Source of the DNA: a virus
IMG/VR virus record: IMGVR_UViG_3300048996_000028
Location: 1 to 49,406 of that record
Length of the DNA stretch: 49,406 nucleotides
Strand: one strand, 5' to 3'
Shown here: in pieces, positions 1 through 49,406 of the stretch
How positions within the stretch are numbered: the first letter of the stretch is position 1
Layout: every line of letters begins with the position of its first letter
Made by a program: the position numbers and the translations under genes
Notes under the pieces: generated by a model
Databases searched by the model: none
The model's input: the letters and a program-made list of their open reading frames with translations, nothing else
Told to the model about the DNA's origin: nothing

Positions 1-1
1 C

Positions 2-32
2 GGTGGGGCCGTTTCGTTTGGGTTGGGTCGCG
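2..32. repeat. 31-bp terminal direct repeat, left copy
   Basis: These 31 bases are identical to 49376-49406, the last bases of the window; the bases just outside differ (c at 1, g at 49375). At the right end the repeat is the 3' arm and tail of a rho-independent terminator. It could be a true short terminal redundancy, the overlap of a circular assembly, or attL/attR of an excised element. The sequence alone does not decide. Confidence 0.9.
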
Positions 33-164
33 CGTGAGGGAGTTGAACCCCCGCCTCCTCCGACCATTCGGGGTGTGCTCAGCCGCCGGCAGAAATTCGC
101 CGGCTGTCCTAGGCGCCTAGCGCCGGTGCGATATGCCGCGACCGTACCGTTACACCAACGCGCG
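29..164 (-). tRNA. tRNA-like element, 136 nt, atypical
   Basis: On the minus strand the ends at 158-164 and 29-35 form a perfect 7-bp acceptor stem (CGCGCGT with ACGCGCG). The 5' end continues with the D-arm-like TGGTGTAACGGTA, and a good T-arm (stem GGGGG/CCCTC, loop TTCAACT) lies directly before the 3' acceptor strand. The middle is about 60 nt longer than in a normal tRNA and holds a GCCGGC/GCCGGC hairpin and the palindrome CTAGGCGCCTAG. No convincing seven-base anticodon loop is seen. It may be an interrupted or decayed tRNA, or a tRNA mimic. It lies downstream of the holin at the end of the leftward operon. Confidence 0.4.
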
Positions 165-168
165 AAGC

Positions 169-447
169 TCAGCTCATGTAGTCGTCGTCGTAGTCCCCCG
201 GCCACAGGTCATCGAGCCAGTCAGGGTCATGCTCCGCGTCCCACGCCGGCCCCGCAGAAGCCCACGGGAGCGCCGGCGCCGGCGGGTCAGCGTTCGGCAC
301 CTTCCACACCGCGAACGCGCCCGCGCCGGCCACCACAAGAGCAAGCGGCAGCTTCCATCCCAACGGGATCCCGGTCACGCCCAGGGCCGCGCCGGCGAGC
401 AGGCCGGCGAGCGCCGTCCACATCTTCAACCACTCAGCGAACTTCAC
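169..447 (-). CDS. Putative holin
   Basis: The protein has 92 residues with two hydrophobic segments (about residues 9-28 and 32-48) separated by a short glycine/proline turn, then a proline-rich and strongly acidic C-terminus ending in an aspartate/tyrosine cluster. Its ATG overlaps the endolysin stop in an ATGA junction, so the two are translationally coupled. Size, topology and position after an endolysin fit a class II holin, which would permeabilise the inner membrane and release the amidase. The holin role is inferred from context; no family motif is visible. Confidence 0.7.
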   Translation of the reverse strand: MKFAEWLKMWTALAGLLAGAALGVTGIPLGWKLPLALVVAGAGAFAVWKVPNADPPAPALPWASAGPAWDAEHDPDWLDDLWPGDYDDDYMS

Positions 448-1211
448 TCGATCCCCGCATCGCTGAGACGCTGCTCGACTTCAACAATCGCCGTCAGGGT
501 CGTGTCGTGCCACCGGCTGTATTCGGCGTACCGGCCGGCCTCCGCGTCATACAGCTTCTGCACCAGGCCGCGTACATCCGCGTAACGCTTCGCCTCAGCC
601 GCCTCGTGAGCCTGTACGGCCTTCAGAACCTCATCCACACCTACCGCCTTACCCGGCCCCTCGGAGCCGTTAGAGGGTGCCTGATGGCTCTCAGAGAACC
701 ACGGCACCAAAACATCGTTGAACTGCCTCACCCGGTCAGGACCAGGACACGACTTCGCCACCGGGGTCCACGGCCCCGGCGCACCGAACAACGTGTGATA
801 GCCGACCCCCGGCCCCCGAGGATTCGTCGTCACCTTCAACGGGAAGTGATGTGTTGCGGACAGCCACGACAGGAGACGCTTGATCTCCTGGAGCTGCCAC
901 GCGTTCCACTCCCCCTTATCCAGGCCCTGAGTTTCGATCGAAACAAACCCGAACCGCAGCCCACCCACCGTGAACGAGTTCGCCTTCAGATTCGCGTCAG
1001 CCTCATACCCGGTGTCCCGGTACTGCTCGATCGGGCCGGCCTTCGGAACATGGAAGTGGGATTCGATCCCGCCGGACTTGTCCCTGAAATACTCGTACAG
1101 CGACTTGTTGTTGCCGGCATCCACATGCAGGATTGCGCCAACAACAATGATTGGCGGGTCGTTCGGACCCGGCTTGATCAGCTTCTTATTCGCTTCCGGA
1201 TACCACGCCAC
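444..1211 (-). CDS. Endolysin, N-acetylmuramoyl-L-alanine amidase
   Basis: The protein has 255 residues. The N-terminal 165 match the Amidase_2/PGRP fold: zinc-ligand candidates are H29 (ILHVDAGN), H139 (GVGYHTLFG) and C155 (VAKSCPGPDR), the usual His-His-Cys arrangement. The enzyme should cut the amide bond between MurNAc and L-alanine of host peptidoglycan. The C-terminal 80 residues are helical and charged and may serve as a cell-wall or multimerisation module. The start is GTG with an upstream GAGG. It lies between the sigma-like gene and the holin and has no signal peptide, so export should depend on the holin. Confidence 0.88.
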   Translation of the reverse strand: MAWYPEANKKLIKPGPNDPPIIVVGAILHVDAGNNKSLYEYFRDKSGGIESHFHVPKAGPIEQYRDTGYEADANLKANSFTVGGLRFGFVSIETQGLDKGEWNAWQLQEIKRLLSWLSATHHFPLKVTTNPRGPGVGYHTLFGAPGPWTPVAKSCPGPDRVRQFNDVLVPWFSESHQAPSNGSEGPGKAVGVDEVLKAVQAHEAAEAKRYADVRGLVQKLYDAEAGRYAEYSRWHDTTLTAIVEVEQRLSDAGIE

Positions 1212-1220
1212 GCGGGTACC

Positions 1221-1940
1221 TCACTTCCATTGATTCTCTAGCATCGCCCGTGCATGCGCGTTCGAAATCGCACGTCTTGTACCCACATACACCGGACCTG
1301 TAGACCATTCGTCCTCCGCCGGGTCATCCCGGGGACGCGTACCGCCCAACAGATCCTGCAATGACGCAATCGCCTTATCGATACGCTTAGCGATCGTCGT
1401 CTTAGACACATTCCAGACCTTCGCGATATCCTCGTAAGTCTGGCCATACTGGTAATGGTCCCGCAGCAGACTGTGGCTCGCGCTATCCAACTTCCACAAC
1501 GCCCGATCCACATCAACCATCGAAGCCAACCAGTTGTTACCCTCAGCCGGGTCACCGGCCCGCTTACCGCCACCATCAACAACCGGCGGATGCTGCCAAG
1601 CCTCCCTGTCAAACACATACTCCAGAAGACCCGGCCGCCGGCCATCCCCCTTCAACATGCGCTTGGAGTAAAACACTTCATCGTCCAGGTCATAGCCGTG
1701 ATACTTCGCGCGCTCCTGCCGTGCATAAAACGACATGCAGTTATAGAGCGCCCGATACAGCTTCCCCTGAGCCTCCGACTCCACATATTCACGGAACTTC
1801 TTCGGGTGCTCGATACACCACACCAACCCGACCTGAATCAAGTCATCCCGGTCCGCCGTCTCGTAGCGCCGGCGTACAGCCGACGCCGCCATGTAGGCGA
1901 CCTTCGACGTGTTCTCGAAATTCTCATCCAGAAACGTCAC
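1221..1940 (-). CDS. RNA polymerase sigma-like factor
   Basis: The protein has 239 residues. Residues about 15-55 resemble sigma region 2 (an RxxYETADRDDLIQVG stretch like the core-binding helix). Residues about 172-206 form a region 4-type helix-turn-helix (QTYEDIAKVWNVSKTTIAKRID). The spacing fits a small sigma-70-like factor that would redirect host RNA polymerase, plausibly to late promoters. It overlaps the exonuclease upstream by 4 nt and sits just before the lysis genes. The product could instead be a plain DNA-binding regulator, since region 2 is divergent. Confidence 0.7.
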   Translation of the reverse strand: MTFLDENFENTSKVAYMAASAVRRRYETADRDDLIQVGLVWCIEHPKKFREYVESEAQGKLYRALYNCMSFYARQERAKYHGYDLDDEVFYSKRMLKGDGRRPGLLEYVFDREAWQHPPVVDGGGKRAGDPAEGNNWLASMVDVDRALWKLDSASHSLLRDHYQYGQTYEDIAKVWNVSKTTIAKRIDKAIASLQDLLGGTRPRDDPAEDEWSTGPVYVGTRRAISNAHARAMLENQWK

Positions 1941-2692
1941 AGCCGAACCTCCCGCAGATCGACGCCGGCCTCACGCTTCCCCGTGGACGACCATTTACCG
2001 CAGTCGCCACACTGGTAACGCTGGTACTTCCCCACCGACGTGAAGCGGTGGCCCTGTAGAGAAAGGTTCGACGACCCGCACCCCGGACACACCGGCACCG
2101 CCCCCGGGGCATCCGCGTACAGGCCCACATTCGGATGGTTCGGGATCCACGGATGGATCCGGTGATACAGATCCTCCAACGCCCGGACATCCCGCTTGTT
2201 GTATGCCGTCATGCGACGCCACGCCGCCGGATCCCAATTCATGCACTTGATCCACAGCTCGTGGCCCTCATGCTTCTTCTTCTGCTCCAGCCCGAACGCC
2301 TTCAACGCGTAATCCAGTTTGTTCGATGGCAGCTTGAACGACTTCCGGATAGCGCTCAACAGATCAATCCGTTGGTACGGCGACGGCGGGTTCCACCCGT
2401 GCAACGCGAACTCGGTGTTGAGCCACGGCTCATCGAACCGCTTCCCGTTGAAGTGCATCACCACGTCCGCCTGATCCAACAGGCGGTGAGCCAGCAGGTT
2501 CATTTGGGACTTGTCGCCGTCGCCGGCCTGCTGCCGGCCGAAGTACATCTTCGGTTCGTCCAGCCACTTAGCTGCGAAACACAGCATCTCCCCCGGGACC
2601 AGAAGCTGATTGAGTCCAATGTTCTGATCCCATAGACCCCACACATGGGCGAGGTTCGGGGTGGTTTCGATATCGATGCACAGCGTTTTCAT
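1937..2692 (-). CDS. DnaQ-like 3'-5' exonuclease with zinc ribbon
   Basis: The protein has 251 residues. It opens with the ExoI motif (D7 and E9 in CIDIETTP), followed by HFNGKRFD (ExoII) and YNKRDVRALEDLY (ExoIII), the DEDD set of the RNase H-like exonuclease fold. This is the proofreading part of family B/A polymerases, but no polymerase domain follows. Instead the C-terminus has a four-cysteine zinc ribbon (CPGC and CGDC). It may process ends or proofread for the host polymerase. The start is ATG after a strong GGAGGAAACA site. Confidence 0.8.
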   Translation of the reverse strand: MKTLCIDIETTPNLAHVWGLWDQNIGLNQLLVPGEMLCFAAKWLDEPKMYFGRQQAGDGDKSQMNLLAHRLLDQADVVMHFNGKRFDEPWLNTEFALHGWNPPSPYQRIDLLSAIRKSFKLPSNKLDYALKAFGLEQKKKHEGHELWIKCMNWDPAAWRRMTAYNKRDVRALEDLYHRIHPWIPNHPNVGLYADAPGAVPVCPGCGSSNLSLQGHRFTSVGKYQRYQCGDCGKWSSTGKREAGVDLREVRL

Positions 2693-2770
2693 TGTTTCCT
2701 CCGGGTCTCACCACCAATTGAAACAATGACCGTTGCCGGAAGCAACGGATTCTGTCTAGTGACTAGACAG
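2693..2770 (-). promoter_or_regulatory. Putative internal promoter with two inverted repeats
   Basis: Leftward of the small gene ending at 2756 there is a possible promoter, TTGCTT, then 17 nt, then TTCAAT, reading into the exonuclease. The palindrome GTTGCCGGAAGCAAC (2732-2746) overlaps its -35 and spacer. A second palindrome, CTGTCTAG-TGA-CTAGACAG (2752-2770), lies just upstream and over the 3' end of the preceding gene. An 18-bp stretch including the first palindrome recurs exactly at 38980-38997. Regulation of the exonuclease, sigma and lysis genes is inferred. Confidence 0.45.
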
Positions 2771-2893
2771 CACCGGGATCACTACATGGAGATGCACCCC
2801 GGGGTTATCCGGGGTGCCCTCGTCAATCCGCCTCACAACTAGGCCATGCGACTGCAACAGTCGAACAACCTCAGCCGTCAGCGCGTCCAACAC
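2756..2893 (-). CDS. Small hypothetical protein, 45 aa
   Basis: A GTG-started frame with GAGG just upstream overlaps the end of the preceding gene by 23 nt. It encodes 45 residues: a leucine-rich amphipathic helix (LDALTAEVVRLLQSHG), then a beta-like tail ending VHLHVVIPVL. I do not recognise the family. It belongs by position to the leftward operon, and its end is overlapped by a palindrome that may be an operator. Confidence 0.45.
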   Translation of the reverse strand: MLDALTAEVVRLLQSHGLVVRRIDEGTPDNPGVHLHVVIPVLSSH

Positions 2894-3065
2894 CAGCCTC
2901 AGTGGCTAGCACGCCGGCCACAAACCCGGCGTCGTAGGACGCTTCGCGCTCGATCGCCTGGACCGACTCATCAGCGCCCATCGACTTCACGAACGCCAAC
3001 GCGGAATGCGCCACCGCCTCGCCGTACTCGTCGTTCTTGTTGAGCCACTCGGTACTACGCTCCAT
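2871..3065 (-). CDS. Hypothetical protein, 64 aa
   Basis: The product is a 64-residue acidic helical protein. The ATG follows GGGGAG at good spacing and overlaps the upstream zinc-protein gene by 11 nt. No cysteines, membrane segment or known motif is visible. Function unknown; the operon position suggests an accessory replication or middle function. Confidence 0.6.
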   Translation of the reverse strand: MERSTEWLNKNDEYGEAVAHSALAFVKSMGADESVQAIEREASYDAGFVAGVLATEAGVGRADG

Positions 3066-3375
3066 CAGTACTCCCCAGGTTCTCGGTGGTTGTCCAGGCG
3101 TCGCCGCTGCGACGCGGCACGCCCTTCTGGACCTTCTTCCGTCGGGCCTCAGACTTCGAGTCCGTCTTGCCCTCTACCGTTTCCGTCCCCTCAACCTCCG
3201 ACAGATCAACAATCCTGTCCTCGTCAAGGAAACCGCGCCGCAGATACTCAGTGCCACCGTCAACAAACGCATGCCCGCAACTACACTGAACCCAGTGGTG
3301 CCGGTGGGTTGACTCGATCGTGTCACCACAATCTAGGCACTTAACGGCATTTCGAGTGATGCGTACTTCTCCCAC
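3055..3375 (-). CDS. Zinc-binding small protein
   Basis: The product has 106 residues. The N-terminal half carries CLDCGDTIESTHRHHW and CSCGHAFVDGG, a CxxC plus CxC pattern with histidines typical of a small zinc fold common in actinobacteriophages. The C-terminal half is charged and disordered (a KSEARRKKVQKG stretch). A GTG start overlaps the primase gene by about 40 nt. The role is unknown; the layout suggests a replication-associated accessory protein. Confidence 0.65.
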   Translation of the reverse strand: MGEVRITRNAVKCLDCGDTIESTHRHHWVQCSCGHAFVDGGTEYLRRGFLDEDRIVDLSEVEGTETVEGKTDSKSEARRKKVQKGVPRRSGDAWTTTENLGSTDGA

Positions 3376-4010
3376 AAACCCATCTCCTTCAAAATATATT
3401 CACGCCCATACTCCAGGAACGTGTCATTCACGTCCGCCGGCAGGACGATGTTGATCGCGTTCGGGACCTTCTTCAAAATGTCGGGGACAATCTTCTGCCC
3501 AGCGCTGTCGGGGTCCTGGACGACAAAGACCCGCTCGTAATCGAGAAACAGTCGGCGGTAAAACTTCCCTCGATGGGTCCACTGACCCGTACCCGCAAGG
3601 CCGACAGCGGGGACTCCGCATAGCCCTGACATGACGACGGTATCCAGCTCCCCTTCGTTGACAACCAGGTACGGCTCAGATCGATGCAAATCCCGCACGT
3701 TGAACAGGGGGGTGAAAGATCCGGCTTCCTGGTGGTACTTCCCGCCCTCGCCTGATAGGCGCCGGAAGCGAATCGCGACAGTTCCCAACGGTGTGATGTA
3801 AGGAATGGAAAGCATCCCTTGCATCTCGCTGTGATTCTCCAACGGGTCGAGAACAAACCCCAGTCGGAATTGGCGAGCCACCTCACCGGTGATCCCCCGA
3901 CCTTTCAGGTACTCCTGGGTCTCCGGGGAGCCCTTCAGACCTTCGTAGTAGGTTTGGGTTGCCTTGTTGAGTAGTTCCCGCTTCAACGGGGAGATCGTTG
4001 GAAAGTCCAT
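3333..4010 (-). CDS. DnaG-type primase, TOPRIM catalytic part
   Basis: The product has 225 residues. Residues about 110-180 form a TOPRIM domain with E119 in VVNEGELDTVVM and D166/D168 in VVQDPDSAGQK, the metal-binding acidic residues of bacterial-type primases. The N-terminal 100 residues resemble the DnaG segment before TOPRIM (YLKGRGIT, RFRRLSGEGG). The CHC2 zinc domain normally fused in front is absent here but encoded separately at 4728-5051 in the same operon. The two proteins probably act together to make RNA primers. ATG start with GAGG upstream. Confidence 0.85.
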   Translation of the reverse strand: MDFPTISPLKRELLNKATQTYYEGLKGSPETQEYLKGRGITGEVARQFRLGFVLDPLENHSEMQGMLSIPYITPLGTVAIRFRRLSGEGGKYHQEAGSFTPLFNVRDLHRSEPYLVVNEGELDTVVMSGLCGVPAVGLAGTGQWTHRGKFYRRLFLDYERVFVVQDPDSAGQKIVPDILKKVPNAINIVLPADVNDTFLEYGREYILKEMGLWEKYASLEMPLSA

Positions 4011-4027
4011 TCAGCGCCTCGTATAGA

Positions 4028-4159
4028 TCAATCTGCCCCGGGACCTGCTCGGTGTCGTGAGTCACACAGATCACACCATTCCGTAGTGCACTCCGTGCAC
4101 TTCTGGTCGTGGCACTCGTCGCAGACATAGCACCAGCCGGTACATTCACTTGTCGTCAT
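4028..4159 (-). CDS. Cysteine-rich mini-protein, 43 aa
   Basis: The 43-residue product contains eight cysteines in clustered pairs (WCYVCDEC, KCTEC, WCDLCDSRH), a pattern suited to two zinc sites of treble-clef or RING-like type. It overlaps the upstream cysteine-rich gene by 14 nt. The start is uncertain (ATG at 4159 chosen; no strong ribosome-binding site). Such mini zinc proteins often mediate protein contacts; the function is unknown. Confidence 0.5.
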   Translation of the reverse strand: MTTSECTGWCYVCDECHDQKCTECTTEWCDLCDSRHRAGPGAD

Positions 4160-4253
4160 CGTCGTCGTCTTCCATGCAATCCCCGTGACACCCGCAAATT
4201 TCACACCAGCAGGCACACGGCGGTTCCCAATCAGGGTCATCCCAAAAGTCCAT
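4146..4253 (-). CDS. Cysteine-rich acidic mini-protein, 35 aa
   Basis: The 35-residue product has a tryptophan- and proline-containing N-terminus, six cysteines (CACWCEICGCHGDC) and a terminal run of six aspartates. Its ATG shares one base with the stop of the preceding gene (TAATG), so expression is coupled. The pattern suggests metal binding. No family recognised. Confidence 0.5.
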   Translation of the reverse strand: MDFWDDPDWEPPCACWCEICGCHGDCMEDDDDDDK

Positions 4254-4345
4254 TAGCAGCCCATCGCTGTCGCAACCAGGATCGACATGCCTACCCCGAT
4301 CCACAGACCGATCAGGAAGACCGCGACACCTTCATTCGCAGTCAT
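4253..4345 (-). CDS. Single-span membrane mini-protein, 30 aa
   Basis: The 30-residue peptide is almost entirely one transmembrane segment (VAVFLIGLWIGVGMSILVAT) after a short polar N-terminus. It starts inside the end of the upstream gene. Function unknown; a membrane-acting small phage peptide. Confidence 0.5.
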   Translation of the reverse strand: MTANEGVAVFLIGLWIGVGMSILVATAMGC

Positions 4346-4535
4346 ACAGCGCCTCTTTCCGCTTGTCGTCCCAGTCCGGTTCCCACGGGGCATGATCGGA
4401 ACAAAACTCCGACTCATCCTCGGTTTCGTTCCCGCAATACTCAGCCGGCCCCTGGCGGTCCGCCGGAAACATCTCGTACGCGCACAGCGCATCCAACGGG
4501 TAAGGCCACCCGTTGATCACGACATTCTCAGACAC
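4332..4535 (-). CDS. Zinc-binding hypothetical protein, 67 aa
   Basis: The 67-residue acidic product has C18 (CAYE), C34 (YCGNE) and CSDH, consistent with a C-C-C-H zinc knuckle. The GTG start overlaps the upstream stop by 8 nt. Unknown function. Confidence 0.55.
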   Translation of the reverse strand: MSENVVINGWPYPLDALCAYEMFPADRQGPAEYCGNETEDESEFCSDHAPWEPDWDDKRKEALYDCE

Positions 4536-4737
4536 TGTTCGCTACCCGGATGAGCGCCGCGCCCAATCGGCGCGCCTGGTCCTTATCCATCGGCATCATG
4601 CAGATATCCGGCCAATGCAGCACCGCCATCGGTGCTTCCTTCGCATTCGACAACAGCTCGATACGTCCAGCCCGGCCGAACCGATCCGGGCGAACCACAC
4701 ACTCCGCACTCGTGCCCCACTTGACTGCTAAGTCCAT
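4528..4737 (-). CDS. Hypothetical protein, 69 aa
   Basis: The 69-residue product has an ATG after AAGGGGAAG, overlapping the primase zinc-domain gene by 10 nt. It is beta-rich in appearance (VLHWPDICMMPMDKDQARRLG). No motif recognised; it lies between the two primase pieces. Confidence 0.55.
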   Translation of the reverse strand: MDLAVKWGTSAECVVRPDRFGRAGRIELLSNAKEAPMAVLHWPDICMMPMDKDQARRLGAALIRVANSV

Positions 4738-5051
4738 GACTTCCCCTTCTTCTTTGATCGCCGCGTCGAGCGCATAGACGATCCGGAGGACCCGCTCAAG
4801 CTCGCGCCGAACTTCTGGTCTGCCCACTCTTTACACTCCCGGAAGTTGTCGATGCCGTCCGCAAGCTTCACAAGTTCGTAGATGTCGCCGTAACCGCAAC
4901 CCGCGAAACAAGTCCATTTCTGCTCCGAAATGTTCACGCTGGCTGACGCGTTAGCGTCATCGTGTAGAGGGCACCTGGCTTTGTTTCGGCCTTCCCGGTG
5001 GGTCAGGAGGGTGCCGCCGTAGTGTTCCCACGCATTCTCAAGAGGGGTCAT
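4728..5051 (-). CDS. DnaG-type primase, CHC2 zinc-binding part
   Basis: The 107-residue product matches the N-terminal zinc domain of bacterial primases: C27 and H30 in CPLHDD, then C48 and C52 in WTCFAGCG, followed by GDIYELV. In DnaG this domain recognises the template and modulates primer length. A basic serine-rich tail follows (RSTRRSKKKGK). The catalytic TOPRIM part is a separate protein at 3333-4010, so the primase is split with five small genes between. It overlaps the upstream gene by 14 nt. Confidence 0.85.
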   Translation of the reverse strand: MTPLENAWEHYGGTLLTHREGRNKARCPLHDDANASASVNISEQKWTCFAGCGYGDIYELVKLADGIDNFRECKEWADQKFGASLSGSSGSSMRSTRRSKKKGKSWT

Positions 5052-5271
5052 AAGGCTCGGCTACGTTCCCGTACCACCGATCCCGCTGAGACTCTCCCCG
5101 GAAATGCGTCGATGGGCACGGTGCCAGATCCGGATAGTTCTTGCCCGTGAAATTGATGCGCGCCGCCTTCCGGTAAGCCTGAGCTTCCGGAAGCTTGTCG
5201 CAGAACTTGCACACGCCGGGGGCGTGCAAGATGGAGGTATCACAGTGCGGCATGACGTCGTACTTATCCAC
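5038..5271 (-). CDS. Hypothetical protein with CxxC motif, 77 aa
   Basis: A GTG at 5271 after AAAAGGAG gives 77 residues. The pattern HCDTSILH...CKFCDK suggests a zinc site, and the tail is rich in aromatic residues and prolines. It overlaps the endonuclease VII gene by 8 nt. Function unknown. Confidence 0.55.
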   Translation of the reverse strand: MDKYDVMPHCDTSILHAPGVCKFCDKLPEAQAYRKAARINFTGKNYPDLAPCPSTHFRGESQRDRWYGNVAEPYDPS

Positions 5272-5683
5272 GTCGTCTCCTTTTCTTCGGTGGCCGGCCA
5301 GGGGCATACACCTTCCGGCCCAACGCTGCAATTGCCGGAGGATTGCGGAGATAGTCAGCGAGCCACTGAGCCAACTGGTGATTCTTCAGCCGGCCAACAA
5401 GGCGCGTGTTGCAGTACGCGCACAGGATCCCCCGCACATGCGGGTCAGAACCGTGCTCGTGGTCAATGTGCGGTGTCTTACCAGGCTGGAAAGCCTTGTG
5501 GCAGATCGCACACTTGCCGCCCTGGTGGGCGTAGATCCGGTCATAGTCTTCAGGGGATAGACCGTAAACCTTCAGGACCCACGCCCACCGCAACGCCGAC
5601 TTCTTACAGGCCGGGTCAGCACACCACTTCTTCTGCTGACCTGTTAGTTGCCTGCCGCAACCCTGGCAAACCAGGTCAGGCAT
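5264..5683 (-). CDS. Recombination endonuclease VII-like nuclease
   Basis: The product has 139 residues. The hallmark of the T4 endonuclease VII family is present: YGLSPEDYDRIYAHQGGKC with CAIC (C58, C61), the catalytic HIDHEHG, and RGILCAYCNTRL (C88, C91) completing the zinc site of a His-Me-finger (HNH-like) nuclease. An extra N-terminal zinc knuckle (CQGC, C21, C26) precedes it. Such enzymes resolve branched DNA and trim replication intermediates before packaging. The ATG at 5683 overlaps the previous stop. Confidence 0.85.
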   Translation of the reverse strand: MPDLVCQGCGRQLTGQQKKWCADPACKKSALRWAWVLKVYGLSPEDYDRIYAHQGGKCAICHKAFQPGKTPHIDHEHGSDPHVRGILCAYCNTRLVGRLKNHQLAQWLADYLRNPPAIAALGRKVYAPGRPPKKRRRRG

Positions 5684-5864
5684 CCGCCCCGAAGAACATC
5701 GCGTCCAGGTCAACAACCTGGTGCGCTACCCGACATGCCTTCTCGGCACACTGTGCCGGCGAGACACCCGCGTGTGCCCTCCGGTGATAGGCGACCACGA
5801 GGGAAGCAAGGTCGCTGCCTTCGTCTGCCTGGACCGCAGTCGTTTCCAGAGTTGCGTGACTCAT
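5676..5864 (-). CDS. Hypothetical protein, 62 aa
   Basis: The ATG at 5864 forms an ATGA overlap with the upstream stop, and GGAGGAGAAG lies upstream. The 62-residue product is alanine-rich, helical and slightly acidic. No known motif. It is coupled to the possible nucleotide-sponge gene before it. Confidence 0.55.
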   Translation of the reverse strand: MSHATLETTAVQADEGSDLASLVVAYHRRAHAGVSPAQCAEKACRVAHQVVDLDAMFFGADA

Positions 5865-6079
5865 GCCTTGCTCTTCTCCTCGGCGGCAGCCGCGTACACG
5901 AAGGCGTTCTTCGCTTCCCACAGCTTCCGCAGTCCGTAGGTCAGGTCAGCGCTCGACGGCAGACAATCCGCCATCAGATGCGCCAGCTCCGAAGACATCT
6001 GCGACGTGTCCCGAATCTTCCCCTTGGGAAGGTGGCCGTAGTCGAACGACTTCAGCAGCCCCGTGATGCTCGGGTGCAT
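5861..6079 (-). CDS. Possible Acb2-like cyclic-nucleotide sponge
   Basis: The product has 72 residues. Its layout, FDY..LP near the start, then a helix SELAHLMADCLPSSADLTYG and RKLWEAKNAFVYAA, resembles the small all-helical Acb2 (anti-CBASS 2) family, where an aromatic N-terminal motif is followed by NCPPS.DR..AL.KLEEA-type helices. Acb2 binds cyclic oligonucleotides made by host CBASS systems. This is a resemblance by eye; many actinophages carry related genes of unknown function. It sits in the early operon next to the helicase block. Confidence 0.45.
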   Translation of the reverse strand: MHPSITGLLKSFDYGHLPKGKIRDTSQMSSELAHLMADCLPSSADLTYGLRKLWEAKNAFVYAAAAEEKSKA

Positions 6080-6342
6080 CAGGCAGACACCGGCTGGTAC
6101 GGCGGTGCACCGAGGACCTTCGCGAACGACTCGTCGAACTTCGCCTGCCGTGACGTCTTGCCGGCAAGGCCGGCGTCCAGCGCCTTGTAGATGGCGCTGT
6201 CCTGCGCCCGACCCATGAACGGGGAGCGCATGTGATACGCCTGAATCATCACCTTCAGGTCGCTCGCCTCCTGGCGGGAGATTTCCAGGGTGAACGACTT
6301 CACCGGAGCTTCGGCCTTCACAACCGTCGTTACTTCAGCCAC
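6079..6342 (-). CDS. Hypothetical protein, 87 aa
   Basis: The 87-residue product has a beta-like N-terminus (SFTLEISRQEASDLKVMIQ) and a helical rest. It overlaps the ATPase gene by 13 nt and shares one base with the next start. No recognised family; position suggests a replication accessory. Confidence 0.6.
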   Translation of the reverse strand: MAEVTTVVKAEAPVKSFTLEISRQEASDLKVMIQAYHMRSPFMGRAQDSAIYKALDAGLAGKTSRQAKFDESFAKVLGAPPYQPVSA

Positions 6343-7145
6343 TGTTTCGAACCAATCTGCTTGTAGTTCGGGCCGAAGAATTCGACCCGTTCGAAATCCA
6401 CCATCAACACGTAGTGGATGATCCCCTTAGGGTCCTTCGGACCCGACCGGTTCTTTACACACGCAATCCGCATACTGTTGTGATCCAACTGCACCGTGAG
6501 GATCATCTCCGGTTTCTGCGCAACCTTCCCGGTGATCTCTCGCCGGGCCGGCGGGTGATTCTCACGCTTGTCCGTTTCGTTGCAGTGATGCAGAAGAATC
6601 ACCGCTGCGCCCGTGAGGCGCGCGAACCGTTTCATTGCGCGAGTCGTGTCACGCATACCGCCATACTCATCTTCGTTGTCCCCGGCAACATCCATGAGAT
6701 TATCCACCACTACAATTTGCGGATAATCGCCATATGCCTCGAAATAGGCAACGAGTTCTTCTTGTATGTGTTGGTAGGTGGGGTCAGTTTCGAAGTCGAA
6801 AACGACCCCACCATTCAGGTCAGCCAGGGCGCGAGCGGTCTCGTCCCAGCCGGCCCGCATCCTTGACTCAATGACGTTCTGCGGTTGCCCCGTGATCGTC
6901 GCCGCTGCACGACGCAGCGTCGTCTCTTCGTCTGTGTCGGCAGAGAAGTAGAGCGACCTGAGTCCGAGTTGCGCCCACTGGATCACAGCCCACAACGTCA
7001 ACAGAGACTTACCGTCGTTGGGTTGCGCAGAGATCATCGTGACTTGTCCGCGCCGCACAACAATCCCGTGCGGGGCGAGTCCGAATACATCCGGGAGCGG
7101 CTCGCGCGCATTCTCCCGGGGGTTAATGCGGTGGAGCCGGAACAC
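6330..7145 (-). CDS. RecA/DnaB-fold replicative ATPase (helicase-like)
   Basis: The product has 271 residues. The P-loop is at 40-47 (AQPNDGKS) and Walker B at about 143-150 (QIVVVDNL). A DnaB/RepA-like histidine motif (VILLHHCNET) follows. This is the AAA_25/RepA-like core, shorter than full DnaB and without its N-terminal primase-interaction domain. It probably acts as the phage replicative helicase or helicase loader with the split primase. GTG start overlapping the preceding stop by one base. Confidence 0.8.
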   Translation of the reverse strand: MFRLHRINPRENAREPLPDVFGLAPHGIVVRRGQVTMISAQPNDGKSLLTLWAVIQWAQLGLRSLYFSADTDEETTLRRAAATITGQPQNVIESRMRAGWDETARALADLNGGVVFDFETDPTYQHIQEELVAYFEAYGDYPQIVVVDNLMDVAGDNEDEYGGMRDTTRAMKRFARLTGAAVILLHHCNETDKRENHPPARREITGKVAQKPEMILTVQLDHNSMRIACVKNRSGPKDPKGIIHYVLMVDFERVEFFGPNYKQIGSKQWLK

Positions 7146-7276
7146 TAGGCGGTATAGGGCTTACGTCCAGGGTTGTACACCCAGCCGATACCGGTCACCC
7201 AATCGCACACTGACCGCTTGAACCCTCGCGGCAGGGGCCGCACACGCTCATACGGGACATACCCGCGCTTACCCAT
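7145..7276 (-). CDS. Hypothetical basic protein, 43 aa
   Basis: The 43-residue basic product (MGKRGYVPYERVRPLPRGFK) overlaps both neighbours by a few bases. Aromatic and arginine-rich, it could bind nucleic acid. No family recognised. Confidence 0.6.
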   Translation of the reverse strand: MGKRGYVPYERVRPLPRGFKRSVCDWVTGIGWVYNPGRKPYTA

Positions 7277-7721
7277 TGAGCCACTCCACATAGTGTCCGT
7301 CGCCCTTAGAGCGCTGGTTCGGGCAGGTCCACATGCGCTTCTCGCGCGGCTTCTTCCCTACGATGCCGGCGCCACACATCGGGCACGTCTTGCCCTCGGG
7401 GTGTGGGGTGCCGTTAAAACTGTTGCCGGCGGGGCTCTGGTTACTGTTCTGGTTACCGTAGCCCTGGTTGGTGTTCTGGCCAACCGACTGCCGGTCATAG
7501 GTTGGGCTCTGGTTCTGTGCCGGCCCGTGATTTGGCTGCATGCCGTTGGCAACCTTCACCGCCGCAGACAGCAACGTGGACGCCTCAGCGATCGTCTGAA
7601 AGAAGGACCCCTTCAGGGAGTCTTCGATCAGTCGTTCCGCGTCGTGTACTTCCTCGCCGTGAGCAACAACCCACGGGGCCGACCCGTCACCCTTCAGGGT
7701 GGCGACTACTTCATTCGGCAT
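7269..7721 (-). CDS. Putative ssDNA-binding or replication protein with zinc ribbon
   Basis: The 150-residue product has a structured N-terminus (about 1-60), a glycine/asparagine/glutamine-rich disordered linker (about 68-105) and a C-terminal zinc ribbon (CPMC, then WTCPNQRSKGDGHY). The low-complexity linker between a folded domain and a small tail recalls single-stranded DNA-binding proteins. It is located between a nuclease and the helicase-like ATPase. The assignment is inference from layout. Confidence 0.5.
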   Translation of the reverse strand: MPNEVVATLKGDGSAPWVVAHGEEVHDAERLIEDSLKGSFFQTIAEASTLLSAAVKVANGMQPNHGPAQNQSPTYDRQSVGQNTNQGYGNQNSNQSPAGNSFNGTPHPEGKTCPMCGAGIVGKKPREKRMWTCPNQRSKGDGHYVEWLNG

Positions 7722-8605
7722 TAGTCTCCTCTATATTCTGGGTGCAGCCGATCCCACTTCGCGGACTCTTCACCACCGACCGCGTAGCAGCCCTTCTGCA
7801 CAACGCACTGACGACATGCATCCCCGACGTTCGGGGAGAACGCACCAACCTTGATCGCGGCATGCGCCGACCCGTACACCCCTTCCAAATAAGGGGTTGT
7901 GTACTTGTCGAGCGGCACCAACGGCGTGTGCAGATCCTTGATGTCCTCGGGATCGTTCTTCACCATGATGTAAGTGCCGTACGCGGGACGCTCGAACCCC
8001 AACTCGGCCAGGCTGTTCGCGTAGTTCCCAAGCTGCAAAGGTTCTTTCGGTAGCGTGGATCCAGACTTCACGTCTCCGACCACCAGTTGCCCTGAAGGCA
8101 AGCGGAACACCCGGTCAGGGGCACCCCGCAACTGTCCGAACTCCAATGTCACTTTGAGATCACACTCAATGCCTGGCACGCCGTTGAAGTCTGCGATGTC
8201 CCAGTTTGTTGCCTGCCGCCACGCCGCGTACCTGATACACATCCCCGGGCCGTTCGCGACCCACCAGTCATAGCCGTTCTTCTTCGGCCATCGGCCGGCA
8301 GCGAACCACTGCTCCTGCGGGATGCCCTTCTTCAAAGCCTCTGCATCCACCAGCTCGTTGAAAATCTGAAGGAACATTTCTTCAACTGCCACCAATGTAA
8401 CTTTGGTGCCTGCGGCAATCAAGCGATCGTATGTCTCAGTTGTGTTGTGAACCGCTGACCCGCCCAGGAACCACCAGGCCGGCACAGCCTGCATCCCTGA
8501 CAGGCGTTCAAGTTCGTAGCTCTTCGGGCACCGCAGATACGAAACCGCCGCACTGTGTGACATGTGCGGCGGCGCGTATGGGCGGAGCATAGTTGCTCCA
8601 GGCAT
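7721..8605 (-). CDS. Cas4/RecB-like PD-(D/E)XK exonuclease
   Basis: The product has 294 residues. The nuclease motif is visible as D164 (GAPDRVF) and VVGDVKSGS (D178, K180). Cysteines C26, C264, C267 and C273 (CRQCVVQKGC) match the one-plus-three arrangement that holds a 4Fe-4S cluster in Cas4/AddB-type nucleases. It likely degrades or processes DNA ends in recombination-dependent replication. No CRISPR array or other Cas gene is present, so adaptation is not implied. The start at 8605 may really be the ATG at residue 6 or 15. Confidence 0.82.
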   Translation of the reverse strand: MPGATMLRPYAPPHMSHSAAVSYLRCPKSYELERLSGMQAVPAWWFLGGSAVHNTTETYDRLIAAGTKVTLVAVEEMFLQIFNELVDAEALKKGIPQEQWFAAGRWPKKNGYDWWVANGPGMCIRYAAWRQATNWDIADFNGVPGIECDLKVTLEFGQLRGAPDRVFRLPSGQLVVGDVKSGSTLPKEPLQLGNYANSLAELGFERPAYGTYIMVKNDPEDIKDLHTPLVPLDKYTTPYLEGVYGSAHAAIKVGAFSPNVGDACRQCVVQKGCYAVGGEESAKWDRLHPEYRGD

Positions 8606-8761
8606 CTAGCTAACGGCTCCTCTCACGTACTCTTCATAGGACAGGTCGAACAGGGCGCCGAACCCGCACGCCTCGTTGTCGAGCGCCATCGCGACACGGG
8701 TACCTAGCTCGGCCTCGTCGAGAATGAAGTCGTGCATACCGTGGCCGTAGAGACCGATCAT
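8606..8761 (-). CDS. Hypothetical protein, 51 aa
   Basis: A 51-residue acidic product (MIGLYGHGMHDFILDEAELG) begins at an ATGA overlap with the upstream gene and ends immediately before the nuclease start. No motif recognised. Tight coupling on both sides supports it being real. Confidence 0.55.
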   Translation of the reverse strand: MIGLYGHGMHDFILDEAELGTRVAMALDNEACGFGALFDLSYEEYVRGAVS

Positions 8762-8901
8762 TCAAACCCTAGCCATGTCTTCAGCGCCCGCAGACGGGTA
8801 TACCAGCGAAGCTTCCGATTGAACTTCCTCTGCGCGCGGTGCCGCGCCGGCGACGGAGGCCGGCTGTCCCGGACCTCCGACCACTTGCGGTGCCCACTCA
8901 T
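8758..8901 (-). CDS. Basic helical protein, 47 aa
   Basis: The 47-residue, very basic product (MSGHRKWSEVRDSR onward) is rich in arginine and tryptophan and probably binds nucleic acid or a partner helix. It has ATGA overlaps at both ends. Similar short 'HRKWSEVR' peptides occur in actinophages. No function known. Confidence 0.55.
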   Translation of the reverse strand: MSGHRKWSEVRDSRPPSPARHRAQRKFNRKLRWYTRLRALKTWLGFE

Positions 8902-9152
8902 ACAGAGTCCACATGTTCAGTGCGCTCATCAGACGCAGCCCTCAACGCTTCCTTCAGCTCGTCCGTGTACGGACCGGACAGCTCCGGGATCACGTGCCCG
9001 AAGATGTCATACGACGTAACCTCATCCTCGTCATACCGCACTAGACGCGGCTTATTCAAGGCATTCTCCGTCTCTCGCGTGAAGTGCTTGCCGGCGGCAT
9101 CAATCCACCGGTCCGACTCGATCAGGTCCGTCAGGCTCGCGTACAACAACAT
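8898..9152 (-). CDS. Hypothetical protein, 84 aa
   Basis: The 84-residue acidic, helical product starts at ATG 9152 just after GGAGGGGG and overlaps the previous gene by 53 nt; a downstream TTG start is possible. No known motif. It is a member of the leftward early operon. Confidence 0.5.
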   Translation of the reverse strand: MLLYASLTDLIESDRWIDAAGKHFTRETENALNKPRLVRYDEDEVTSYDIFGHVIPELSGPYTDELKEALRAASDERTEHVDSV

Positions 9153-9378
9153 CCCCCTCCGGGAAGACGACCTGGTCGCCGTCCACCCAACCCCACACGC
9201 CGAACTCTCCGCACTCCGGGTGCCAACAGAACAGGTACGGCAACGTCTGTACGGACACCTTCAACTGCTGGCCGGCGAGACTGAACGTACCCAGTTCCTT
9301 CGCGCGCATCCGCATCTCAACCTTGAGCGAGGTGTGCCCGCACTTCGGGCAGACAGCCCGAGCTAGCCGGCCGCTCAC
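9100..9378 (-). CDS. Zinc-ribbon protein, 92 aa
   Basis: The GTG at 9378 overlaps the upstream stop in a GTGA junction. The product has CPKCGHTSLKVEMRMR and CWHPECGEFG, a four-cysteine zinc ribbon, then an acidic beta-rich tail. It is probably an early regulatory or replication accessory protein; the function is not recognisable. Confidence 0.6.
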   Translation of the reverse strand: MSGRLARAVCPKCGHTSLKVEMRMRAKELGTFSLAGQQLKVSVQTLPYLFCWHPECGEFGVWGWVDGDQVVFPEGDVVVREPDGPDRVGPVD

Positions 9379-9581
9379 GCCGGGACCTTCACCTTCGCCC
9401 CGTTGAGCCACATCCACTGCGACACTCCGCCACCATCCCTCATGGTTTGGAACTCGGCGCCCTGCCACTCAAACTCCTCCCCCACATCAGCGAGAACCTT
9501 TCGTAACTCCGCTCCGTAAAGACCTGTCACGTTCACCTGTACCGCACCCCGTTCCGGGTCGAAGTAGAACTCACTCTCCAC
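9375..9581 (-). CDS. Hypothetical protein, 68 aa, first gene of leftward operon
   Basis: The chosen start is GTG 9581 with GAGGGG nine bases upstream; a GTG at 9629 would add 16 residues. The product is beta-rich (ESEFYFDPERGAVQVNVTG). It is the first gene after the divergent regulatory region and is coupled to the zinc-ribbon gene. Unknown function. Confidence 0.5.
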   Translation of the reverse strand: MESEFYFDPERGAVQVNVTGLYGAELRKVLADVGEEFEWQGAEFQTMRDGGGVSQWMWLNGAKVKVPA

Positions 9582-9629
9582 GCACCAGGTCCCCTCACGC
9601 TCTGTGCAACCCCCATCGCCGGGCGCCAC

Positions 9630-9900
9630 CTCAAACGACCGATTGGTTGAACGCTACGGCCACGCCCTGTAAGCATCAAGACATCTGAGAGTTGCGGTAT
9701 GGTAACGAGGGGTTTCACTCCTGACGAACACGGATAGTGTTCGGGGAATCAGGGGGTTCCAAACGCTTGTTTCACGACACGGGGTCGCGGTACAACTACA
9801 CTTGTCCTTCCTTCCCTTAGTGTCGTTGGTGGTGGCCGGCAGGCCATCCACCGAAGCAAGCAGGGCCCCACGGCCCCACTACACGGGAGAGGGCAGGAAG
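9630..9900. promoter_or_regulatory. Divergent early promoter region with operator
   Basis: This non-coding stretch separates the leftward and rightward early operons. Rightward: TTGTTT (9767-9772), 18 nt, TACAAC (9791-9796). Leftward: TTGGAA (9757-9762), 17 nt, CACTAT (9734-9739). The inverted repeat CGAACAC-GGATA-GTGTTCG (9725-9743) covers the leftward -10, a good position for a repressor. The half-site recurs at 21608-21631 and near 39150. Promoter calls are by eye. Confidence 0.5.
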
Positions 9901-10098
9901 TTGCCCGCAGCATCAAACCTTCACGACAAGGCGGCACGGGCCGCCTTCGTGGCGCTCGCCGCAGTGTTCGTTGCCTACCTGATCGTGGCCCTGTGGCCAC
10001 GACCGGCGTACGTAGACATCACCCCGGTGACGTCACCTGACACCCCCGGCCCGTTCATCCACGTGAACCCGCCCTCGTTCGAGAGGGCCAGCCGGTGA
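9901..10098 (+). CDS. Single-span membrane protein, 65 aa
   Basis: TTG start at 9901 after GGGAGAGGGCAGGAAG. The product has a polar N-terminus, one transmembrane helix (FVALAAVFVAYLIVALW) and a proline-rich exterior or cytoplasmic tail. First gene of the rightward early operon; it overlaps the next gene by 4 nt. Function unknown; possible superinfection or membrane-linked role is speculative. Confidence 0.55.
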   Translation: MPAASNLHDKAARAAFVALAAVFVAYLIVALWPRPAYVDITPVTSPDTPGPFIHVNPPSFERASR

Positions 10099-10499
10099 TC
10101 CCGCAAATCATCGGAACCATCTGCACTCTCCTCATGCTCGTTCTGCTGGCCGCGTGGTCCCTTGCAACCAGGCGGAACCAGAAGTCGAACGACAAGGTGT
10201 TGACCGCCGCTGAGGAAGTAGCCGATCGCCTGGACACGGCAGCAGAAAAGCTGAAGCTTGCCGGCATCGCACTGTGCGCCGGGATGCACTGCCACTACTC
10301 CGTAGACGACGAGACCCTACCGGGCCTCCAGATCGTCAAGTGTGAGGACTGCCGCGAAACCATCGGGTCCGTGACCCTCCCGGACGACGTCATCAACCTG
10401 GCCAACGCGCACATCGCTGAGAAGTACGAAGCGATGCGCGTCACGGCAGAGGCCGCGTTCAAGGCCGAAAAGGAGGTGAAACAAGATCAGGCCGGATGA
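10095..10499 (+). CDS. Membrane-anchored coiled-coil protein, 134 aa
   Basis: The product has an N-terminal transmembrane segment (IIGTICTLLMLVLLAAW), a helix with coiled-coil character (residues about 32-60), then a cysteine/histidine-rich segment (CAGMHCHY, CEDC) that could bind metal, and a helical tail. GTG start in a 4-nt overlap. No family recognised. Confidence 0.6.
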   Translation: MIPQIIGTICTLLMLVLLAAWSLATRRNQKSNDKVLTAAEEVADRLDTAAEKLKLAGIALCAGMHCHYSVDDETLPGLQIVKCEDCRETIGSVTLPDDVINLANAHIAEKYEAMRVTAEAAFKAEKEVKQDQAG

Positions 10500-10561
10500 C
10501 GATGTACTCAACGACTGCGACACCAACGAAACTGGAGCAGAACATGATGAGTGAAGCCTGA
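10496..10561 (+). CDS. Tiny coupled ORF, 21 aa
   Basis: A 21-residue frame (MTMYSTTATPTKLEQNMMSE) overlaps the stop of the gene before and the start of the gene after (TGATG). It may be a translational bridge rather than a functional peptide. The evidence is the perfect overlap at both ends. Confidence 0.35.
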   Translation: MTMYSTTATPTKLEQNMMSEA

Positions 10562-10905
10562 TGGGCGCCCCGGCTAGAGTGCTCCGACGCGAGAAGTGCG
10601 AGGCGCCGCGCCTAACGCTCGTGGACAACATGGGGATCGGAGAAGACATCGTGGCGGAAGCGCAGAAACAACAACAGGACTACATCGACGGGGTGGAACC
10701 GGAACGGCTCGCCGTCCCCGTCAACCGGGGCAGGCGCCGGGAGCACCGGCCCAAGGCTGAACGGAACGGTCAGGTCGTCACCGGCCACGTGAACGATGTA
10801 GTTATGGGGGTGGCCGAACTGATCCAGGCGCGCGGCCACTACGGCTACATCAAGATCGTGGACGCCAACACTGTCCTCGTGTGCAACCAGCGGAGGGCCC
10901 GATAG
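10561..10905 (+). CDS. Hypothetical protein, 114 aa
   Basis: The 114-residue product has a basic N-terminus, a charged middle and a C-terminal segment VMGVAELIQARGHYGYIKIVDANTVLVC that looks like a small alpha/beta unit. The TAG stop is shared with the next gene's GTG. Possible inner start at ATG 10630. Function unknown. Confidence 0.55.
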   Translation: MGAPARVLRREKCEAPRLTLVDNMGIGEDIVAEAQKQQQDYIDGVEPERLAVPVNRGRRREHRPKAERNGQVVTGHVNDVVMGVAELIQARGHYGYIKIVDANTVLVCNQRRAR

Positions 10906-11594
10906 TGGATCTGCTCGAAGTCACCAACACGCTCGTTGCCCACACCCGCATCACCAAGGAAGAGCTGGTGCGCCTCGGGTCGCCGGCGAGCTGTGAGTGT
11001 GGACACGACGAATACCTGAACCGTGTCGTCATGGTGATCCGTGACGGCAGCGACACCCCTGAAGCCGGCGTTGTCGTGGAGGAAGACGGGATGCGCGCCG
11101 GCTGCCTCCTCGCCACCGACCTGTTGGCGGCTGACACGCTCGCTCTGACGTTCGACGGGAAGAACAGGGAGACCGGGCGCAAAGAGTTCGTCGTCATCAC
11201 CGGCGACCGCACCGGCGAACTGATGTGGAAGGTGCAGCCGTACGAGACCGCCGGCGATGTGGTCTGTTGGGGGGAGGCCGAAGTTCCTGACGAACTCCCC
11301 CTGTATGCCGACAGTGCCCGCCGGAGCACCGTCGAGAACAGCCTCCGGGACATGCTGAAGACGCCACCATCAACCATCCCGTTCATGTACGCGATGCCGC
11401 CGGAGATCGCCGCACAGGGCCCGGAGGCTGTACGTGCCATGCTCGACCTGATGGTTGCTGCGGCGGTGCCGCACACGGCGGCAGCGAACGTGATCGAGCA
11501 AACCCAGCTCTACGCCAACGCCTGTTCGCTACGGGCCAAGATCATCATGGAGCACAGGCACATGTTCCCGTCAACCTCGCTGGAGTTCGGGTGA
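10905..11594 (+). CDS. Hypothetical protein, 229 aa
   Basis: GTG 10905 follows CGGAGGGCCC. The product starts with a helical segment, then CECGHDEYL, a beta-rich domain (about 40-140), and a long C-terminal alanine-rich helix region (about 165-229). It is the largest protein of the rightward early operon. I do not recognise a family. Translationally coupled on both sides. Confidence 0.6.
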   Translation: MDLLEVTNTLVAHTRITKEELVRLGSPASCECGHDEYLNRVVMVIRDGSDTPEAGVVVEEDGMRAGCLLATDLLAADTLALTFDGKNRETGRKEFVVITGDRTGELMWKVQPYETAGDVVCWGEAEVPDELPLYADSARRSTVENSLRDMLKTPPSTIPFMYAMPPEIAAQGPEAVRAMLDLMVAAAVPHTAAANVIEQTQLYANACSLRAKIIMEHRHMFPSTSLEFG

Positions 11595-11794
11595 AGTGGT
11601 GGCGGTGGATGCGGAGCCACCCCATCGACCGCTGGTGGGCCAGGAACGTCTTGTGCCCCCAGTGGGGACACAAGGACCCGCGTGACGGCTCGTGGGAAGG
11701 GAAGTTCGACAAGATCGCCGGCACCATCCCCCGGTGCGAACTGTGCGGGGAGGTGATCGACGATGGTGGTGCACCTGGACGAGTTACCGTCTGA
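11591..11794 (+). CDS. Zinc-knuckle protein, 67 aa
   Basis: GTG start in a GTGA overlap. The tryptophan-rich N-terminus (VKWWRWMRSHPIDRWW) is followed by CPQWGHKD and CELCGEVI, probably one zinc site. It overlaps the following gene by 32 nt. Unknown role. Confidence 0.5.
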   Translation: MKWWRWMRSHPIDRWWARNVLCPQWGHKDPRDGSWEGKFDKIAGTIPRCELCGEVIDDGGAPGRVTV

Positions 11795-12020
11795 CGTCGG
11801 CTGGTTCGGCAAGCCATGGGACTCCGGCTGTACACCAGACATCGAGATCGACACCCCCGCCGGCGAAGTGTGCCACGGCTGCTTCCTCATCATCGATGAC
11901 GGCGAATCCGGCACGGTCACGAAGAACGCTGACGGCAACTGGATCTACTACCACGCCGACTGTTGGGGTGAAGTCCTAGAGGAGAAACAGGCGTACATCG
12001 AAGAGACTCTAGGCGAGTAG
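11763..12020 (+). CDS. Zinc-binding hypothetical protein, 85 aa
   Basis: The acidic 85-residue product contains CHGCFLIIDDG and HADCWGE, a C-x2-C ... H-x2-C arrangement like a treble clef/HNH-type zinc fold but without nuclease residues that I can see. Last gene before the terminator at 12034. Confidence 0.55.
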   Translation: MVVHLDELPSDVGWFGKPWDSGCTPDIEIDTPAGEVCHGCFLIIDDGESGTVTKNADGNWIYYHADCWGEVLEEKQAYIEETLGE

Positions 12021-12033
12021 TACCAGGCAAGCA

Positions 12034-12064
12034 GAACGGCCCCGGGAATCACCCGGGGCCGTTC
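12034..12064 (+). terminator. Rho-independent terminator
   Basis: Perfect 13-bp stem GAACGGCCCCGGG with its complement around a 5-nt loop, directly after the rightward early operon. It also faces the leftward HTH gene and may act from both sides. Confidence 0.8.
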
Positions 12065-12123
12065 ACCATTCCAGGCTGCCCGCGAGTACGGCGCGGGGCG
12101 TCGTCAGACCATGGAAGGGGCTC

Positions 12124-12615
12124 TCATCCTACCGCCCTCAGACGGCGCTGCCGACGCATCTGCGCCCGGTACTTCGGAGGTAGCCGCACCAGGTCCGGAT
12201 CCGTCGCCCGACGCGGCACACGCCAGAACCCGCGCTTCGTGTCCCGCCTGTATGCGATCACCCAGTTACCGTCCCGGGCCGACTGTAGCCAGCGATTCAA
12301 GTCGGCCTCTGCATCCGGGTCCAGCTTCCCGCCCTGCCGGCGGAACGACTCACGCCGCAGCATCGCGATGTCCCACTTGTCGATGTGCTCCGGGCGGATG
12401 TCATCCCACGGGGACAGGTCAGTACCGGCGTGCTTCTTGTAGCGCGGCACGAACCAGTCATAGTTCGCGATGTCGTTCTGGAACGCAGCGCGGGTCACAG
12501 ACGCGCCGCCCGGCGCGACCGCCCACCGATCAGCCATCTGCTGATATGTCAGCTTCTCGTCTAGAAACCAGCGTCGCAAAGTGGCCTCGTCCGGCAGTTG
12601 CCTGGCTCGACCCAT
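12124..12615 (-). CDS. HTH DNA-binding protein, candidate repressor or excise regulator
   Basis: The 163-residue basic product has an N-terminal helix-turn-helix: LRRWFLDEKLTYQQMADRW, then a recognition-like helix (SVTRAAFQNDIANYDW). The C-terminal part is arginine-rich. It is divergently placed next to the integrase, the usual location of an immunity repressor or directionality factor in temperate actinophages. The intergenic direct repeats could be its operators. Repressor function is inferred from position. Confidence 0.55.
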   Translation of the reverse strand: MGRARQLPDEATLRRWFLDEKLTYQQMADRWAVAPGGASVTRAAFQNDIANYDWFVPRYKKHAGTDLSPWDDIRPEHIDKWDIAMLRRESFRRQGGKLDPDAEADLNRWLQSARDGNWVIAYRRDTKRGFWRVPRRATDPDLVRLPPKYRAQMRRQRRLRAVG

Positions 12616-12876
12616 GGCAGTCCCCTTCGGTTGGTTCAGCTATCTACCGTAAGGAACCCCTACCCCCATGTCAACAAACGATCACGTGTGTCGGACAAGC
12701 GTGGATGCCACCAATGCAACCCAGGGAGGGTCAGTGGAACGCCGCAAACCCGCAGGTGGTTGCGCATACGCTTTTGTTGTACCAAGATAGCTTTGACTCT
12801 GCCACCAAAGAAACCTAAGGTCAGAGCCACCAAAGCAACTTATCTACAGAACGCTATGTGCGGGAGGCTTCAGGGG
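12616..12876. promoter_or_regulatory. Integrase/HTH divergent intergenic region with direct repeats
   Basis: Three 14-bp direct repeats of consensus GCCACCAAWGMAAC lie at 12707-12720, 12801-12814 and 12826-12839, same orientation, the last two 25 bp apart. They could be integrase arm-type sites (attP nearby) or operators of the HTH protein. The region is AT-richer than its surroundings around 12770-12850. Promoters were not resolved. Confidence 0.55.
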
Positions 12877-13986
12877 ATGGCGAAGACATGGATGCGGGAC
12901 GCGGTCGAGCAGTACTATCAGTACCGGACCGCGATGAAAGTCGCGAAGCACACGATTGCCTGTGACCGGGTCACGCTCGGACGTCTGCTGGAGGTCACCG
13001 GCGGGGACATCCTGGTCGAGTCGGTGCGCGCCGACCACATCGACCGCACCATGATCAACCTAGGACAGACGAACAGCGAGCGGTCGCTGGTCAACCACCA
13101 CAACAACCTGAACTCGTTCTTCAAGTACTGCGCCAGGTCCAAGCTGATGCCCCGATACAACGATCCGATGGACGGCCGCAAGCCGCCATCGTTCCAGGTT
13201 GAGGAGCGCCGCCGGCTGCATGTGACACAGTTCCCGGTCGCACTGGACGCCGCACCCAACGCGCGGGACCGGGGGTTCATCGCGGCCGGCCTGTACGTGC
13301 TGGGGCGCGGCGGGGAACTCAGCAACTTCCGAGTCGGTGATGTCAACTTCCCGATGCAGCGGATCAAGATGAACGTCTCGAAGGTCCGGGGCCGCAAGCG
13401 GATGTCCACGGACCTGATGCCGATCACCTCAGAGTTCGACACCGAGCTGCGTCAGTGGCTCATGGCCTACCAGGACCACTGCGGGTACCTGGACCCGTCC
13501 TGGTACCTGTTCCCGCGTCTCTCGCGCCCCAAGTGGCTGCCGGAGGCTGCCGGGCGTAAGGCCGGGTTCAACGCGGCCAGTCAAGTTCTGGTGCCGAACC
13601 TGCGGATCATGAAACCGCACGACATTGCGCGCCGCAACCTGCTCAAGATCGGGTTCATTACCGAAGACGACCGGGGCGAGGGGATGCACGCGTTCCGTCG
13701 CGCCGGGGCGCGTGCCCGGTTCGACGCGCTGCGTGGCCTCGGGTACGACGGGGCCCTGCGTCAGGTCCAGGCGCTGTTGCACCACGCAACCACCGCGATG
13801 ACCGAGCACTACATCGGATTGGACCTGGACAAGCTGGAGCGCGACGAAGCGCTGATGGGTCAGATGATGTACCCGCAGCTCCAGGCGGAGAACCTGGTCA
13901 ACCTGAACGAGCACCGGGTGGACACGATCGATGAGCGGGACTGGCACGCCGACCTGCCCGGGTTCAAGATCCGGAGGGCGTCCTGA
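12877..13986 (+). CDS. int: Tyrosine integrase
   Basis: The 369-residue product is a phage-type tyrosine recombinase. N-terminal SAM-like core-binding domain about 1-95; catalytic domain after about 105 with R144 (LGRGGELSNF), H271-x-x-R274 (MHAFRR), H302/H303 (LLHHATTAMTEHY) and nucleophile Y312. It joins attP to attB for lysogeny. ATG 12877 is chosen because GGGAGG lies 9 nt upstream; ATG 12856 is an alternative. The stop overlaps the next gene. No tRNA-derived att core was identified beside it. Confidence 0.9.
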   Translation: MAKTWMRDAVEQYYQYRTAMKVAKHTIACDRVTLGRLLEVTGGDILVESVRADHIDRTMINLGQTNSERSLVNHHNNLNSFFKYCARSKLMPRYNDPMDGRKPPSFQVEERRRLHVTQFPVALDAAPNARDRGFIAAGLYVLGRGGELSNFRVGDVNFPMQRIKMNVSKVRGRKRMSTDLMPITSEFDTELRQWLMAYQDHCGYLDPSWYLFPRLSRPKWLPEAAGRKAGFNAASQVLVPNLRIMKPHDIARRNLLKIGFITEDDRGEGMHAFRRAGARARFDALRGLGYDGALRQVQALLHHATTAMTEHYIGLDLDKLERDEALMGQMMYPQLQAENLVNLNEHRVDTIDERDWHADLPGFKIRRAS

Positions 13987-14282
13987 TGGGCCGCCGGATC
14001 CCGGTCGTTCCGGAGAGCCAGATCGTGGACGACTTCGTGGAGAAGAAGAAGCCGGGTCGGCGTGGCGTGCGCGTGTCGCGGGCGCCGTCCATCACCAGCG
14101 TGGACACCCGCGCGCCGGCGAACCCGTGGGTCCCGCCGGAGGGTCACGAGGTCAAGCCGTTGGTCGACGACTCGGGCGTGTCGGAGATCCACTTCGCGGA
14201 CAACCCGCCGAAGAAGGAACCGTGGCCGAAAGACTGGCCACCGTACGCGCTTGACGGGCCACCGTCCCAGCGCCCACGCTGA
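13986..14282 (+). CDS. Hypothetical proline-rich basic protein, 98 aa
   Basis: The ATG shares the last base of the integrase stop. The 98-residue product is basic at the N-terminus (a KKKPGRRGVRVSR stretch) and proline-rich at the C-terminus, likely disordered. Co-transcribed with the integrase; it might be a small recombination cofactor, but nothing specific supports that. Confidence 0.5.
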   Translation: MGRRIPVVPESQIVDDFVEKKKPGRRGVRVSRAPSITSVDTRAPANPWVPPEGHEVKPLVDDSGVSEIHFADNPPKKEPWPKDWPPYALDGPPSQRPR

Positions 14283-14358
14283 ACGGCAGGACGGCCCCAC
14301 CAGGTGTCACACGCTCGGGGGATTGAGCAGGAACCTGGTGGGGCCGTTTCTTGCCGTT
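14282..14358. terminator. Bidirectional terminator between integrase and virion operons
   Basis: A 15-bp inverted repeat (14291-14305 and 14333-14347; arm ACGGCCCCACCAGGT) is nested in an outer AACGGCA/TGCCGTT pair. It is placed between convergent transcripts. The right arm (GGTGGGGCCGTTTC) resembles the terminator at the window end. Confidence 0.75.
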
Positions 14359-14422
14359 GAGAGGGGGGTGTCGCGCCCAGCAATGGCGCGTCCTCTCAAC
14401 GGGCAGCATGTTACAACATGTA

Positions 14423-16330
14423 CTACGTCAGAGTTCGGAGGGTGACGGCGAGGATCCCGCCGAACCCTCCATCCAACTGCCACCCGTCAGGCTGCTGGAG
14501 CTGCACGAACTTGATCTCCTCAATGCGGCACAGCTCCCCCTCGGGGGACGGGAAGCTGTAGTTCGTGAGCAGGATCACACCGCCGGCATCCTCTGCCGCG
14601 CGCACCGACAGGTACCTGTCGCGGGCGAACCCTTCGTAGCCTTCGAACTGTCCCGAGGACCACTGTTCCTTGTCGTAGCACAGCAGAGGCAGCGTGTAGA
14701 TCCGCTGGGGCCGTCCCGCCGGCAGAGCCTTCACCCGGACACCCAGGATCGTCGGACCCTGCGTGGTGTCGCCGGCATCCCGGTCCAGGGTCAGCCGCAG
14801 CGAGACATATCGCTGCGTGCCGAACGAAGACGGAATCTGTGCCGTGGGCAACAGTCGGCCCGGGACGGACCACGTGATGATCCGTGCCTCCGAATCTGCA
14901 TCGTTGAGAACGTCCAGCGATACGGCGCCCTCAAGCGGGAGCGCCGTAACATCAACGTAGTGGTACGTCTTGTGTTCGTCCGTGCGGAAACGAATCCGGC
15001 CGGTTTGAACATAGCCACTCGCACACAGGTCAGTCGCGTGCTGGTACTGGACCGCCCCGCCAACCGTGGCCACAACAACACGACCCTTCCGCGCCCCCAC
15101 CGAGACCGGTGGCGACGTGGTCTCCATATCGGACGCGTACGCGAACACGCCCTCTTCGACTTCGACCGAGCTGTCCACGCGCCACGTCTTGTTCTCATCC
15201 CCGAACGATACCCACCAGAAGCGCCCACCGGACGTTAGAGCCGGCGAACTGGTGGAGGGCACCTCCAGGTCACGTTCCAGGAACAACGGCCCGTAGACGA
15301 GATCTCCGGACGCCTGAGCGACACTCACGCGCACGCCCATGTTGGTGAGGATGCACACCATCGAGCCGGCCAGCGAGTTGATCCGCAGCGCCTTCTCATC
15401 AGAAGGCAGGATCGCCAACGTCGTGGCACCCGACAGAGTCGGTACCGCACCGTCAACCTCCAGCGTGATCCGCTGAATATGTGACGTCCCGTCACCATGC
15501 CCAGAGAACAGCACACCGCCCGGGCCGTCAGTGAGGTCCGTGTACGTCCAGGTTTCCGAGGGATGGAAGTAGACGGCAGTCTCAGCACCCGGGGTTGCGT
15601 AGTCGATTTCGTAGATCTTGTTGCCGTTCACCGCCCACAGGCGGTGCTTAGCCCAAGTGATCCGGGTCTTGCCGGCGCCAGCGCCAGTCAACGTCCACAC
15701 CTTCGGCGTGATCGTGGTCGAACCGATAGGCCCCGAGTACACCTTGCCGTCACTGCCAGCCGCGAACCATTCGGTGTCAGCGGCAATCACCTGAGTGAAC
15801 GTCACCGCACCATTCAGGTACAGGTTCGTGGTCGCGGTAGACACATCCAAGTTCGTGTAACGCACCACCGCCCCGACCTGGCCGGCCACCACAGAATGCA
15901 CCGTGGCGTCCGGGACGATCGCCACACAGCGGTTCGTCGCACCGCCAGCATCCACCGTTGCCTTCAGCAACGTCAGTTCACCCTGAGTCCACACATCCAC
16001 ATTGCTGGACTCCCGGAACTGTGCTGCCGCAGTGATATCGCCGCGCGCCTCCGAATACAGTGCCCCGGCACCCTCGTGCCAGGACGCTTGGGAACGCAGC
16101 CACCAACCCGACAGGGTCTGCTCCCCGGCCTCAGGTTCCTGGTCCTGCTGGTCCTTCTGCATAGGCGCCGTTTCCAGCGTCATCGGCAGATCCGGGGCGG
16201 TAGCCAACCGGAACGGGACACCCGCAACCGTGTAATGGATCTCGCGCCCGTTCCGGCCCACGATCTCGGTGACCGTGGACGCGAGCCGCTTACTGATCGG
16301 GAACGGGAGCCGTTCAGTAACGTCAGCCAT
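14423..16330 (-). CDS. Putative tail nozzle/tubular protein (beta-propeller-like)
   Basis: The 635-residue, almost wholly beta-rich protein has repeated blade-like segments such as LWAVNGNKIYEID and RFWWVSFGDENKTWRVD. In short-tailed phages the nozzle (gp12-like in T7) is a large beta-propeller-containing protein encoded near the adaptor. It is the last gene of the virion operon and shares one base with the fibre gene before it. The role is inferred from size, beta content and neighbours. Confidence 0.55.
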   Translation of the reverse strand: MADVTERLPFPISKRLASTVTEIVGRNGREIHYTVAGVPFRLATAPDLPMTLETAPMQKDQQDQEPEAGEQTLSGWWLRSQASWHEGAGALYSEARGDITAAAQFRESSNVDVWTQGELTLLKATVDAGGATNRCVAIVPDATVHSVVAGQVGAVVRYTNLDVSTATTNLYLNGAVTFTQVIAADTEWFAAGSDGKVYSGPIGSTTITPKVWTLTGAGAGKTRITWAKHRLWAVNGNKIYEIDYATPGAETAVYFHPSETWTYTDLTDGPGGVLFSGHGDGTSHIQRITLEVDGAVPTLSGATTLAILPSDEKALRINSLAGSMVCILTNMGVRVSVAQASGDLVYGPLFLERDLEVPSTSSPALTSGGRFWWVSFGDENKTWRVDSSVEVEEGVFAYASDMETTSPPVSVGARKGRVVVATVGGAVQYQHATDLCASGYVQTGRIRFRTDEHKTYHYVDVTALPLEGAVSLDVLNDADSEARIITWSVPGRLLPTAQIPSSFGTQRYVSLRLTLDRDAGDTTQGPTILGVRVKALPAGRPQRIYTLPLLCYDKEQWSSGQFEGYEGFARDRYLSVRAAEDAGGVILLTNYSFPSPEGELCRIEEIKFVQLQQPDGWQLDGGFGGILAVTLRTLT

Positions 16331-17394
16331 CAGGCAGCCTCGTAGCTTCCACTCATTGCGATCGTGTCACCCGTAGCCCACGGGATAGGGGAACCGCCGC
16401 CGGCACCCGAAACCCGGTCGCCGTTCTCGGCAACAATCACGATCTCCTGACCGCCGGTACCGTGCCACACCTTCGCGAAGAACTTGCCGGCCGAAGCGTC
16501 ACCGAGGATCGCCGCACCACACTGGTGGAACTCGGCAACCGACGTCGGCAAAGTAAACGCATAGTCGGAGGTGCCGATCGCGGACGTAGACCCGAACGTG
16601 AACAGAATTCGGAAACTGATCGTCTTACCGATCCGCTTGAAGAACCCCACCAGGGTTCCATTGCCGTTGCCCAGGGTTGCACCGCCCACACCGTTATGGC
16701 GTACCGGGACGAAGGAACCCCACGAGCCGTTCAGGTTCGCGCCGTCCACCGATGTGTCACCCGAGAAGGTGACCGTGCCGGCGTGCGTCTCGTTACCGTT
16801 GTGAACCTCGCCACCGTTGTGGGTTTCGGTGCCGTTCGTGATCGTGTTCGCGAACGTCTTCGAACCCGTGAACGTCTGTGTCCCACCGGTCGTTGCCACG
16901 TCACCGTTACCGGTGACAGTCGGCAGCACCGAGAACGCCTTAGCGCCAGTGATCGTCTGCGACGCGCCCACGGTGACAACATCCCCGCCACCCGTAGTCT
17001 CCAGGTCATCGAAAATCTTCCGACCCGGAATGGACTGGACAGAGTCCGTGTCCACCAGCGACCCGGTACGGCCATGCACGTTCACAGTCGCGTTCACATG
17101 CTCGTTCGCTTCACGCATATCCCGTGCAGAGACACCGTGATAAACCGTCGAGCCGGCGCCGTGAGACGTCGCAGTCGTAGAATCCACGCCCCGAGTGATC
17201 GTCAGAACGTTGCCTACGGCAGCAGTAACATCACACACTTCCTCGGTCGCAGTGTCCGGTTCGATGATGATCGTGTAAGGGAACTGCGACGGGAACCCCG
17301 ACGCAGAATCGACAGTGATAGCAGTGTCGGTGCCGTTAGCAAGCGGGAACGCGAGCGCCCGCGCGGGACCGTTCCGGTAATACCGCAGCGCCAT
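16330..17394 (-). CDS. Tail fibre-like virion protein
   Basis: ATG at 17394 begins MALRYYRNGPARAL, one base after the adaptor stop. The 354-residue protein has an N-terminal virion-attachment-like domain (about 1-110), then threonine/glycine-rich repeats typical of trimeric fibres (TITGAKAFSVLPTV, TFTGSKTFANTITNG), then a C-terminal beta domain with GSWGSFVPV. Probable host-contact fibre or appendage. Confidence 0.65.
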   Translation of the reverse strand: MALRYYRNGPARALAFPLANGTDTAITVDSASGFPSQFPYTIIIEPDTATEEVCDVTAAVGNVLTITRGVDSTTATSHGAGSTVYHGVSARDMREANEHVNATVNVHGRTGSLVDTDSVQSIPGRKIFDDLETTGGGDVVTVGASQTITGAKAFSVLPTVTGNGDVATTGGTQTFTGSKTFANTITNGTETHNGGEVHNGNETHAGTVTFSGDTSVDGANLNGSWGSFVPVRHNGVGGATLGNGNGTLVGFFKRIGKTISFRILFTFGSTSAIGTSDYAFTLPTSVAEFHQCGAAILGDASAGKFFAKVWHGTGGQEIVIVAENGDRVSGAGGGSPIPWATGDTIAMSGSYEAA

Positions 17395-17395
17395 A

Positions 17396-18274
17396 TCAGT
17401 ACCTCGTGTAATGCTTCGGAGAAGGGTTCGACTGGAGAAGGCGCTTACGTGCACCATCAAGACGGAGCTGATACATCGCGTACAACTGCTTTGCGAGACT
17501 CGACGCCGACCCCGGGGGGGCACCCTCTGCCTGAGTGCGGGCCTCCACGGCACGCAACTGGAGACGCGCCGGTTCAAGGAACTGGACCATCTCCCAGGCT
17601 GTCCCGTAGATCAGCACCGACTGAAGCCAGTCAGGGATCCCGATGCCCTCAAGGTTCGTCGAAGGCGTCTCAGGCACCGGCAGCGCCGCCGCATAAACCA
17701 CCTGGACAGTCCGGCCGGCCTGAATGCACTCGTGCAGAATCAGCGCCTTGCCGGTGTCGGTGTCCGCGTTCGGATCCAGATCCCAGTTGTTGATGTTCAC
17801 CCACTCGCGGGTAGGACCAACAACCTGATACTGAACCGACAGGATCCGCACCACATCGTCCGGGATCTCATACGATGTGCGTACAGTGCTATACGTAAAC
17901 GACGTTTCCTTGACCGTGAACAGATCCAACTGGACGTTGTGGATGCACCGCTTGAACGCGTCAAAGATCCGGGCACGCGGAAACATCGGGTCATTAGTGA
18001 CCCGGTCATTCGCGGCATGCGGTAGAGCAGTGGTGTTCTGGGCTCCACGCCCGAACGGGAACAGCAAGGCCGACGTCTCACCCACAGTGTCGACATGCAT
18101 CAACTCGTTGCCGACCTCAATCAAACCCCTCGTGATGTACGAAGGGTGCGATACAGGCACCGTGGTCTCCGTGGCATCCACTGCCCCGGTCAGATACGTC
18201 GTGGCCTCTAGGGTTCCCGTGTAACTGTGAAGCATCGCGGAAACCTGGTCAATGAACTGGTCAACAGTGGTCAC
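17396..18274 (-). CDS. Putative head-tail adaptor (tail tubular A-like)
   Basis: The 292-residue protein mixes a beta insert (VPVSHPSYITRGLIEVGNEL) and helical ends. It sits immediately before the fibre and nozzle genes. Podovirus adaptors (T7 gp11, P22 gp4) have similar size and position. The C-terminus has long helices (about 205-285). The assignment is from context and size. Confidence 0.55.
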   Translation of the reverse strand: MTTVDQFIDQVSAMLHSYTGTLEATTYLTGAVDATETTVPVSHPSYITRGLIEVGNELMHVDTVGETSALLFPFGRGAQNTTALPHAANDRVTNDPMFPRARIFDAFKRCIHNVQLDLFTVKETSFTYSTVRTSYEIPDDVVRILSVQYQVVGPTREWVNINNWDLDPNADTDTGKALILHECIQAGRTVQVVYAAALPVPETPSTNLEGIGIPDWLQSVLIYGTAWEMVQFLEPARLQLRAVEARTQAEGAPPGSASSLAKQLYAMYQLRLDGARKRLLQSNPSPKHYTRY

Positions 18275-19089
18275 GGAATACTCGCCGCCGCTCCATCTAC
18301 CTCTAGGCCAGAGGTGCCAGCCAACTGGTTCAGCACCCCAGCGATTTCCTTGTAGCCGGCGGCAAGCGTGTTACCTGCCTTCACGTTCAATGCGTGCACA
18401 ATGTCCAGGCCGTCAGTGCCGGCCCAAATGTTTGCGGCACCCTGTGCATCCCTGGTCGGGATCCCGTTCACGAGAGTCCCGGCCTTACGGTTCATGTGGT
18501 ACTGAAGGGTGTGCGTGTTCGTTACAGCGACACCCACAAAGTCACCCGACGCGGTGGCAGCGTTCGCGGGAACGCCACCATCTACCGCCGTGAACGCCAA
18601 CACGCCGGCGACAGTGAACGCATCCTCCGGGACCTTCAGGAGAATGATCACGGAAGAGCCAGACACCCAAGTCGGCTGATTCACGATCTCCTGGAGAATC
18701 GTCTTCAGTTCCGGCGAGTCGTAGCGGGTGCCGACCACCCACGCGGCAGGAGTCCAAGCGACAGTTGCCGTAGTCAACGGAAACGCGTTCACGGCGGCAC
18801 GGGTCGCCGGAGCGACCGCGTTAACATCCTTGACACCAACAACCGTCATCGCCGGGATCACCCCGGTGAGAGAACCCGACCGCAGGTTGATCTTGAACGA
18901 GTTCACCGTCTGGCCCTGGTTGATATACACCGCAGGGAAACGGATCCACGCATGCCGGGCATTGTTCGCAGCATCGGTGTCCCCGACAGTCGGGCCGCCC
19001 TGGTTGGTCGCGAACCCGCCGGCGCCCGTGTTGTGCCAACTGCCGTCATCGCCGGAAACGACGGGCGGTAGAACCGTCATAGCCGTCAT
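18271..19089 (-). CDS. Virion protein, beta-rich
   Basis: The 272-residue, alanine/valine/threonine-rich beta protein has a jelly-roll-like carbohydrate-binding appearance (HAWIRFPAVYINQGQTVNSF). It lies between small structural genes and the adaptor, with 4-nt overlaps. It may be a capsid decoration or tail appendage; not assigned further. Confidence 0.55.
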   Translation of the reverse strand: MTAMTVLPPVVSGDDGSWHNTGAGGFATNQGGPTVGDTDAANNARHAWIRFPAVYINQGQTVNSFKINLRSGSLTGVIPAMTVVGVKDVNAVAPATRAAVNAFPLTTATVAWTPAAWVVGTRYDSPELKTILQEIVNQPTWVSGSSVIILLKVPEDAFTVAGVLAFTAVDGGVPANAATASGDFVGVAVTNTHTLQYHMNRKAGTLVNGIPTRDAQGAANIWAGTDGLDIVHALNVKAGNTLAAGYKEIAGVLNQLAGTSGLEVDGAAASIP

Positions 19090-19382
19090 ACCGCGTACCT
19101 TTCCAGGACCGTGTTCTTATCGTGTTCGAGCTTCGTCTCAGCCGAATACGGCTTGCCGGTTTCCTCCGACCACTTCACTGCCGCGCGGATACCCGCCGAC
19201 TGGGTCGTCTCAGGTTGGATGCCCTGCGCAACCGCTGACCGGTACTCGGCAAGTTCCGCGTCCCACTTCTTCTGCCTGGTCGCATCGACCTGACCGAACT
19301 TCAAGGTGGATACCTTGCAACCGAAACAGCCCTCAACAAACTCAGGGTGCGTTAGGGTCTGGTGTAGATTCACGATGCGCAC
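19086..19382 (-). CDS. Small conserved actinophage virion-region protein, 98 aa
   Basis: Begins MRIVNLHQTLTHPEFVEGCF, continuing GCKVSTLKFG; the CFGCK motif with following helices is a recurring actinobacteriophage protein of unknown function. Two cysteines may bind metal. It overlaps the preceding membrane-type gene by 41 nt. Confidence 0.6.
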   Translation of the reverse strand: MRIVNLHQTLTHPEFVEGCFGCKVSTLKFGQVDATRQKKWDAELAEYRSAVAQGIQPETTQSAGIRAAVKWSEETGKPYSAETKLEHDKNTVLERYAV

Positions 19383-19674
19383 CCTTCAATACGTCAGCGT
19401 TAGCGTGGGCCTTGATGTGGTCATAAAGCATTGTTGAGTCCTGCGACTGGCGCAGCTCGATACGTTCAGTCGCCTGCTTCTGGTCAGCGGCAGAAGCCTG
19501 AAGACACGCCAACGATTCCTTCACGTTCGCAGCGAAACCGTTACCGGTCGGCTGCGAATATTCCTTAGCCTTCTTCGCCTGCATCTCGGCGCGATGCGCC
19601 TTGTAGGCGACATAGGCGCCGACAGCCAGGTAGCCGGCGACCTCCCCGAACTGTCGCCAGTCTTCGCCGTTCAC
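19342..19674 (-). CDS. Membrane-anchored coiled-coil protein, 110 aa
   Basis: One short hydrophobic segment near the N-terminus (VAGYLAVGAYVAYKAH) is followed by a long charged helix (about 25-95). It could be a small virion or membrane protein; topology resembles spanin- or holin-like accessory proteins but no lysis genes are adjacent. It overlaps its neighbours by a few bases. Confidence 0.5.
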   Translation of the reverse strand: MNGEDWRQFGEVAGYLAVGAYVAYKAHRAEMQAKKAKEYSQPTGNGFAANVKESLACLQASAADQKQATERIELRQSQDSTMLYDHIKAHANADVLKGAHRESTPDPNAP

Positions 19675-19913
19675 GCTTCCTCCACATATTCAGGAGGAAG
19701 GTCCGCCGCCTCTTCATCAGTAAGCGGATACGTGTATCCACCGAGATACCAGTTATCGGCCTCGGACAGCTCGTCCTGAGATGGTGTCTGTACCGCCCGC
19801 CATACCCCGTTCTCCTTAACCAGAGACATCGGGAAATCCAGCAGATACCTGCCGTACAACTTTCCCCTACCGGCGGGCTGCTGGTAGGTGGGGAACTTCA
19901 CTTGCTTGCCCAT
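19671..19913 (-). CDS. Small virion-region protein, 80 aa
   Basis: The 80-residue product (YQQPAGRGKLYGRYLLDFP) is aromatic-rich with an acidic end. It follows the capsid gene after a terminator and starts a subset of the operon. Unknown; perhaps a head completion protein. Confidence 0.55.
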   Translation of the reverse strand: MGKQVKFPTYQQPAGRGKLYGRYLLDFPMSLVKENGVWRAVQTPSQDELSEADNWYLGGYTYPLTDEEAADLPPEYVEEA

Positions 19914-19926
19914 AGCACCTTCCTCG

Positions 19927-19966
19927 AAAAGAGAAAGCCCCTGCCGGGAAGTAGGCCGGCAGGGGC
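19927..19966 (-). terminator. Terminator after the capsid gene
   Basis: Reading leftward, an 11-bp stem GCCCCTGCCGG with its complement around 8 nt is followed by TTTCTCTTTT. It probably reduces readthrough so capsid mRNA exceeds that of downstream genes. Confidence 0.8.
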
Positions 19967-19981
19967 AATCACTCAGCTAGA

Positions 19982-20911
19982 TCACGGCGCGATGGTGCTC
20001 GCAGTCTCCAGCCGCTCCAGGTTCTCCTGGCGGTAGATCGCCCAGTTCAGGGCGCCTCGCCAACCGAACGGGCGGTGCCGCTGGAGCTTGTCCACCGGGA
20101 TGTCCGCGATGACAGTGCGCGGCTCTTCCCACACGATCTCAGCCAGGGCCTGACGGCCGGCAAAGATGGTCGAAAAAACCGGCTCAGCCGAAGCGCCAAC
20201 ACCGTTGGACTTCATGCGGGCCGACTCCACGAAGAACATGCCTTCGTAGATGCCCAGCTCGCCAGGCCAGAACATGTCCGGCGCGGCGTACTTGTGGTCA
20301 TCCCGCCACGAACCCGCACCAGTCTCGGCGCGCAGGTCGTGAGCAACCGCCGGGTGGATACCCGCCCAGTACAGCTCACCCCGACGCGGCGAAGCGGCAC
20401 GCTTACGCAGCTTAGTCCGCGCGAAGCGGACATCAGCGGCAGTAATGTTCATGCCATCGGCAACGGTCACGGTCGAAACCGCAGCACCGCCGTACTCGAC
20501 GTTGGTGCCGGCGTACAGAATCGTGCCGATCTCGTTGTCCAGGCTCACGGCCTGATCCCGAGCGAGAACGTCCACGATGATCGGGTCGACCTGAGTCATG
20601 CTGGTCAGGTCGAGCTTGTGCGACCGGAACACGACTCGACCGAACTCGCGGTACGCGACATTCAGAGTCGTGGTCTGCGGAACCGCAACAGCATCCGGGT
20701 CTACAAGCTCGGTCAGTTCAGCGCTCGACTCAGCGAGATCGTTGTACTTCTGGAGGGTGTAGCTCGAACCGGCCGAAGTCGGGTCAGCAACAGTCTTATC
20801 GGGGAGCATGCGCAGAAGCGTCGCGTGACGGTTCTGCTGTTCGACCATCTTGTCATAAGCGGTCTGAACCAGGTTCGAAATACTCGATACCTGGGTATAG
20901 GCGTCAACCAT
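19982..20911 (-). CDS. Major capsid protein, N4 gp56 family
   Basis: The 309-residue product shows the HK97-fold capsid of the N4 gp56 type: a QKYNDLAESSAELTELVD-like E-loop region, TTTLNVAYREFGRVV, HPAVAHDLR and MFWPGELGIYEGMFFVESAR. It forms the icosahedral head. It follows the scaffold gene and has its own terminator. Confidence 0.88.
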   Translation of the reverse strand: MVDAYTQVSSISNLVQTAYDKMVEQQNRHATLLRMLPDKTVADPTSAGSSYTLQKYNDLAESSAELTELVDPDAVAVPQTTTLNVAYREFGRVVFRSHKLDLTSMTQVDPIIVDVLARDQAVSLDNEIGTILYAGTNVEYGGAAVSTVTVADGMNITAADVRFARTKLRKRAASPRRGELYWAGIHPAVAHDLRAETGAGSWRDDHKYAAPDMFWPGELGIYEGMFFVESARMKSNGVGASAEPVFSTIFAGRQALAEIVWEEPRTVIADIPVDKLQRHRPFGWRGALNWAIYRQENLERLETASTIAP

Positions 20912-20934
20912 TCATCGTCCTCATCGAAGGAGAA

Positions 20935-21405
20935 TCATCCAAGGTTTGCCGCCCGGCGCAGCGCAGCATTAACGTCCGCGAAGCTCTCAGCCTTTTCGAC
21001 TGCAGCAAACGCTTCGGTAAGCTGCCCTGCCGGCAGCGCATTCGCCTGGACGTTCTGCATCCGTGCAAATGCTTCCGCACGAGGATCTGCCTCGCCCGGA
21101 ACATCAGGAGCCTTCGGCTGGTAGCCAACAAGATCACCATTCTCCGAAAGCCAAGTATCGACCTTTGCAGCGTCGCTGCCATCGATACCGTCAGCCTTCA
21201 GGAATCGTGCCAGGCGCGGGTCAAGCGCCTTCTCCTGGAGTACGTCCTTCAGGTTCCGCTCAGTGAGCTGATCCTTCAGGGTCTTGAGTTCCTGCTTCAA
21301 ATCGCGCGCTTCCTTAGCGGCGGCGTCTCGTGCATCACGCAGAGCCTTGCCCGTAAGCTGCTCGCCATTCTCGTCTTCGAACTCGAAACCGTCGTACTGA
21401 CCCAT
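20935..21405 (-). CDS. Putative capsid scaffolding protein
   Basis: The 156-residue, highly charged, helical product has a coiled-coil stretch (AKEARDLKQELKTLKDQL) and lies directly upstream of the capsid gene, the usual place of scaffolds. Strong site GGAGTTGGGGAG before ATG. It should guide procapsid assembly and leave the head before packaging. Confidence 0.75.
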   Translation of the reverse strand: MGQYDGFEFEDENGEQLTGKALRDARDAAAKEARDLKQELKTLKDQLTERNLKDVLQEKALDPRLARFLKADGIDGSDAAKVDTWLSENGDLVGYQPKAPDVPGEADPRAEAFARMQNVQANALPAGQLTEAFAAVEKAESFADVNAALRRAANLG

Positions 21406-21530
21406 TACTCCCCAACTCCTTCAAGAGGTACGCACGCCGAAACACCATTCGGGGGGAATGGTGCCTGCTCGTACGATTACCGGTCTTTTGAATACGCTGC
21501 ACTTGAGGGCCGGTCGTTCCTAGTGCAGGG

Positions 21531-21604
21531 TGCGTCATCAGGGATTCGAACCCCGGACCCGCCGATTAAGAGTCGGCTGCTCTGACCAACTGAGCTAATG
21601 GCGC
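21531..21604 (-). tRNA. tRNA-Lys (CTT)
   Basis: Minus-strand cloverleaf: acceptor GCGCCAT with ATGACGC (one C-A mismatch), TA, D-stem GCTC/GAGC, anticodon stem GCCGA/TCGGC with loop CTCTTAA (anticodon CTT), T-arm CGGGG-TTCGAAT-CCCTG with one G-T. CCA not encoded. Lies between the 281-residue virion gene and the scaffold gene. Confidence 0.9.
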
Positions 21605-21729
21605 GAAGGTGTTCGGTAACGACCGAACACCGAACACTTCAATACTCACGTCACACGCTAGTATTGAAGTACGGTTGCATTTTTGTTACGGTAAGTGGCT
21701 TTGTGTATCAGATTTGATACACTGCGCAA
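21605..21729 (+). promoter_or_regulatory. Palindrome-rich promoter region for the lone plus-strand gene
   Basis: Three perfect inverted repeats follow one another: arm GGTGTTCGGT (21608-21617/21622-21631), arm ACTTCAATACT (21636-21646/21660-21670), and arm GTGTATCA with spacer GATT (21703-21722). A promoter TTGTTA (21683-21688), 17 nt, TATCAG (21706-21711) has its -10 inside the third repeat, so that repeat is a likely operator. The first repeat shares the CGAACAC half-site with 9725-9743. Confidence 0.55.
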
Positions 21730-22026
21730 ATGACTAGTTACCTGATCGTCATCCCAGTCGGACCGGGTTGGCACCCCGGACAGTTCGCCGTGCAGCAGGT
21801 TGCTTGCACAGGGCACCCGGTGTGGATCTCAGCCGCCGGCGTCAGTGAACTGCTGACCACCCCGGGGATGGAGGCGCGATGCGTACTGCACCTGCCCCCG
21901 GGGTCGCTCGACAACGTCAGGATGCTGGACTCCGTTGCGGAGCAGTTCCGCGAGGAGACCGGGCGCGAGATCACGCCCGGGTTCCAAGAGGCGATGGTCC
22001 GTTACTACAAGCGGTTCAGCGGCTAG
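21730..22026 (+). CDS. Lone plus-strand hypothetical protein, 98 aa
   Basis: It is the only plus-strand gene supported inside the leftward virion operon. It begins MTSYLIVIPVGPGWHPGQFA and has an alpha/beta look with a helical C-terminus (VAEQFREETGREITPG). Its 3' end overlaps the neighbouring minus-strand gene by 4 nt, and it is preceded by operator-like repeats. It may be a lysogeny-expressed gene or a regulator. No family recognised. Confidence 0.6.
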   Translation: MTSYLIVIPVGPGWHPGQFAVQQVACTGHPVWISAAGVSELLTTPGMEARCVLHLPPGSLDNVRMLDSVAEQFREETGREITPGFQEAMVRYYKRFSG

Positions 22027-22868
22027 TAGTTCGATCCGCGCTGCGACTTGCCCGTGTTGCCCTTGCTCGAACCCGCGAAGGTCGCCTTCTCAGCGGAAGC
22101 GGCCTTCTTACGGACCTTCGCAGCGTCAGCGTCGCCGGCGAACACTTCCGCCGCAGCATCCTCCACGTCATAGCCGCCCAGGCCGTACATCTTCGCTAGA
22201 CGATCCGTGTCCGCCTGAACCTCTTCGATCGCCTGGAACCCCTGCTCAGCGTCGCTAGCCGATACATCACGGTTTCCGTACTGGGTCGCGAGAGTCTTCG
22301 ACACGTCGAACCCGTGCCGGCCTGCGGCAGCAGCAAACGAGACAGCCTGAGCCGTCTTCGTGAGTAGCGGGGTCGCACGTGCGGGGTCCATCAAATAGGC
22401 CGCATAGTCCGAGGCACCCAGGCCCGTAATCTTCCTGATCGCCGCCAGGCCCTCCGAGTCCTTCAGAGCTTCCGTCTGCCACAGCTTCACCCGTTCACCC
22501 AGCTCGGTGGGTGCAATGTCCATTTCCAGAAACTTCTGGTAATCCGTGTACGTGTCGTAGAAACCCTTCGGCATCCCCGAGTTGTTCATGATCGCGCTAT
22601 AGGCGCGTTCAGTCTCGATGTATTCCTTAGGGGACAGAACCGGCAGGTTCAGCGACCTGCGCTTAGCGTTCGCCGCGAACCGCTTCTGATACTCCGGTGT
22701 CTTCTCCAACATCAGAGACATCGTGTCGCTGGAGAAACCCTGCTTCACCATGTCGATGATTCGACCAGCCAAACTGGACAGGCCGTAGGAAGAGAACAGC
22801 TTGATCAGTGCGTCCGCCGCGTCACGATCCGGACCCTTCAACTGGTCCCAGCCGGGAGGATTCGCCAT
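22023..22868 (-). CDS. Virion-region protein, 281 aa (probable internal protein)
   Basis: ATG 22868 (MANPPGWDQLKGPDRDAAD) overlaps the upstream stop. The protein is helical, with segments AYSAIMNNSGMPKGFYDTY and KITGLGASDYAAYLMDP. Its C-terminus is basic and glycine/serine-rich. Together with the next two genes it forms a block typical of injected internal virion proteins in podoviruses. The family is not recognised. Confidence 0.6.
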   Translation of the reverse strand: MANPPGWDQLKGPDRDAADALIKLFSSYGLSSLAGRIIDMVKQGFSSDTMSLMLEKTPEYQKRFAANAKRRSLNLPVLSPKEYIETERAYSAIMNNSGMPKGFYDTYTDYQKFLEMDIAPTELGERVKLWQTEALKDSEGLAAIRKITGLGASDYAAYLMDPARATPLLTKTAQAVSFAAAAGRHGFDVSKTLATQYGNRDVSASDAEQGFQAIEEVQADTDRLAKMYGLGGYDVEDAAAEVFAGDADAAKVRKKAASAEKATFAGSSKGNTGKSQRGSNY

Positions 22869-23776
22869 CAGCCGGCACTCCCCGCAGTGAGACCCCAATC
22901 GGCCAGGACCTTACGGCCGGCCGACATGATCGTGTCCTGCGCGTTCTGGGTGCCGTTCCAACGCGTGTCGTTCTTCAACTGGGATTCGAACTGCCACAGC
23001 GCCATCTGGGTGGGGCCGCCAGCAACCTTCCCCTTAGCCGGCGCCCGGTACTGCAACGCCTTCTGGATTGTCGGATCAGACAACGAGATGCCCTTATCGG
23101 GCAGCTCCAGAACCTTCGACATCAACTGTCGGTACGGTTCGGCGATATCCTTCACCGTCATCCCGTTCTCAAGCTCATCCTTATAGGCGCCATACTTCGA
23201 GATCGCCATCTGTCGCAGATAGTTCGCGGTAGCGGTAGCGTCCGTGCGCCCCGTCGCGACATAGTTCAATTGGCGGGCGATCCACGGCTCCCCCATGTCC
23301 AGGCCGTAATCCTCAACAGCGGTCCGGATCTGACGCTCAGCCTCACCGAGCGTCCCACCCAGACCGGCCTTCATCTGACTGGACACGTTGAACGACCTGC
23401 CAACCAGGTCCCGGGTCTCAGCCTCCGAGTAGCCCATGGTGAAAGCGCTGTTGGTCATTGCCGTCAGCAACTTCTCGCCAGGGTGCTGGCCGTACATCTG
23501 GTAGTAGGCGTCCGCGACAACCGCACGGTTCTGCGACAGCCGGCGCTTGTACTCTGCCGGGTCAGCGTTCTTCAGAACCTCGTTCTGTCGCTGCGTCTCA
23601 CCGCGAGTCTTGTACCACTTCGTGTTGCGCAGCTCGGCAACGAACCGCTGAGAACTGAAGGTGCCGGCAACAGCCCGGTCAAACAGCTTGCTCAGTTCCG
23701 GATTCGATCGTAGAACGGACAGCGCCCAACCATAGTTGGCAGCCATGTCCTGCTGCTCGGTAAGTGACTTAGGCAC
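22868..23776 (-). CDS. Virion-region protein, 302 aa (probable internal protein)
   Basis: GTG 23776 is preferred because AAGGGGAAAC precedes it. The 302-residue helical product repeats themes of its downstream neighbour (both have a YG..L/VGRSF..S helical pattern and end in a loop with 'AG'). The two may be distant paralogues. Probably part of the ejected internal complex. Confidence 0.6.
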   Translation of the reverse strand: MPKSLTEQQDMAANYGWALSVLRSNPELSKLFDRAVAGTFSSQRFVAELRNTKWYKTRGETQRQNEVLKNADPAEYKRRLSQNRAVVADAYYQMYGQHPGEKLLTAMTNSAFTMGYSEAETRDLVGRSFNVSSQMKAGLGGTLGEAERQIRTAVEDYGLDMGEPWIARQLNYVATGRTDATATANYLRQMAISKYGAYKDELENGMTVKDIAEPYRQLMSKVLELPDKGISLSDPTIQKALQYRAPAKGKVAGGPTQMALWQFESQLKNDTRWNGTQNAQDTIMSAGRKVLADWGLTAGSAG

Positions 23777-23784
23777 GTTTCCCC

Positions 23785-24852
23785 TTAGTAGTTCAAAGAG
23801 ACGCCCCAAGCGTCTTCATCGTCATCCAACGTTCGGATGCGCACACCCAGGCCGGGCCGTGGCGACTCAATGATCTGCCCGTTACCGAGGTAGATGGCAA
23901 TATGATCGGCGCCGCCGTTGCGGGCATTGTTGTCCCAGGCAACCAGGTCACCGGTCTGCAAAGCGTTCAAAGCGGTGCGCTTCCCTGACACTGCCTGTGC
24001 AGCCGAGATGCGCGGCAGGTTCACACCTACCTGACGGAGCACGTATTGCACGAACCCGGAACAGTCCAGGCCGCTGTCAGGATCAGTACCACCCCACTGG
24101 TAGGGGGTACCGAGCAACTGTCGAGCCAGTTGCCCTACTCGTTCACGACTGCCGCCCACGGTGCCCTGCTTCGGGAACAAGTCCTCGAAGGTGGAGCCGC
24201 CGTTCGGGGTGGTTGCGTCCATGCCGTCGAACAAGGCCGCCGCAGAGAACTGCGGCATTTCGTCGCCGGACTCGATACCGGGTGCAGAGGCAGACTCAAC
24301 GCCGGCTGCCGTAGCTACACCGGTCGCCCCTCCGTCCGAGCTGCTGACACCAGCCGGAAAAAGGTTGAGATCACCGTTCTCCTGGATAAGCTCATTGCCC
24401 GGTAGAACGGGCTGTGAGTCCCCTACAGACGGGGTGACAGGGATCTCTGCCCCGCCGTCTCCCAGGCCGTCTAGGAGGCTCCTGGCGCCCGCCTCGTGCT
24501 TCGCGTACGCGTCCGGGAACGCTGACACCTGCACCTTCTGTGCAGCCTGTGTCAGCGACCACTGGTCGCGGTTCTTGAAGTCGAGAAGGCCCCGCTGTCC
24601 CTGCTGTCCACCGAGGAAGAACATCCGTGCAGTGGTCTCAGGGTTCAGGCGGTCTGCCGTGGACCCCCACGCGTTCCGTTGCTGGAACAGGCCGATCGAA
24701 TCCCGGTCCCCGTAGTTCAGGTTCCGCAGGTTCGACTCCTGCATAGCGGTCATGATCCCGATCAGGATGTCCCGGGAGGACGCCCCGAGGGAACGCCCGA
24801 CCCGGGCAATCACGGCAGCGTTAGCGCGCTGCTCAGCGGAGAAACTAGGCAT
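23785..24852 (-). CDS. Virion peptidoglycan hydrolase: lysozyme-like N-terminus plus NlpC/P60
   Basis: The 355-residue protein has two enzymatic parts. Residues about 1-125 look like an actinobacterial lysozyme/transglycosylase domain (E39 in MTAMQESNLRNLNYGDRDS, then GLFQQR). Residues about 235-355 are an NlpC/P60 peptidase with C264 (GLDCSGFVQY) and H317 (GADHIAIYLG). A disordered linker joins them. It sits among internal virion genes, so it likely opens the wall during DNA entry. Strong GGAGGAACGT site. Confidence 0.85.
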   Translation of the reverse strand: MPSFSAEQRANAAVIARVGRSLGASSRDILIGIMTAMQESNLRNLNYGDRDSIGLFQQRNAWGSTADRLNPETTARMFFLGGQQGQRGLLDFKNRDQWSLTQAAQKVQVSAFPDAYAKHEAGARSLLDGLGDGGAEIPVTPSVGDSQPVLPGNELIQENGDLNLFPAGVSSSDGGATGVATAAGVESASAPGIESGDEMPQFSAAALFDGMDATTPNGGSTFEDLFPKQGTVGGSRERVGQLARQLLGTPYQWGGTDPDSGLDCSGFVQYVLRQVGVNLPRISAAQAVSGKRTALNALQTGDLVAWDNNARNGGADHIAIYLGNGQIIESPRPGLGVRIRTLDDDEDAWGVSLNY

Positions 24853-24863
24853 ACGTTCCTCCG

Positions 24864-26060
24864 TTACACAGGACTGTTGAGTGCTTCAAAGAGCATCGGG
24901 AAGTAGTTGCCGGCAGCCTGATAGGACGCGTAATCCTCGGACTGCTTCGCGGCATCCATCGCCGCAACCGTCGCCTTAGCGTTCACAGCCTCAGCGCCAC
25001 CAGTCGTCGTGGACGACTGAGACGTGACGTTCCCGTCGAACCCGATCTGCTGAGTCGTCTTCGTTACAGCAGGGTTCGCCTTAGCGATCGTCTGAGCCTT
25101 CGCGATAAAGTCATCAATCTCGGCCTTAGTTGCCGAACGCCCCAACATGTCCGACGCTGTACGCTCGAACATCAACCGAGCCTGCTCCGGCGCCATCTCG
25201 TCAATAGACGTCGACGTCGTAGTCTTAGAGGTCGGCTTACCGTCCGCGCCCATGTACTTGCCGCGCAGTTGAATGATCGACCACGGGGTCACCTTCTTAC
25301 CCGCGAACGAATACGACGACGCGGCCATGTCCACCACAGAACCCCACAGCTTCGCAATGTCGTCATACGACTCGACCGCGATACCTGCCTGGTTCGCTAC
25401 ACGCTTAATCTCGGCAACCTTCGCGTCATCCGCCAGCCACGACAACAGTTCCTGCTTCGTGAGAATGTCGTCAGGGCCGGCCTCGGTAGTCGTGTTGTCT
25501 GGGTTGCTGTTGCCGTCGTCGTAACGGGCCTGCCCCGTGTTCCGGATCTTCAGCTTCTTCTGACCCATGAACACTGCGTCACCAGACTTCTTCACGGCCT
25601 GGTTCTGCTGTTCCTGCTGAGCCTGCATCAGCTCAGTGAGCTTCGCTGCACGGTTCTTGTTCGTAACCCCATACAGTGCAGGGTTCGAGAGAGCCTTCTT
25701 CTCAGTGCGGGCCTTAGCCTGCATGCTCTCCATGACGGGCGCCGCGAGACCAGCGATCTTGGCCGCCGCCTCAGACATCGACTTGCCGGCGATGTTGTCT
25801 CGCTCGGCAACCTTGTCCTGGTCTACGCCCCGCCCCGAGTTCGCCATTGGCGTATCAGTGCGAGGCTGAAGCTTCGGGTTGGGGTCAGTCTTCTTCTGTG
25901 CCGCAAGCTTCCGATGCTCAGAAGCGGACTGGGCACGCAAGGAATCCCGTTCCTTGCGCACCTCGTTCGTTGCCTTCTGCGCCTCACCGATCTTGCTGTT
26001 CGTCTTCTTCGCCGGCGCCTTCTTAGCGGGCCGGCGAACAGGCTTCTTACGAGTCGCCAT
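24864..26060 (-). CDS. Internal virion-type protein with basic N-terminus, 398 aa
   Basis: It starts with a lysine/arginine/alanine-rich tract (RKKPVRRPAKKAPAKK), then long charged helices (about 25-160) and a mixed C-terminal domain. The basic tract suggests DNA contact inside the head. It is coupled to the 1668-residue gene (one-base overlap). Function inferred from neighbours. Confidence 0.6.
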   Translation of the reverse strand: MATRKKPVRRPAKKAPAKKTNSKIGEAQKATNEVRKERDSLRAQSASEHRKLAAQKKTDPNPKLQPRTDTPMANSGRGVDQDKVAERDNIAGKSMSEAAAKIAGLAAPVMESMQAKARTEKKALSNPALYGVTNKNRAAKLTELMQAQQEQQNQAVKKSGDAVFMGQKKLKIRNTGQARYDDGNSNPDNTTTEAGPDDILTKQELLSWLADDAKVAEIKRVANQAGIAVESYDDIAKLWGSVVDMAASSYSFAGKKVTPWSIIQLRGKYMGADGKPTSKTTTSTSIDEMAPEQARLMFERTASDMLGRSATKAEIDDFIAKAQTIAKANPAVTKTTQQIGFDGNVTSQSSTTTGGAEAVNAKATVAAMDAAKQSEDYASYQAAGNYFPMLFEALNSPV

Positions 26061-29000
26061 CAGCTAATCCCGAACTGCGTCTGTGCATCAACGGTCGTTG
26101 CCGAAGGCACCGGCGTGGTCGGAACCAGCAGAGGATCACGCTCAAGGAACGGATGGAACGCCCACTCAGAAAACTTCGTGTTCTGACCCACCATCCCCAT
26201 CACCATTTCCGTGAACTGCTGCTTAAACGGCAACGCATCCTGAGATCCCGCAGAGATCCCGTATTCCTGGAGCTGCTGCTCAAGGGCCTGACGCATCACC
26301 AGGTACTGGCGCACGCCAGCCATATCGGTGCGCTCCACACCAAACTTGTCGCTCTGGGCAACCTCAGCCAACTGCTCAAGATTCCGCGTAAACTTCCCTG
26401 GATCCATCGACTCGTAGTCCTGGCGCCACGCCGGGTTCTCAGCCTTCAACTGGTCGATGAAATCCTTGCGCGTCTGCACAAGCTCTTCATCCTCCAGATA
26501 CGAGTTGAGACCCTTCTGGTTCGCCATCGCATCCCACGTTGAGGTGGCCTTCTGGAAACGCCACCAACCGAGACCGGCGTCGGCATCAGCCGCAGCCTCC
26601 TGCGAATTCGCGTAGTCCCGGAACGTCAACCCGGACGCCGGCGAAATCTCCCGCGTCTCCTGCCAACGGTGAGCCGACTGGTTAAACGCACCCTCGCCCT
26701 CGTCGCCGACAATCAGTCGGATAAGGGTCTTGTCGGAGTTGCCGGAGGCATCAATTCCGTACTTCGCGATCTCCGCCTTGTACTTCTTCGCCGCGTCAAC
26801 TGCTTCCGCTGACGATCCAAGACCGGAGTTGTTCTTCGACATGCTTTGGACGAGCGGAAAGAACGTCTGCCCATACATCTCCATGAACTTGTCATCCGCC
26901 CAACCGCGCGGGTGATCCTCGGTACGTTCCTGCTCCAGCAGGGTCCGATAGCCGTCCTGGTACATCTTGTACTTCGAATCGAAAATCGCCGGGAACGGGT
27001 TCGCGAAGTTGTTCGCGATCTTCAACAGACCCATCGTCTTAGCCTTGCTGGCAGCCGACTCCCAGGTTGGGGCCTTACCATCGAACTTTTCAGGATCCAG
27101 CCTGTAGTCCACGAGATCCTGCATGTAGATCCGATACGTGTCCTGCATGTGTGCACGGGACTGGTCGTTGACCTGTTCCGTCACCCGCTTAAGGGTGCTC
27201 GGGGCAACGGCATCCCACACCGACTCCGGTGGGCCGTACGGGTTGATGAACTTCGCGAAGTCATCCAGCTCCGGGTTAGCGACCTGGAGGGCCCCAGTGG
27301 GGACCGCAACCAAAGGACCGAACCCGGGCTGCAACCCGCCCTGGAGGATGATGTTGACAACCTGCTTCGGGATCCGGAACTGGGTGTCACCGATCTTCAA
27401 CGGTTCCCCGCCGATACCCGGCGCCCAGGAAGGTGCCTGGAGCAACATGTACGTCTTGTCATCGAAGTCGTCCGACTCGACCTTGTTACCGTTCTCGTCT
27501 ACAACGAGACCCATGTCGTTGGGGGCGTTCCATGTAAGGTAGCCCTTGCCGACAATGTCAGGCTTGTCGGAGGCGATCCGCGACCACTTCCGGATCGTGT
27601 CCTCCCAGGCCGCGATAAACGGCGAGTAGAACCGCAGTGCATGCGACAGGTCAGACTGGGCAGCAACGTCGAACATGTACGTCTTCAGGGACTGCTGAGC
27701 CTTCTTGTGGGCACGCTTCTGGATCATGGTGTGAACCTGGTCCAGAGATACATCCTGGATACGCGGATCGGCTTGAATGAACTCGGCAGCCCTGCGGGCC
27801 TCCTGCTCATACACCGCCGCGTACATCGGGTGCCGGGCGAGCTGATCCTCTGGGGCGTCACTGAGCCACTTCATGGCCCGGTTGAACCAGTCGTTGATCA
27901 TCTTGCCGGCGGTCGAGCCACGTCCCGTGGCGCGTGCGAGCGCCTGCCCGTGGACCGGGGGACGGTCCAGGGGATCCGGGAACCCGCCCTCCAGGTCGGC
28001 GCGAGAAATGTTCCCCTCGCCGGCCTTCGCCCGCAGCTCCGGGGTAGGCAGATAGTGGTTGACGTAACCAACGATCTCGCGCGCGTGCGCGTCACTGTTC
28101 GCCGTGTCCCACGCCATCCGGGCCTTGATCTCCCGGCCGGCGCTGGAGTTGCGCATCCACTGCTTCAGTAGAGCGACGGCCCGCTCCGGGTCGTCGCCGT
28201 TCTGAAGCTGGTACTTCAACGCCTGCTTGCCCAACTCGGACTGCTTCAACTGTGCGTTGATAGCGTGCAGCCACGACTCCATGTGGCCGGCGTCAGCCGA
28301 CGTGAGAGACGTCCAGTTCTCAGACATGACGTTCGCTAGGGCAAGCTTCTGGGCGTCGCCCATCATGCCGGCCGTCGTCTTGGACGACGCGATGTAGCGC
28401 TGCGTCTTGCCGTAGTCGTCAGCGAAAGCACCAGGGATCTTCCCCATGATGGTTTCGATGTCCTTCTGACCTACCTCACCGAACCGGCCGTACGCGGCAG
28501 TCCTGCCGGCACGCCCACCCAGACGGTACTGGCGCAGTCGAGACTCGATCTCGCCCGCCTGAGTACGCAGCATCTCGGCGGTCTCGGCAGCCCCCGCAGG
28601 GATCGCCTGCTCGCCGGCGGCAACCATGTCGTCGTAGGCTTCCAAGTCGGCACGGGCCTTCACCAGGCGCAACTCGTCTGCCTGTGCAGCAAAGTGAGTC
28701 TTGGCGCGGGAAGCGGCACCCAAGGTGAGGAACCCGGCGGCACGCGGCATCACGTTCTGGGTGAACGCCGCCGGACCGAGCACAGCAATAGCGCGCATGT
28801 CCGAGTCCGCGAGAACCCGCATCGGGTACGCCGGGCGCAGCAGAACCGCGCCCTTCCAAAACTTCGTCATCCCAGACAAGCCGGTGTCAATGAACTGGTC
28901 GGCACGCCACCGGCGATCGATGGTGTTCCGTGCAGTCTGCTCCAGCTTCTCAGCCTTCAGCGGGTTGTCACCGATCTTGTGCTGAAAGAACTTCGCAGCA

Positions 29001-31066
29001 AGATCCTTGACGCGACCCTGGTCCGGGGCCTTGTTGCCCTGAGCCCATTCCGCCATGTCGTTCAACCAACCCGAATGGCGATCCAACACCTTCGTGAACA
29101 CCCGCAGATCCGGGAGAACCATCCGGTTCTCAAGCTGGGTGTCCAACAGCGGCGAATAGCGCACACCGTCATCGTCGACAGTGACGTCACCCGGGGTGCC
29201 GTCATCCTTCTTATGGGCAGTGAACTTGCGAGTCTGTACCCCGATCCGGCCGGCCTCCCGCTGGATCTGCTTAGCCTGCTCGGCAATCACAGTCTGCGCA
29301 GTGGCCTCGGTGAAGTTCGGGTGCTCCTCCATGTACTTCCGGATCAGCGACGCCTGAGCGTGCGTCACAGCCTTCTCGACAACGATCCGCTTCGTGCCCT
29401 CAGTGCGGGCCGCAGCCATGTCGGTGACGAGCTGCTCCCGGGTCTCCGGGGTGACAGCCGAATGCTTCAGGAAGTTGTTCAGGGCAAGCGGTGCGTTGTC
29501 GTCATGGAACTCGATGACACGCGGCGCCTGAGTCTGGTTGAACATGCGGACAGCCTTCGCACCGTAATACAGGTGCGGCGCGGCGAACCGCGAAATAGGG
29601 ACACCGACACGGACAGCCTTGTTGAACGCCGACGACTGGAAAATGAAATCCAGTCGCGCCGGCGTGCGCGGCACACCGGTTTCCTTCGCGGCACGGCGAG
29701 CCATCGCCTTCGTGTTCGACACCCGACCCAACGGGGCGAACCCCGGGGACGCCAACAGCGGATACTTCGACAGGGTTCCCTGGAGAGTGTCCTCGCCAGT
29801 GAACAGGTTGTGAAGCTTCTCGGTTCGGGCCGCCTCTTGTTGTGCGGCACGGAACTGTGCCGTCACCGCCTTCAGGCGCTCGTTCGTCATGTTCAGGAAT
29901 TCGTCGGACTGGTAATAGTCCTCGCCCCGCGACACAACATCGTCAACGAAACCCTTAGCCGTGTTCGCGGCCTGTTCGCGTCCGATGGTGCCGCCATGCA
30001 AAGCCCAGTCGCGCGCGGTCGCCAGGTCGTTCCGCTGTGAACGGAACGCCGCCATCGCGTCCTTAGCTTCGATGACATTGTCATCAAGCGACTTGAGCGC
30101 ATTCGGGTCACCGAGACCAGCCAGCGAAATCAGCTTGCCCTGTTCCCGGATAACATCCGGCTCAGCGCCGGCCTTGTGGAGGGCGCGCGACGCCGACTCC
30201 ATCGACTGCGCGATCTGCCAACCGTCACCGCCGGCCGCCTGCAAACCAGGGTTCGCGGCGTAGATCTCGGCAGCGGTACGTGGCTGGCCAATGTCCACGC
30301 CCATGTTGAAATCGTTCGCCTTCTCCAGGCGATCACCGAACGAAGAGAACACGCCGCCAGCGGCCTTCTCCTCATTCAGCGCCTTATCCAGCGCCTTCGT
30401 GTCCTTCACGCCGCGAATGAACGCGGTGAACTTCAGCGCCTTCGACGCCTTACCCAGGACGATCGTCGGGTCGATAAACCACCGGGCGGTAGCGTCCACG
30501 ACGCCGGACTGCACGTCGAATGCCTTGCTTTGTTCGTCGAGTTGCCGCTGACCTTCGTCGCTCAAACCCATCGAGTTGCCCAGGAATGACAGCCACATGT
30601 ATGTGGATTCCCGGCCGATAGACGTGCCCTTGCCGGCATATCCACCGGTCTTTTCGTCAGCGCGCTTCCATGCCGACCCGATGTCGAGCGGTGACACGCC
30701 GTCGTCCTCGGCACCCGGAACACCGAAAGCGTTCAGGACATCACTCGCTACACGCTGCTGCGTGATGTTGCCCGTGTTGATCGGCTGAGCGATAGCGTTG
30801 TCGTAGATCCACTCCAGGCCGTCAAGAGTCTTCTTGACACCAGGAGAGAACGCATTCTCTACATCATCAGACTTGTCTTCCGGAGTGCCGGCATTGTCAC
30901 CCAGAAACAACTGGGTGCCACGGTTGATACCAGTGGTGAGCGCCTTACCGAACGTGAGGTCGTCATCGAAAGGCACCCGCGCCATGTCGAATGCGGTCGC
31001 CACAGGGGCGCCGACAAACCACCCAGTGTCCTGGAGAGTTTCCTTGAGCTGATCCAGGAATCCCAC
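26060..31066 (-). CDS. Giant internal virion/ejection protein candidate, 1668 aa
   Basis: This is the largest gene of the window. The protein is mostly helical, with few cysteines, and has recurrent helical segments (KYPLLASPGFAPLGRV, HALRFYSPFIAAWEDTIRKW). Podoviruses carry very large internal proteins that are injected and form a trans-envelope channel (T7 gp16, N4 virion RNA polymerase). No tape-measure coiled coil and no polymerase or transglycosylase motif is obvious to me. GTG start, 3 nt after the previous stop. Confidence 0.6.
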   Translation of the reverse strand: MGFLDQLKETLQDTGWFVGAPVATAFDMARVPFDDDLTFGKALTTGINRGTQLFLGDNAGTPEDKSDDVENAFSPGVKKTLDGLEWIYDNAIAQPINTGNITQQRVASDVLNAFGVPGAEDDGVSPLDIGSAWKRADEKTGGYAGKGTSIGRESTYMWLSFLGNSMGLSDEGQRQLDEQSKAFDVQSGVVDATARWFIDPTIVLGKASKALKFTAFIRGVKDTKALDKALNEEKAAGGVFSSFGDRLEKANDFNMGVDIGQPRTAAEIYAANPGLQAAGGDGWQIAQSMESASRALHKAGAEPDVIREQGKLISLAGLGDPNALKSLDDNVIEAKDAMAAFRSQRNDLATARDWALHGGTIGREQAANTAKGFVDDVVSRGEDYYQSDEFLNMTNERLKAVTAQFRAAQQEAARTEKLHNLFTGEDTLQGTLSKYPLLASPGFAPLGRVSNTKAMARRAAKETGVPRTPARLDFIFQSSAFNKAVRVGVPISRFAAPHLYYGAKAVRMFNQTQAPRVIEFHDDNAPLALNNFLKHSAVTPETREQLVTDMAAARTEGTKRIVVEKAVTHAQASLIRKYMEEHPNFTEATAQTVIAEQAKQIQREAGRIGVQTRKFTAHKKDDGTPGDVTVDDDGVRYSPLLDTQLENRMVLPDLRVFTKVLDRHSGWLNDMAEWAQGNKAPDQGRVKDLAAKFFQHKIGDNPLKAEKLEQTARNTIDRRWRADQFIDTGLSGMTKFWKGAVLLRPAYPMRVLADSDMRAIAVLGPAAFTQNVMPRAAGFLTLGAASRAKTHFAAQADELRLVKARADLEAYDDMVAAGEQAIPAGAAETAEMLRTQAGEIESRLRQYRLGGRAGRTAAYGRFGEVGQKDIETIMGKIPGAFADDYGKTQRYIASSKTTAGMMGDAQKLALANVMSENWTSLTSADAGHMESWLHAINAQLKQSELGKQALKYQLQNGDDPERAVALLKQWMRNSSAGREIKARMAWDTANSDAHAREIVGYVNHYLPTPELRAKAGEGNISRADLEGGFPDPLDRPPVHGQALARATGRGSTAGKMINDWFNRAMKWLSDAPEDQLARHPMYAAVYEQEARRAAEFIQADPRIQDVSLDQVHTMIQKRAHKKAQQSLKTYMFDVAAQSDLSHALRFYSPFIAAWEDTIRKWSRIASDKPDIVGKGYLTWNAPNDMGLVVDENGNKVESDDFDDKTYMLLQAPSWAPGIGGEPLKIGDTQFRIPKQVVNIILQGGLQPGFGPLVAVPTGALQVANPELDDFAKFINPYGPPESVWDAVAPSTLKRVTEQVNDQSRAHMQDTYRIYMQDLVDYRLDPEKFDGKAPTWESAASKAKTMGLLKIANNFANPFPAIFDSKYKMYQDGYRTLLEQERTEDHPRGWADDKFMEMYGQTFFPLVQSMSKNNSGLGSSAEAVDAAKKYKAEIAKYGIDASGNSDKTLIRLIVGDEGEGAFNQSAHRWQETREISPASGLTFRDYANSQEAAADADAGLGWWRFQKATSTWDAMANQKGLNSYLEDEELVQTRKDFIDQLKAENPAWRQDYESMDPGKFTRNLEQLAEVAQSDKFGVERTDMAGVRQYLVMRQALEQQLQEYGISAGSQDALPFKQQFTEMVMGMVGQNTKFSEWAFHPFLERDPLLVPTTPVPSATTVDAQTQFGIS

Positions 31067-31069
31067 GTT

Positions 31070-31552
31070 TTATGCCTGACTTCTCAGATAGCGCACTAGC
31101 GCCACTGTCGAACGAGGCGCATCCGGCGTCATATCAACCTGATACTGGAGTTGCGGCAGATAACGCAGCAGATACGAAATGTCGTTCGCTGCCATACTGC
31201 CGGGATCAAACAGTCCCAACACCTCTTGCCCGGGTCCGTCGCCGGCGTTAGCGCCATGCGTCACAGGCTGCCCAGGCTGTCCCGTAGGGGAGTCCAGAGG
31301 TGGAGGAGGGGTAGAGGGCGGTGCTCCCGGCCCAGGGCCACTAGGGGTGGCTCCAGCCTTACCGATAGGTGCACCCGACTGGATTTCCTGGAACTGCTTC
31401 TGCTCGCCGTAGCCCGCGTCCGGCAGCTTCACCGCAGCAGCCTTCGCGCCAGGGCCACCGTCAGTGCGCTGGCTCAACGCGCCAGGACCAGACACGGCGG
31501 CTGGGTTAGCCGGCCTACGGTACCCGCCATTGTTTGCGCGACCATCAGCCAT
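31070..31552 (-). CDS. Proline/glycine-rich virion-region protein, 160 aa
   Basis: ATG 31552 with AAAGGG upstream. The N-terminal 110 residues are low-complexity (proline, glycine, alanine); the C-terminal 45 form a helical segment ending YLLRYLPQLQYQVDMTP. Likely a disordered linker protein of the virion. It overlaps the upstream gene by 8 nt. Confidence 0.55.
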   Translation of the reverse strand: MADGRANNGGYRRPANPAAVSGPGALSQRTDGGPGAKAAAVKLPDAGYGEQKQFQEIQSGAPIGKAGATPSGPGPGAPPSTPPPPLDSPTGQPGQPVTHGANAGDGPGQEVLGLFDPGSMAANDISYLLRYLPQLQYQVDMTPDAPRSTVALVRYLRSQA

Positions 31553-31790
31553 CAACCTCACCCTTTACCAGCCGCTCAATTTCTGAGCCGGCCTCAGCCT
31601 CAAACAGATCCTTGTTCGTTACGTGCGCATTGTGTTCACCGAACACGTCAGCGAGACACGCGAACAGAACCCGCCACGCCATACAAATGTTGGCGAGGAA
31701 CGCGAACAGGTGCGCGAACAGGAACACCACGTGAAACTTGCGGGCCTGTGCGGACTGGTCTTCGACCTCGTCATCGTCCAGGTAATCCAT
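31545..31790 (-). CDS. Membrane protein, 81 aa
   Basis: After an acidic start, residues about 19-47 are strongly hydrophobic (FHVVFLFAHLFAFLANI and following), giving one long or two short spans, then an acidic tail. Strong GGAGGG site. Holin-like in size but far from the endolysin; unknown. Confidence 0.55.
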   Translation of the reverse strand: MDYLDDDEVEDQSAQARKFHVVFLFAHLFAFLANICMAWRVLFACLADVFGEHNAHVTNKDLFEAEAGSEIERLVKGEVDG

Positions 31791-31805
31791 GTTCGCCCTC
31801 CAGAA

Positions 31806-31991
31806 CTAGTGGGCCTTGTGCCCGTCGTTGTTTCCCACGGTGTTGCCGTTGTCCCGGACCGGGAGCTGGTTGCGCGGAACCGGCCCCGCCGGCCCCGCCT
31901 TCGTCGGGGTCTTGTCACCCTTCGAGTGGTCGCCAAACTCGGGGAGCTGCTTGGAGTTCCCCTGCTCGTAGCGGCCTACGTTCTTAGGCAT
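31806..31991 (-). CDS. Small polar protein, 61 aa
   Basis: Hydrophilic product (MPKNVGRYEQGNSKQLPEFG) with a glycine/proline/asparagine-rich tail, likely disordered. AAGGAAGG site before ATG. No family recognised. Confidence 0.6.
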   Translation of the reverse strand: MPKNVGRYEQGNSKQLPEFGDHSKGDKTPTKAGPAGPVPRNQLPVRDNGNTVGNNDGHKAH

Positions 31992-32003
31992 GTAATACCT
32001 TCC

Positions 32004-32093
32004 TTAGATAAGCTTCGCGATCCACAGAATCCCCGCGATGATCACCACGAGGCACGCGGCACCGACCAGAAATCCATATCCATTTGGGTTCAT
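32004..32093 (-). CDS. Membrane mini-protein, 29 aa, directly after a tRNA
   Basis: The ATG lies 1 nt past the discriminator base of the tRNA-Met gene, so no ribosome-binding site is possible outside the tRNA. The peptide is one transmembrane segment (FLVGAACLVVIIAGILWIAK). tRNA 3' processing would leave an essentially leaderless message, which actinobacteria translate well. Short, so possibly a chance frame. Confidence 0.4.
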   Translation of the reverse strand: MNPNGYGFLVGAACLVVIIAGILWIAKLI

Positions 32094-32094
32094 G

Positions 32095-32166
32095 TAGCGG
32101 GAGTGGGATTCGAACCCACGACCTCCGGGTTATGAGCCCGGCAAACTACCGCTGTTCTATCCCGCG
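32095..32166 (-). tRNA. tRNA-Met (CAT), initiator-like
   Basis: Minus strand, 72 nt. Acceptor CGCGGGA with TCCCGCT has an unpaired first position (C1-T72), and the anticodon stem CCGGG/CCCGG carries the three G-C pairs next to loop CTCATAA. Both are hallmarks of initiator tRNA. The T-arm is GTGGG-TTCGAAT-CCCAC. Last of a four-tRNA cluster downstream of the fibre gene. Confidence 0.88.
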
Positions 32167-32172
32167 TTGGAA

Positions 32173-32251
32173 TGGTTGAGGGGCGGGAGTCGAACCCGCT
32201 CAGGATTGGATACCAGAACCACCCTCGAAAGGTCTTCGCCGGTCCTCAACC
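32173..32251 (-). tRNA. tRNA-Arg-like (TCT), degenerate
   Basis: Minus strand, 79 nt. Perfect acceptor GGTTGAG/CTCAACC and T-arm GCGGG-TTCGACT-CCCGC, but two extra bases lie between the T-stem and the acceptor, and the D-region (CGAAGACCTTTCG) does not form a normal D-arm. The likely anticodon loop is GTTCTGG (TCT, AGA codons) with a weak stem. May be non-functional or unusual. Confidence 0.5.
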
Positions 32252-32255
32252 ACCG

Positions 32256-32329
32256 CTGCCCACCCAGGATTCGAACCTGGAACCGTCGCCTTAACAGGGC
32301 GCTGCTCTACCTAATTGAGCTAGTCGGCA
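32256..32329 (-). tRNA. tRNA-Asn (GTT)
   Basis: Minus strand, 74 nt. Acceptor TGCCGAC/GTGGGCA with one mismatch, TA, D-stem GCTC/GAGC, anticodon stem around loop CTGTTAA (GTT), T-arm CCAGG-TTCGAAT-CCTGG. CCA not encoded. Confidence 0.9.
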
Positions 32330-32370
32330 TGAGACCGGCCCTGGACTCTTTCAAGCGGAACCGGTCGTAT

Positions 32371-32446
32371 TGGCAAAGTGGGCAGGACTCGAACCTACAA
32401 CCCCCGGTTTTGGAGACCGGTGCTCTACCAGTTGAGCTACCACGAT
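32371..32446 (-). tRNA. tRNA-Trp (CCA) with encoded CCA end
   Basis: Minus strand. D-stem GCTC/GAGC, anticodon stem CCGGT/ACCGG with loop CTCCAAA (anticodon CCA), T-arm GTAGG-TTCGAGT-CCTGC. Acceptor ATCGTGG/CCACTTT has two mismatches; the 3' end reads G then CCA. First tRNA after the fibre gene. Confidence 0.85.
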
Positions 32447-32486
32447 ACGAGCCCGGAATAACGCGTCCGCTATTCCGGGCTACTGC

Positions 32487-34853
32487 TTACGTTGTTGCTG
32501 GGGCAACCACAATCGACCACCGGGAACCGGCGGCCATCGCAACATCCGAAGTGAACGTGCCGCCAGTGATAGCACCAGCCGCGACCACACCATCAGAGTC
32601 CCAGATACCGATCATGTTCGTGCCCGTACCGCCCTGGATAAACAAGTCCCGTTCGACTCGGCCGGCGCCCGGCGTTACCGCCGTCAACGCCGATTCCTTC
32701 GCCGCGAGAATGTTGATCACCCAACAGTCATCGACAGTCGCGCTAACATTCGGCATCACGTGAGTGACCGTACTAGACGACAACAGGTTCGATGCGAACG
32801 CGTTCACCGAAGAAGTTGGGTTAGCGCCGTGCCACGTGTGAACCTGGATAGCGCAACGCAAAGTCGTCGGCGTCGCCCACGACGCGTTAAACGTCGCGCC
32901 GGTGTCCGTACCCGCGCCGATCTTGTAAAGGACCGCCGTGGACGTAGTGCCACCATTCACCAGACCCAGCAGGGTCCAGCCTGCCGTAAACGTCGGGGTA
33001 GAGGTAAGTGCCGCGTTCCACTGACAGACAGCCAACACGAAATCGTTGGTCTGAATCGACGGGAGCGTCACACTTTGAGTGACAACGTTGGATACACCAG
33101 AGTTAGCGTTAGCCGACTGGCCGTTAGCGAGACCCGTTGGACCCGGGTCCTGCGTAGTCGTGCCGGCATTCCAGGCCGCAAGCGCCAGGGGCGAATCGTG
33201 CGGGGCCGTGTTGGAGGCGATAGCGTCCACATAAGAGAACTGGTCGCCGTTCCACCACATCACCGCCTCGAACTTGCCGGTTGACTTGAACCAGTTCAAG
33301 GCGTTCGTGATCCACGTTGCACGTTCCTGATCCGTGTACGAGCCCGCGATCGGACCGGTATAGGGGTCGTTGCCTGTGCGGCGCGTCAACGGGATGGCGA
33401 CCTCGGTGATAACCAGCGGGATACCCTTCGATGCCGCCCACGCATACCAGCGGGAGAACCCTTGCAGGTTCTGTACCGCGATCGGAGGATGTCCGGCCTT
33501 CCAGTCTTCCGCGTAAACGTCGATACCGAGAAAATCGATATCCTGCGGCATCCAGTCGTCCGGGTTAGCGGCCTTCTGGGAGAACCGTAGATCCCACTGG
33601 TACTCCATCGCGGCATACCCGATCTTGATATCCGGGTTAGCGGTCTTGCCGACCTGGTAGAACTGGTCGAACATCGCGACAAATTCAGGACCGGTCATAT
33701 CGTCTTCCGGTTCATGGAAGAGGATGACATACACGCCGTCAGGGCAGGACGCACAGAACGACGTGATCAAAGAGTCGTAGGCGCCGGCAGCCATACCAGT
33801 CCAGTCGTTACCCGGAGGCTTAACGGACAGCATGCTGTTTGCGCCGACTGCCGCGTCACCGGCCGCCGAATGGCTAGAGAAGTTCGCGGGCAGCGTCGAG
33901 CTAAACGAACGGCGAATAGTGCCGTTCATGACGCTGGCGGTCAGCGCCCAGTTGGTGGGGTTGTCGGCCGTGGGACGGTTCGTGTAGAACCCCCACTCAA
34001 TGACACCCTCGCCGGCCGGTACGTCCGCGACATCAACCCACCGGTCATGGTTCTGAATGTAGGCGCCGGGGCCCGTGTATGGGATCTCGACCGTGCCGTA
34101 ACCGGTGAACATGACATCCGCGCGGGCAGTAGGACGCGCCGGCCAACCGGTCGTCTCGTTGCGGCGCACGAAGCCGGCCGCGCCGGCGGGCATGATCTGC
34201 CACGTCTGCAACAGGGAAGGGTCCGCCGGTGGACCGGCAGGCCCGGCAGGGCCCTGAGGTCCAGGTATGGTGGATGCTGCGCCGGCAGGACCGGTGGCAC
34301 CTGCGGGCCCCGTAGGTCCCGTGTTGCCAGTCGGGCCGGCAACACCAGGGATACCTTGGATCCCCTGGATACCTTGCGCGCCAGCGGGTCCAGCGGGGCC
34401 CGCAGGCCCGGCAGGACCCGCGTCACCGCCACCAGGACCAGTAGGCCCCGGAGGACCCGCAGGTCCCGGAGGACCCGGGACGCGGACGTAGCCGGCGGAC
34501 GAAGGGATCGGCGCCAGTACCCCCAGGTTCAGGGGCGACCCGTCACCCGAGGGGACTTCGAAAGCCCACTGGCCACGGGTCCAATAGGAACCCGTTGACG
34601 TCAGCAACTTCTCTTCAAGCAGGTACGTGAACCCCTGCGACAACCAGTCACTGTCATCGTTGACAGGCAGGTCCAGAGTCCAGCCGCCCGCAGACAGCGT
34701 GACCGGGATAACTCCCTCAATCAAAGTCAGCCCGTTGGCTGCAATGATCTCTTCCGGGAGAGTGACGTAAACAGTTCCGGTGACACCCGAACCCGCCAAA
34801 TCCTGATAATCCAGGTAGACAGTTCGGGTGGTGAGGTCGCTAGGAAAAGACAC
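32487..34853 (-). CDS. Collagen-like tail fibre with glycoside-hydrolase-like domain
   Basis: The 788-residue protein has four parts: an N-terminal beta domain (about 1-120); a collagen-like Gly-X-Y tract (about 127-209) that should trimerise; a TIM-barrel-like region (about 240-570) with H380/E381/E383 (ILFHEPEDD) and E484 (LVITEVAIP), resembling the acid and nucleophile pair of clan-A hydrolases such as GH26; and a C-terminal beta sandwich (about 580-788). It could bind and cut cell-surface glycans. It lies after the portal gene, then four tRNAs follow. Confidence 0.75.
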
Positions 34854-34862
34854 TTACGCCCC

Positions 34863-36653
34863 TCAGACCGGTCGAGTTGTACGCGTGGACATGGACAGAT
34901 TCGGGTTACCGGTAGGGCCGGTGCCCGCGATGCTTTGAATCAGTTGCTCAGCCGGGCCCAAAGAACCCGTCATCGGTGCGCCCTCAGCGCCCCCGGCCTG
35001 GCCGCCCATAAGGGCCGCCATCGGATCCTGAGGTGCTCCCCCGCCGGCTGCCGCCAATTCTTCAGGTGATTGCTGCGGTGGCGGTGGGGGTGGCGGGAAC
35101 GCCGCCGCGACGGCATCCTCAATAGAGGCGCCCTTCTGCAACTTGACGATCACCTTGTTGACCTTCTGAACCAACTCGGTAGGATCGCCGCCCTGCATAG
35201 CCATCGCAGGGATAGCCTGAGGAAGCATTGCGATACTCGCCAAAAGCGAGTTACGGATCTGCTCGACATTGATGCGCTTCTGTTCACCAACCACGTCCAG
35301 TTCGAACGGCATCTGCCGCTGAACGGTGTCCACAGAGAACACGCCTGACGTGAGCCCCTGGAGCAGAAACACCAGGGAACGGTTGGGGTCAAGGCCGGCC
35401 GTCAGGCCGTACGAGACTGAACAGGTGTAGTCGCCGGCAATGTCACGAGACGGGCGATACTTCACCTCAAACGGGGCGCCGTCCTCCAGGCCACGAATGG
35501 ACTTCTCCACACTGGGCCACAGCGCTTCATCCAGTTCAAAGCAGATTGCAGCAACATCGGTCAGGCCGGACGCAATGCGTCCCTGCAATGTCTTGATGCG
35601 CGAGTCGTAGCCGGCCATGAGCGCCTGGACGCCCTTGCCGGTGATAATCGACGCATCCATATCGCCGTCACGCCCCTCAGGGTGACGCGACCCGATACGC
35701 AGCTCGTTCGCCATGTTCTGTAGCTCAACGAAAGGCTGGTTCGGGACAGACATGTCGACCTTGCGCACATTCTGTGGCTGGTCGGTGCGGATCTGCGCAT
35801 TCGGCCCGAACTGAACCTCCTGCGCATCCAGCGGAATAGCGGTCGGCGCGTTAGCGATATCCGACGCGATACGCATCGTGTACATCGCCATCTTCGCGCG
35901 GGCCATCTGCACCCACACCAGGTCATCAAAGGCGCCGCGAGTGTTGTCCCCAGTACGGGGACGCTCAACGACGACAACCCGGCACCGCTTAATCGGGTTT
36001 TCCATGGAGTGCAGCACAAGCCCAACCTGCGGAACAAGGACATAGTCATAGTCCTTGTCGTAATACCGGATGATCTCGATGTCTTCCTGCCGGCGCTCCT
36101 TCAGCGCCGTGAAAGTCTCAAAGTGTTCCGGGTATTCCCAGATAAGCTCCTGCACCGTACGCCGATAACACTTGGCGAACCACACGGTTTCGCCTCGACG
36201 GTTCAGGGCATAGTACGAATCCAATGCGGACTCAACATAGATACACGGCGCCTTAGCATCGTAGTCTGGGTCTACAACGAAGGCCGTGAATCCGTACGAC
36301 TCCAAGTGGTCTGCCGCCAGAATGTTCTGGTTGCCCAGCCGGGAGTGAGTGACATAGTGATTGATGATCTTCGTGCGCCGGTCCGCGCTCTTACGCGCGG
36401 CGTCCGTGTTCATGTTCGGGTTGGCGCAGGTGAAGGTGGGGAGAGGCGCGATAGCCTCGGCGGCGCTGCGGGCCGCCACGTCGATAAAGTTCGCGACCAT
36501 AGGTTCAGGGACCTCAGCCGGGAACATGCCCATCTGAACTTCGTCCCAGCGACCCTCACGGATCGCCTTAACCTGGTACATCTTTTCGCGGCGACCAGCA
36601 GACTTCTTACGCGCGATATCGATATTCGCGATAATCTGCTGAGTGGTGATCAT
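34863..36653 (-). CDS. Portal protein
   Basis: The 596-residue product follows the terminase in a 4-nt overlap. It has helical N- and C-termini, a central core (WEYPEHFETFTALKERRQ), and a glycine/alanine/proline/methionine-rich tail like large podovirus portals. It would form the dodecameric DNA channel at the capsid vertex. Assigned mainly by size and order between terminase and structural genes. Confidence 0.75.
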   Translation of the reverse strand: MITTQQIIANIDIARKKSAGRREKMYQVKAIREGRWDEVQMGMFPAEVPEPMVANFIDVAARSAAEAIAPLPTFTCANPNMNTDAARKSADRRTKIINHYVTHSRLGNQNILAADHLESYGFTAFVVDPDYDAKAPCIYVESALDSYYALNRRGETVWFAKCYRRTVQELIWEYPEHFETFTALKERRQEDIEIIRYYDKDYDYVLVPQVGLVLHSMENPIKRCRVVVVERPRTGDNTRGAFDDLVWVQMARAKMAMYTMRIASDIANAPTAIPLDAQEVQFGPNAQIRTDQPQNVRKVDMSVPNQPFVELQNMANELRIGSRHPEGRDGDMDASIITGKGVQALMAGYDSRIKTLQGRIASGLTDVAAICFELDEALWPSVEKSIRGLEDGAPFEVKYRPSRDIAGDYTCSVSYGLTAGLDPNRSLVFLLQGLTSGVFSVDTVQRQMPFELDVVGEQKRINVEQIRNSLLASIAMLPQAIPAMAMQGGDPTELVQKVNKVIVKLQKGASIEDAVAAAFPPPPPPPQQSPEELAAAGGGAPQDPMAALMGGQAGGAEGAPMTGSLGPAEQLIQSIAGTGPTGNPNLSMSTRTTRPV

Positions 36654-38623
36654 GTACCCGTCCGGTAATCATCCAAGCGAAACACAGCCGCCCTCGCCCT
36701 CTCTTGCGGCGACACCAAACCGCCGAAGCGGCGAGGCGGCGTCAATGTCATGAGCTTTGTCTTGTCCCGGGCGCCCACCTCGAAGAACCAGAGCGCCATA
36801 ACCATGTCGCACGGTGTCTTCTTAGGGTCCAGCTCAGGAGTCCAGATAGTTAGCTGCTGCTTCAAAGCACGCAGCCCGTCGTTGTCCATACGCGGCAGTT
36901 CGATCAACGGCGGCGAAATGCACTTGTGAGTGCCGTCTTCCATGTCCTGCCACACACCGAACAGCGGACTCATCGATGCCACTCCGAAGTTGACATCGAA
37001 CTTGTTCTTGCCGGTGTAGTGCGGAGTGAGACGTACGCCGCGAGCGTTCAACCACTGGTTCAACTCGAAATCCTGAGTGAACATCGTGAGCAGACCGGTC
37101 TTCTCGATCCGCCACTCGTTCACCCCGTACTCCATGGTGATCGCCTTGATACGGTTCTTCAACTCTTCCGGGGTCGGATGGTTGATGTTCCAGGCGTCAT
37201 ACAGGAAACGCTTATTCGATTCACGCTGAATAGCGCCCACGATGATGCCGGCATGCCCTGACGTGGCCGGGTCAACCGACCCGATCACATACACATCGTC
37301 CGGGACCGAGTACATCCCGCCCACACGGCCGGCCCGGCGGCCGTCATTCGTTGCCTCTGAGATTCCGTAAGACGGGAACGCCGCGTTACCCCCGACCTCT
37401 TGCTGCATATACGCCTGCAACCAGACGTTAGCGTCAAGGTCGTCCTTCACTGCACCGATGTGCAGCCCATCCCAACGTGGAAACAGCCCATCCTCGTCGC
37501 CGTGGCGACAATCATCGGTCTCGCACCAGCAGTCATCATTGTCCGAGTACCAACTAGTGGTGGCCCGAGGCCACAACGTCACCCAGCCATCCCGCGCACC
37601 AGTGTCATCCAGCACCGCCGGCTGAGACAGATACGTCCACGGCGACTTACCACTCTGGAAATTCTCAGGGTTTCTGAGCTGCCAATAAAGATCGGCTGGG
37701 GAGATGCGTGTGCCGATTACGCACACAACGCCGGAGGCGCCAGGGCGGGAGGAAACCTCAACCTGCAACCATCGCATCTGCTTAGCCCAGCCTGCCGCGT
37801 TCTCTCCGTCAACAGCGTCATCAACAAACACCCGGTCAAGGCGCTTGCCGTACACCTGACTGCCGAGACCCAACCCCTGCAATGTGGGGTCCTTATCAGA
37901 CGGGTCTCGATCCGAGGACGCGAGCCGAATACGTGCCGCCGACCACTCGTCGGCAGTAGCCAGAAAACCCCCTTCAGGGGCAAAGTCGCGGATAAGCTCG
38001 TGGTTATCGGGGTGCGTCAAACGGGTCTTGACGCCGTACACCATGTCTTCAGCCATATCCGACGTCTTCGAGATAATGGCGATCTTCACAGCCGGGTTGA
38101 TACAGATCAGATAGGTGACATAGTCCATGGTGACCACGGTCGTCTTGCCGTGGTTTGGGGGACAGTTGATCACCAGCTTGTTACGCCGGCCCTGCTCATA
38201 CACCTGGTTCTGGTGAAGGTCCCGAGGATCCTTCCCCTCCAACAGGTCAATCCACTGCATCTGGTGCGCGAACGTCCGTGACCGCAGATACTTCTCACGC
38301 CACGCCTCGAAACCCATGCGGCGCCACTTCGCCCGGTTCTCGTCACGAGTGTTCGTGTCAATCTTCCGGGTAGCCATGATCGTATCCACGGCAGCCCGGA
38401 ACTCCGGGTCGTTCTTGCGCCAGTACTCGTACGCCTTACGCGAGCGCCCCACGCGCTCGATAGCGGCCTGCACGTTGTAGCCGAGACCGATGTAGTCAGT
38501 GAACGCCTTCTTAGCCTGCTCCGGAGTGAACTTCCGGGTACCAGCCGAAACGCCACCCCGAGCCGACTTACCACTCATCGGGTTAATACCCCGAGACGAA
38601 ATCGGACTACCGGGCACAGCCAA
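36650..38623 (-). CDS. terL: Terminase large subunit with N-terminal TerS-like HTH
   Basis: The 657-residue product has its ATPase Walker A at about 154-161 (CPPNHGKT) and Walker B in DRVFVDDAVD; the RNase H-like nuclease starts at GSVDPATSGHAG. The first 95 residues add a helix-turn-helix (LGYNVQAAIERVGRSRKAYE) like small-terminase DNA-binding domains; no separate small terminase gene is visible, so recognition and cutting may be fused. GTG start with GGAGG six bases upstream. First gene of the virion operon. Confidence 0.88.
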   Translation of the reverse strand: MAVPGSPISSRGINPMSGKSARGGVSAGTRKFTPEQAKKAFTDYIGLGYNVQAAIERVGRSRKAYEYWRKNDPEFRAAVDTIMATRKIDTNTRDENRAKWRRMGFEAWREKYLRSRTFAHQMQWIDLLEGKDPRDLHQNQVYEQGRRNKLVINCPPNHGKTTVVTMDYVTYLICINPAVKIAIISKTSDMAEDMVYGVKTRLTHPDNHELIRDFAPEGGFLATADEWSAARIRLASSDRDPSDKDPTLQGLGLGSQVYGKRLDRVFVDDAVDGENAAGWAKQMRWLQVEVSSRPGASGVVCVIGTRISPADLYWQLRNPENFQSGKSPWTYLSQPAVLDDTGARDGWVTLWPRATTSWYSDNDDCWCETDDCRHGDEDGLFPRWDGLHIGAVKDDLDANVWLQAYMQQEVGGNAAFPSYGISEATNDGRRAGRVGGMYSVPDDVYVIGSVDPATSGHAGIIVGAIQRESNKRFLYDAWNINHPTPEELKNRIKAITMEYGVNEWRIEKTGLLTMFTQDFELNQWLNARGVRLTPHYTGKNKFDVNFGVASMSPLFGVWQDMEDGTHKCISPPLIELPRMDNDGLRALKQQLTIWTPELDPKKTPCDMVMALWFFEVGARDKTKLMTLTPPRRFGGLVSPQERARAAVFRLDDYRTGT

Positions 38624-38654
38624 CCTCCATAGGGTCCAGCCCTAGGGGGCTACC

Positions 38655-38870
38655 AGGGATATCCGAGAGGGGGCCCGCCACCCACGGGGCCAGGCCCCCC
38701 TCAGCAAAAACGCCGGCAGTCCCTGAGGACGCCGGCGAACAAAAACAGGAACGCAAGGGAGCGCGCTTCGAAGCGCGCTCCAAGAGGGCACCTTCGAAGG
38801 TGCCCCGTAAGGCCGGCCCCTACAGGCCGGCTTCTTACGTACGTACCGGCCCCCCAAAGGGCCGGCTTAC
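38655..38870. repeat. Array of six strong hairpins
   Basis: Six stem-loops follow each other: GGGGGCC.../...GGCCCCC (38664-38699), CGCCGGC/GCCGGCG (about 38711-38737), a 24-bp perfect palindrome centred on TTCGAA (38758-38781), a 20-bp perfect palindrome also centred on TTCGAA (38786-38805), AAGGCCGGC/GCCGGCTT (about 38809-38834) and CCGGCCC/GGGCCGG (about 38846-38866). Not coding. Possible transcription barrier, RNA processing or replication region. Confidence 0.75.
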
Positions 38871-39870
38871 TTGGCTGGTTCGGTAGTCACCTACACCAGC
38901 AGGGACTCCTCGTTAGTCACTCGGAGGGGGTTCCCATTATGTATAAGGGGTGAACTCACCCCCGTTCACCCCTCCAACCACCGTTGCCGGAAGCAACAAG
39001 TGCCCCCTGACCTGCACAAACACCCATATATAACAATCAGATAACGGGACACGCAAAACCTACCTGGCCCCGGTACCCAATTAACCACGCACCCGCAACC
39101 AGAGTCAGAGGAGGAGGAGCCGGCTGAGTTAAAAATGCGGGTCAATCGAACACACGTTCGATGTTGCATGCAGCAACGAATACAGTTGCTGAGGGCAAGA
39201 GAAACAGTTGCCGCTGGCAAGAGTGGACGCGTCAACCATGCGGTTGAGAGCGTGCTGGCACAACAAAACGCCATGTGCCCATCACCTATGGGCCCGAGGC
39301 AACCACATTGGTTGCGCATGGCCCCTATGTAGGGGCATCAAGCAACGACCATGCACCCCGTGGGTGTGGTTGAGCGCTCAACAGTGGCCCTTTGGCCAAC
39401 ACGCTTGTATACGGTGGGGGGGTATGCAGTGACGGCCTGAAGGTAACGCCGTACGCGTGATCCGGTCACGGTTTGATAACGGGTTGATAACTTCGTGCTG
39501 GTCGATAGTTGCATTGGTGGCGTGGCGGGGCAGTCTCTTCCTTGCACGACGGAGCCGACCCACTGAGGGTCAGCTCGCTAGGGTCTCTGGTTGTTGCTGA
39601 TGGCAACGGTCGGGCGGCTAACTGAATAGTGGAGCTAGCAAGTGTGGACAGTTCGGGTATGGCGAGAGTCCCCCGTAGGAGCGCACGTGAGTAGCAGGGA
39701 AAGGCCGTAAGGCGCGTCCCTCCCGTGTGTGGCCTGAAGTACGACTGATCCGAGGACCTAGCTGGGAGCACACGGTTTCCCGCTGTTGTGCTCCCGCTGA
39801 CGAGAGCTACCCCTGTGGTGGTGCACGCCGGAATACGGTCCGGCGTGTTCGATGATGGGGAGTGGTTGGA
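38871..39870. other. Non-coding regulatory region between virion and small-gene operons
   Basis: No convincing gene. AT-rich patches occur at 39029-39045 (ATATATAACAATCAGATAAC) and 39471-39492 (repeated TTGATAAC). Palindromes of type GTTGC-N5-GCAAC lie at 38983, 39163 and 39593, with imperfect copies at 39185 and 39207. CGAACAC-ACGTTCG sits at 39148-39161 and GTTGAGCGCTCAAC at 39369. Hairpins GGGAGCACA/TGTGCTCCC (about 39759-39793) and ACGCCGGA/TCCGGCGT precede the first small gene. Promoters for both directions, operators or an origin are likely here. Confidence 0.5.
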
Positions 39871-40017
39871 GTGAGCGTTGACATCTATGAGCGTGATGAG
39901 CACGGCATTGACGCCCTGGTGGTCACCAGGGTGGACGGGTCTCAGATCCGGCGTGCGGATTTCGTGACGTACCAGGCGTACCTGGATGCGTTGGCGGAGG
40001 AGTACGCGGAGCGTTGA
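39871..40017 (+). CDS. Small hypothetical protein, 48 aa
   Basis: GTG start with GGGGAGTGG upstream. Acidic product (SVDIYERDEHGIDALVVTRV) followed by a helical end. First of the rightward small genes. Its leader ends GATGATGGGGAGTGGTTGG, like the leader of the next gene. Unknown function. Confidence 0.55.
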   Translation: MSVDIYERDEHGIDALVVTRVDGSQIRRADFVTYQAYLDALAEEYAER

Positions 40018-40097
40018 GTGACGGTCGAGCGGCCTGCGGGCCGCTCTGTCAGCTACTCAAAGCTGAGTGGTTGCTTAGGGATGAGGGAGTGGTTGGG
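40018..40097 (+). promoter_or_regulatory. Stop-anchored double-hairpin leader, copy a
   Basis: Hairpin 1 GAGCGGCC/GGCCGCTC; hairpin 2 CAGCT-ACTCAA-AGCTG. Loop ACTCA is complementary to TGAGT formed by the upstream stop codon. Ends with AGGGATGAGGGAG before ATG. Confidence 0.65.
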
Positions 40098-40364
40098 ATG
40101 CAGGACATGGTGATTGGTGCGCGTGAGGAGTTCCGCGAGTCGGTTTCGGAGGGTTTCCACATGACGCGTTGGAACCGTGAGATCAACGGTGTGACGTACT
40201 CGTTCGTGCGGGTGATCAACGGCGGGGGTCACGCCGCGTTGGATGTGGTCCGGTTCGTGGCGGGTGACGGTGGTGTGCCGGTTCACACGTTCGCGGGGAA
40301 GGTGCGCGAGTTGCCGGGGCTGATGGCGTTCTCGGGCCAGTTGGGCAAGCTGCTGTCGTTCTGA
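40098..40364 (+). CDS. Hypothetical protein, 88 aa
   Basis: ATG 40098 is chosen from the leader GAGGGAGTGGTTGGG; an upstream GTG at 40014 would run through the hairpin element. The product begins MQDMVIGAREEFRESVSEGF and is beta-rich after residue 25. No family recognised. Confidence 0.6.
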   Translation: MQDMVIGAREEFRESVSEGFHMTRWNREINGVTYSFVRVINGGGHAALDVVRFVAGDGGVPVHTFAGKVRELPGLMAFSGQLGKLLSF

Positions 40365-40438
40365 GCCTGTTGGGTCGGGCCCATTCGTGGGCCCGTGCCT
40401 TGCACGCTGAGTGCGCTTAGGGAGAGGGAGTGAGTGTC
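40365..40438 (+). promoter_or_regulatory. Double-hairpin leader, copy b (exception)
   Basis: Hairpin 1 CGGGCCCA-TTCG-TGGGCCCG; hairpin 2 GCAC-GCTGA-GTGC. Its loop does not complement the upstream stop pentamer TGAGC, the only mismatch in the set. Ribosome-binding site AGGGAGAGGGAG. Confidence 0.6.
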
Positions 40439-40660
40439 ATGGGCAAGCGTTACGTGAGTGTCGGTGAGGTCGTTTCGGTAAAGCTGCCATGGTCTGAGGT
40501 GTGCATGTTCATGCGCGTCTCTGATCAGGTGCGACCGGTGAAGGTGCTGGCGGACGGTGCGCAGATCCTGAACGAGGATGGTTCGCCGTTTTCGTCTGCG
40601 GTGACACACGGCGAGGCTGGTTTCTACCGGGATGCGTCAGGCGTGTACGTCGTGGACTGA
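40439..40660 (+). CDS. Hypothetical protein, 73 aa
   Basis: ATG 40439 lies 8 nt after AGGGAG; GTG 40430 abuts the site and is less likely. Product MGKRYVSVGEVVSVKLPWSE is a small beta-rich protein. Unknown function. Confidence 0.6.
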   Translation: MGKRYVSVGEVVSVKLPWSEVCMFMRVSDQVRPVKVLADGAQILNEDGSPFSSAVTHGEAGFYRDASGVYVVD

Positions 40661-40736
40661 GTCACAGTCGAGCGGACCCCCGCAGGGGTCCGTTGGATCG
40701 GTCACTCAGGACCGATAGGGAGAGGGAGCAACGATC
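40661..40736 (+). promoter_or_regulatory. Stop-anchored double-hairpin leader, copy c
   Basis: Hairpin 1 CGGACCCC-CGCA-GGGGTCCG; hairpin 2 ATCGGTC-ACTCAG-GACCGAT. Loop ACTCA complements TGAGT at the upstream stop. Site GATAGGGAGAGGGAG. Confidence 0.7.
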
Positions 40737-41054
40737 ATGGCTGAGAACTTGATTCAGTGGGTTTCGGAGCGTGGCGTGTACAAGGCCGCGCCGGAGGCTG
40801 TGGAAGCGTGCATGGCGTACTACGCGGGGTGGGATGCTGACAAGCTGGCCGGTCTGGTGCAGCAGACCAGCGAGAACCCGGACGAGCGTGACGCGTCGTG
40901 GATGGCGCACATCGTGATGTTGGCGGAGTGGGGCCAGTACGGCAGTCAGCAAGCGACGTGGCGGGACCACAAGGAATGCAAGGGTTTCGACCCTACGTCG
41001 TCGTCTGCGGGGTGGCACTGCTACACGCACGACCTGTACAACCAGGAGAACTGA
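40737..41054 (+). CDS. Hypothetical protein, 105 aa
   Basis: Helical N-terminus (MAENLIQWVSERGVYKAAPE) and a tryptophan/histidine-rich C-terminus with two cysteines (KECKGF, WHCYTHD). Clean ribosome-binding site. No family recognised. Confidence 0.6.
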   Translation: MAENLIQWVSERGVYKAAPEAVEACMAYYAGWDADKLAGLVQQTSENPDERDASWMAHIVMLAEWGQYGSQQATWRDHKECKGFDPTSSSAGWHCYTHDLYNQEN

Positions 41055-41136
41055 GTCGTGGTCGGTGTCACAGGCAACCACCTGTGGCACCTGTCAGCCA
41101 CTCAGGCTGAAGGGATAGGGAGAGGTTGGGGTCTAG
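41055..41136 (+). promoter_or_regulatory. Stop-anchored double-hairpin leader, copy d
   Basis: Hairpin 1 CACAGG-CAACCA-CCTGTG; hairpin 2 CAGCC-ACTCA-GGCTG. Loop ACTCA complements TGAGT at the upstream stop. Site GGGATAGGGAGAGG. Confidence 0.7.
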
Positions 41137-41424
41137 ATGGTGATGCGGGTTAAGGCTGACCTGTTGGTGTGCACGGACTGTCTGACGTTCCTGTCGAACG
41201 GGACGGTGTTCGATGGTGACGGGATGGATGTCACCGGCGAGCATGGCGAGCGGATCGAAGCGCGCCACGACACGGCGGATCTGGCCAACATGTGTCTCGG
41301 CGGTGAGTCCCGTGGGTTCTTCCACGAGGACTGCGAGTGCGACGGGTGCGGTTCCAGCGAGTGTGGCGACCGGTTCACGGCGTACATCCTGGAAAAGGAC
41401 GCAGCGAATTCTATGGTGAGGTGA
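41137..41424 (+). CDS. Zinc-binding small protein, paralogue 1
   Basis: The 95-residue product contains CTDC near the N-terminus and CECDGCGSSEC near the end. It is clearly related to the next gene: both share K..LL.C.DC.T, then G..HG/HR.ERIEA and DLANM..GE.RG. A tandem duplication. Possible metal-binding regulator; function unknown. Confidence 0.65.
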   Translation: MVMRVKADLLVCTDCLTFLSNGTVFDGDGMDVTGEHGERIEARHDTADLANMCLGGESRGFFHEDCECDGCGSSECGDRFTAYILEKDAANSMVR

Positions 41425-41426
41425 GC

Positions 41427-41681
41427 ATGATGGGCGTCAAGGTGAAGGTGTTGCTGTGTGGTGACTGTGTCACGGTTGTTGCCGGTGGCACGTTGGTGTG
41501 TGGCAACGTGGATGAGACCGGGTTTCACCGTGAGCGGATGGAAGCTCTGTGGTCGCCGGTGGATCTGGCGAACATGATCACGGGTGAGCATCGAGGCTGG
41601 CAGGATGGCCCGGCGTGTGAGGGGTGTGGTGACGGCGCGGCTGGGGTGAGGTACGGCGGCGCCGTGTTGGATGGTGTGTGA
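41427..41681 (+). CDS. Zinc-binding small protein, paralogue 2
   Basis: ATG 41427, 2 nt after the stop of paralogue 1, and no hairpin leader between them. The 84-residue product has CGDC and CEGCGDGAAG. It is shorter at the C-terminus than paralogue 1. The pair is expressed as one unit. Confidence 0.65.
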   Translation: MMGVKVKVLLCGDCVTVVAGGTLVCGNVDETGFHRERMEALWSPVDLANMITGEHRGWQDGPACEGCGDGAAGVRYGGAVLDGV

Positions 41682-41758
41682 GCCACAGTCGAGCGTGCAA
41701 CCTTCGGGTTGTCCGTTCGCTCGGTTGCTCAACGCAACTGTAGGGAAAGGGGAGAACG
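41682..41758 (+). promoter_or_regulatory. Stop-anchored double-hairpin leader, copy e
   Basis: Hairpin 1 CGAGCG...CAACC-TTCG-GGTTG...CGTTCG; hairpin 2 GTTGC-TCAAC-GCAAC. GCTCA, in hairpin 2, complements TGAGC at the upstream stop. Site AGGGAAAGGGGAG. Confidence 0.7.
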
Positions 41759-42064
41759 ATGGATATTTGGGACATGGTCAATGCGCAGGTGGACGAGCTG
41801 AAGTCTGCGAAGTCGGCGGATGACGTGATGCGGATCCTGTCGCGTGAGCGGAACGGCCAGTGGCATGCCGGGTCCGGTGAGGGGTTCTTCGCTGGGTCCG
41901 GTGGTGACCGGTCGGTGCTGGGCGCCCTGTACGCGGCGGGGTGGCAGATGGCGTGGTCGGAGTCGCCCATCTACTACGTGCTTCGGGCCCCGAACGGTGA
42001 CCTGATCACGTACTGCGAGGGTGATGTAGATCGCGGTGCACCGCATGGTGTTCCGTTGGTTTGA
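41759..42064 (+). CDS. Hypothetical protein, 101 aa
   Basis: Product MDIWDMVNAQVDELKSAKSA starts helical, then WHAGSGEGFFAGSGGDRSVL and a beta-like C-terminus. No motif recognised. Confidence 0.6.
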   Translation: MDIWDMVNAQVDELKSAKSADDVMRILSRERNGQWHAGSGEGFFAGSGGDRSVLGALYAAGWQMAWSESPIYYVLRAPNGDLITYCEGDVDRGAPHGVPLV

Positions 42065-42146
42065 GCCACAGTCGAGCGTGCAGCCTTCGGGCTGCCCGTT
42101 CGCTCGGTTGCTCAAGGCAATCGTTAAGGGATAAGGGGTGAGTAGG
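42065..42146 (+). promoter_or_regulatory. Stop-anchored double-hairpin leader, copy f
   Basis: Nearly identical to copy e, but hairpin 1 is CAGCC-TTCG-GGCTG instead of CAACC/GGTTG, a compensatory pair change. Hairpin 2 GTTGC-TCAAG-GCAAT; GCTCAA complements TTGAGC at the upstream stop. Site GGGATAAGGGG. Confidence 0.7.
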
Positions 42147-42422
42147 ATGCAGAGCTTTACCGCGATGAGCGAGGAAGGCGTCAGCGCCGTTCTGGATGCG
42201 GCGATGGGTCTCGGTAGCGGCGGCTACGCAATGGTTCTGAAGGGCCAGGATCTGCAACTGATGATCCGTGCGCTCCAGGCCGCGTACGAGCACACGGCGG
42301 ACGGCGGATGTCCGTCGCTGGAGGATGGCGACGTGGCTAGCTACAACATGGTCACGGTGGATGAGTGGGCAGCCGACTTCCTGTCCGGGATGGCTGAGAC
42401 ATTGGGGATCGAGTTCGTCTGA
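42147..42422 (+). CDS. Hypothetical protein, 91 aa
   Basis: ATG 42147 preferred over GTG 42138 by spacing from AAGGGG. Helical acidic product (MQSFTAMSEEGVSAVLDAAM) with a C-terminal helix ADFLSGMAETLGIEFV. Unknown function. Confidence 0.6.
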   Translation: MQSFTAMSEEGVSAVLDAAMGLGSGGYAMVLKGQDLQLMIRALQAAYEHTADGGCPSLEDGDVASYNMVTVDEWAADFLSGMAETLGIEFV

Positions 42423-42497
42423 TCGGTAGTCGGGGCCACAAGCAACGGTTTGTGTCCCCTGTCGGCTGATCAGCCGGTTGAGAGAAAGGGTGGGGCC
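42423..42497 (+). promoter_or_regulatory. Stop-anchored double-hairpin leader, copy g
   Basis: Hairpin 1 GGGGCCACAAGC-AACG-GTTTGTGTCCCC; hairpin 2 CGGCT-GATC-AGCCG. Loop region GATCA complements TGATC at the upstream stop, a covarying pair. Confidence 0.7.
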
Positions 42498-42746
42498 GTG
42501 GGGGAAGTGAAACTGGACGTCACGTTCATGACGTTCTCAGAGGTGAAGGAAGGCCACATGGTTGAGCATGTGGGCGAGCGTGTACGCGTGGACAACATCC
42601 GTACGTACGCGGACGGCGAGAGGCGGCATGGGCCGTTCCAGGAGGGCCCTGCGATCGAGTTGGTGCACCGTCGTGGTTCGAAGTGGGGCGCGCCGGATAC
42701 GGGGGTCACGGTGTTCATGCATCGTGTGGTGCAGCCTACCGAGTGA
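42498..42746 (+). CDS. Hypothetical protein, 82 aa
   Basis: GTG 42498 after GAGAAAGGG; an earlier start would cross the hairpin. Beta-rich product (VGEVKLDVTFMTFSEVKEGH). No family recognised. Confidence 0.55.
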   Translation: MGEVKLDVTFMTFSEVKEGHMVEHVGERVRVDNIRTYADGERRHGPFQEGPAIELVHRRGSKWGAPDTGVTVFMHRVVQPTE

Positions 42747-42818
42747 GCAGTCGAGCGCACGTCTTGTACGTGCGTTCGTTCGGCCTACTCGGGTCGATAG
42801 GGAGAGGGAGTAAGGGCT
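42747..42818 (+). promoter_or_regulatory. Stop-anchored double-hairpin leader, copy h
   Basis: Hairpin 1 CGAGCGCACGT-CTTGT-ACGTGCGTTCG; hairpin 2 CGGCC-TACTC-GGGTCG. ACTCG complements CGAGT overlapping the upstream stop codon (shifted by two bases relative to other copies). Site GATAGGGAGAGGGAG. Confidence 0.65.
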
Positions 42819-43202
42819 ATGAGCATCGAAGCTGTAGAGGTCCCGGACAACGACGCACACATGGTGTTGAACGGGCGCCTGTGCAAGATCGTCACGGTTG
42901 TTGCCACGGTCAAGTTCTCGGCGTTCGTGTTCGCGGACAACGAGGGTGACGTCATCGTGACGGACCACCCACGCCCGGTCGAGCCGGAGCGTAAGCCGTT
43001 GGGTCATGTGATCGCGGAAGAGATCGCGGATGCGGTTGAGTGGCGGGCCGTGTCGGGCCACAACAGCCACGAGGGAACGGGACTCATCGCGATGGCGACG
43101 GACCCGGAGGTGTTCACCGTGCACATCGCGGACTCACCGCACGACTGGCAGGACAACGTGGTGTCGGCGGCGGACATGGTGCAGTACGAAACCGAAGGCT
43201 GA
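42819..43202 (+). CDS. Hypothetical protein, 127 aa
   Basis: Product MSIEAVEVPDNDAHMVLNGR is beta-rich and acidic, with a central basic stretch (RPVEPERKPLGH) and a helical C-terminus. No family recognised. Confidence 0.6.
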   Translation: MSIEAVEVPDNDAHMVLNGRLCKIVTVVATVKFSAFVFADNEGDVIVTDHPRPVEPERKPLGHVIAEEIADAVEWRAVSGHNSHEGTGLIAMATDPEVFTVHIADSPHDWQDNVVSAADMVQYETEG

Positions 43203-43280
43203 ACGACGGTCGGGGGCACGTCTAGCACGTGCCCTCTGTCAGCCGTTCAGGCTGGAACTAGGGATAAGGGGATGGTTGCA
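43203..43280 (+). promoter_or_regulatory. Stop-anchored double-hairpin leader, copy i
   Basis: Hairpin 1 GGGCACGT-CTAGC-ACGTGCCC; hairpin 2 CAGCC-GTTCA-GGCTG. Loop GTTCA complements TGAAC at the upstream stop, with hairpin 2 stems identical to copy d: loop and stop changed together. Confidence 0.72.
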
Positions 43281-43703
43281 ATGAGCAAGTTGGAAGAGCT
43301 GTTTACCCGGTTCGATGAAATCCAGGCGCAGCGCGTGTCAAACGCGGAACTGATCGAAGAACTCGACAACGGTTCGGCGCGTGACGCGGAACGGCGTGAA
43401 GACATGCTGGACGCGTGGGATCGGGGCGAGGCGGACATCTGTCACGAGCTGGTCAAGCTGCTGCGGCCGGAGTCGTTCGGCAACGTCGGTCCGGCGGTCG
43501 CACAGGCCGCCGAGATGCAGCGGCTCGGGTACGACGCGTTCGCTACGGCGGATGGCCGGATCACGGCGCACCTGACGGTGTCGCAGTCGCTGTTCATCCA
43601 GGGCGTGACGGCGGTCGCGAACACCCGGGAGGCTAAGCAGGCTGTGACGCCTCAGGCGCGGGTCACGGCGCACCTGCCCGCCGGTACGGCGGACGAGGTC
43701 TGA
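43281..43703 (+). CDS. Helical hypothetical protein, 140 aa
   Basis: ATG 43281 preferred over 43272, which abuts AAGGGG. Charged N-terminal coiled-coil-like segment (SKLEELFTRFDEIQAQRVSN) and an alanine-rich C-terminal half. Unknown function. Confidence 0.6.
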   Translation: MSKLEELFTRFDEIQAQRVSNAELIEELDNGSARDAERREDMLDAWDRGEADICHELVKLLRPESFGNVGPAVAQAAEMQRLGYDAFATADGRITAHLTVSQSLFIQGVTAVANTREAKQAVTPQARVTAHLPAGTADEV

Positions 43704-43705
43704 CA

Positions 43706-43930
43706 GTGGGCCGTCCGGGGAGATGGTTCGTGGTGGTACTGCGCGACAGTGCCAGCAACTCGTTGACGGTCCATGGTCCTGTGGGGTGGGAACGGGCGAA
43801 CAAGTTCGCGCAGGACATGCAGGCACTGTGGAAGTCGGAGCATCCGCCGACGAAAACGAAGACAGCGGATGTACGGCAGGCGCACGAGATGACGCGTGCT
43901 GAGGCGCGCCGTCGCGGATGGATGGACTGA
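43706..43930 (+). CDS. Hypothetical basic protein, 74 aa
   Basis: GTG start 2 nt after the preceding stop, without a hairpin leader. Product has VVVLRDSASNSLTVHGPVGW then a helical basic tail. The pattern (beta hairpin plus helix with lysines) recalls small DNA-binding folds but is not diagnostic. Confidence 0.6.
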   Translation: MGRPGRWFVVVLRDSASNSLTVHGPVGWERANKFAQDMQALWKSEHPPTKTKTADVRQAHEMTRAEARRRGWMD

Positions 43931-44017
43931 GTTGGTAGTGAGGATGTTGCGTCCGGCCCCCGGGTACGCTCGGGGTCCGGCGCGTTGCACACTCAGTGCA
44001 AGGGAAAGGGGATGTTG
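43931..44017 (+). promoter_or_regulatory. Stop-anchored double-hairpin leader, copy j
   Basis: Hairpin 1 GTCCGGCCCC.../...GGGGTCCGG with a longer loop; hairpin 2 TTGCAC-ACTCA-GTGCAA. Loop ACTCA complements TGAGT at the upstream stop. Site AAGGGAAAGGGG. Confidence 0.68.
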
Positions 44018-44257
44018 ATGACGAAGGTACAGACAGATCAGGATCTGTTCGCTGCCGGCCGGCGTGCGGTTTCGAAGGGTCAGTGTGACTCGCTGATCGT
44101 CGCCACGGATCAGCAGGGCGAGCGGAACTATCACCAGTGCATCGGTTCCGGGAAGGCGCACAAGCACTGGTGCGGGTGCGGCCAGTCGTGGCACGGGTCG
44201 CACACGGACGGGCCGTTGCGGGACGTTGTACGGGCCGGTGAGGGCGCGCAGAACTGA
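44018..44257 (+). CDS. Cysteine/histidine-rich protein, 79 aa
   Basis: ATG 44018, 6 nt after AAAGGGG. The C-terminal half contains HQCIGSGKAHKHWCGCGQSW with further histidines, suggesting a zinc site. Unknown function. Confidence 0.6.
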   Translation: MTKVQTDQDLFAAGRRAVSKGQCDSLIVATDQQGERNYHQCIGSGKAHKHWCGCGQSWHGSHTDGPLRDVVRAGEGAQN

Positions 44258-44389
44258 GATCGACCCTTCACACAGGGTGACAGTGTGTGGTAGATGTACA
44301 GGTTCGGGGCAGGAACGTGAAGCGGACGGGCTCACGTTCCTGCTCCGTGCCGGTATACCGCCGGTAACGGTCGAAAAGGGGTGGTTGTT
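44258..44389 (+). promoter_or_regulatory. Atypical hairpin leader
   Basis: A strong 12-bp stem GCAGGAACGTGA with its complement (about 44311-44345) precedes CGGTATACCG and the site AAAAGGGGTGG. No loop complementary to the upstream stop was found, so it is related in position only to the ten leaders before it. Confidence 0.5.
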
Positions 44390-44551
44390 GTGGGGAATGA
44401 CTCGCACCTTCCGAAGTACGGGGAGGGTCCGAAGCACGAGATTGTGACGGACACGATCCCGCCGCCGCGCACTAGGCGCGTGTGGCCGGTTCTGAAGTCG
44501 GCGCAGGACGTCGAGCGAGAGCAGTGGGCGCGTGCCGTCGAAACATCGTGA
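44390..44551 (+). CDS. Small hypothetical protein, 53 aa
   Basis: GTG start after AAAAGGGGTGGTT. Polar product (GNDSHLPKYGEGPKHEIVTD) with a basic/proline segment and a charged C-terminal helix. Overlaps the next gene by 20 nt. Confidence 0.5.
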   Translation: MGNDSHLPKYGEGPKHEIVTDTIPPPRTRRVWPVLKSAQDVEREQWARAVETS

Positions 44552-44984
44552 CGGCGAGACTGACGCGATGGTGCGTCGGTTGCGCGGGTTCGGCCGGTTG
44601 TTCCTTGACCCGGTGGTAAACGCCCGGACGAGTGACACGGCGGAGTCGTGCAAGCTCCGTGCCGGGATGAACATGGTTGAGACGTTCACGGCGCTAGACG
44701 CGGCGATTCGGGACGGTGCCCGACTGCCGGAGCAGTGGGACGAGGCTTTCCGGTTTGAGCGTCGCCACCGGCCCCGGTCGCACATGGACTGGACACTCAC
44801 CTACCCCCCGGGTTGCACCGTGGGATGGTCCTGTGAGGATCGCGGAAAGAAGTGCGAGTGGCTGGGTCTGTTGACGCTTGTGCAGGTGTGCAACCACTGC
44901 CACACGATCAGAAGGAGGGACACCAGGTATGTCCTCCCGGACCCGTTCGGGGAGCTTGACTCGGAGCCAGATGCGGGCGCATGA
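44532..44984 (+). CDS. Zinc-finger-like hypothetical protein, 150 aa
   Basis: GTG 44532 (or ATG 44568). Helical N-terminus, then CTVGWSCEDRGKKCEW and VCNHCHTIRRR, a multi-cysteine pattern suggestive of zinc binding and possibly DNA contact. Ends in an ATGA overlap with the next gene. Confidence 0.55.
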   Translation: MPSKHRDGETDAMVRRLRGFGRLFLDPVVNARTSDTAESCKLRAGMNMVETFTALDAAIRDGARLPEQWDEAFRFERRHRPRSHMDWTLTYPPGCTVGWSCEDRGKKCEWLGLLTLVQVCNHCHTIRRRDTRYVLPDPFGELDSEPDAGA

Positions 44985-45007
44985 CCCGCTTGGAGAAAGG
45001 AACGTCA

Positions 45008-45439
45008 GTGACGGTGCAGGTAGGGGAAAGGGTGACGGAGTTGCCTCCTCGGAGACTCTCCGAAGTTGGGTCTTGGCTGTGTGCGCGACACAGCGATCTC
45101 CGGGGGCTGGTGGTGCGCCTGGAGATGTGGGATGCGGACCTGGAGATGCCGTTGATGGCACACCTACGCGACCTGGTGGTCGCCTTCGACGCGGACGAGC
45201 GCGACCCGGAATCGATCCGGCGGCAGCACTCGCCGCGTCGGCACAGGGGTCTAGCGCACATGATGTTGATGACGCCCGGGGAGCAGTACCGGGTACGCCT
45301 GTTGGCGACGTTGGCTGATCGGCCGGCGTGGGGCCGTGCGCCCGAGTTCGCGGTGTCGGATCTGTTGACGTTCGATGACGCGGGCAAGGATCTCATCGTG
45401 GATTATCTGCGCGCGGTGCGTGTGGCGGTGTGCGGATGA
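45008..45439 (+). CDS. Hypothetical protein, 143 aa
   Basis: GTG 45008 follows GGAGAAAGGAACGTCA; ATG 44981 gives 152 residues and overlaps the upstream stop but lacks a site. Helical, with LRDLVVAFDADERDPESIRR and a C-terminal ADRPAWGRAPEFAVSD. No family recognised. Confidence 0.55.
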   Translation: MTVQVGERVTELPPRRLSEVGSWLCARHSDLRGLVVRLEMWDADLEMPLMAHLRDLVVAFDADERDPESIRRQHSPRRHRGLAHMMLMTPGEQYRVRLLATLADRPAWGRAPEFAVSDLLTFDDAGKDLIVDYLRAVRVAVCG

Positions 45440-45546
45440 AATGCCCGTACGGGGAGTGCCCGTTCCAGGGCACTCAGACGGAGGTTGATGAGCACGTGCT
45501 TTACATGCAGTCGTGGGACGACCCTGAGCACGAGGAACGCCGATGA
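45436..45546 (+). CDS. C2H2-like zinc-finger mini-protein, 36 aa
   Basis: ATGA overlap at the start and at the end. MKCPYGECPFQGTQTEVDEH has C3, C8 and H20 with a later histidine, the spacing of a C2H2-type finger. Typical small actinophage finger; unknown partner. Confidence 0.6.
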   Translation: MKCPYGECPFQGTQTEVDEHVLYMQSWDDPEHEERR

Positions 45547-45635
45547 CGGCGCTCGCGACGAGTTGGCCTGACGTGGCCTTTGCGGGCGTCCTGCTGCTGG
45601 GCACTGCTGCCGTCATCTGGGCAATGCGCCGTTGA
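45543..45635 (+). CDS. Membrane mini-protein, 30 aa
   Basis: One transmembrane span (VAFAGVLLLGTAAVIWAM) with a terminal RR. Start and stop overlap the neighbours by 4 nt. Function unknown. Confidence 0.5.
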   Translation: MTALATSWPDVAFAGVLLLGTAAVIWAMRR

Positions 45636-45802
45636 GTCATGGGTTCGCGTGCCTGCTGTTGGGTGCCGGGCTCGCGCTCGCCGCGTCACAGTGGACTAAG
45701 CACGTATCTCGGGGGATGACGGATCCCGTGGTGGTGTTCCTGGCAACGTGGTTGATCCTCGCCGGGTTGCACGGGATGTGGAAGGCACGGAAGAAGAAGT
45801 GA
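45632..45802 (+). CDS. Two-span membrane protein, 56 aa
   Basis: TTG start in a TTGA overlap. Spans FACLLLGAGLALAASQW and VVVFLATWLILAGLHGMW with a lysine-rich C-terminus (KARKKK). Holin-like layout; followed by a terminator. Could form a pair with the preceding mini-protein. Confidence 0.5.
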   Translation: MSHGFACLLLGAGLALAASQWTKHVSRGMTDPVVVFLATWLILAGLHGMWKARKKK

Positions 45803-45816
45803 ACCCCGGTGGGGTT

Positions 45817-45866
45817 GAGAGGGACACGCACCCGCAAGACGGGGTGGTGCGTGTCCCTTCTCTGTT
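45817..45866 (+). terminator. Rho-independent terminator
   Basis: Stem AGGGACACGCACC with its perfect complement, followed by TCTCTGTTT. Ends the tandem small-gene transcript. Confidence 0.8.
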
Positions 45867-45929
45867 TCACCGGTACAGCAACAGGTGAGACGGAATGGGG
45901 GCCGTTGATGACAGTAGGGGCAAGAGACT

Positions 45930-46160
45930 GTGGCCAAGGGCAAGCGCAAGGGTAAGAAGATGATGCCGGGCGCACAGAAGGATGCGAGCCGTGCACGGAA
46001 GGTTCCGCGTACGGAAGCACGGAAGCGGGCTCGGCGTACGGTGCAGGAGCAGGCGGCGGCACTGAACCGTGTGCGCCGCGCCGGCGGGGAGGCTACCCCG
46101 TGGGAGTTGTCCGAGGTGCGCCGTAAGGCGCGGTCTCGGGGTATCGAAGGTGCGGCGTGA
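45930..46160 (+). CDS. Highly basic protein, 76 aa
   Basis: GTG start. Lysine/arginine-rich throughout (AKGKRKGKKMMPGAQKDASR), no hydrophobic core; likely nucleic-acid binding or ribosome-associated. Overlaps the next gene by 4 nt. Confidence 0.55.
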   Translation: MAKGKRKGKKMMPGAQKDASRARKVPRTEARKRARRTVQEQAAALNRVRRAGGEATPWELSEVRRKARSRGIEGAA

Positions 46161-46462
46161 GCTTCACCTGTCCGAGGTGCAACATGACGAGCCACAATCC
46201 GAATGATGAGCGTGAGGGCTATTGTGGCAACTGTCATGATTGGACCGGTCAGCGGCAATTGTCTGCGACAGGTCCAACGCCGGGCACGTATGTAATTTCC
46301 GTTGAAATCCCGGCGGAAATTGATGCTGAAACGGCGCACCGATTGGAGACTGCATTTGCTGCAATCGCGCACAATTGCATTCCCGGTGCATTCACGTCGG
46401 GATATCGGGTAAGAGGAAGCAACGGGAAACATGGATCTACTAAGGGGTCTAACGCCGGGTGA
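46157..46462 (+). CDS. Zinc-ribbon protein, 101 aa
   Basis: N-terminal ribbon CPRCNMTSHNPNDEREGYCG continuing GNCHDWT, a motif widespread in actinobacteriophages. Residues about 40-75 form a beta-alpha unit (YVISVEIPAEIDAETAHRLE). Role unknown; regulatory or RNA/DNA-binding is plausible. Confidence 0.65.
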   Translation: MSFTCPRCNMTSHNPNDEREGYCGNCHDWTGQRQLSATGPTPGTYVISVEIPAEIDAETAHRLETAFAAIAHNCIPGAFTSGYRVRGSNGKHGSTKGSNAG

Positions 46463-46607
46463 ATTCTGGTCCGGTGTAATTCTATTGGGCACGGTAACCG
46501 GCATTTCTGCCGCGTGCGCTATCGCCATTGGGAAAGGGCGGCACTTCATGATGGGAATCTTGCTCTTGATTATGATCGGCCTGGCGCTGTCGACGGCGCT
46601 GGGGTGA
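46431..46607 (+). CDS. Two-span membrane protein, 58 aa
   Basis: ATG 46431 within the end of the zinc-ribbon gene. Spans FWSGVILLGTVTGISAACAI and MMGILLLIMIGLALSTAL joined by a short basic loop (GKGRH). Function unknown. Confidence 0.5.
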   Translation: MDLLRGLTPGEFWSGVILLGTVTGISAACAIAIGKGRHFMMGILLLIMIGLALSTALG

Positions 46608-46708
46608 CCAGAGGGACCAGGCGGGGCGGTAAGGCCCGCAGATCGGCACACAGGGCGCCTCAGGCATGGTTCTGGGGCGCCCTCCCGACGATGAGACGAG
46701 GGGTACGG

Positions 46709-46789
46709 ATGATGGCAAGGCACCGTGGCCGGCGAGTGTGGCGACTCTTTACGCTCAAGACGCGCGGGCGGCGCGTCAAGGAAGCGTGA
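46709..46789 (+). CDS. Basic mini-protein, 26 aa
   Basis: ATG 46709 has a very good GAGGGG site and the frame ends in a GTGA overlap with the WhiB start at 46786. The 26-residue peptide is arginine/lysine-rich. It may be mainly a leader that couples WhiB translation. Confidence 0.4.
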   Translation: MMARHRGRRVWRLFTLKTRGRRVKEA

Positions 46790-47202
46790 TTCGGCGCTCG
46801 GCGAATGTGAAAACCCGGTACGCCGGAGACAAAATCATTTGCCCGGAATGTCACGAAAGAAAGACCCGGCACCCGACCGGCATTTGCAACAACTGTCGGG
46901 AACGGGAAGTGGTAATTGATCCGTTGCTCGAAAGGTACGAGGCGCAACTATATGTGCCTTACCCGGCGGAATTCGGTAAAGTCCCGACGCCCTGCAAAGA
47001 GCGAAACGAATTCTTGAAACCGAACGCGTCGCAGTCGGTGCGGGAAGCCTGCTGGTCGTGTGACCACTACGAATGGTGCTTGGAGTGGGGCACGGTCAAT
47101 GACGAGGAAGGGATCTGGGGTGGGCTCAGTCGCCCCGAACGGAAGAGAGTGCGGGAGGGACGCGCCGAACTGGCGCAGTCCCGGTTCGTGTTGGTAGCGT
47201 AG
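46786..47202 (+). CDS. WhiB-family regulator with N-terminal zinc ribbon
   Basis: GTG 46786 is preferred for its overlap with the preceding mini-ORF; ATG 46666 would add 40 residues. C-terminal WhiB domain: C70, C89, C92, C98 (4Fe-4S ligands), followed by GIWGGLS and a basic RPERKRVREGRAEL tail for DNA contact. N-terminal four-cysteine ribbon: C19, C22, C34, C37. WhiB proteins bind the host principal sigma factor and switch transcription. The ribbon fusion is not the usual short WhiB. The gene precedes paired terminators. Confidence 0.85.
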   Translation: MIRRSANVKTRYAGDKIICPECHERKTRHPTGICNNCREREVVIDPLLERYEAQLYVPYPAEFGKVPTPCKERNEFLKPNASQSVREACWSCDHYEWCLEWGTVNDEEGIWGGLSRPERKRVREGRAELAQSRFVLVA

Positions 47203-47426
47203 ACACCGATTGCGGTGTTCTACCCCGTGCGCCACAATCACCCCCATAGGACAGCCCTCCACTTCGGTGGGGGGCTGTTCTGCGTTGTGCTACCGTTTCA
47301 CCTGGGACCCCCTTGCGGGTGCCGATCAGCAGAAGGGCCCCGGGGTTCCAGCCCCGGGGCCCTTCCTTGTGCTACATTTCCCCGGCGCGCGCGGCATACG
47401 GGCCGCGCCTCAAGAGGGGAACAGCA
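47203..47426 (+). terminator. Two terminators each followed by a TTGTGCTAC box
   Basis: Stem ACAGCCC/GGGCTGT (47251-47278), then TTGTGCTACCGTTT (47285-47298). A 13-bp stem AAGGGCCCCGGGG (47333-47364), then CTTGTGCTACATTT (47366-47379). The boxes could contain -10 elements (TACCGT, TACATT), so each unit would end one transcript and start another. The second lies about 50 nt before the secreted-protein gene. Confidence 0.6.
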
Positions 47427-48155
47427 GTGAAGCTGAAGAACATCACCCGGGGTATCGCCGCCATGTCCACCGTGGCACTCATCGGCTGGGGCGGTGTCGC
47501 CTCGGCCACCGCCGTCCCGATGCCGGACCGCGACGCCGGCGGCTCCATCCCGAACGCGAAGGGCGCCGTCACCAACTGGCACCTGGGCAAGGGCGCCGTC
47601 TACGGTGACAACCTCGGTCCCGGGATGGTCCAGTGGTTCACGACCGTCTACAACGGCAGCGTCCACGAGATCGGCCTGGACGCCGACCTCAAGGCGAAGG
47701 TGAACGACACGCGTACCACCGTCCTCGCCGCCAGCGCCACCCCGGCCGACATCGCCAAGATCGGCGGACCCATCGCCGCCAACGGTACGAAGCTGTCCAT
47801 TGACCTGGTGGCGCCGGCCGGCAAGTACCTGGTCAACCTGGGCGGCCAGATCGACCGCAAGGTCACCGCCGCCACGCCGGACAAGCAGACTCAGCCGCAG
47901 CTCTCGCTGTGGCGCGACGCCGACAACGATGGTGTGTTCGAGTGGCAGGCCGGCGAGGGCTCCATTTCGCCCAACGCGACCATCCCGGACACGAAGGACC
48001 GTTCGGTCACGGTCGCCGGCCAGACCGTCATCACCCTGGAGGCGGAGACGCACCTGAAGGTCATTGCCTTCGGCTACAACAACGACACGTCGGCCGCCGG
48101 TGGCGGCGAGCTGGCCGTGTCGGACGCGACGCTGGTTCTCACCCCGCTCCGCTGA
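47427..48155 (+). CDS. Secreted beta-rich protein
   Basis: GTG 47427 after AAGAGGGGAACAGCA. The 242-residue product has a signal peptide (VKLKNITRGIAAMSTVALIG onward, likely cleavage after ASA near residue 31) and a mature jelly-roll-like domain containing LWRDADNDGVFEWQAGEG. It stands alone between terminators, away from virion genes, as expected of a lysogenic-conversion or superinfection-exclusion factor. The family is not recognised with certainty. Confidence 0.6.
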   Translation: MKLKNITRGIAAMSTVALIGWGGVASATAVPMPDRDAGGSIPNAKGAVTNWHLGKGAVYGDNLGPGMVQWFTTVYNGSVHEIGLDADLKAKVNDTRTTVLAASATPADIAKIGGPIAANGTKLSIDLVAPAGKYLVNLGGQIDRKVTAATPDKQTQPQLSLWRDADNDGVFEWQAGEGSISPNATIPDTKDRSVTVAGQTVITLEAETHLKVIAFGYNNDTSAAGGGELAVSDATLVLTPLR

Positions 48156-48460
48156 TAGCCTGACCTAGCAACACACGGTCAAGGGCCTCCAGATGGGGCC
48201 CCCGGTCGTACGGCAACCGTTTCATCCTCGTTACGGTTCTGTGAAGTTACAGCCCAAGTGCATTGTGCATACGGCCTCTTTCTAGGTCATATGCACTGCA
48301 TTCGGCGCTTGCGAAGGAAACGCCCTCCGGGTCTCGCACCCCGGGGGGCGTTTTCGTGTACCCTGCCGACAGCGGTCCCCCCGGATCCTCAACAGGTTAG
48401 GCGCGTGCTGCGGTGCCGGGGGGCCCGCCCTTCCGATTAGACACAGGGAAAGGAACGGCA
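48156..48460 (+). other. Intergenic stretch with terminator and possible mini-ORF
   Basis: Contains a weak GGGCC/GGCCC hairpin (48183-48201), a strong terminator AACGCCC.../...GGGCGTTTT (48319-48354) and, just after it, CGTGTACCCTG, a possible promoter box for the XRE gene. A frame from ATG 48291 (MHCIRRLRRKRPPG) crosses the terminator and is not called as a gene. Confidence 0.5.
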
Positions 48461-48889
48461 GTGACAACCGCAACGAAGAAGGCGCCGGCCAAGCTCACCC
48501 GGAATCCCGAGGCGCTCCCGGCAAGCTCGGAAGCCAAGCTCCGACGCTCGCCGGCCAAGAAGGCCGCCGTGAAGAAGGCGCCCACGGCAACTACCGCCCC
48601 CAAGCCCCCCAAGACGTACCCGCAGTTCGACCAGTTCATGACCGAGGTACTCGCCAACCCGGAAGCGCGTGCCGCGTTCGAAGACGCCAACGCGCGGGAG
48701 AACCTGATCGCCGCCATCACCACCCGCCGCATCGAGATGGGAATCTCCCAAGGTGAGGCAGCCAAGCGGGCCGGCATCAACCAGGCGCAGGTGTCGCAGG
48801 CTGAGGCCGGCAAGGCGATGCCCGTGCATGTTCTCCTGAAACTCTCGCGCGCCCTGGGTGGCAAGTTGGAGATCCGCTTCACCCGCTGA
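48461..48889 (+). CDS. XRE-type HTH regulator with lysine/alanine-rich N-terminus
   Basis: GTG 48461 after GGGAAAGGAACGGCA. Residues 1-50 are lysine/alanine/proline-rich (SPAKKAAVKKAPTATTAPK), like histone H1 tails. Residues about 80-135 form the HTH (LIAAITTRRIEMGISQGEAA, then RAGINQAQVSQAEAG). Similar to HigA/lambda-repressor-like proteins. It may be a lysogeny regulator or nucleoid-associated factor. Monocistronic, followed by hairpins. Confidence 0.75.
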   Translation: MTTATKKAPAKLTRNPEALPASSEAKLRRSPAKKAAVKKAPTATTAPKPPKTYPQFDQFMTEVLANPEARAAFEDANARENLIAAITTRRIEMGISQGEAAKRAGINQAQVSQAEAGKAMPVHVLLKLSRALGGKLEIRFTR

Positions 48890-49166
48890 TACGATCAGCG
48901 CGCTGGACCGGGTGAATCCCGCCGGATATGCCCGGTCCAGCACCAGAACAACCAGGTGCCTCGTGGTGCCCCATGGGGCACCTGGTTCTCAGCAACCTCG
49001 CTCAAGCTTCAGACGGATTCGTCAAATCAACTGAAGCCCGATCCACAGGCGCAATCCCTTTGCGGCTTTGGCTTCCATCGGTGAACTGAGTGAGGTGCAG
49101 GGAAAGAAGGGGTTCGCGCTACGGGGACGGGCGCGGGCCCCTTCTTCTGTGTATTGTGATCTAGTC

Positions 49167-49247
49167 ATGACAACCTTGGCGGGCCTGTCATGGTACGTTC
49201 CAGATCGGGCCTCAGCTCACGAGGTCTACGCTGGAGTGGGTTGGTAA
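49167..49247 (+). CDS. Possible mini-protein, 26 aa
   Basis: A short frame (MTTLAGLSWYVPDRASAHEV) lies exactly between two terminators, after TGTGTATTGTGATCT, which could hold a promoter. No ribosome-binding site; it would be leaderless. Chance occurrence is possible. Confidence 0.25.
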   Translation: MTTLAGLSWYVPDRASAHEVYAGVGW

Positions 49248-49375
49248 CAAGGCGCCCCCGGGGTTGGAACCCCGGGGGCGTTTCCCATGCTAGGGTTGCA
49301 CCACCCTTTCCCTAAGGTAGCTGTCCGAGCCTAGACCCCCCGGACAGCGCGAACGGCCCCACCCAGCAGGCGCAG

Positions 49376-49406
49376 GGTGGGGCCGTTTCGTTTGGGTTGG
49401 GTCGCG
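49376..49406. repeat. 31-bp terminal direct repeat, right copy
   Basis: Identical to 2-32. It begins inside the right arm of the last terminator (49375-49387) and runs through GTTTGGGTTGGGTCGCG to the end. Confidence 0.9.

Follow-up and report, generated by a model that had tools for sequence, protein, structure and literature searches.

A repeated leader at phage operon junctions with a predicted pseudoknot anchored at the upstream termination site

The window, the whole 49,406-nt stretch of viral DNA that was analyzed (IMG/VR record IMGVR_UViG_3300048996_000028), contains an array of leaders located between the genes of one operon. The parts are ordered from 5' to 3' as a strand P, hairpin 1, hairpin 2 with a loop P', and a purine-rich Shine-Dalgarno sequence (SD). 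All ten expected leaders were found, and in nine of them (a and c through j) P' is exactly complementary to P, a 5- or 6-nt sequence located at the upstream stop, as the initial annotation had claimed for nine of ten; leader b is the exception. The leaders measure 72–87 nt from upstream stop to start, and hairpin 1 begins ∼10 nt past the stop with a strength of −13 to −20 kcal/mol. Coordinates below run from P through the last base ahead of the start.

Leader a, 40014..40097, plus strand: P 40014-40019 (TTGAGT); hairpin 1 40027-40046; hairpin 2 40049-40066, its loop being P' 40055-40060 (ACTCAA); SD GAGGGAG
Leader b, 40362..40438, plus strand: hairpin 2 40402-40414, loop GCTGA, mismatched to the stop pentamer TGAGC
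Leader c, 40657..40736, plus strand: P 40657-40662 (CTGAGT); P' 40704-40709 (ACTCAG); SD AGGGAGAGGGAG
Leader d, 41051..41136, plus strand: P 41051-41056 (CTGAGT); P' 41100-41105 (ACTCAG)
Leader e, 41679..41758, plus strand: P 41679-41683 (TGAGC); P' 41727-41731 (GCTCA)
Leader f, 42061..42146, plus strand: P 42061-42066 (TTGAGC); P' 42110-42115 (GCTCAA)
Leader g, 42420..42497, plus strand: P 42420-42424 (TGATC); P' 42468-42472 (GATCA)
Leader h, 42739..42818, plus strand: P 42739-42744 (CCGAGT); P' 42787-42792 (ACTCGG)
Leader i, 43199..43280, plus strand: P 43199-43205 (CTGAACG); P' 43244-43250 (CGTTCAG)
Leader j, 43927..44017, plus strand: P 43927-43932 (CTGAGT); P' 43991-43996 (ACTCAG); hairpin 1 larger
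First-cistron leader (gene 39862-40017), 39790..39861, plus strand: one hairpin, CACGCCGGA/TCCGGCGTG, and an SD

The sole alternative pairing in leader b, CTGAGC with GCTTAG, includes one G·U pair and lies outside the loop, and in leader h P shares just one base with the TGA at 42744-42746. The first-cistron leader has neither hairpin 2 nor a pseudoknot. The small protein encoded at 41137-41424 has no relative among the viral contigs.

Permutation of the loops within the window reached the observed pairing in 6 of 2000 and 2 of 2000 trials, whereas a looser optimization of hairpin 1, hairpin 2 and P reached it in 328 of 5000 window-only permutations and is not decisive. Because four copies have TGAGT in common, proof from the window is weak, and the predicted pairing is supported there but not proven. 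The proof comes instead from comparison with relatives. The same leader plan occurs in arrays in named Beephvirinae Streptomyces phages and in many IMG/VR contigs; cultured Streptomyces phages carrying the element are Manuel, Stella, FlowerPower, Immanuel3, Abafar, WRightOn, Dennebes, and RosePharie. The carriers are soil phages related to this known Streptomyces phage group. Among 281 junctions picked blind to P, 80 contain a Watson-Crick match of at least 6 bp between loop and upstream strand, compared with 11.6 ± 3.3 after partners are swapped (maximum 25 in 3000 permutations), and a smaller set gives 59 matches in 177 junctions compared with 8.9 ± 2.8 when permuted. None of 34 other loci and none of 36 bacterial loci sharing merely the SD is matched. 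The claim that the two sides change together is borne out by compensatory change in many phages, the 281-junction set containing 52 distinct P sequences. Both sides differ at same-junction homologues in WRightOn (TAGCT/AGCTA), Manuel (CGGCT/AGCCG) and Immanuel3 (TGGCT/AGCCA), and the pair CCAAGT/ACTTGG of RosePharie is replaced by CCGAAT/ATTCGG in L077, where the protein encoded downstream shares 92.6% identity. An initial blind scan that required a strict SD and chose a single hairpin was noisy (18 of 63 compared with 6.6 ± 2.2), and a loose scan for P across all loci returned 284 matches compared with 204 in reversed sequence, a background so high that conclusions are drawn from the permutation tests. 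In MAFFT alignments of the leaders either P' is out of register or the sequences are too few.

The initial annotation had left open whether the pairing forms a pseudoknot or an outer helix. In 66 of the 89 cases P' is located within the loop of a hairpin, compared with 9.5 expected, which argues for a pseudoknot and leads us to reject the nested outer helix; together with the compensatory changes, pairing of a loop with an external strand is characteristic of the H-type. An H-type (loop-to-linear-strand) pseudoknot of ∼5–8 bp, with hairpin 1 between P and P' and the whole lying directly 5' of an SAS-like SD, is thus strongly supported by the sequence comparisons.

The identification of the upstream partner as the stop codon holds for nine of the ten window leaders. 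Across 76 leaders it holds for the 42 whose P overlaps the stop and fails for 22 whose P begins 3–14 nt beyond the stop's initial base. Pairing with the stop codon is therefore common but not required: roughly 45% of leaders have no overlap between P and the stop, and the start of P relative to the stop has a median of −1 and a 10–90% range of −5 to +13. P appears to be anchored to the termination site and not strictly to the stop codon, although P may lie near the stop only because the genes end close up against the element. In the window, L006, and the Beephvirinae examined, first-cistron leaders keep the hairpin and SD and contain no convincing pseudoknot, in keeping with a connection to translation of an upstream gene.

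At the curated gathering thresholds of Rfam release 15 only tRNAs match in the window, below threshold there is no credible match within 39400-44500, and no description matching the element was found in the literature; we regard the predicted pseudoknot element as real and apparently undescribed. A self-cleaving ribozyme was rejected because Rfam gave no hit and the leaders have scarcely any invariant core. Pseudoknots that regulate translation include those of the plasmid repZ/repY leader, T4 gene 32, E. coli rpsO and rpmI-rplT, where long-range or loop pairing upstream of the RBS controls translation, and repZ control involves termination of an upstream ORF. These are single sites in unrelated genes (for the spacing in rpmI-rplT, see PMC12548453), whereas here one fold recurs at many junctions, with private pairs.

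Our preferred, though tentative, reading is that the leader serves as a termination-linked insulator or gate by which the translation of each cistron is set separately. Each leader would act in cis, as an RNA element, and sits at a junction between genes inside a single phage operon. A terminating ribosome of the upstream gene would cover P, so that the pseudoknot could form only before its arrival or after its release; once formed, the pseudoknot would be a folded barrier separating the stop from the next SD and would stop post-termination scanning or re-initiation, while the downstream SD would stay free for new 30S subunits. In a synthetic E. coli operon, structures directly after stop codons lower re-initiation (PMC7518266), and such stable RNA structures (RTS) have been proposed as insulators (PMC7518266); hairpin 1 is a stable structure in this position. 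RTS, however, are a matter of generic folding, with no family, pseudoknot or arrays, and are reported to be depleted between operon genes (PMC7518266), which counts against an insulator since the present leaders lie within an operon. The same anatomy would also suit coupling, mRNA protection or protein binding. The leaders may constitute a novel kind of intercistronic RNA: the upstream termination site would provide one pseudoknot strand, folding would report whether a ribosome is terminating, and each copy, at most of the long junctions in an operon, would have its own lock-and-key pair. The element has extensive covariation support and, since cultured Streptomyces phages carry it, is directly testable; because the copies differ in their complementary pairs, swap-and-restore experiments would be unusually clean. 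It could reveal how phages insulate or link adjacent genes within one message, a question of translation re-initiation, and could yield orthogonal insulators for designing actinobacterial operons.

We favor the insulator or gate, a function that we infer from sequence, over positive translational coupling, in which the pseudoknot would inhibit downstream initiation until a ribosome at the stop melts it, making downstream translation dependent on upstream termination. Other gene pairs are known to be coupled through unfolding (PMC12548453), in most leaders P falls inside the stretch that a terminating ribosome covers, and pseudoknots are missing where no gene lies upstream. However, the SD is not sequestered. 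In folding that left the pseudoknot out, its unpaired probability is 0.56 compared with 0.48 when the upstream sequence is shuffled, 41 of 58 leaders have an SD more open than their own control, and no structure masking the downstream RBS, as in coupled pairs, was found; the SDs of window leaders a, e and i show the opposite trend, folding more than shuffled controls. Since the element does not bury the SD, simple melt-to-expose coupling is disfavored. Start codons, moreover, lie a median of 75 nt past the stop, far outside efficient re-initiation distances, and each cistron has a strong SD of its own, so that coupling is unlikely. The SD motif alone arises by chance in many genomes and is no marker.

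Less probable again is mRNA protection or processing, in which the pseudoknot would block a 5'-to-3' exonuclease or mark an intercistronic cleavage site, giving separate stable messages. Copies are confined to internal junctions and the strong hairpin 1 is joined by a pseudoknot, both as this would predict, but no conserved cleavage sequence is seen and the anchoring of P at the stop is left unexplained. It is improbable that a regulatory protein of the operon, encoded by the phage or its host, recognizes the fold in the way that T4 gp32 recognizes its own pseudoknot: the recurrence of a single fold throughout one operon suggests a regulon, and bases between P and hairpin 1 are weakly conserved (GTCGAG in the window and GATGG in Beephvirinae), but no candidate protein was identified, and because the primary sequence varies almost everywhere such a protein would need to recognize shape.

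That the leaders are DNA-level repeats of the ESAS type, serving as operators or promoters, is very improbable, since complementarity and not sequence is conserved among the many distinct P sequences, although inverted sequence does recur ahead of start codons, as it does in cluster K phages. There, SAS/ESAS likewise form a repeated element directly 5' of many small-gene starts in actinophages, with a conserved purine-rich start-associated sequence (PMC3203893, PMC11373665). ESAS, however, is a 17-bp imperfect inverted repeat of conserved sequence, judged by its authors not to be RNA-pairing and subsequently interpreted as a SigA-like promoter, and the SAS core is GGGATAGGAGCCC (PMC3203893, PMC11373665). 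Compared by eye, the leader SDs (AGGGAGAGGGAG, AGGGAAAGGGG and similar in the window, CAAGGGAGAGAG in Beephvirinae) do not match this 13-nt SAS within two mismatches, and the leaders contain no 17-bp inverted repeat of conserved sequence that has a short spacer and TTGACA-like boxes. Membership in ESAS/SAS is rejected, in agreement with the distinction drawn at the outset: ESAS is a conserved palindrome with promoter-like boxes, the leaders a variable sequence with kept pairing, two hairpins, and a pseudoknot. The SAS/ESAS-like motifs of Microbacterium cluster EF, ten conserved RBS motif copies in intergenic gaps with weakly conserved upstream sequence, are set apart by their description, the upstream sequence being centered on GTAGAG with no RNA structure described (PMC7302621). 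Anaya ESAS copies, read directly, lack the plan of P, hairpin 1 and hairpin 2 and have one palindrome in common, whereas the leaders have in common only their complementarity.

The ten leaders (a to j) and their parts agree exactly with the initial annotation: a strong hairpin 1, a hairpin 2, a purine-rich SD and a start codon. Its further observation, that in nine of the ten the hairpin-2 loop (P') is complementary to a strand (P) at the upstream stop codon, also holds: in nine leaders 5-7 nt at the stop are matched exactly, in reverse complement, by the loop, and copy b is the exception. The features concerned are as follows.

39862 (start), plus strand: operon of small genes carrying the leaders
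40362-40438, plus strand: leader b, the sole copy in which loop and stop are not complementary
36650-38623, minus strand: terminase, sharing 36-39% identity with the terminases of Streptomyces phages currently placed in Beephvirinae

Leader b may reflect decay, or may use an alternative pair, CTGAGC with GCTTAG adjoining the SD. Shuffling partners within the window gave 2-6 in 2000 or 328 in 5000, according to the freedom allowed in choosing hairpin 2; the result swings from clearly unlikely to unremarkable because four leaders share TGAGT, and the window sequence alone does not prove the pairing.

The terminase relatives include Manuel, Stella, FlowerPower, Immanuel3, WRightOn and other Beephvirinae, and several uncultivated contigs encode a terminase 80-84% identical to that of this 49.4-kb IMG/VR virus record. 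On the minus strand of one contig (L006, 81%) the array recurs, with the P/P' pairs TGAGT/ACTCA, TGAGC/GCTTA (one G.U) and a new TGACT/AGTCA. The more distant L008 has the same plan with CATGC/GCATG and CGGGC/GCCCG a few bases 3' of the stop. The plan recurs repeatedly in intergenic gaps of eight sequenced Beephvirinae (CTAGCA/TGCTAG, CTAGTG/CACTAG, CCAGTG/CACTGG, CCGAGT/ACTCGG, CTGAGC/GCTTAG, CCGTGC/GCACGG), and further IMG/VR contigs (L034, L049, L068, L076, L077, L080, L084, L089, L103, L137, L165, L198, L215) contribute pairs including GATGTGA/TCACATC, GCAGTGA/TCACTGC, AGGACTA/TAGTCCT, CTGTAG/CTACAG and CTGAACA/TGTTCAG. At homologous junctions both sides change together, which is visible without any search: TAGCT/AGCTA in WRightOn, CGGCT/AGCCG in Manuel and TGGCT/AGCCA in Immanuel3, and likewise CCAAGT/ACTTGG in RosePharie against CCGAAT/ATTCGG in L077, where the downstream gene products are 92.6% identical.

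To keep the expected outcome from shaping the sample, junctions were chosen blind to pairing: each needed an open frame ending in a stop on the upstream side, a strong hairpin 1, a purine-rich SD and a further open frame downstream. The 26 nt preceding hairpin 1 were then matched to every hairpin loop lying before the SD, the longest Watson-Crick match was scored, and own pairs were compared with swapped pairs. Matches of at least 6 bp occurred at 59 of 177 junctions in a first set, against 8.9 ± 2.8 when swapped (maximum 19 in 5000). All fell in array-carrying loci (59/143, versus 0/34 in the others), a partly circular split given that the array list was made after earlier scans; bacterial loci merely sharing the SD gave 0/36. 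The enlarged set gave 80 of 281 against 11.6 ± 3.3 (maximum 25 in 3000); P took 52 distinct sequences, and 20 loci had at least two such leaders each. Because the leaders share descent, these shuffle frequencies are not exact probabilities. When the search for the match was widened to anywhere 3' of hairpin 1, 66 of 89 cases fell within a hairpin loop, where other positions in that stretch would predict 9.5. This placement indicates that hairpin 2 and P:P' coexist, forming, on comparative sequence evidence, a pseudoknot.

The stop codon, proposed initially as the pairing partner, is a frequent but not an obligatory one. The upstream stop was taken to be where the longest open frame ends. Of 76 leaders, 42 have a P that overlaps this stop and 22 a P that begins 3-14 nt past the first base of the stop; in the other 12, some with misassigned stops, P is located elsewhere. 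TGA, TAG and TAA are all in use, and much of the overlap could arise simply because gene ends abut the element. Of 24 P sequences that do not overlap the used stop, 17 nevertheless include a stop triplet, versus 26% for random 6-mers from the same regions (loci L013, L015, L034, L049, L068, L076, L080, L084). These triplets, mostly out of frame among the cases checked, might be a relic of ancestral overlap or a back-up stop.

The first-cistron leader, which has no operon gene upstream, combines a hairpin with an SD of the same type, and it shows no convincing pseudoknot in any of the window, L006 and the Beephvirinae examined; initiation as such therefore does not require the pseudoknot, which is associated with internal junctions. 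Computed SD openness is 0.56, versus 0.48 with shuffled upstream sequence (folding nested only); the element therefore leaves the SD unburied. Hairpin 1 has a computed energy of -13 to -20 kcal/mol, and P:P' as an isolated duplex -3 to -8 kcal/mol. In most leaders P would lie beneath a ribosome terminating at the upstream stop, and the barrier would be gone during termination and back afterwards. Together, the lack of a first-cistron pseudoknot, the unburied SD, the strong hairpin 1 and the predicted position of P under the terminating ribosome suggest that the element insulates or gates neighbouring cistrons. Re-initiation in a synthetic E. coli operon is lowered by structures directly 3' of stops, although structures after stops are depleted inside operons according to the same study (PMC7518266). 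The element may alternatively protect RNA or serve as a protein-binding site. The coupling proposed initially, in which melting by the terminating ribosome activates downstream initiation, is possible but is not favoured, since the SD is a little less folded than in the shuffled-upstream control.

The leaders match no Rfam family, and no description was found in the open literature on Streptomyces phage pseudoknots, Beephvirinae or intercistronic pseudoknots, a search confined to papers outside subscription. Cluster K ESAS copies, read directly in Anaya, are one conserved palindrome with TTGACA; membership of the present leaders was rejected, in keeping with the initial annotation's distinction from SAS/ESAS. 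The ESAS authors found RNA pairing unsupported, and later work reads ESAS as promoters. The leader is accordingly filed as a new RNA element within a known broad kind, cis-acting translational pseudoknots. No leader-operon gene tested has a Pfam family, and a single one matches a PHROG, weakly and with unknown function.

The long untranslated region 5' of the operon's first gene (window 39600-39860; L006 8735-9010, minus strand) is strongly conserved between these two phages, in the blocks AACTGAATAGT...CCTCCCGTGTGTGGCC...TGTTGTGC.CCCGCTGACG. It matches no Rfam family and may comprise a promoter and another structured RNA. In Beephvirinae (L012-L020) the operon 5' region has CTCTTTCCCCCCTTGT or CTCTCTTCCCCCCTTGT, for example directly upstream of the operon on the L012 minus strand, and one later leader has CTCTCTCCCCC in its large-hairpin loop (L012 38179-38054, minus strand). 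Each is complementary over most of its length to the shared SD CAAGGGAGAGAG and could, judging from this complementarity, sequester SDs in cis or in trans.

An identical 31-nt sequence (GGTGGGGCCGTTTCGTTTGGGTTGGGTCGCG) occurs at window 2-32, after one base, and at the other end, 49376-49406, suggesting a complete, circularly assembled genome. One further gene product is possibly a tail fibre:

32487-34853, minus strand: protein of 788 aa carrying collagen-like triple-helix repeats (Pfam PF01391)
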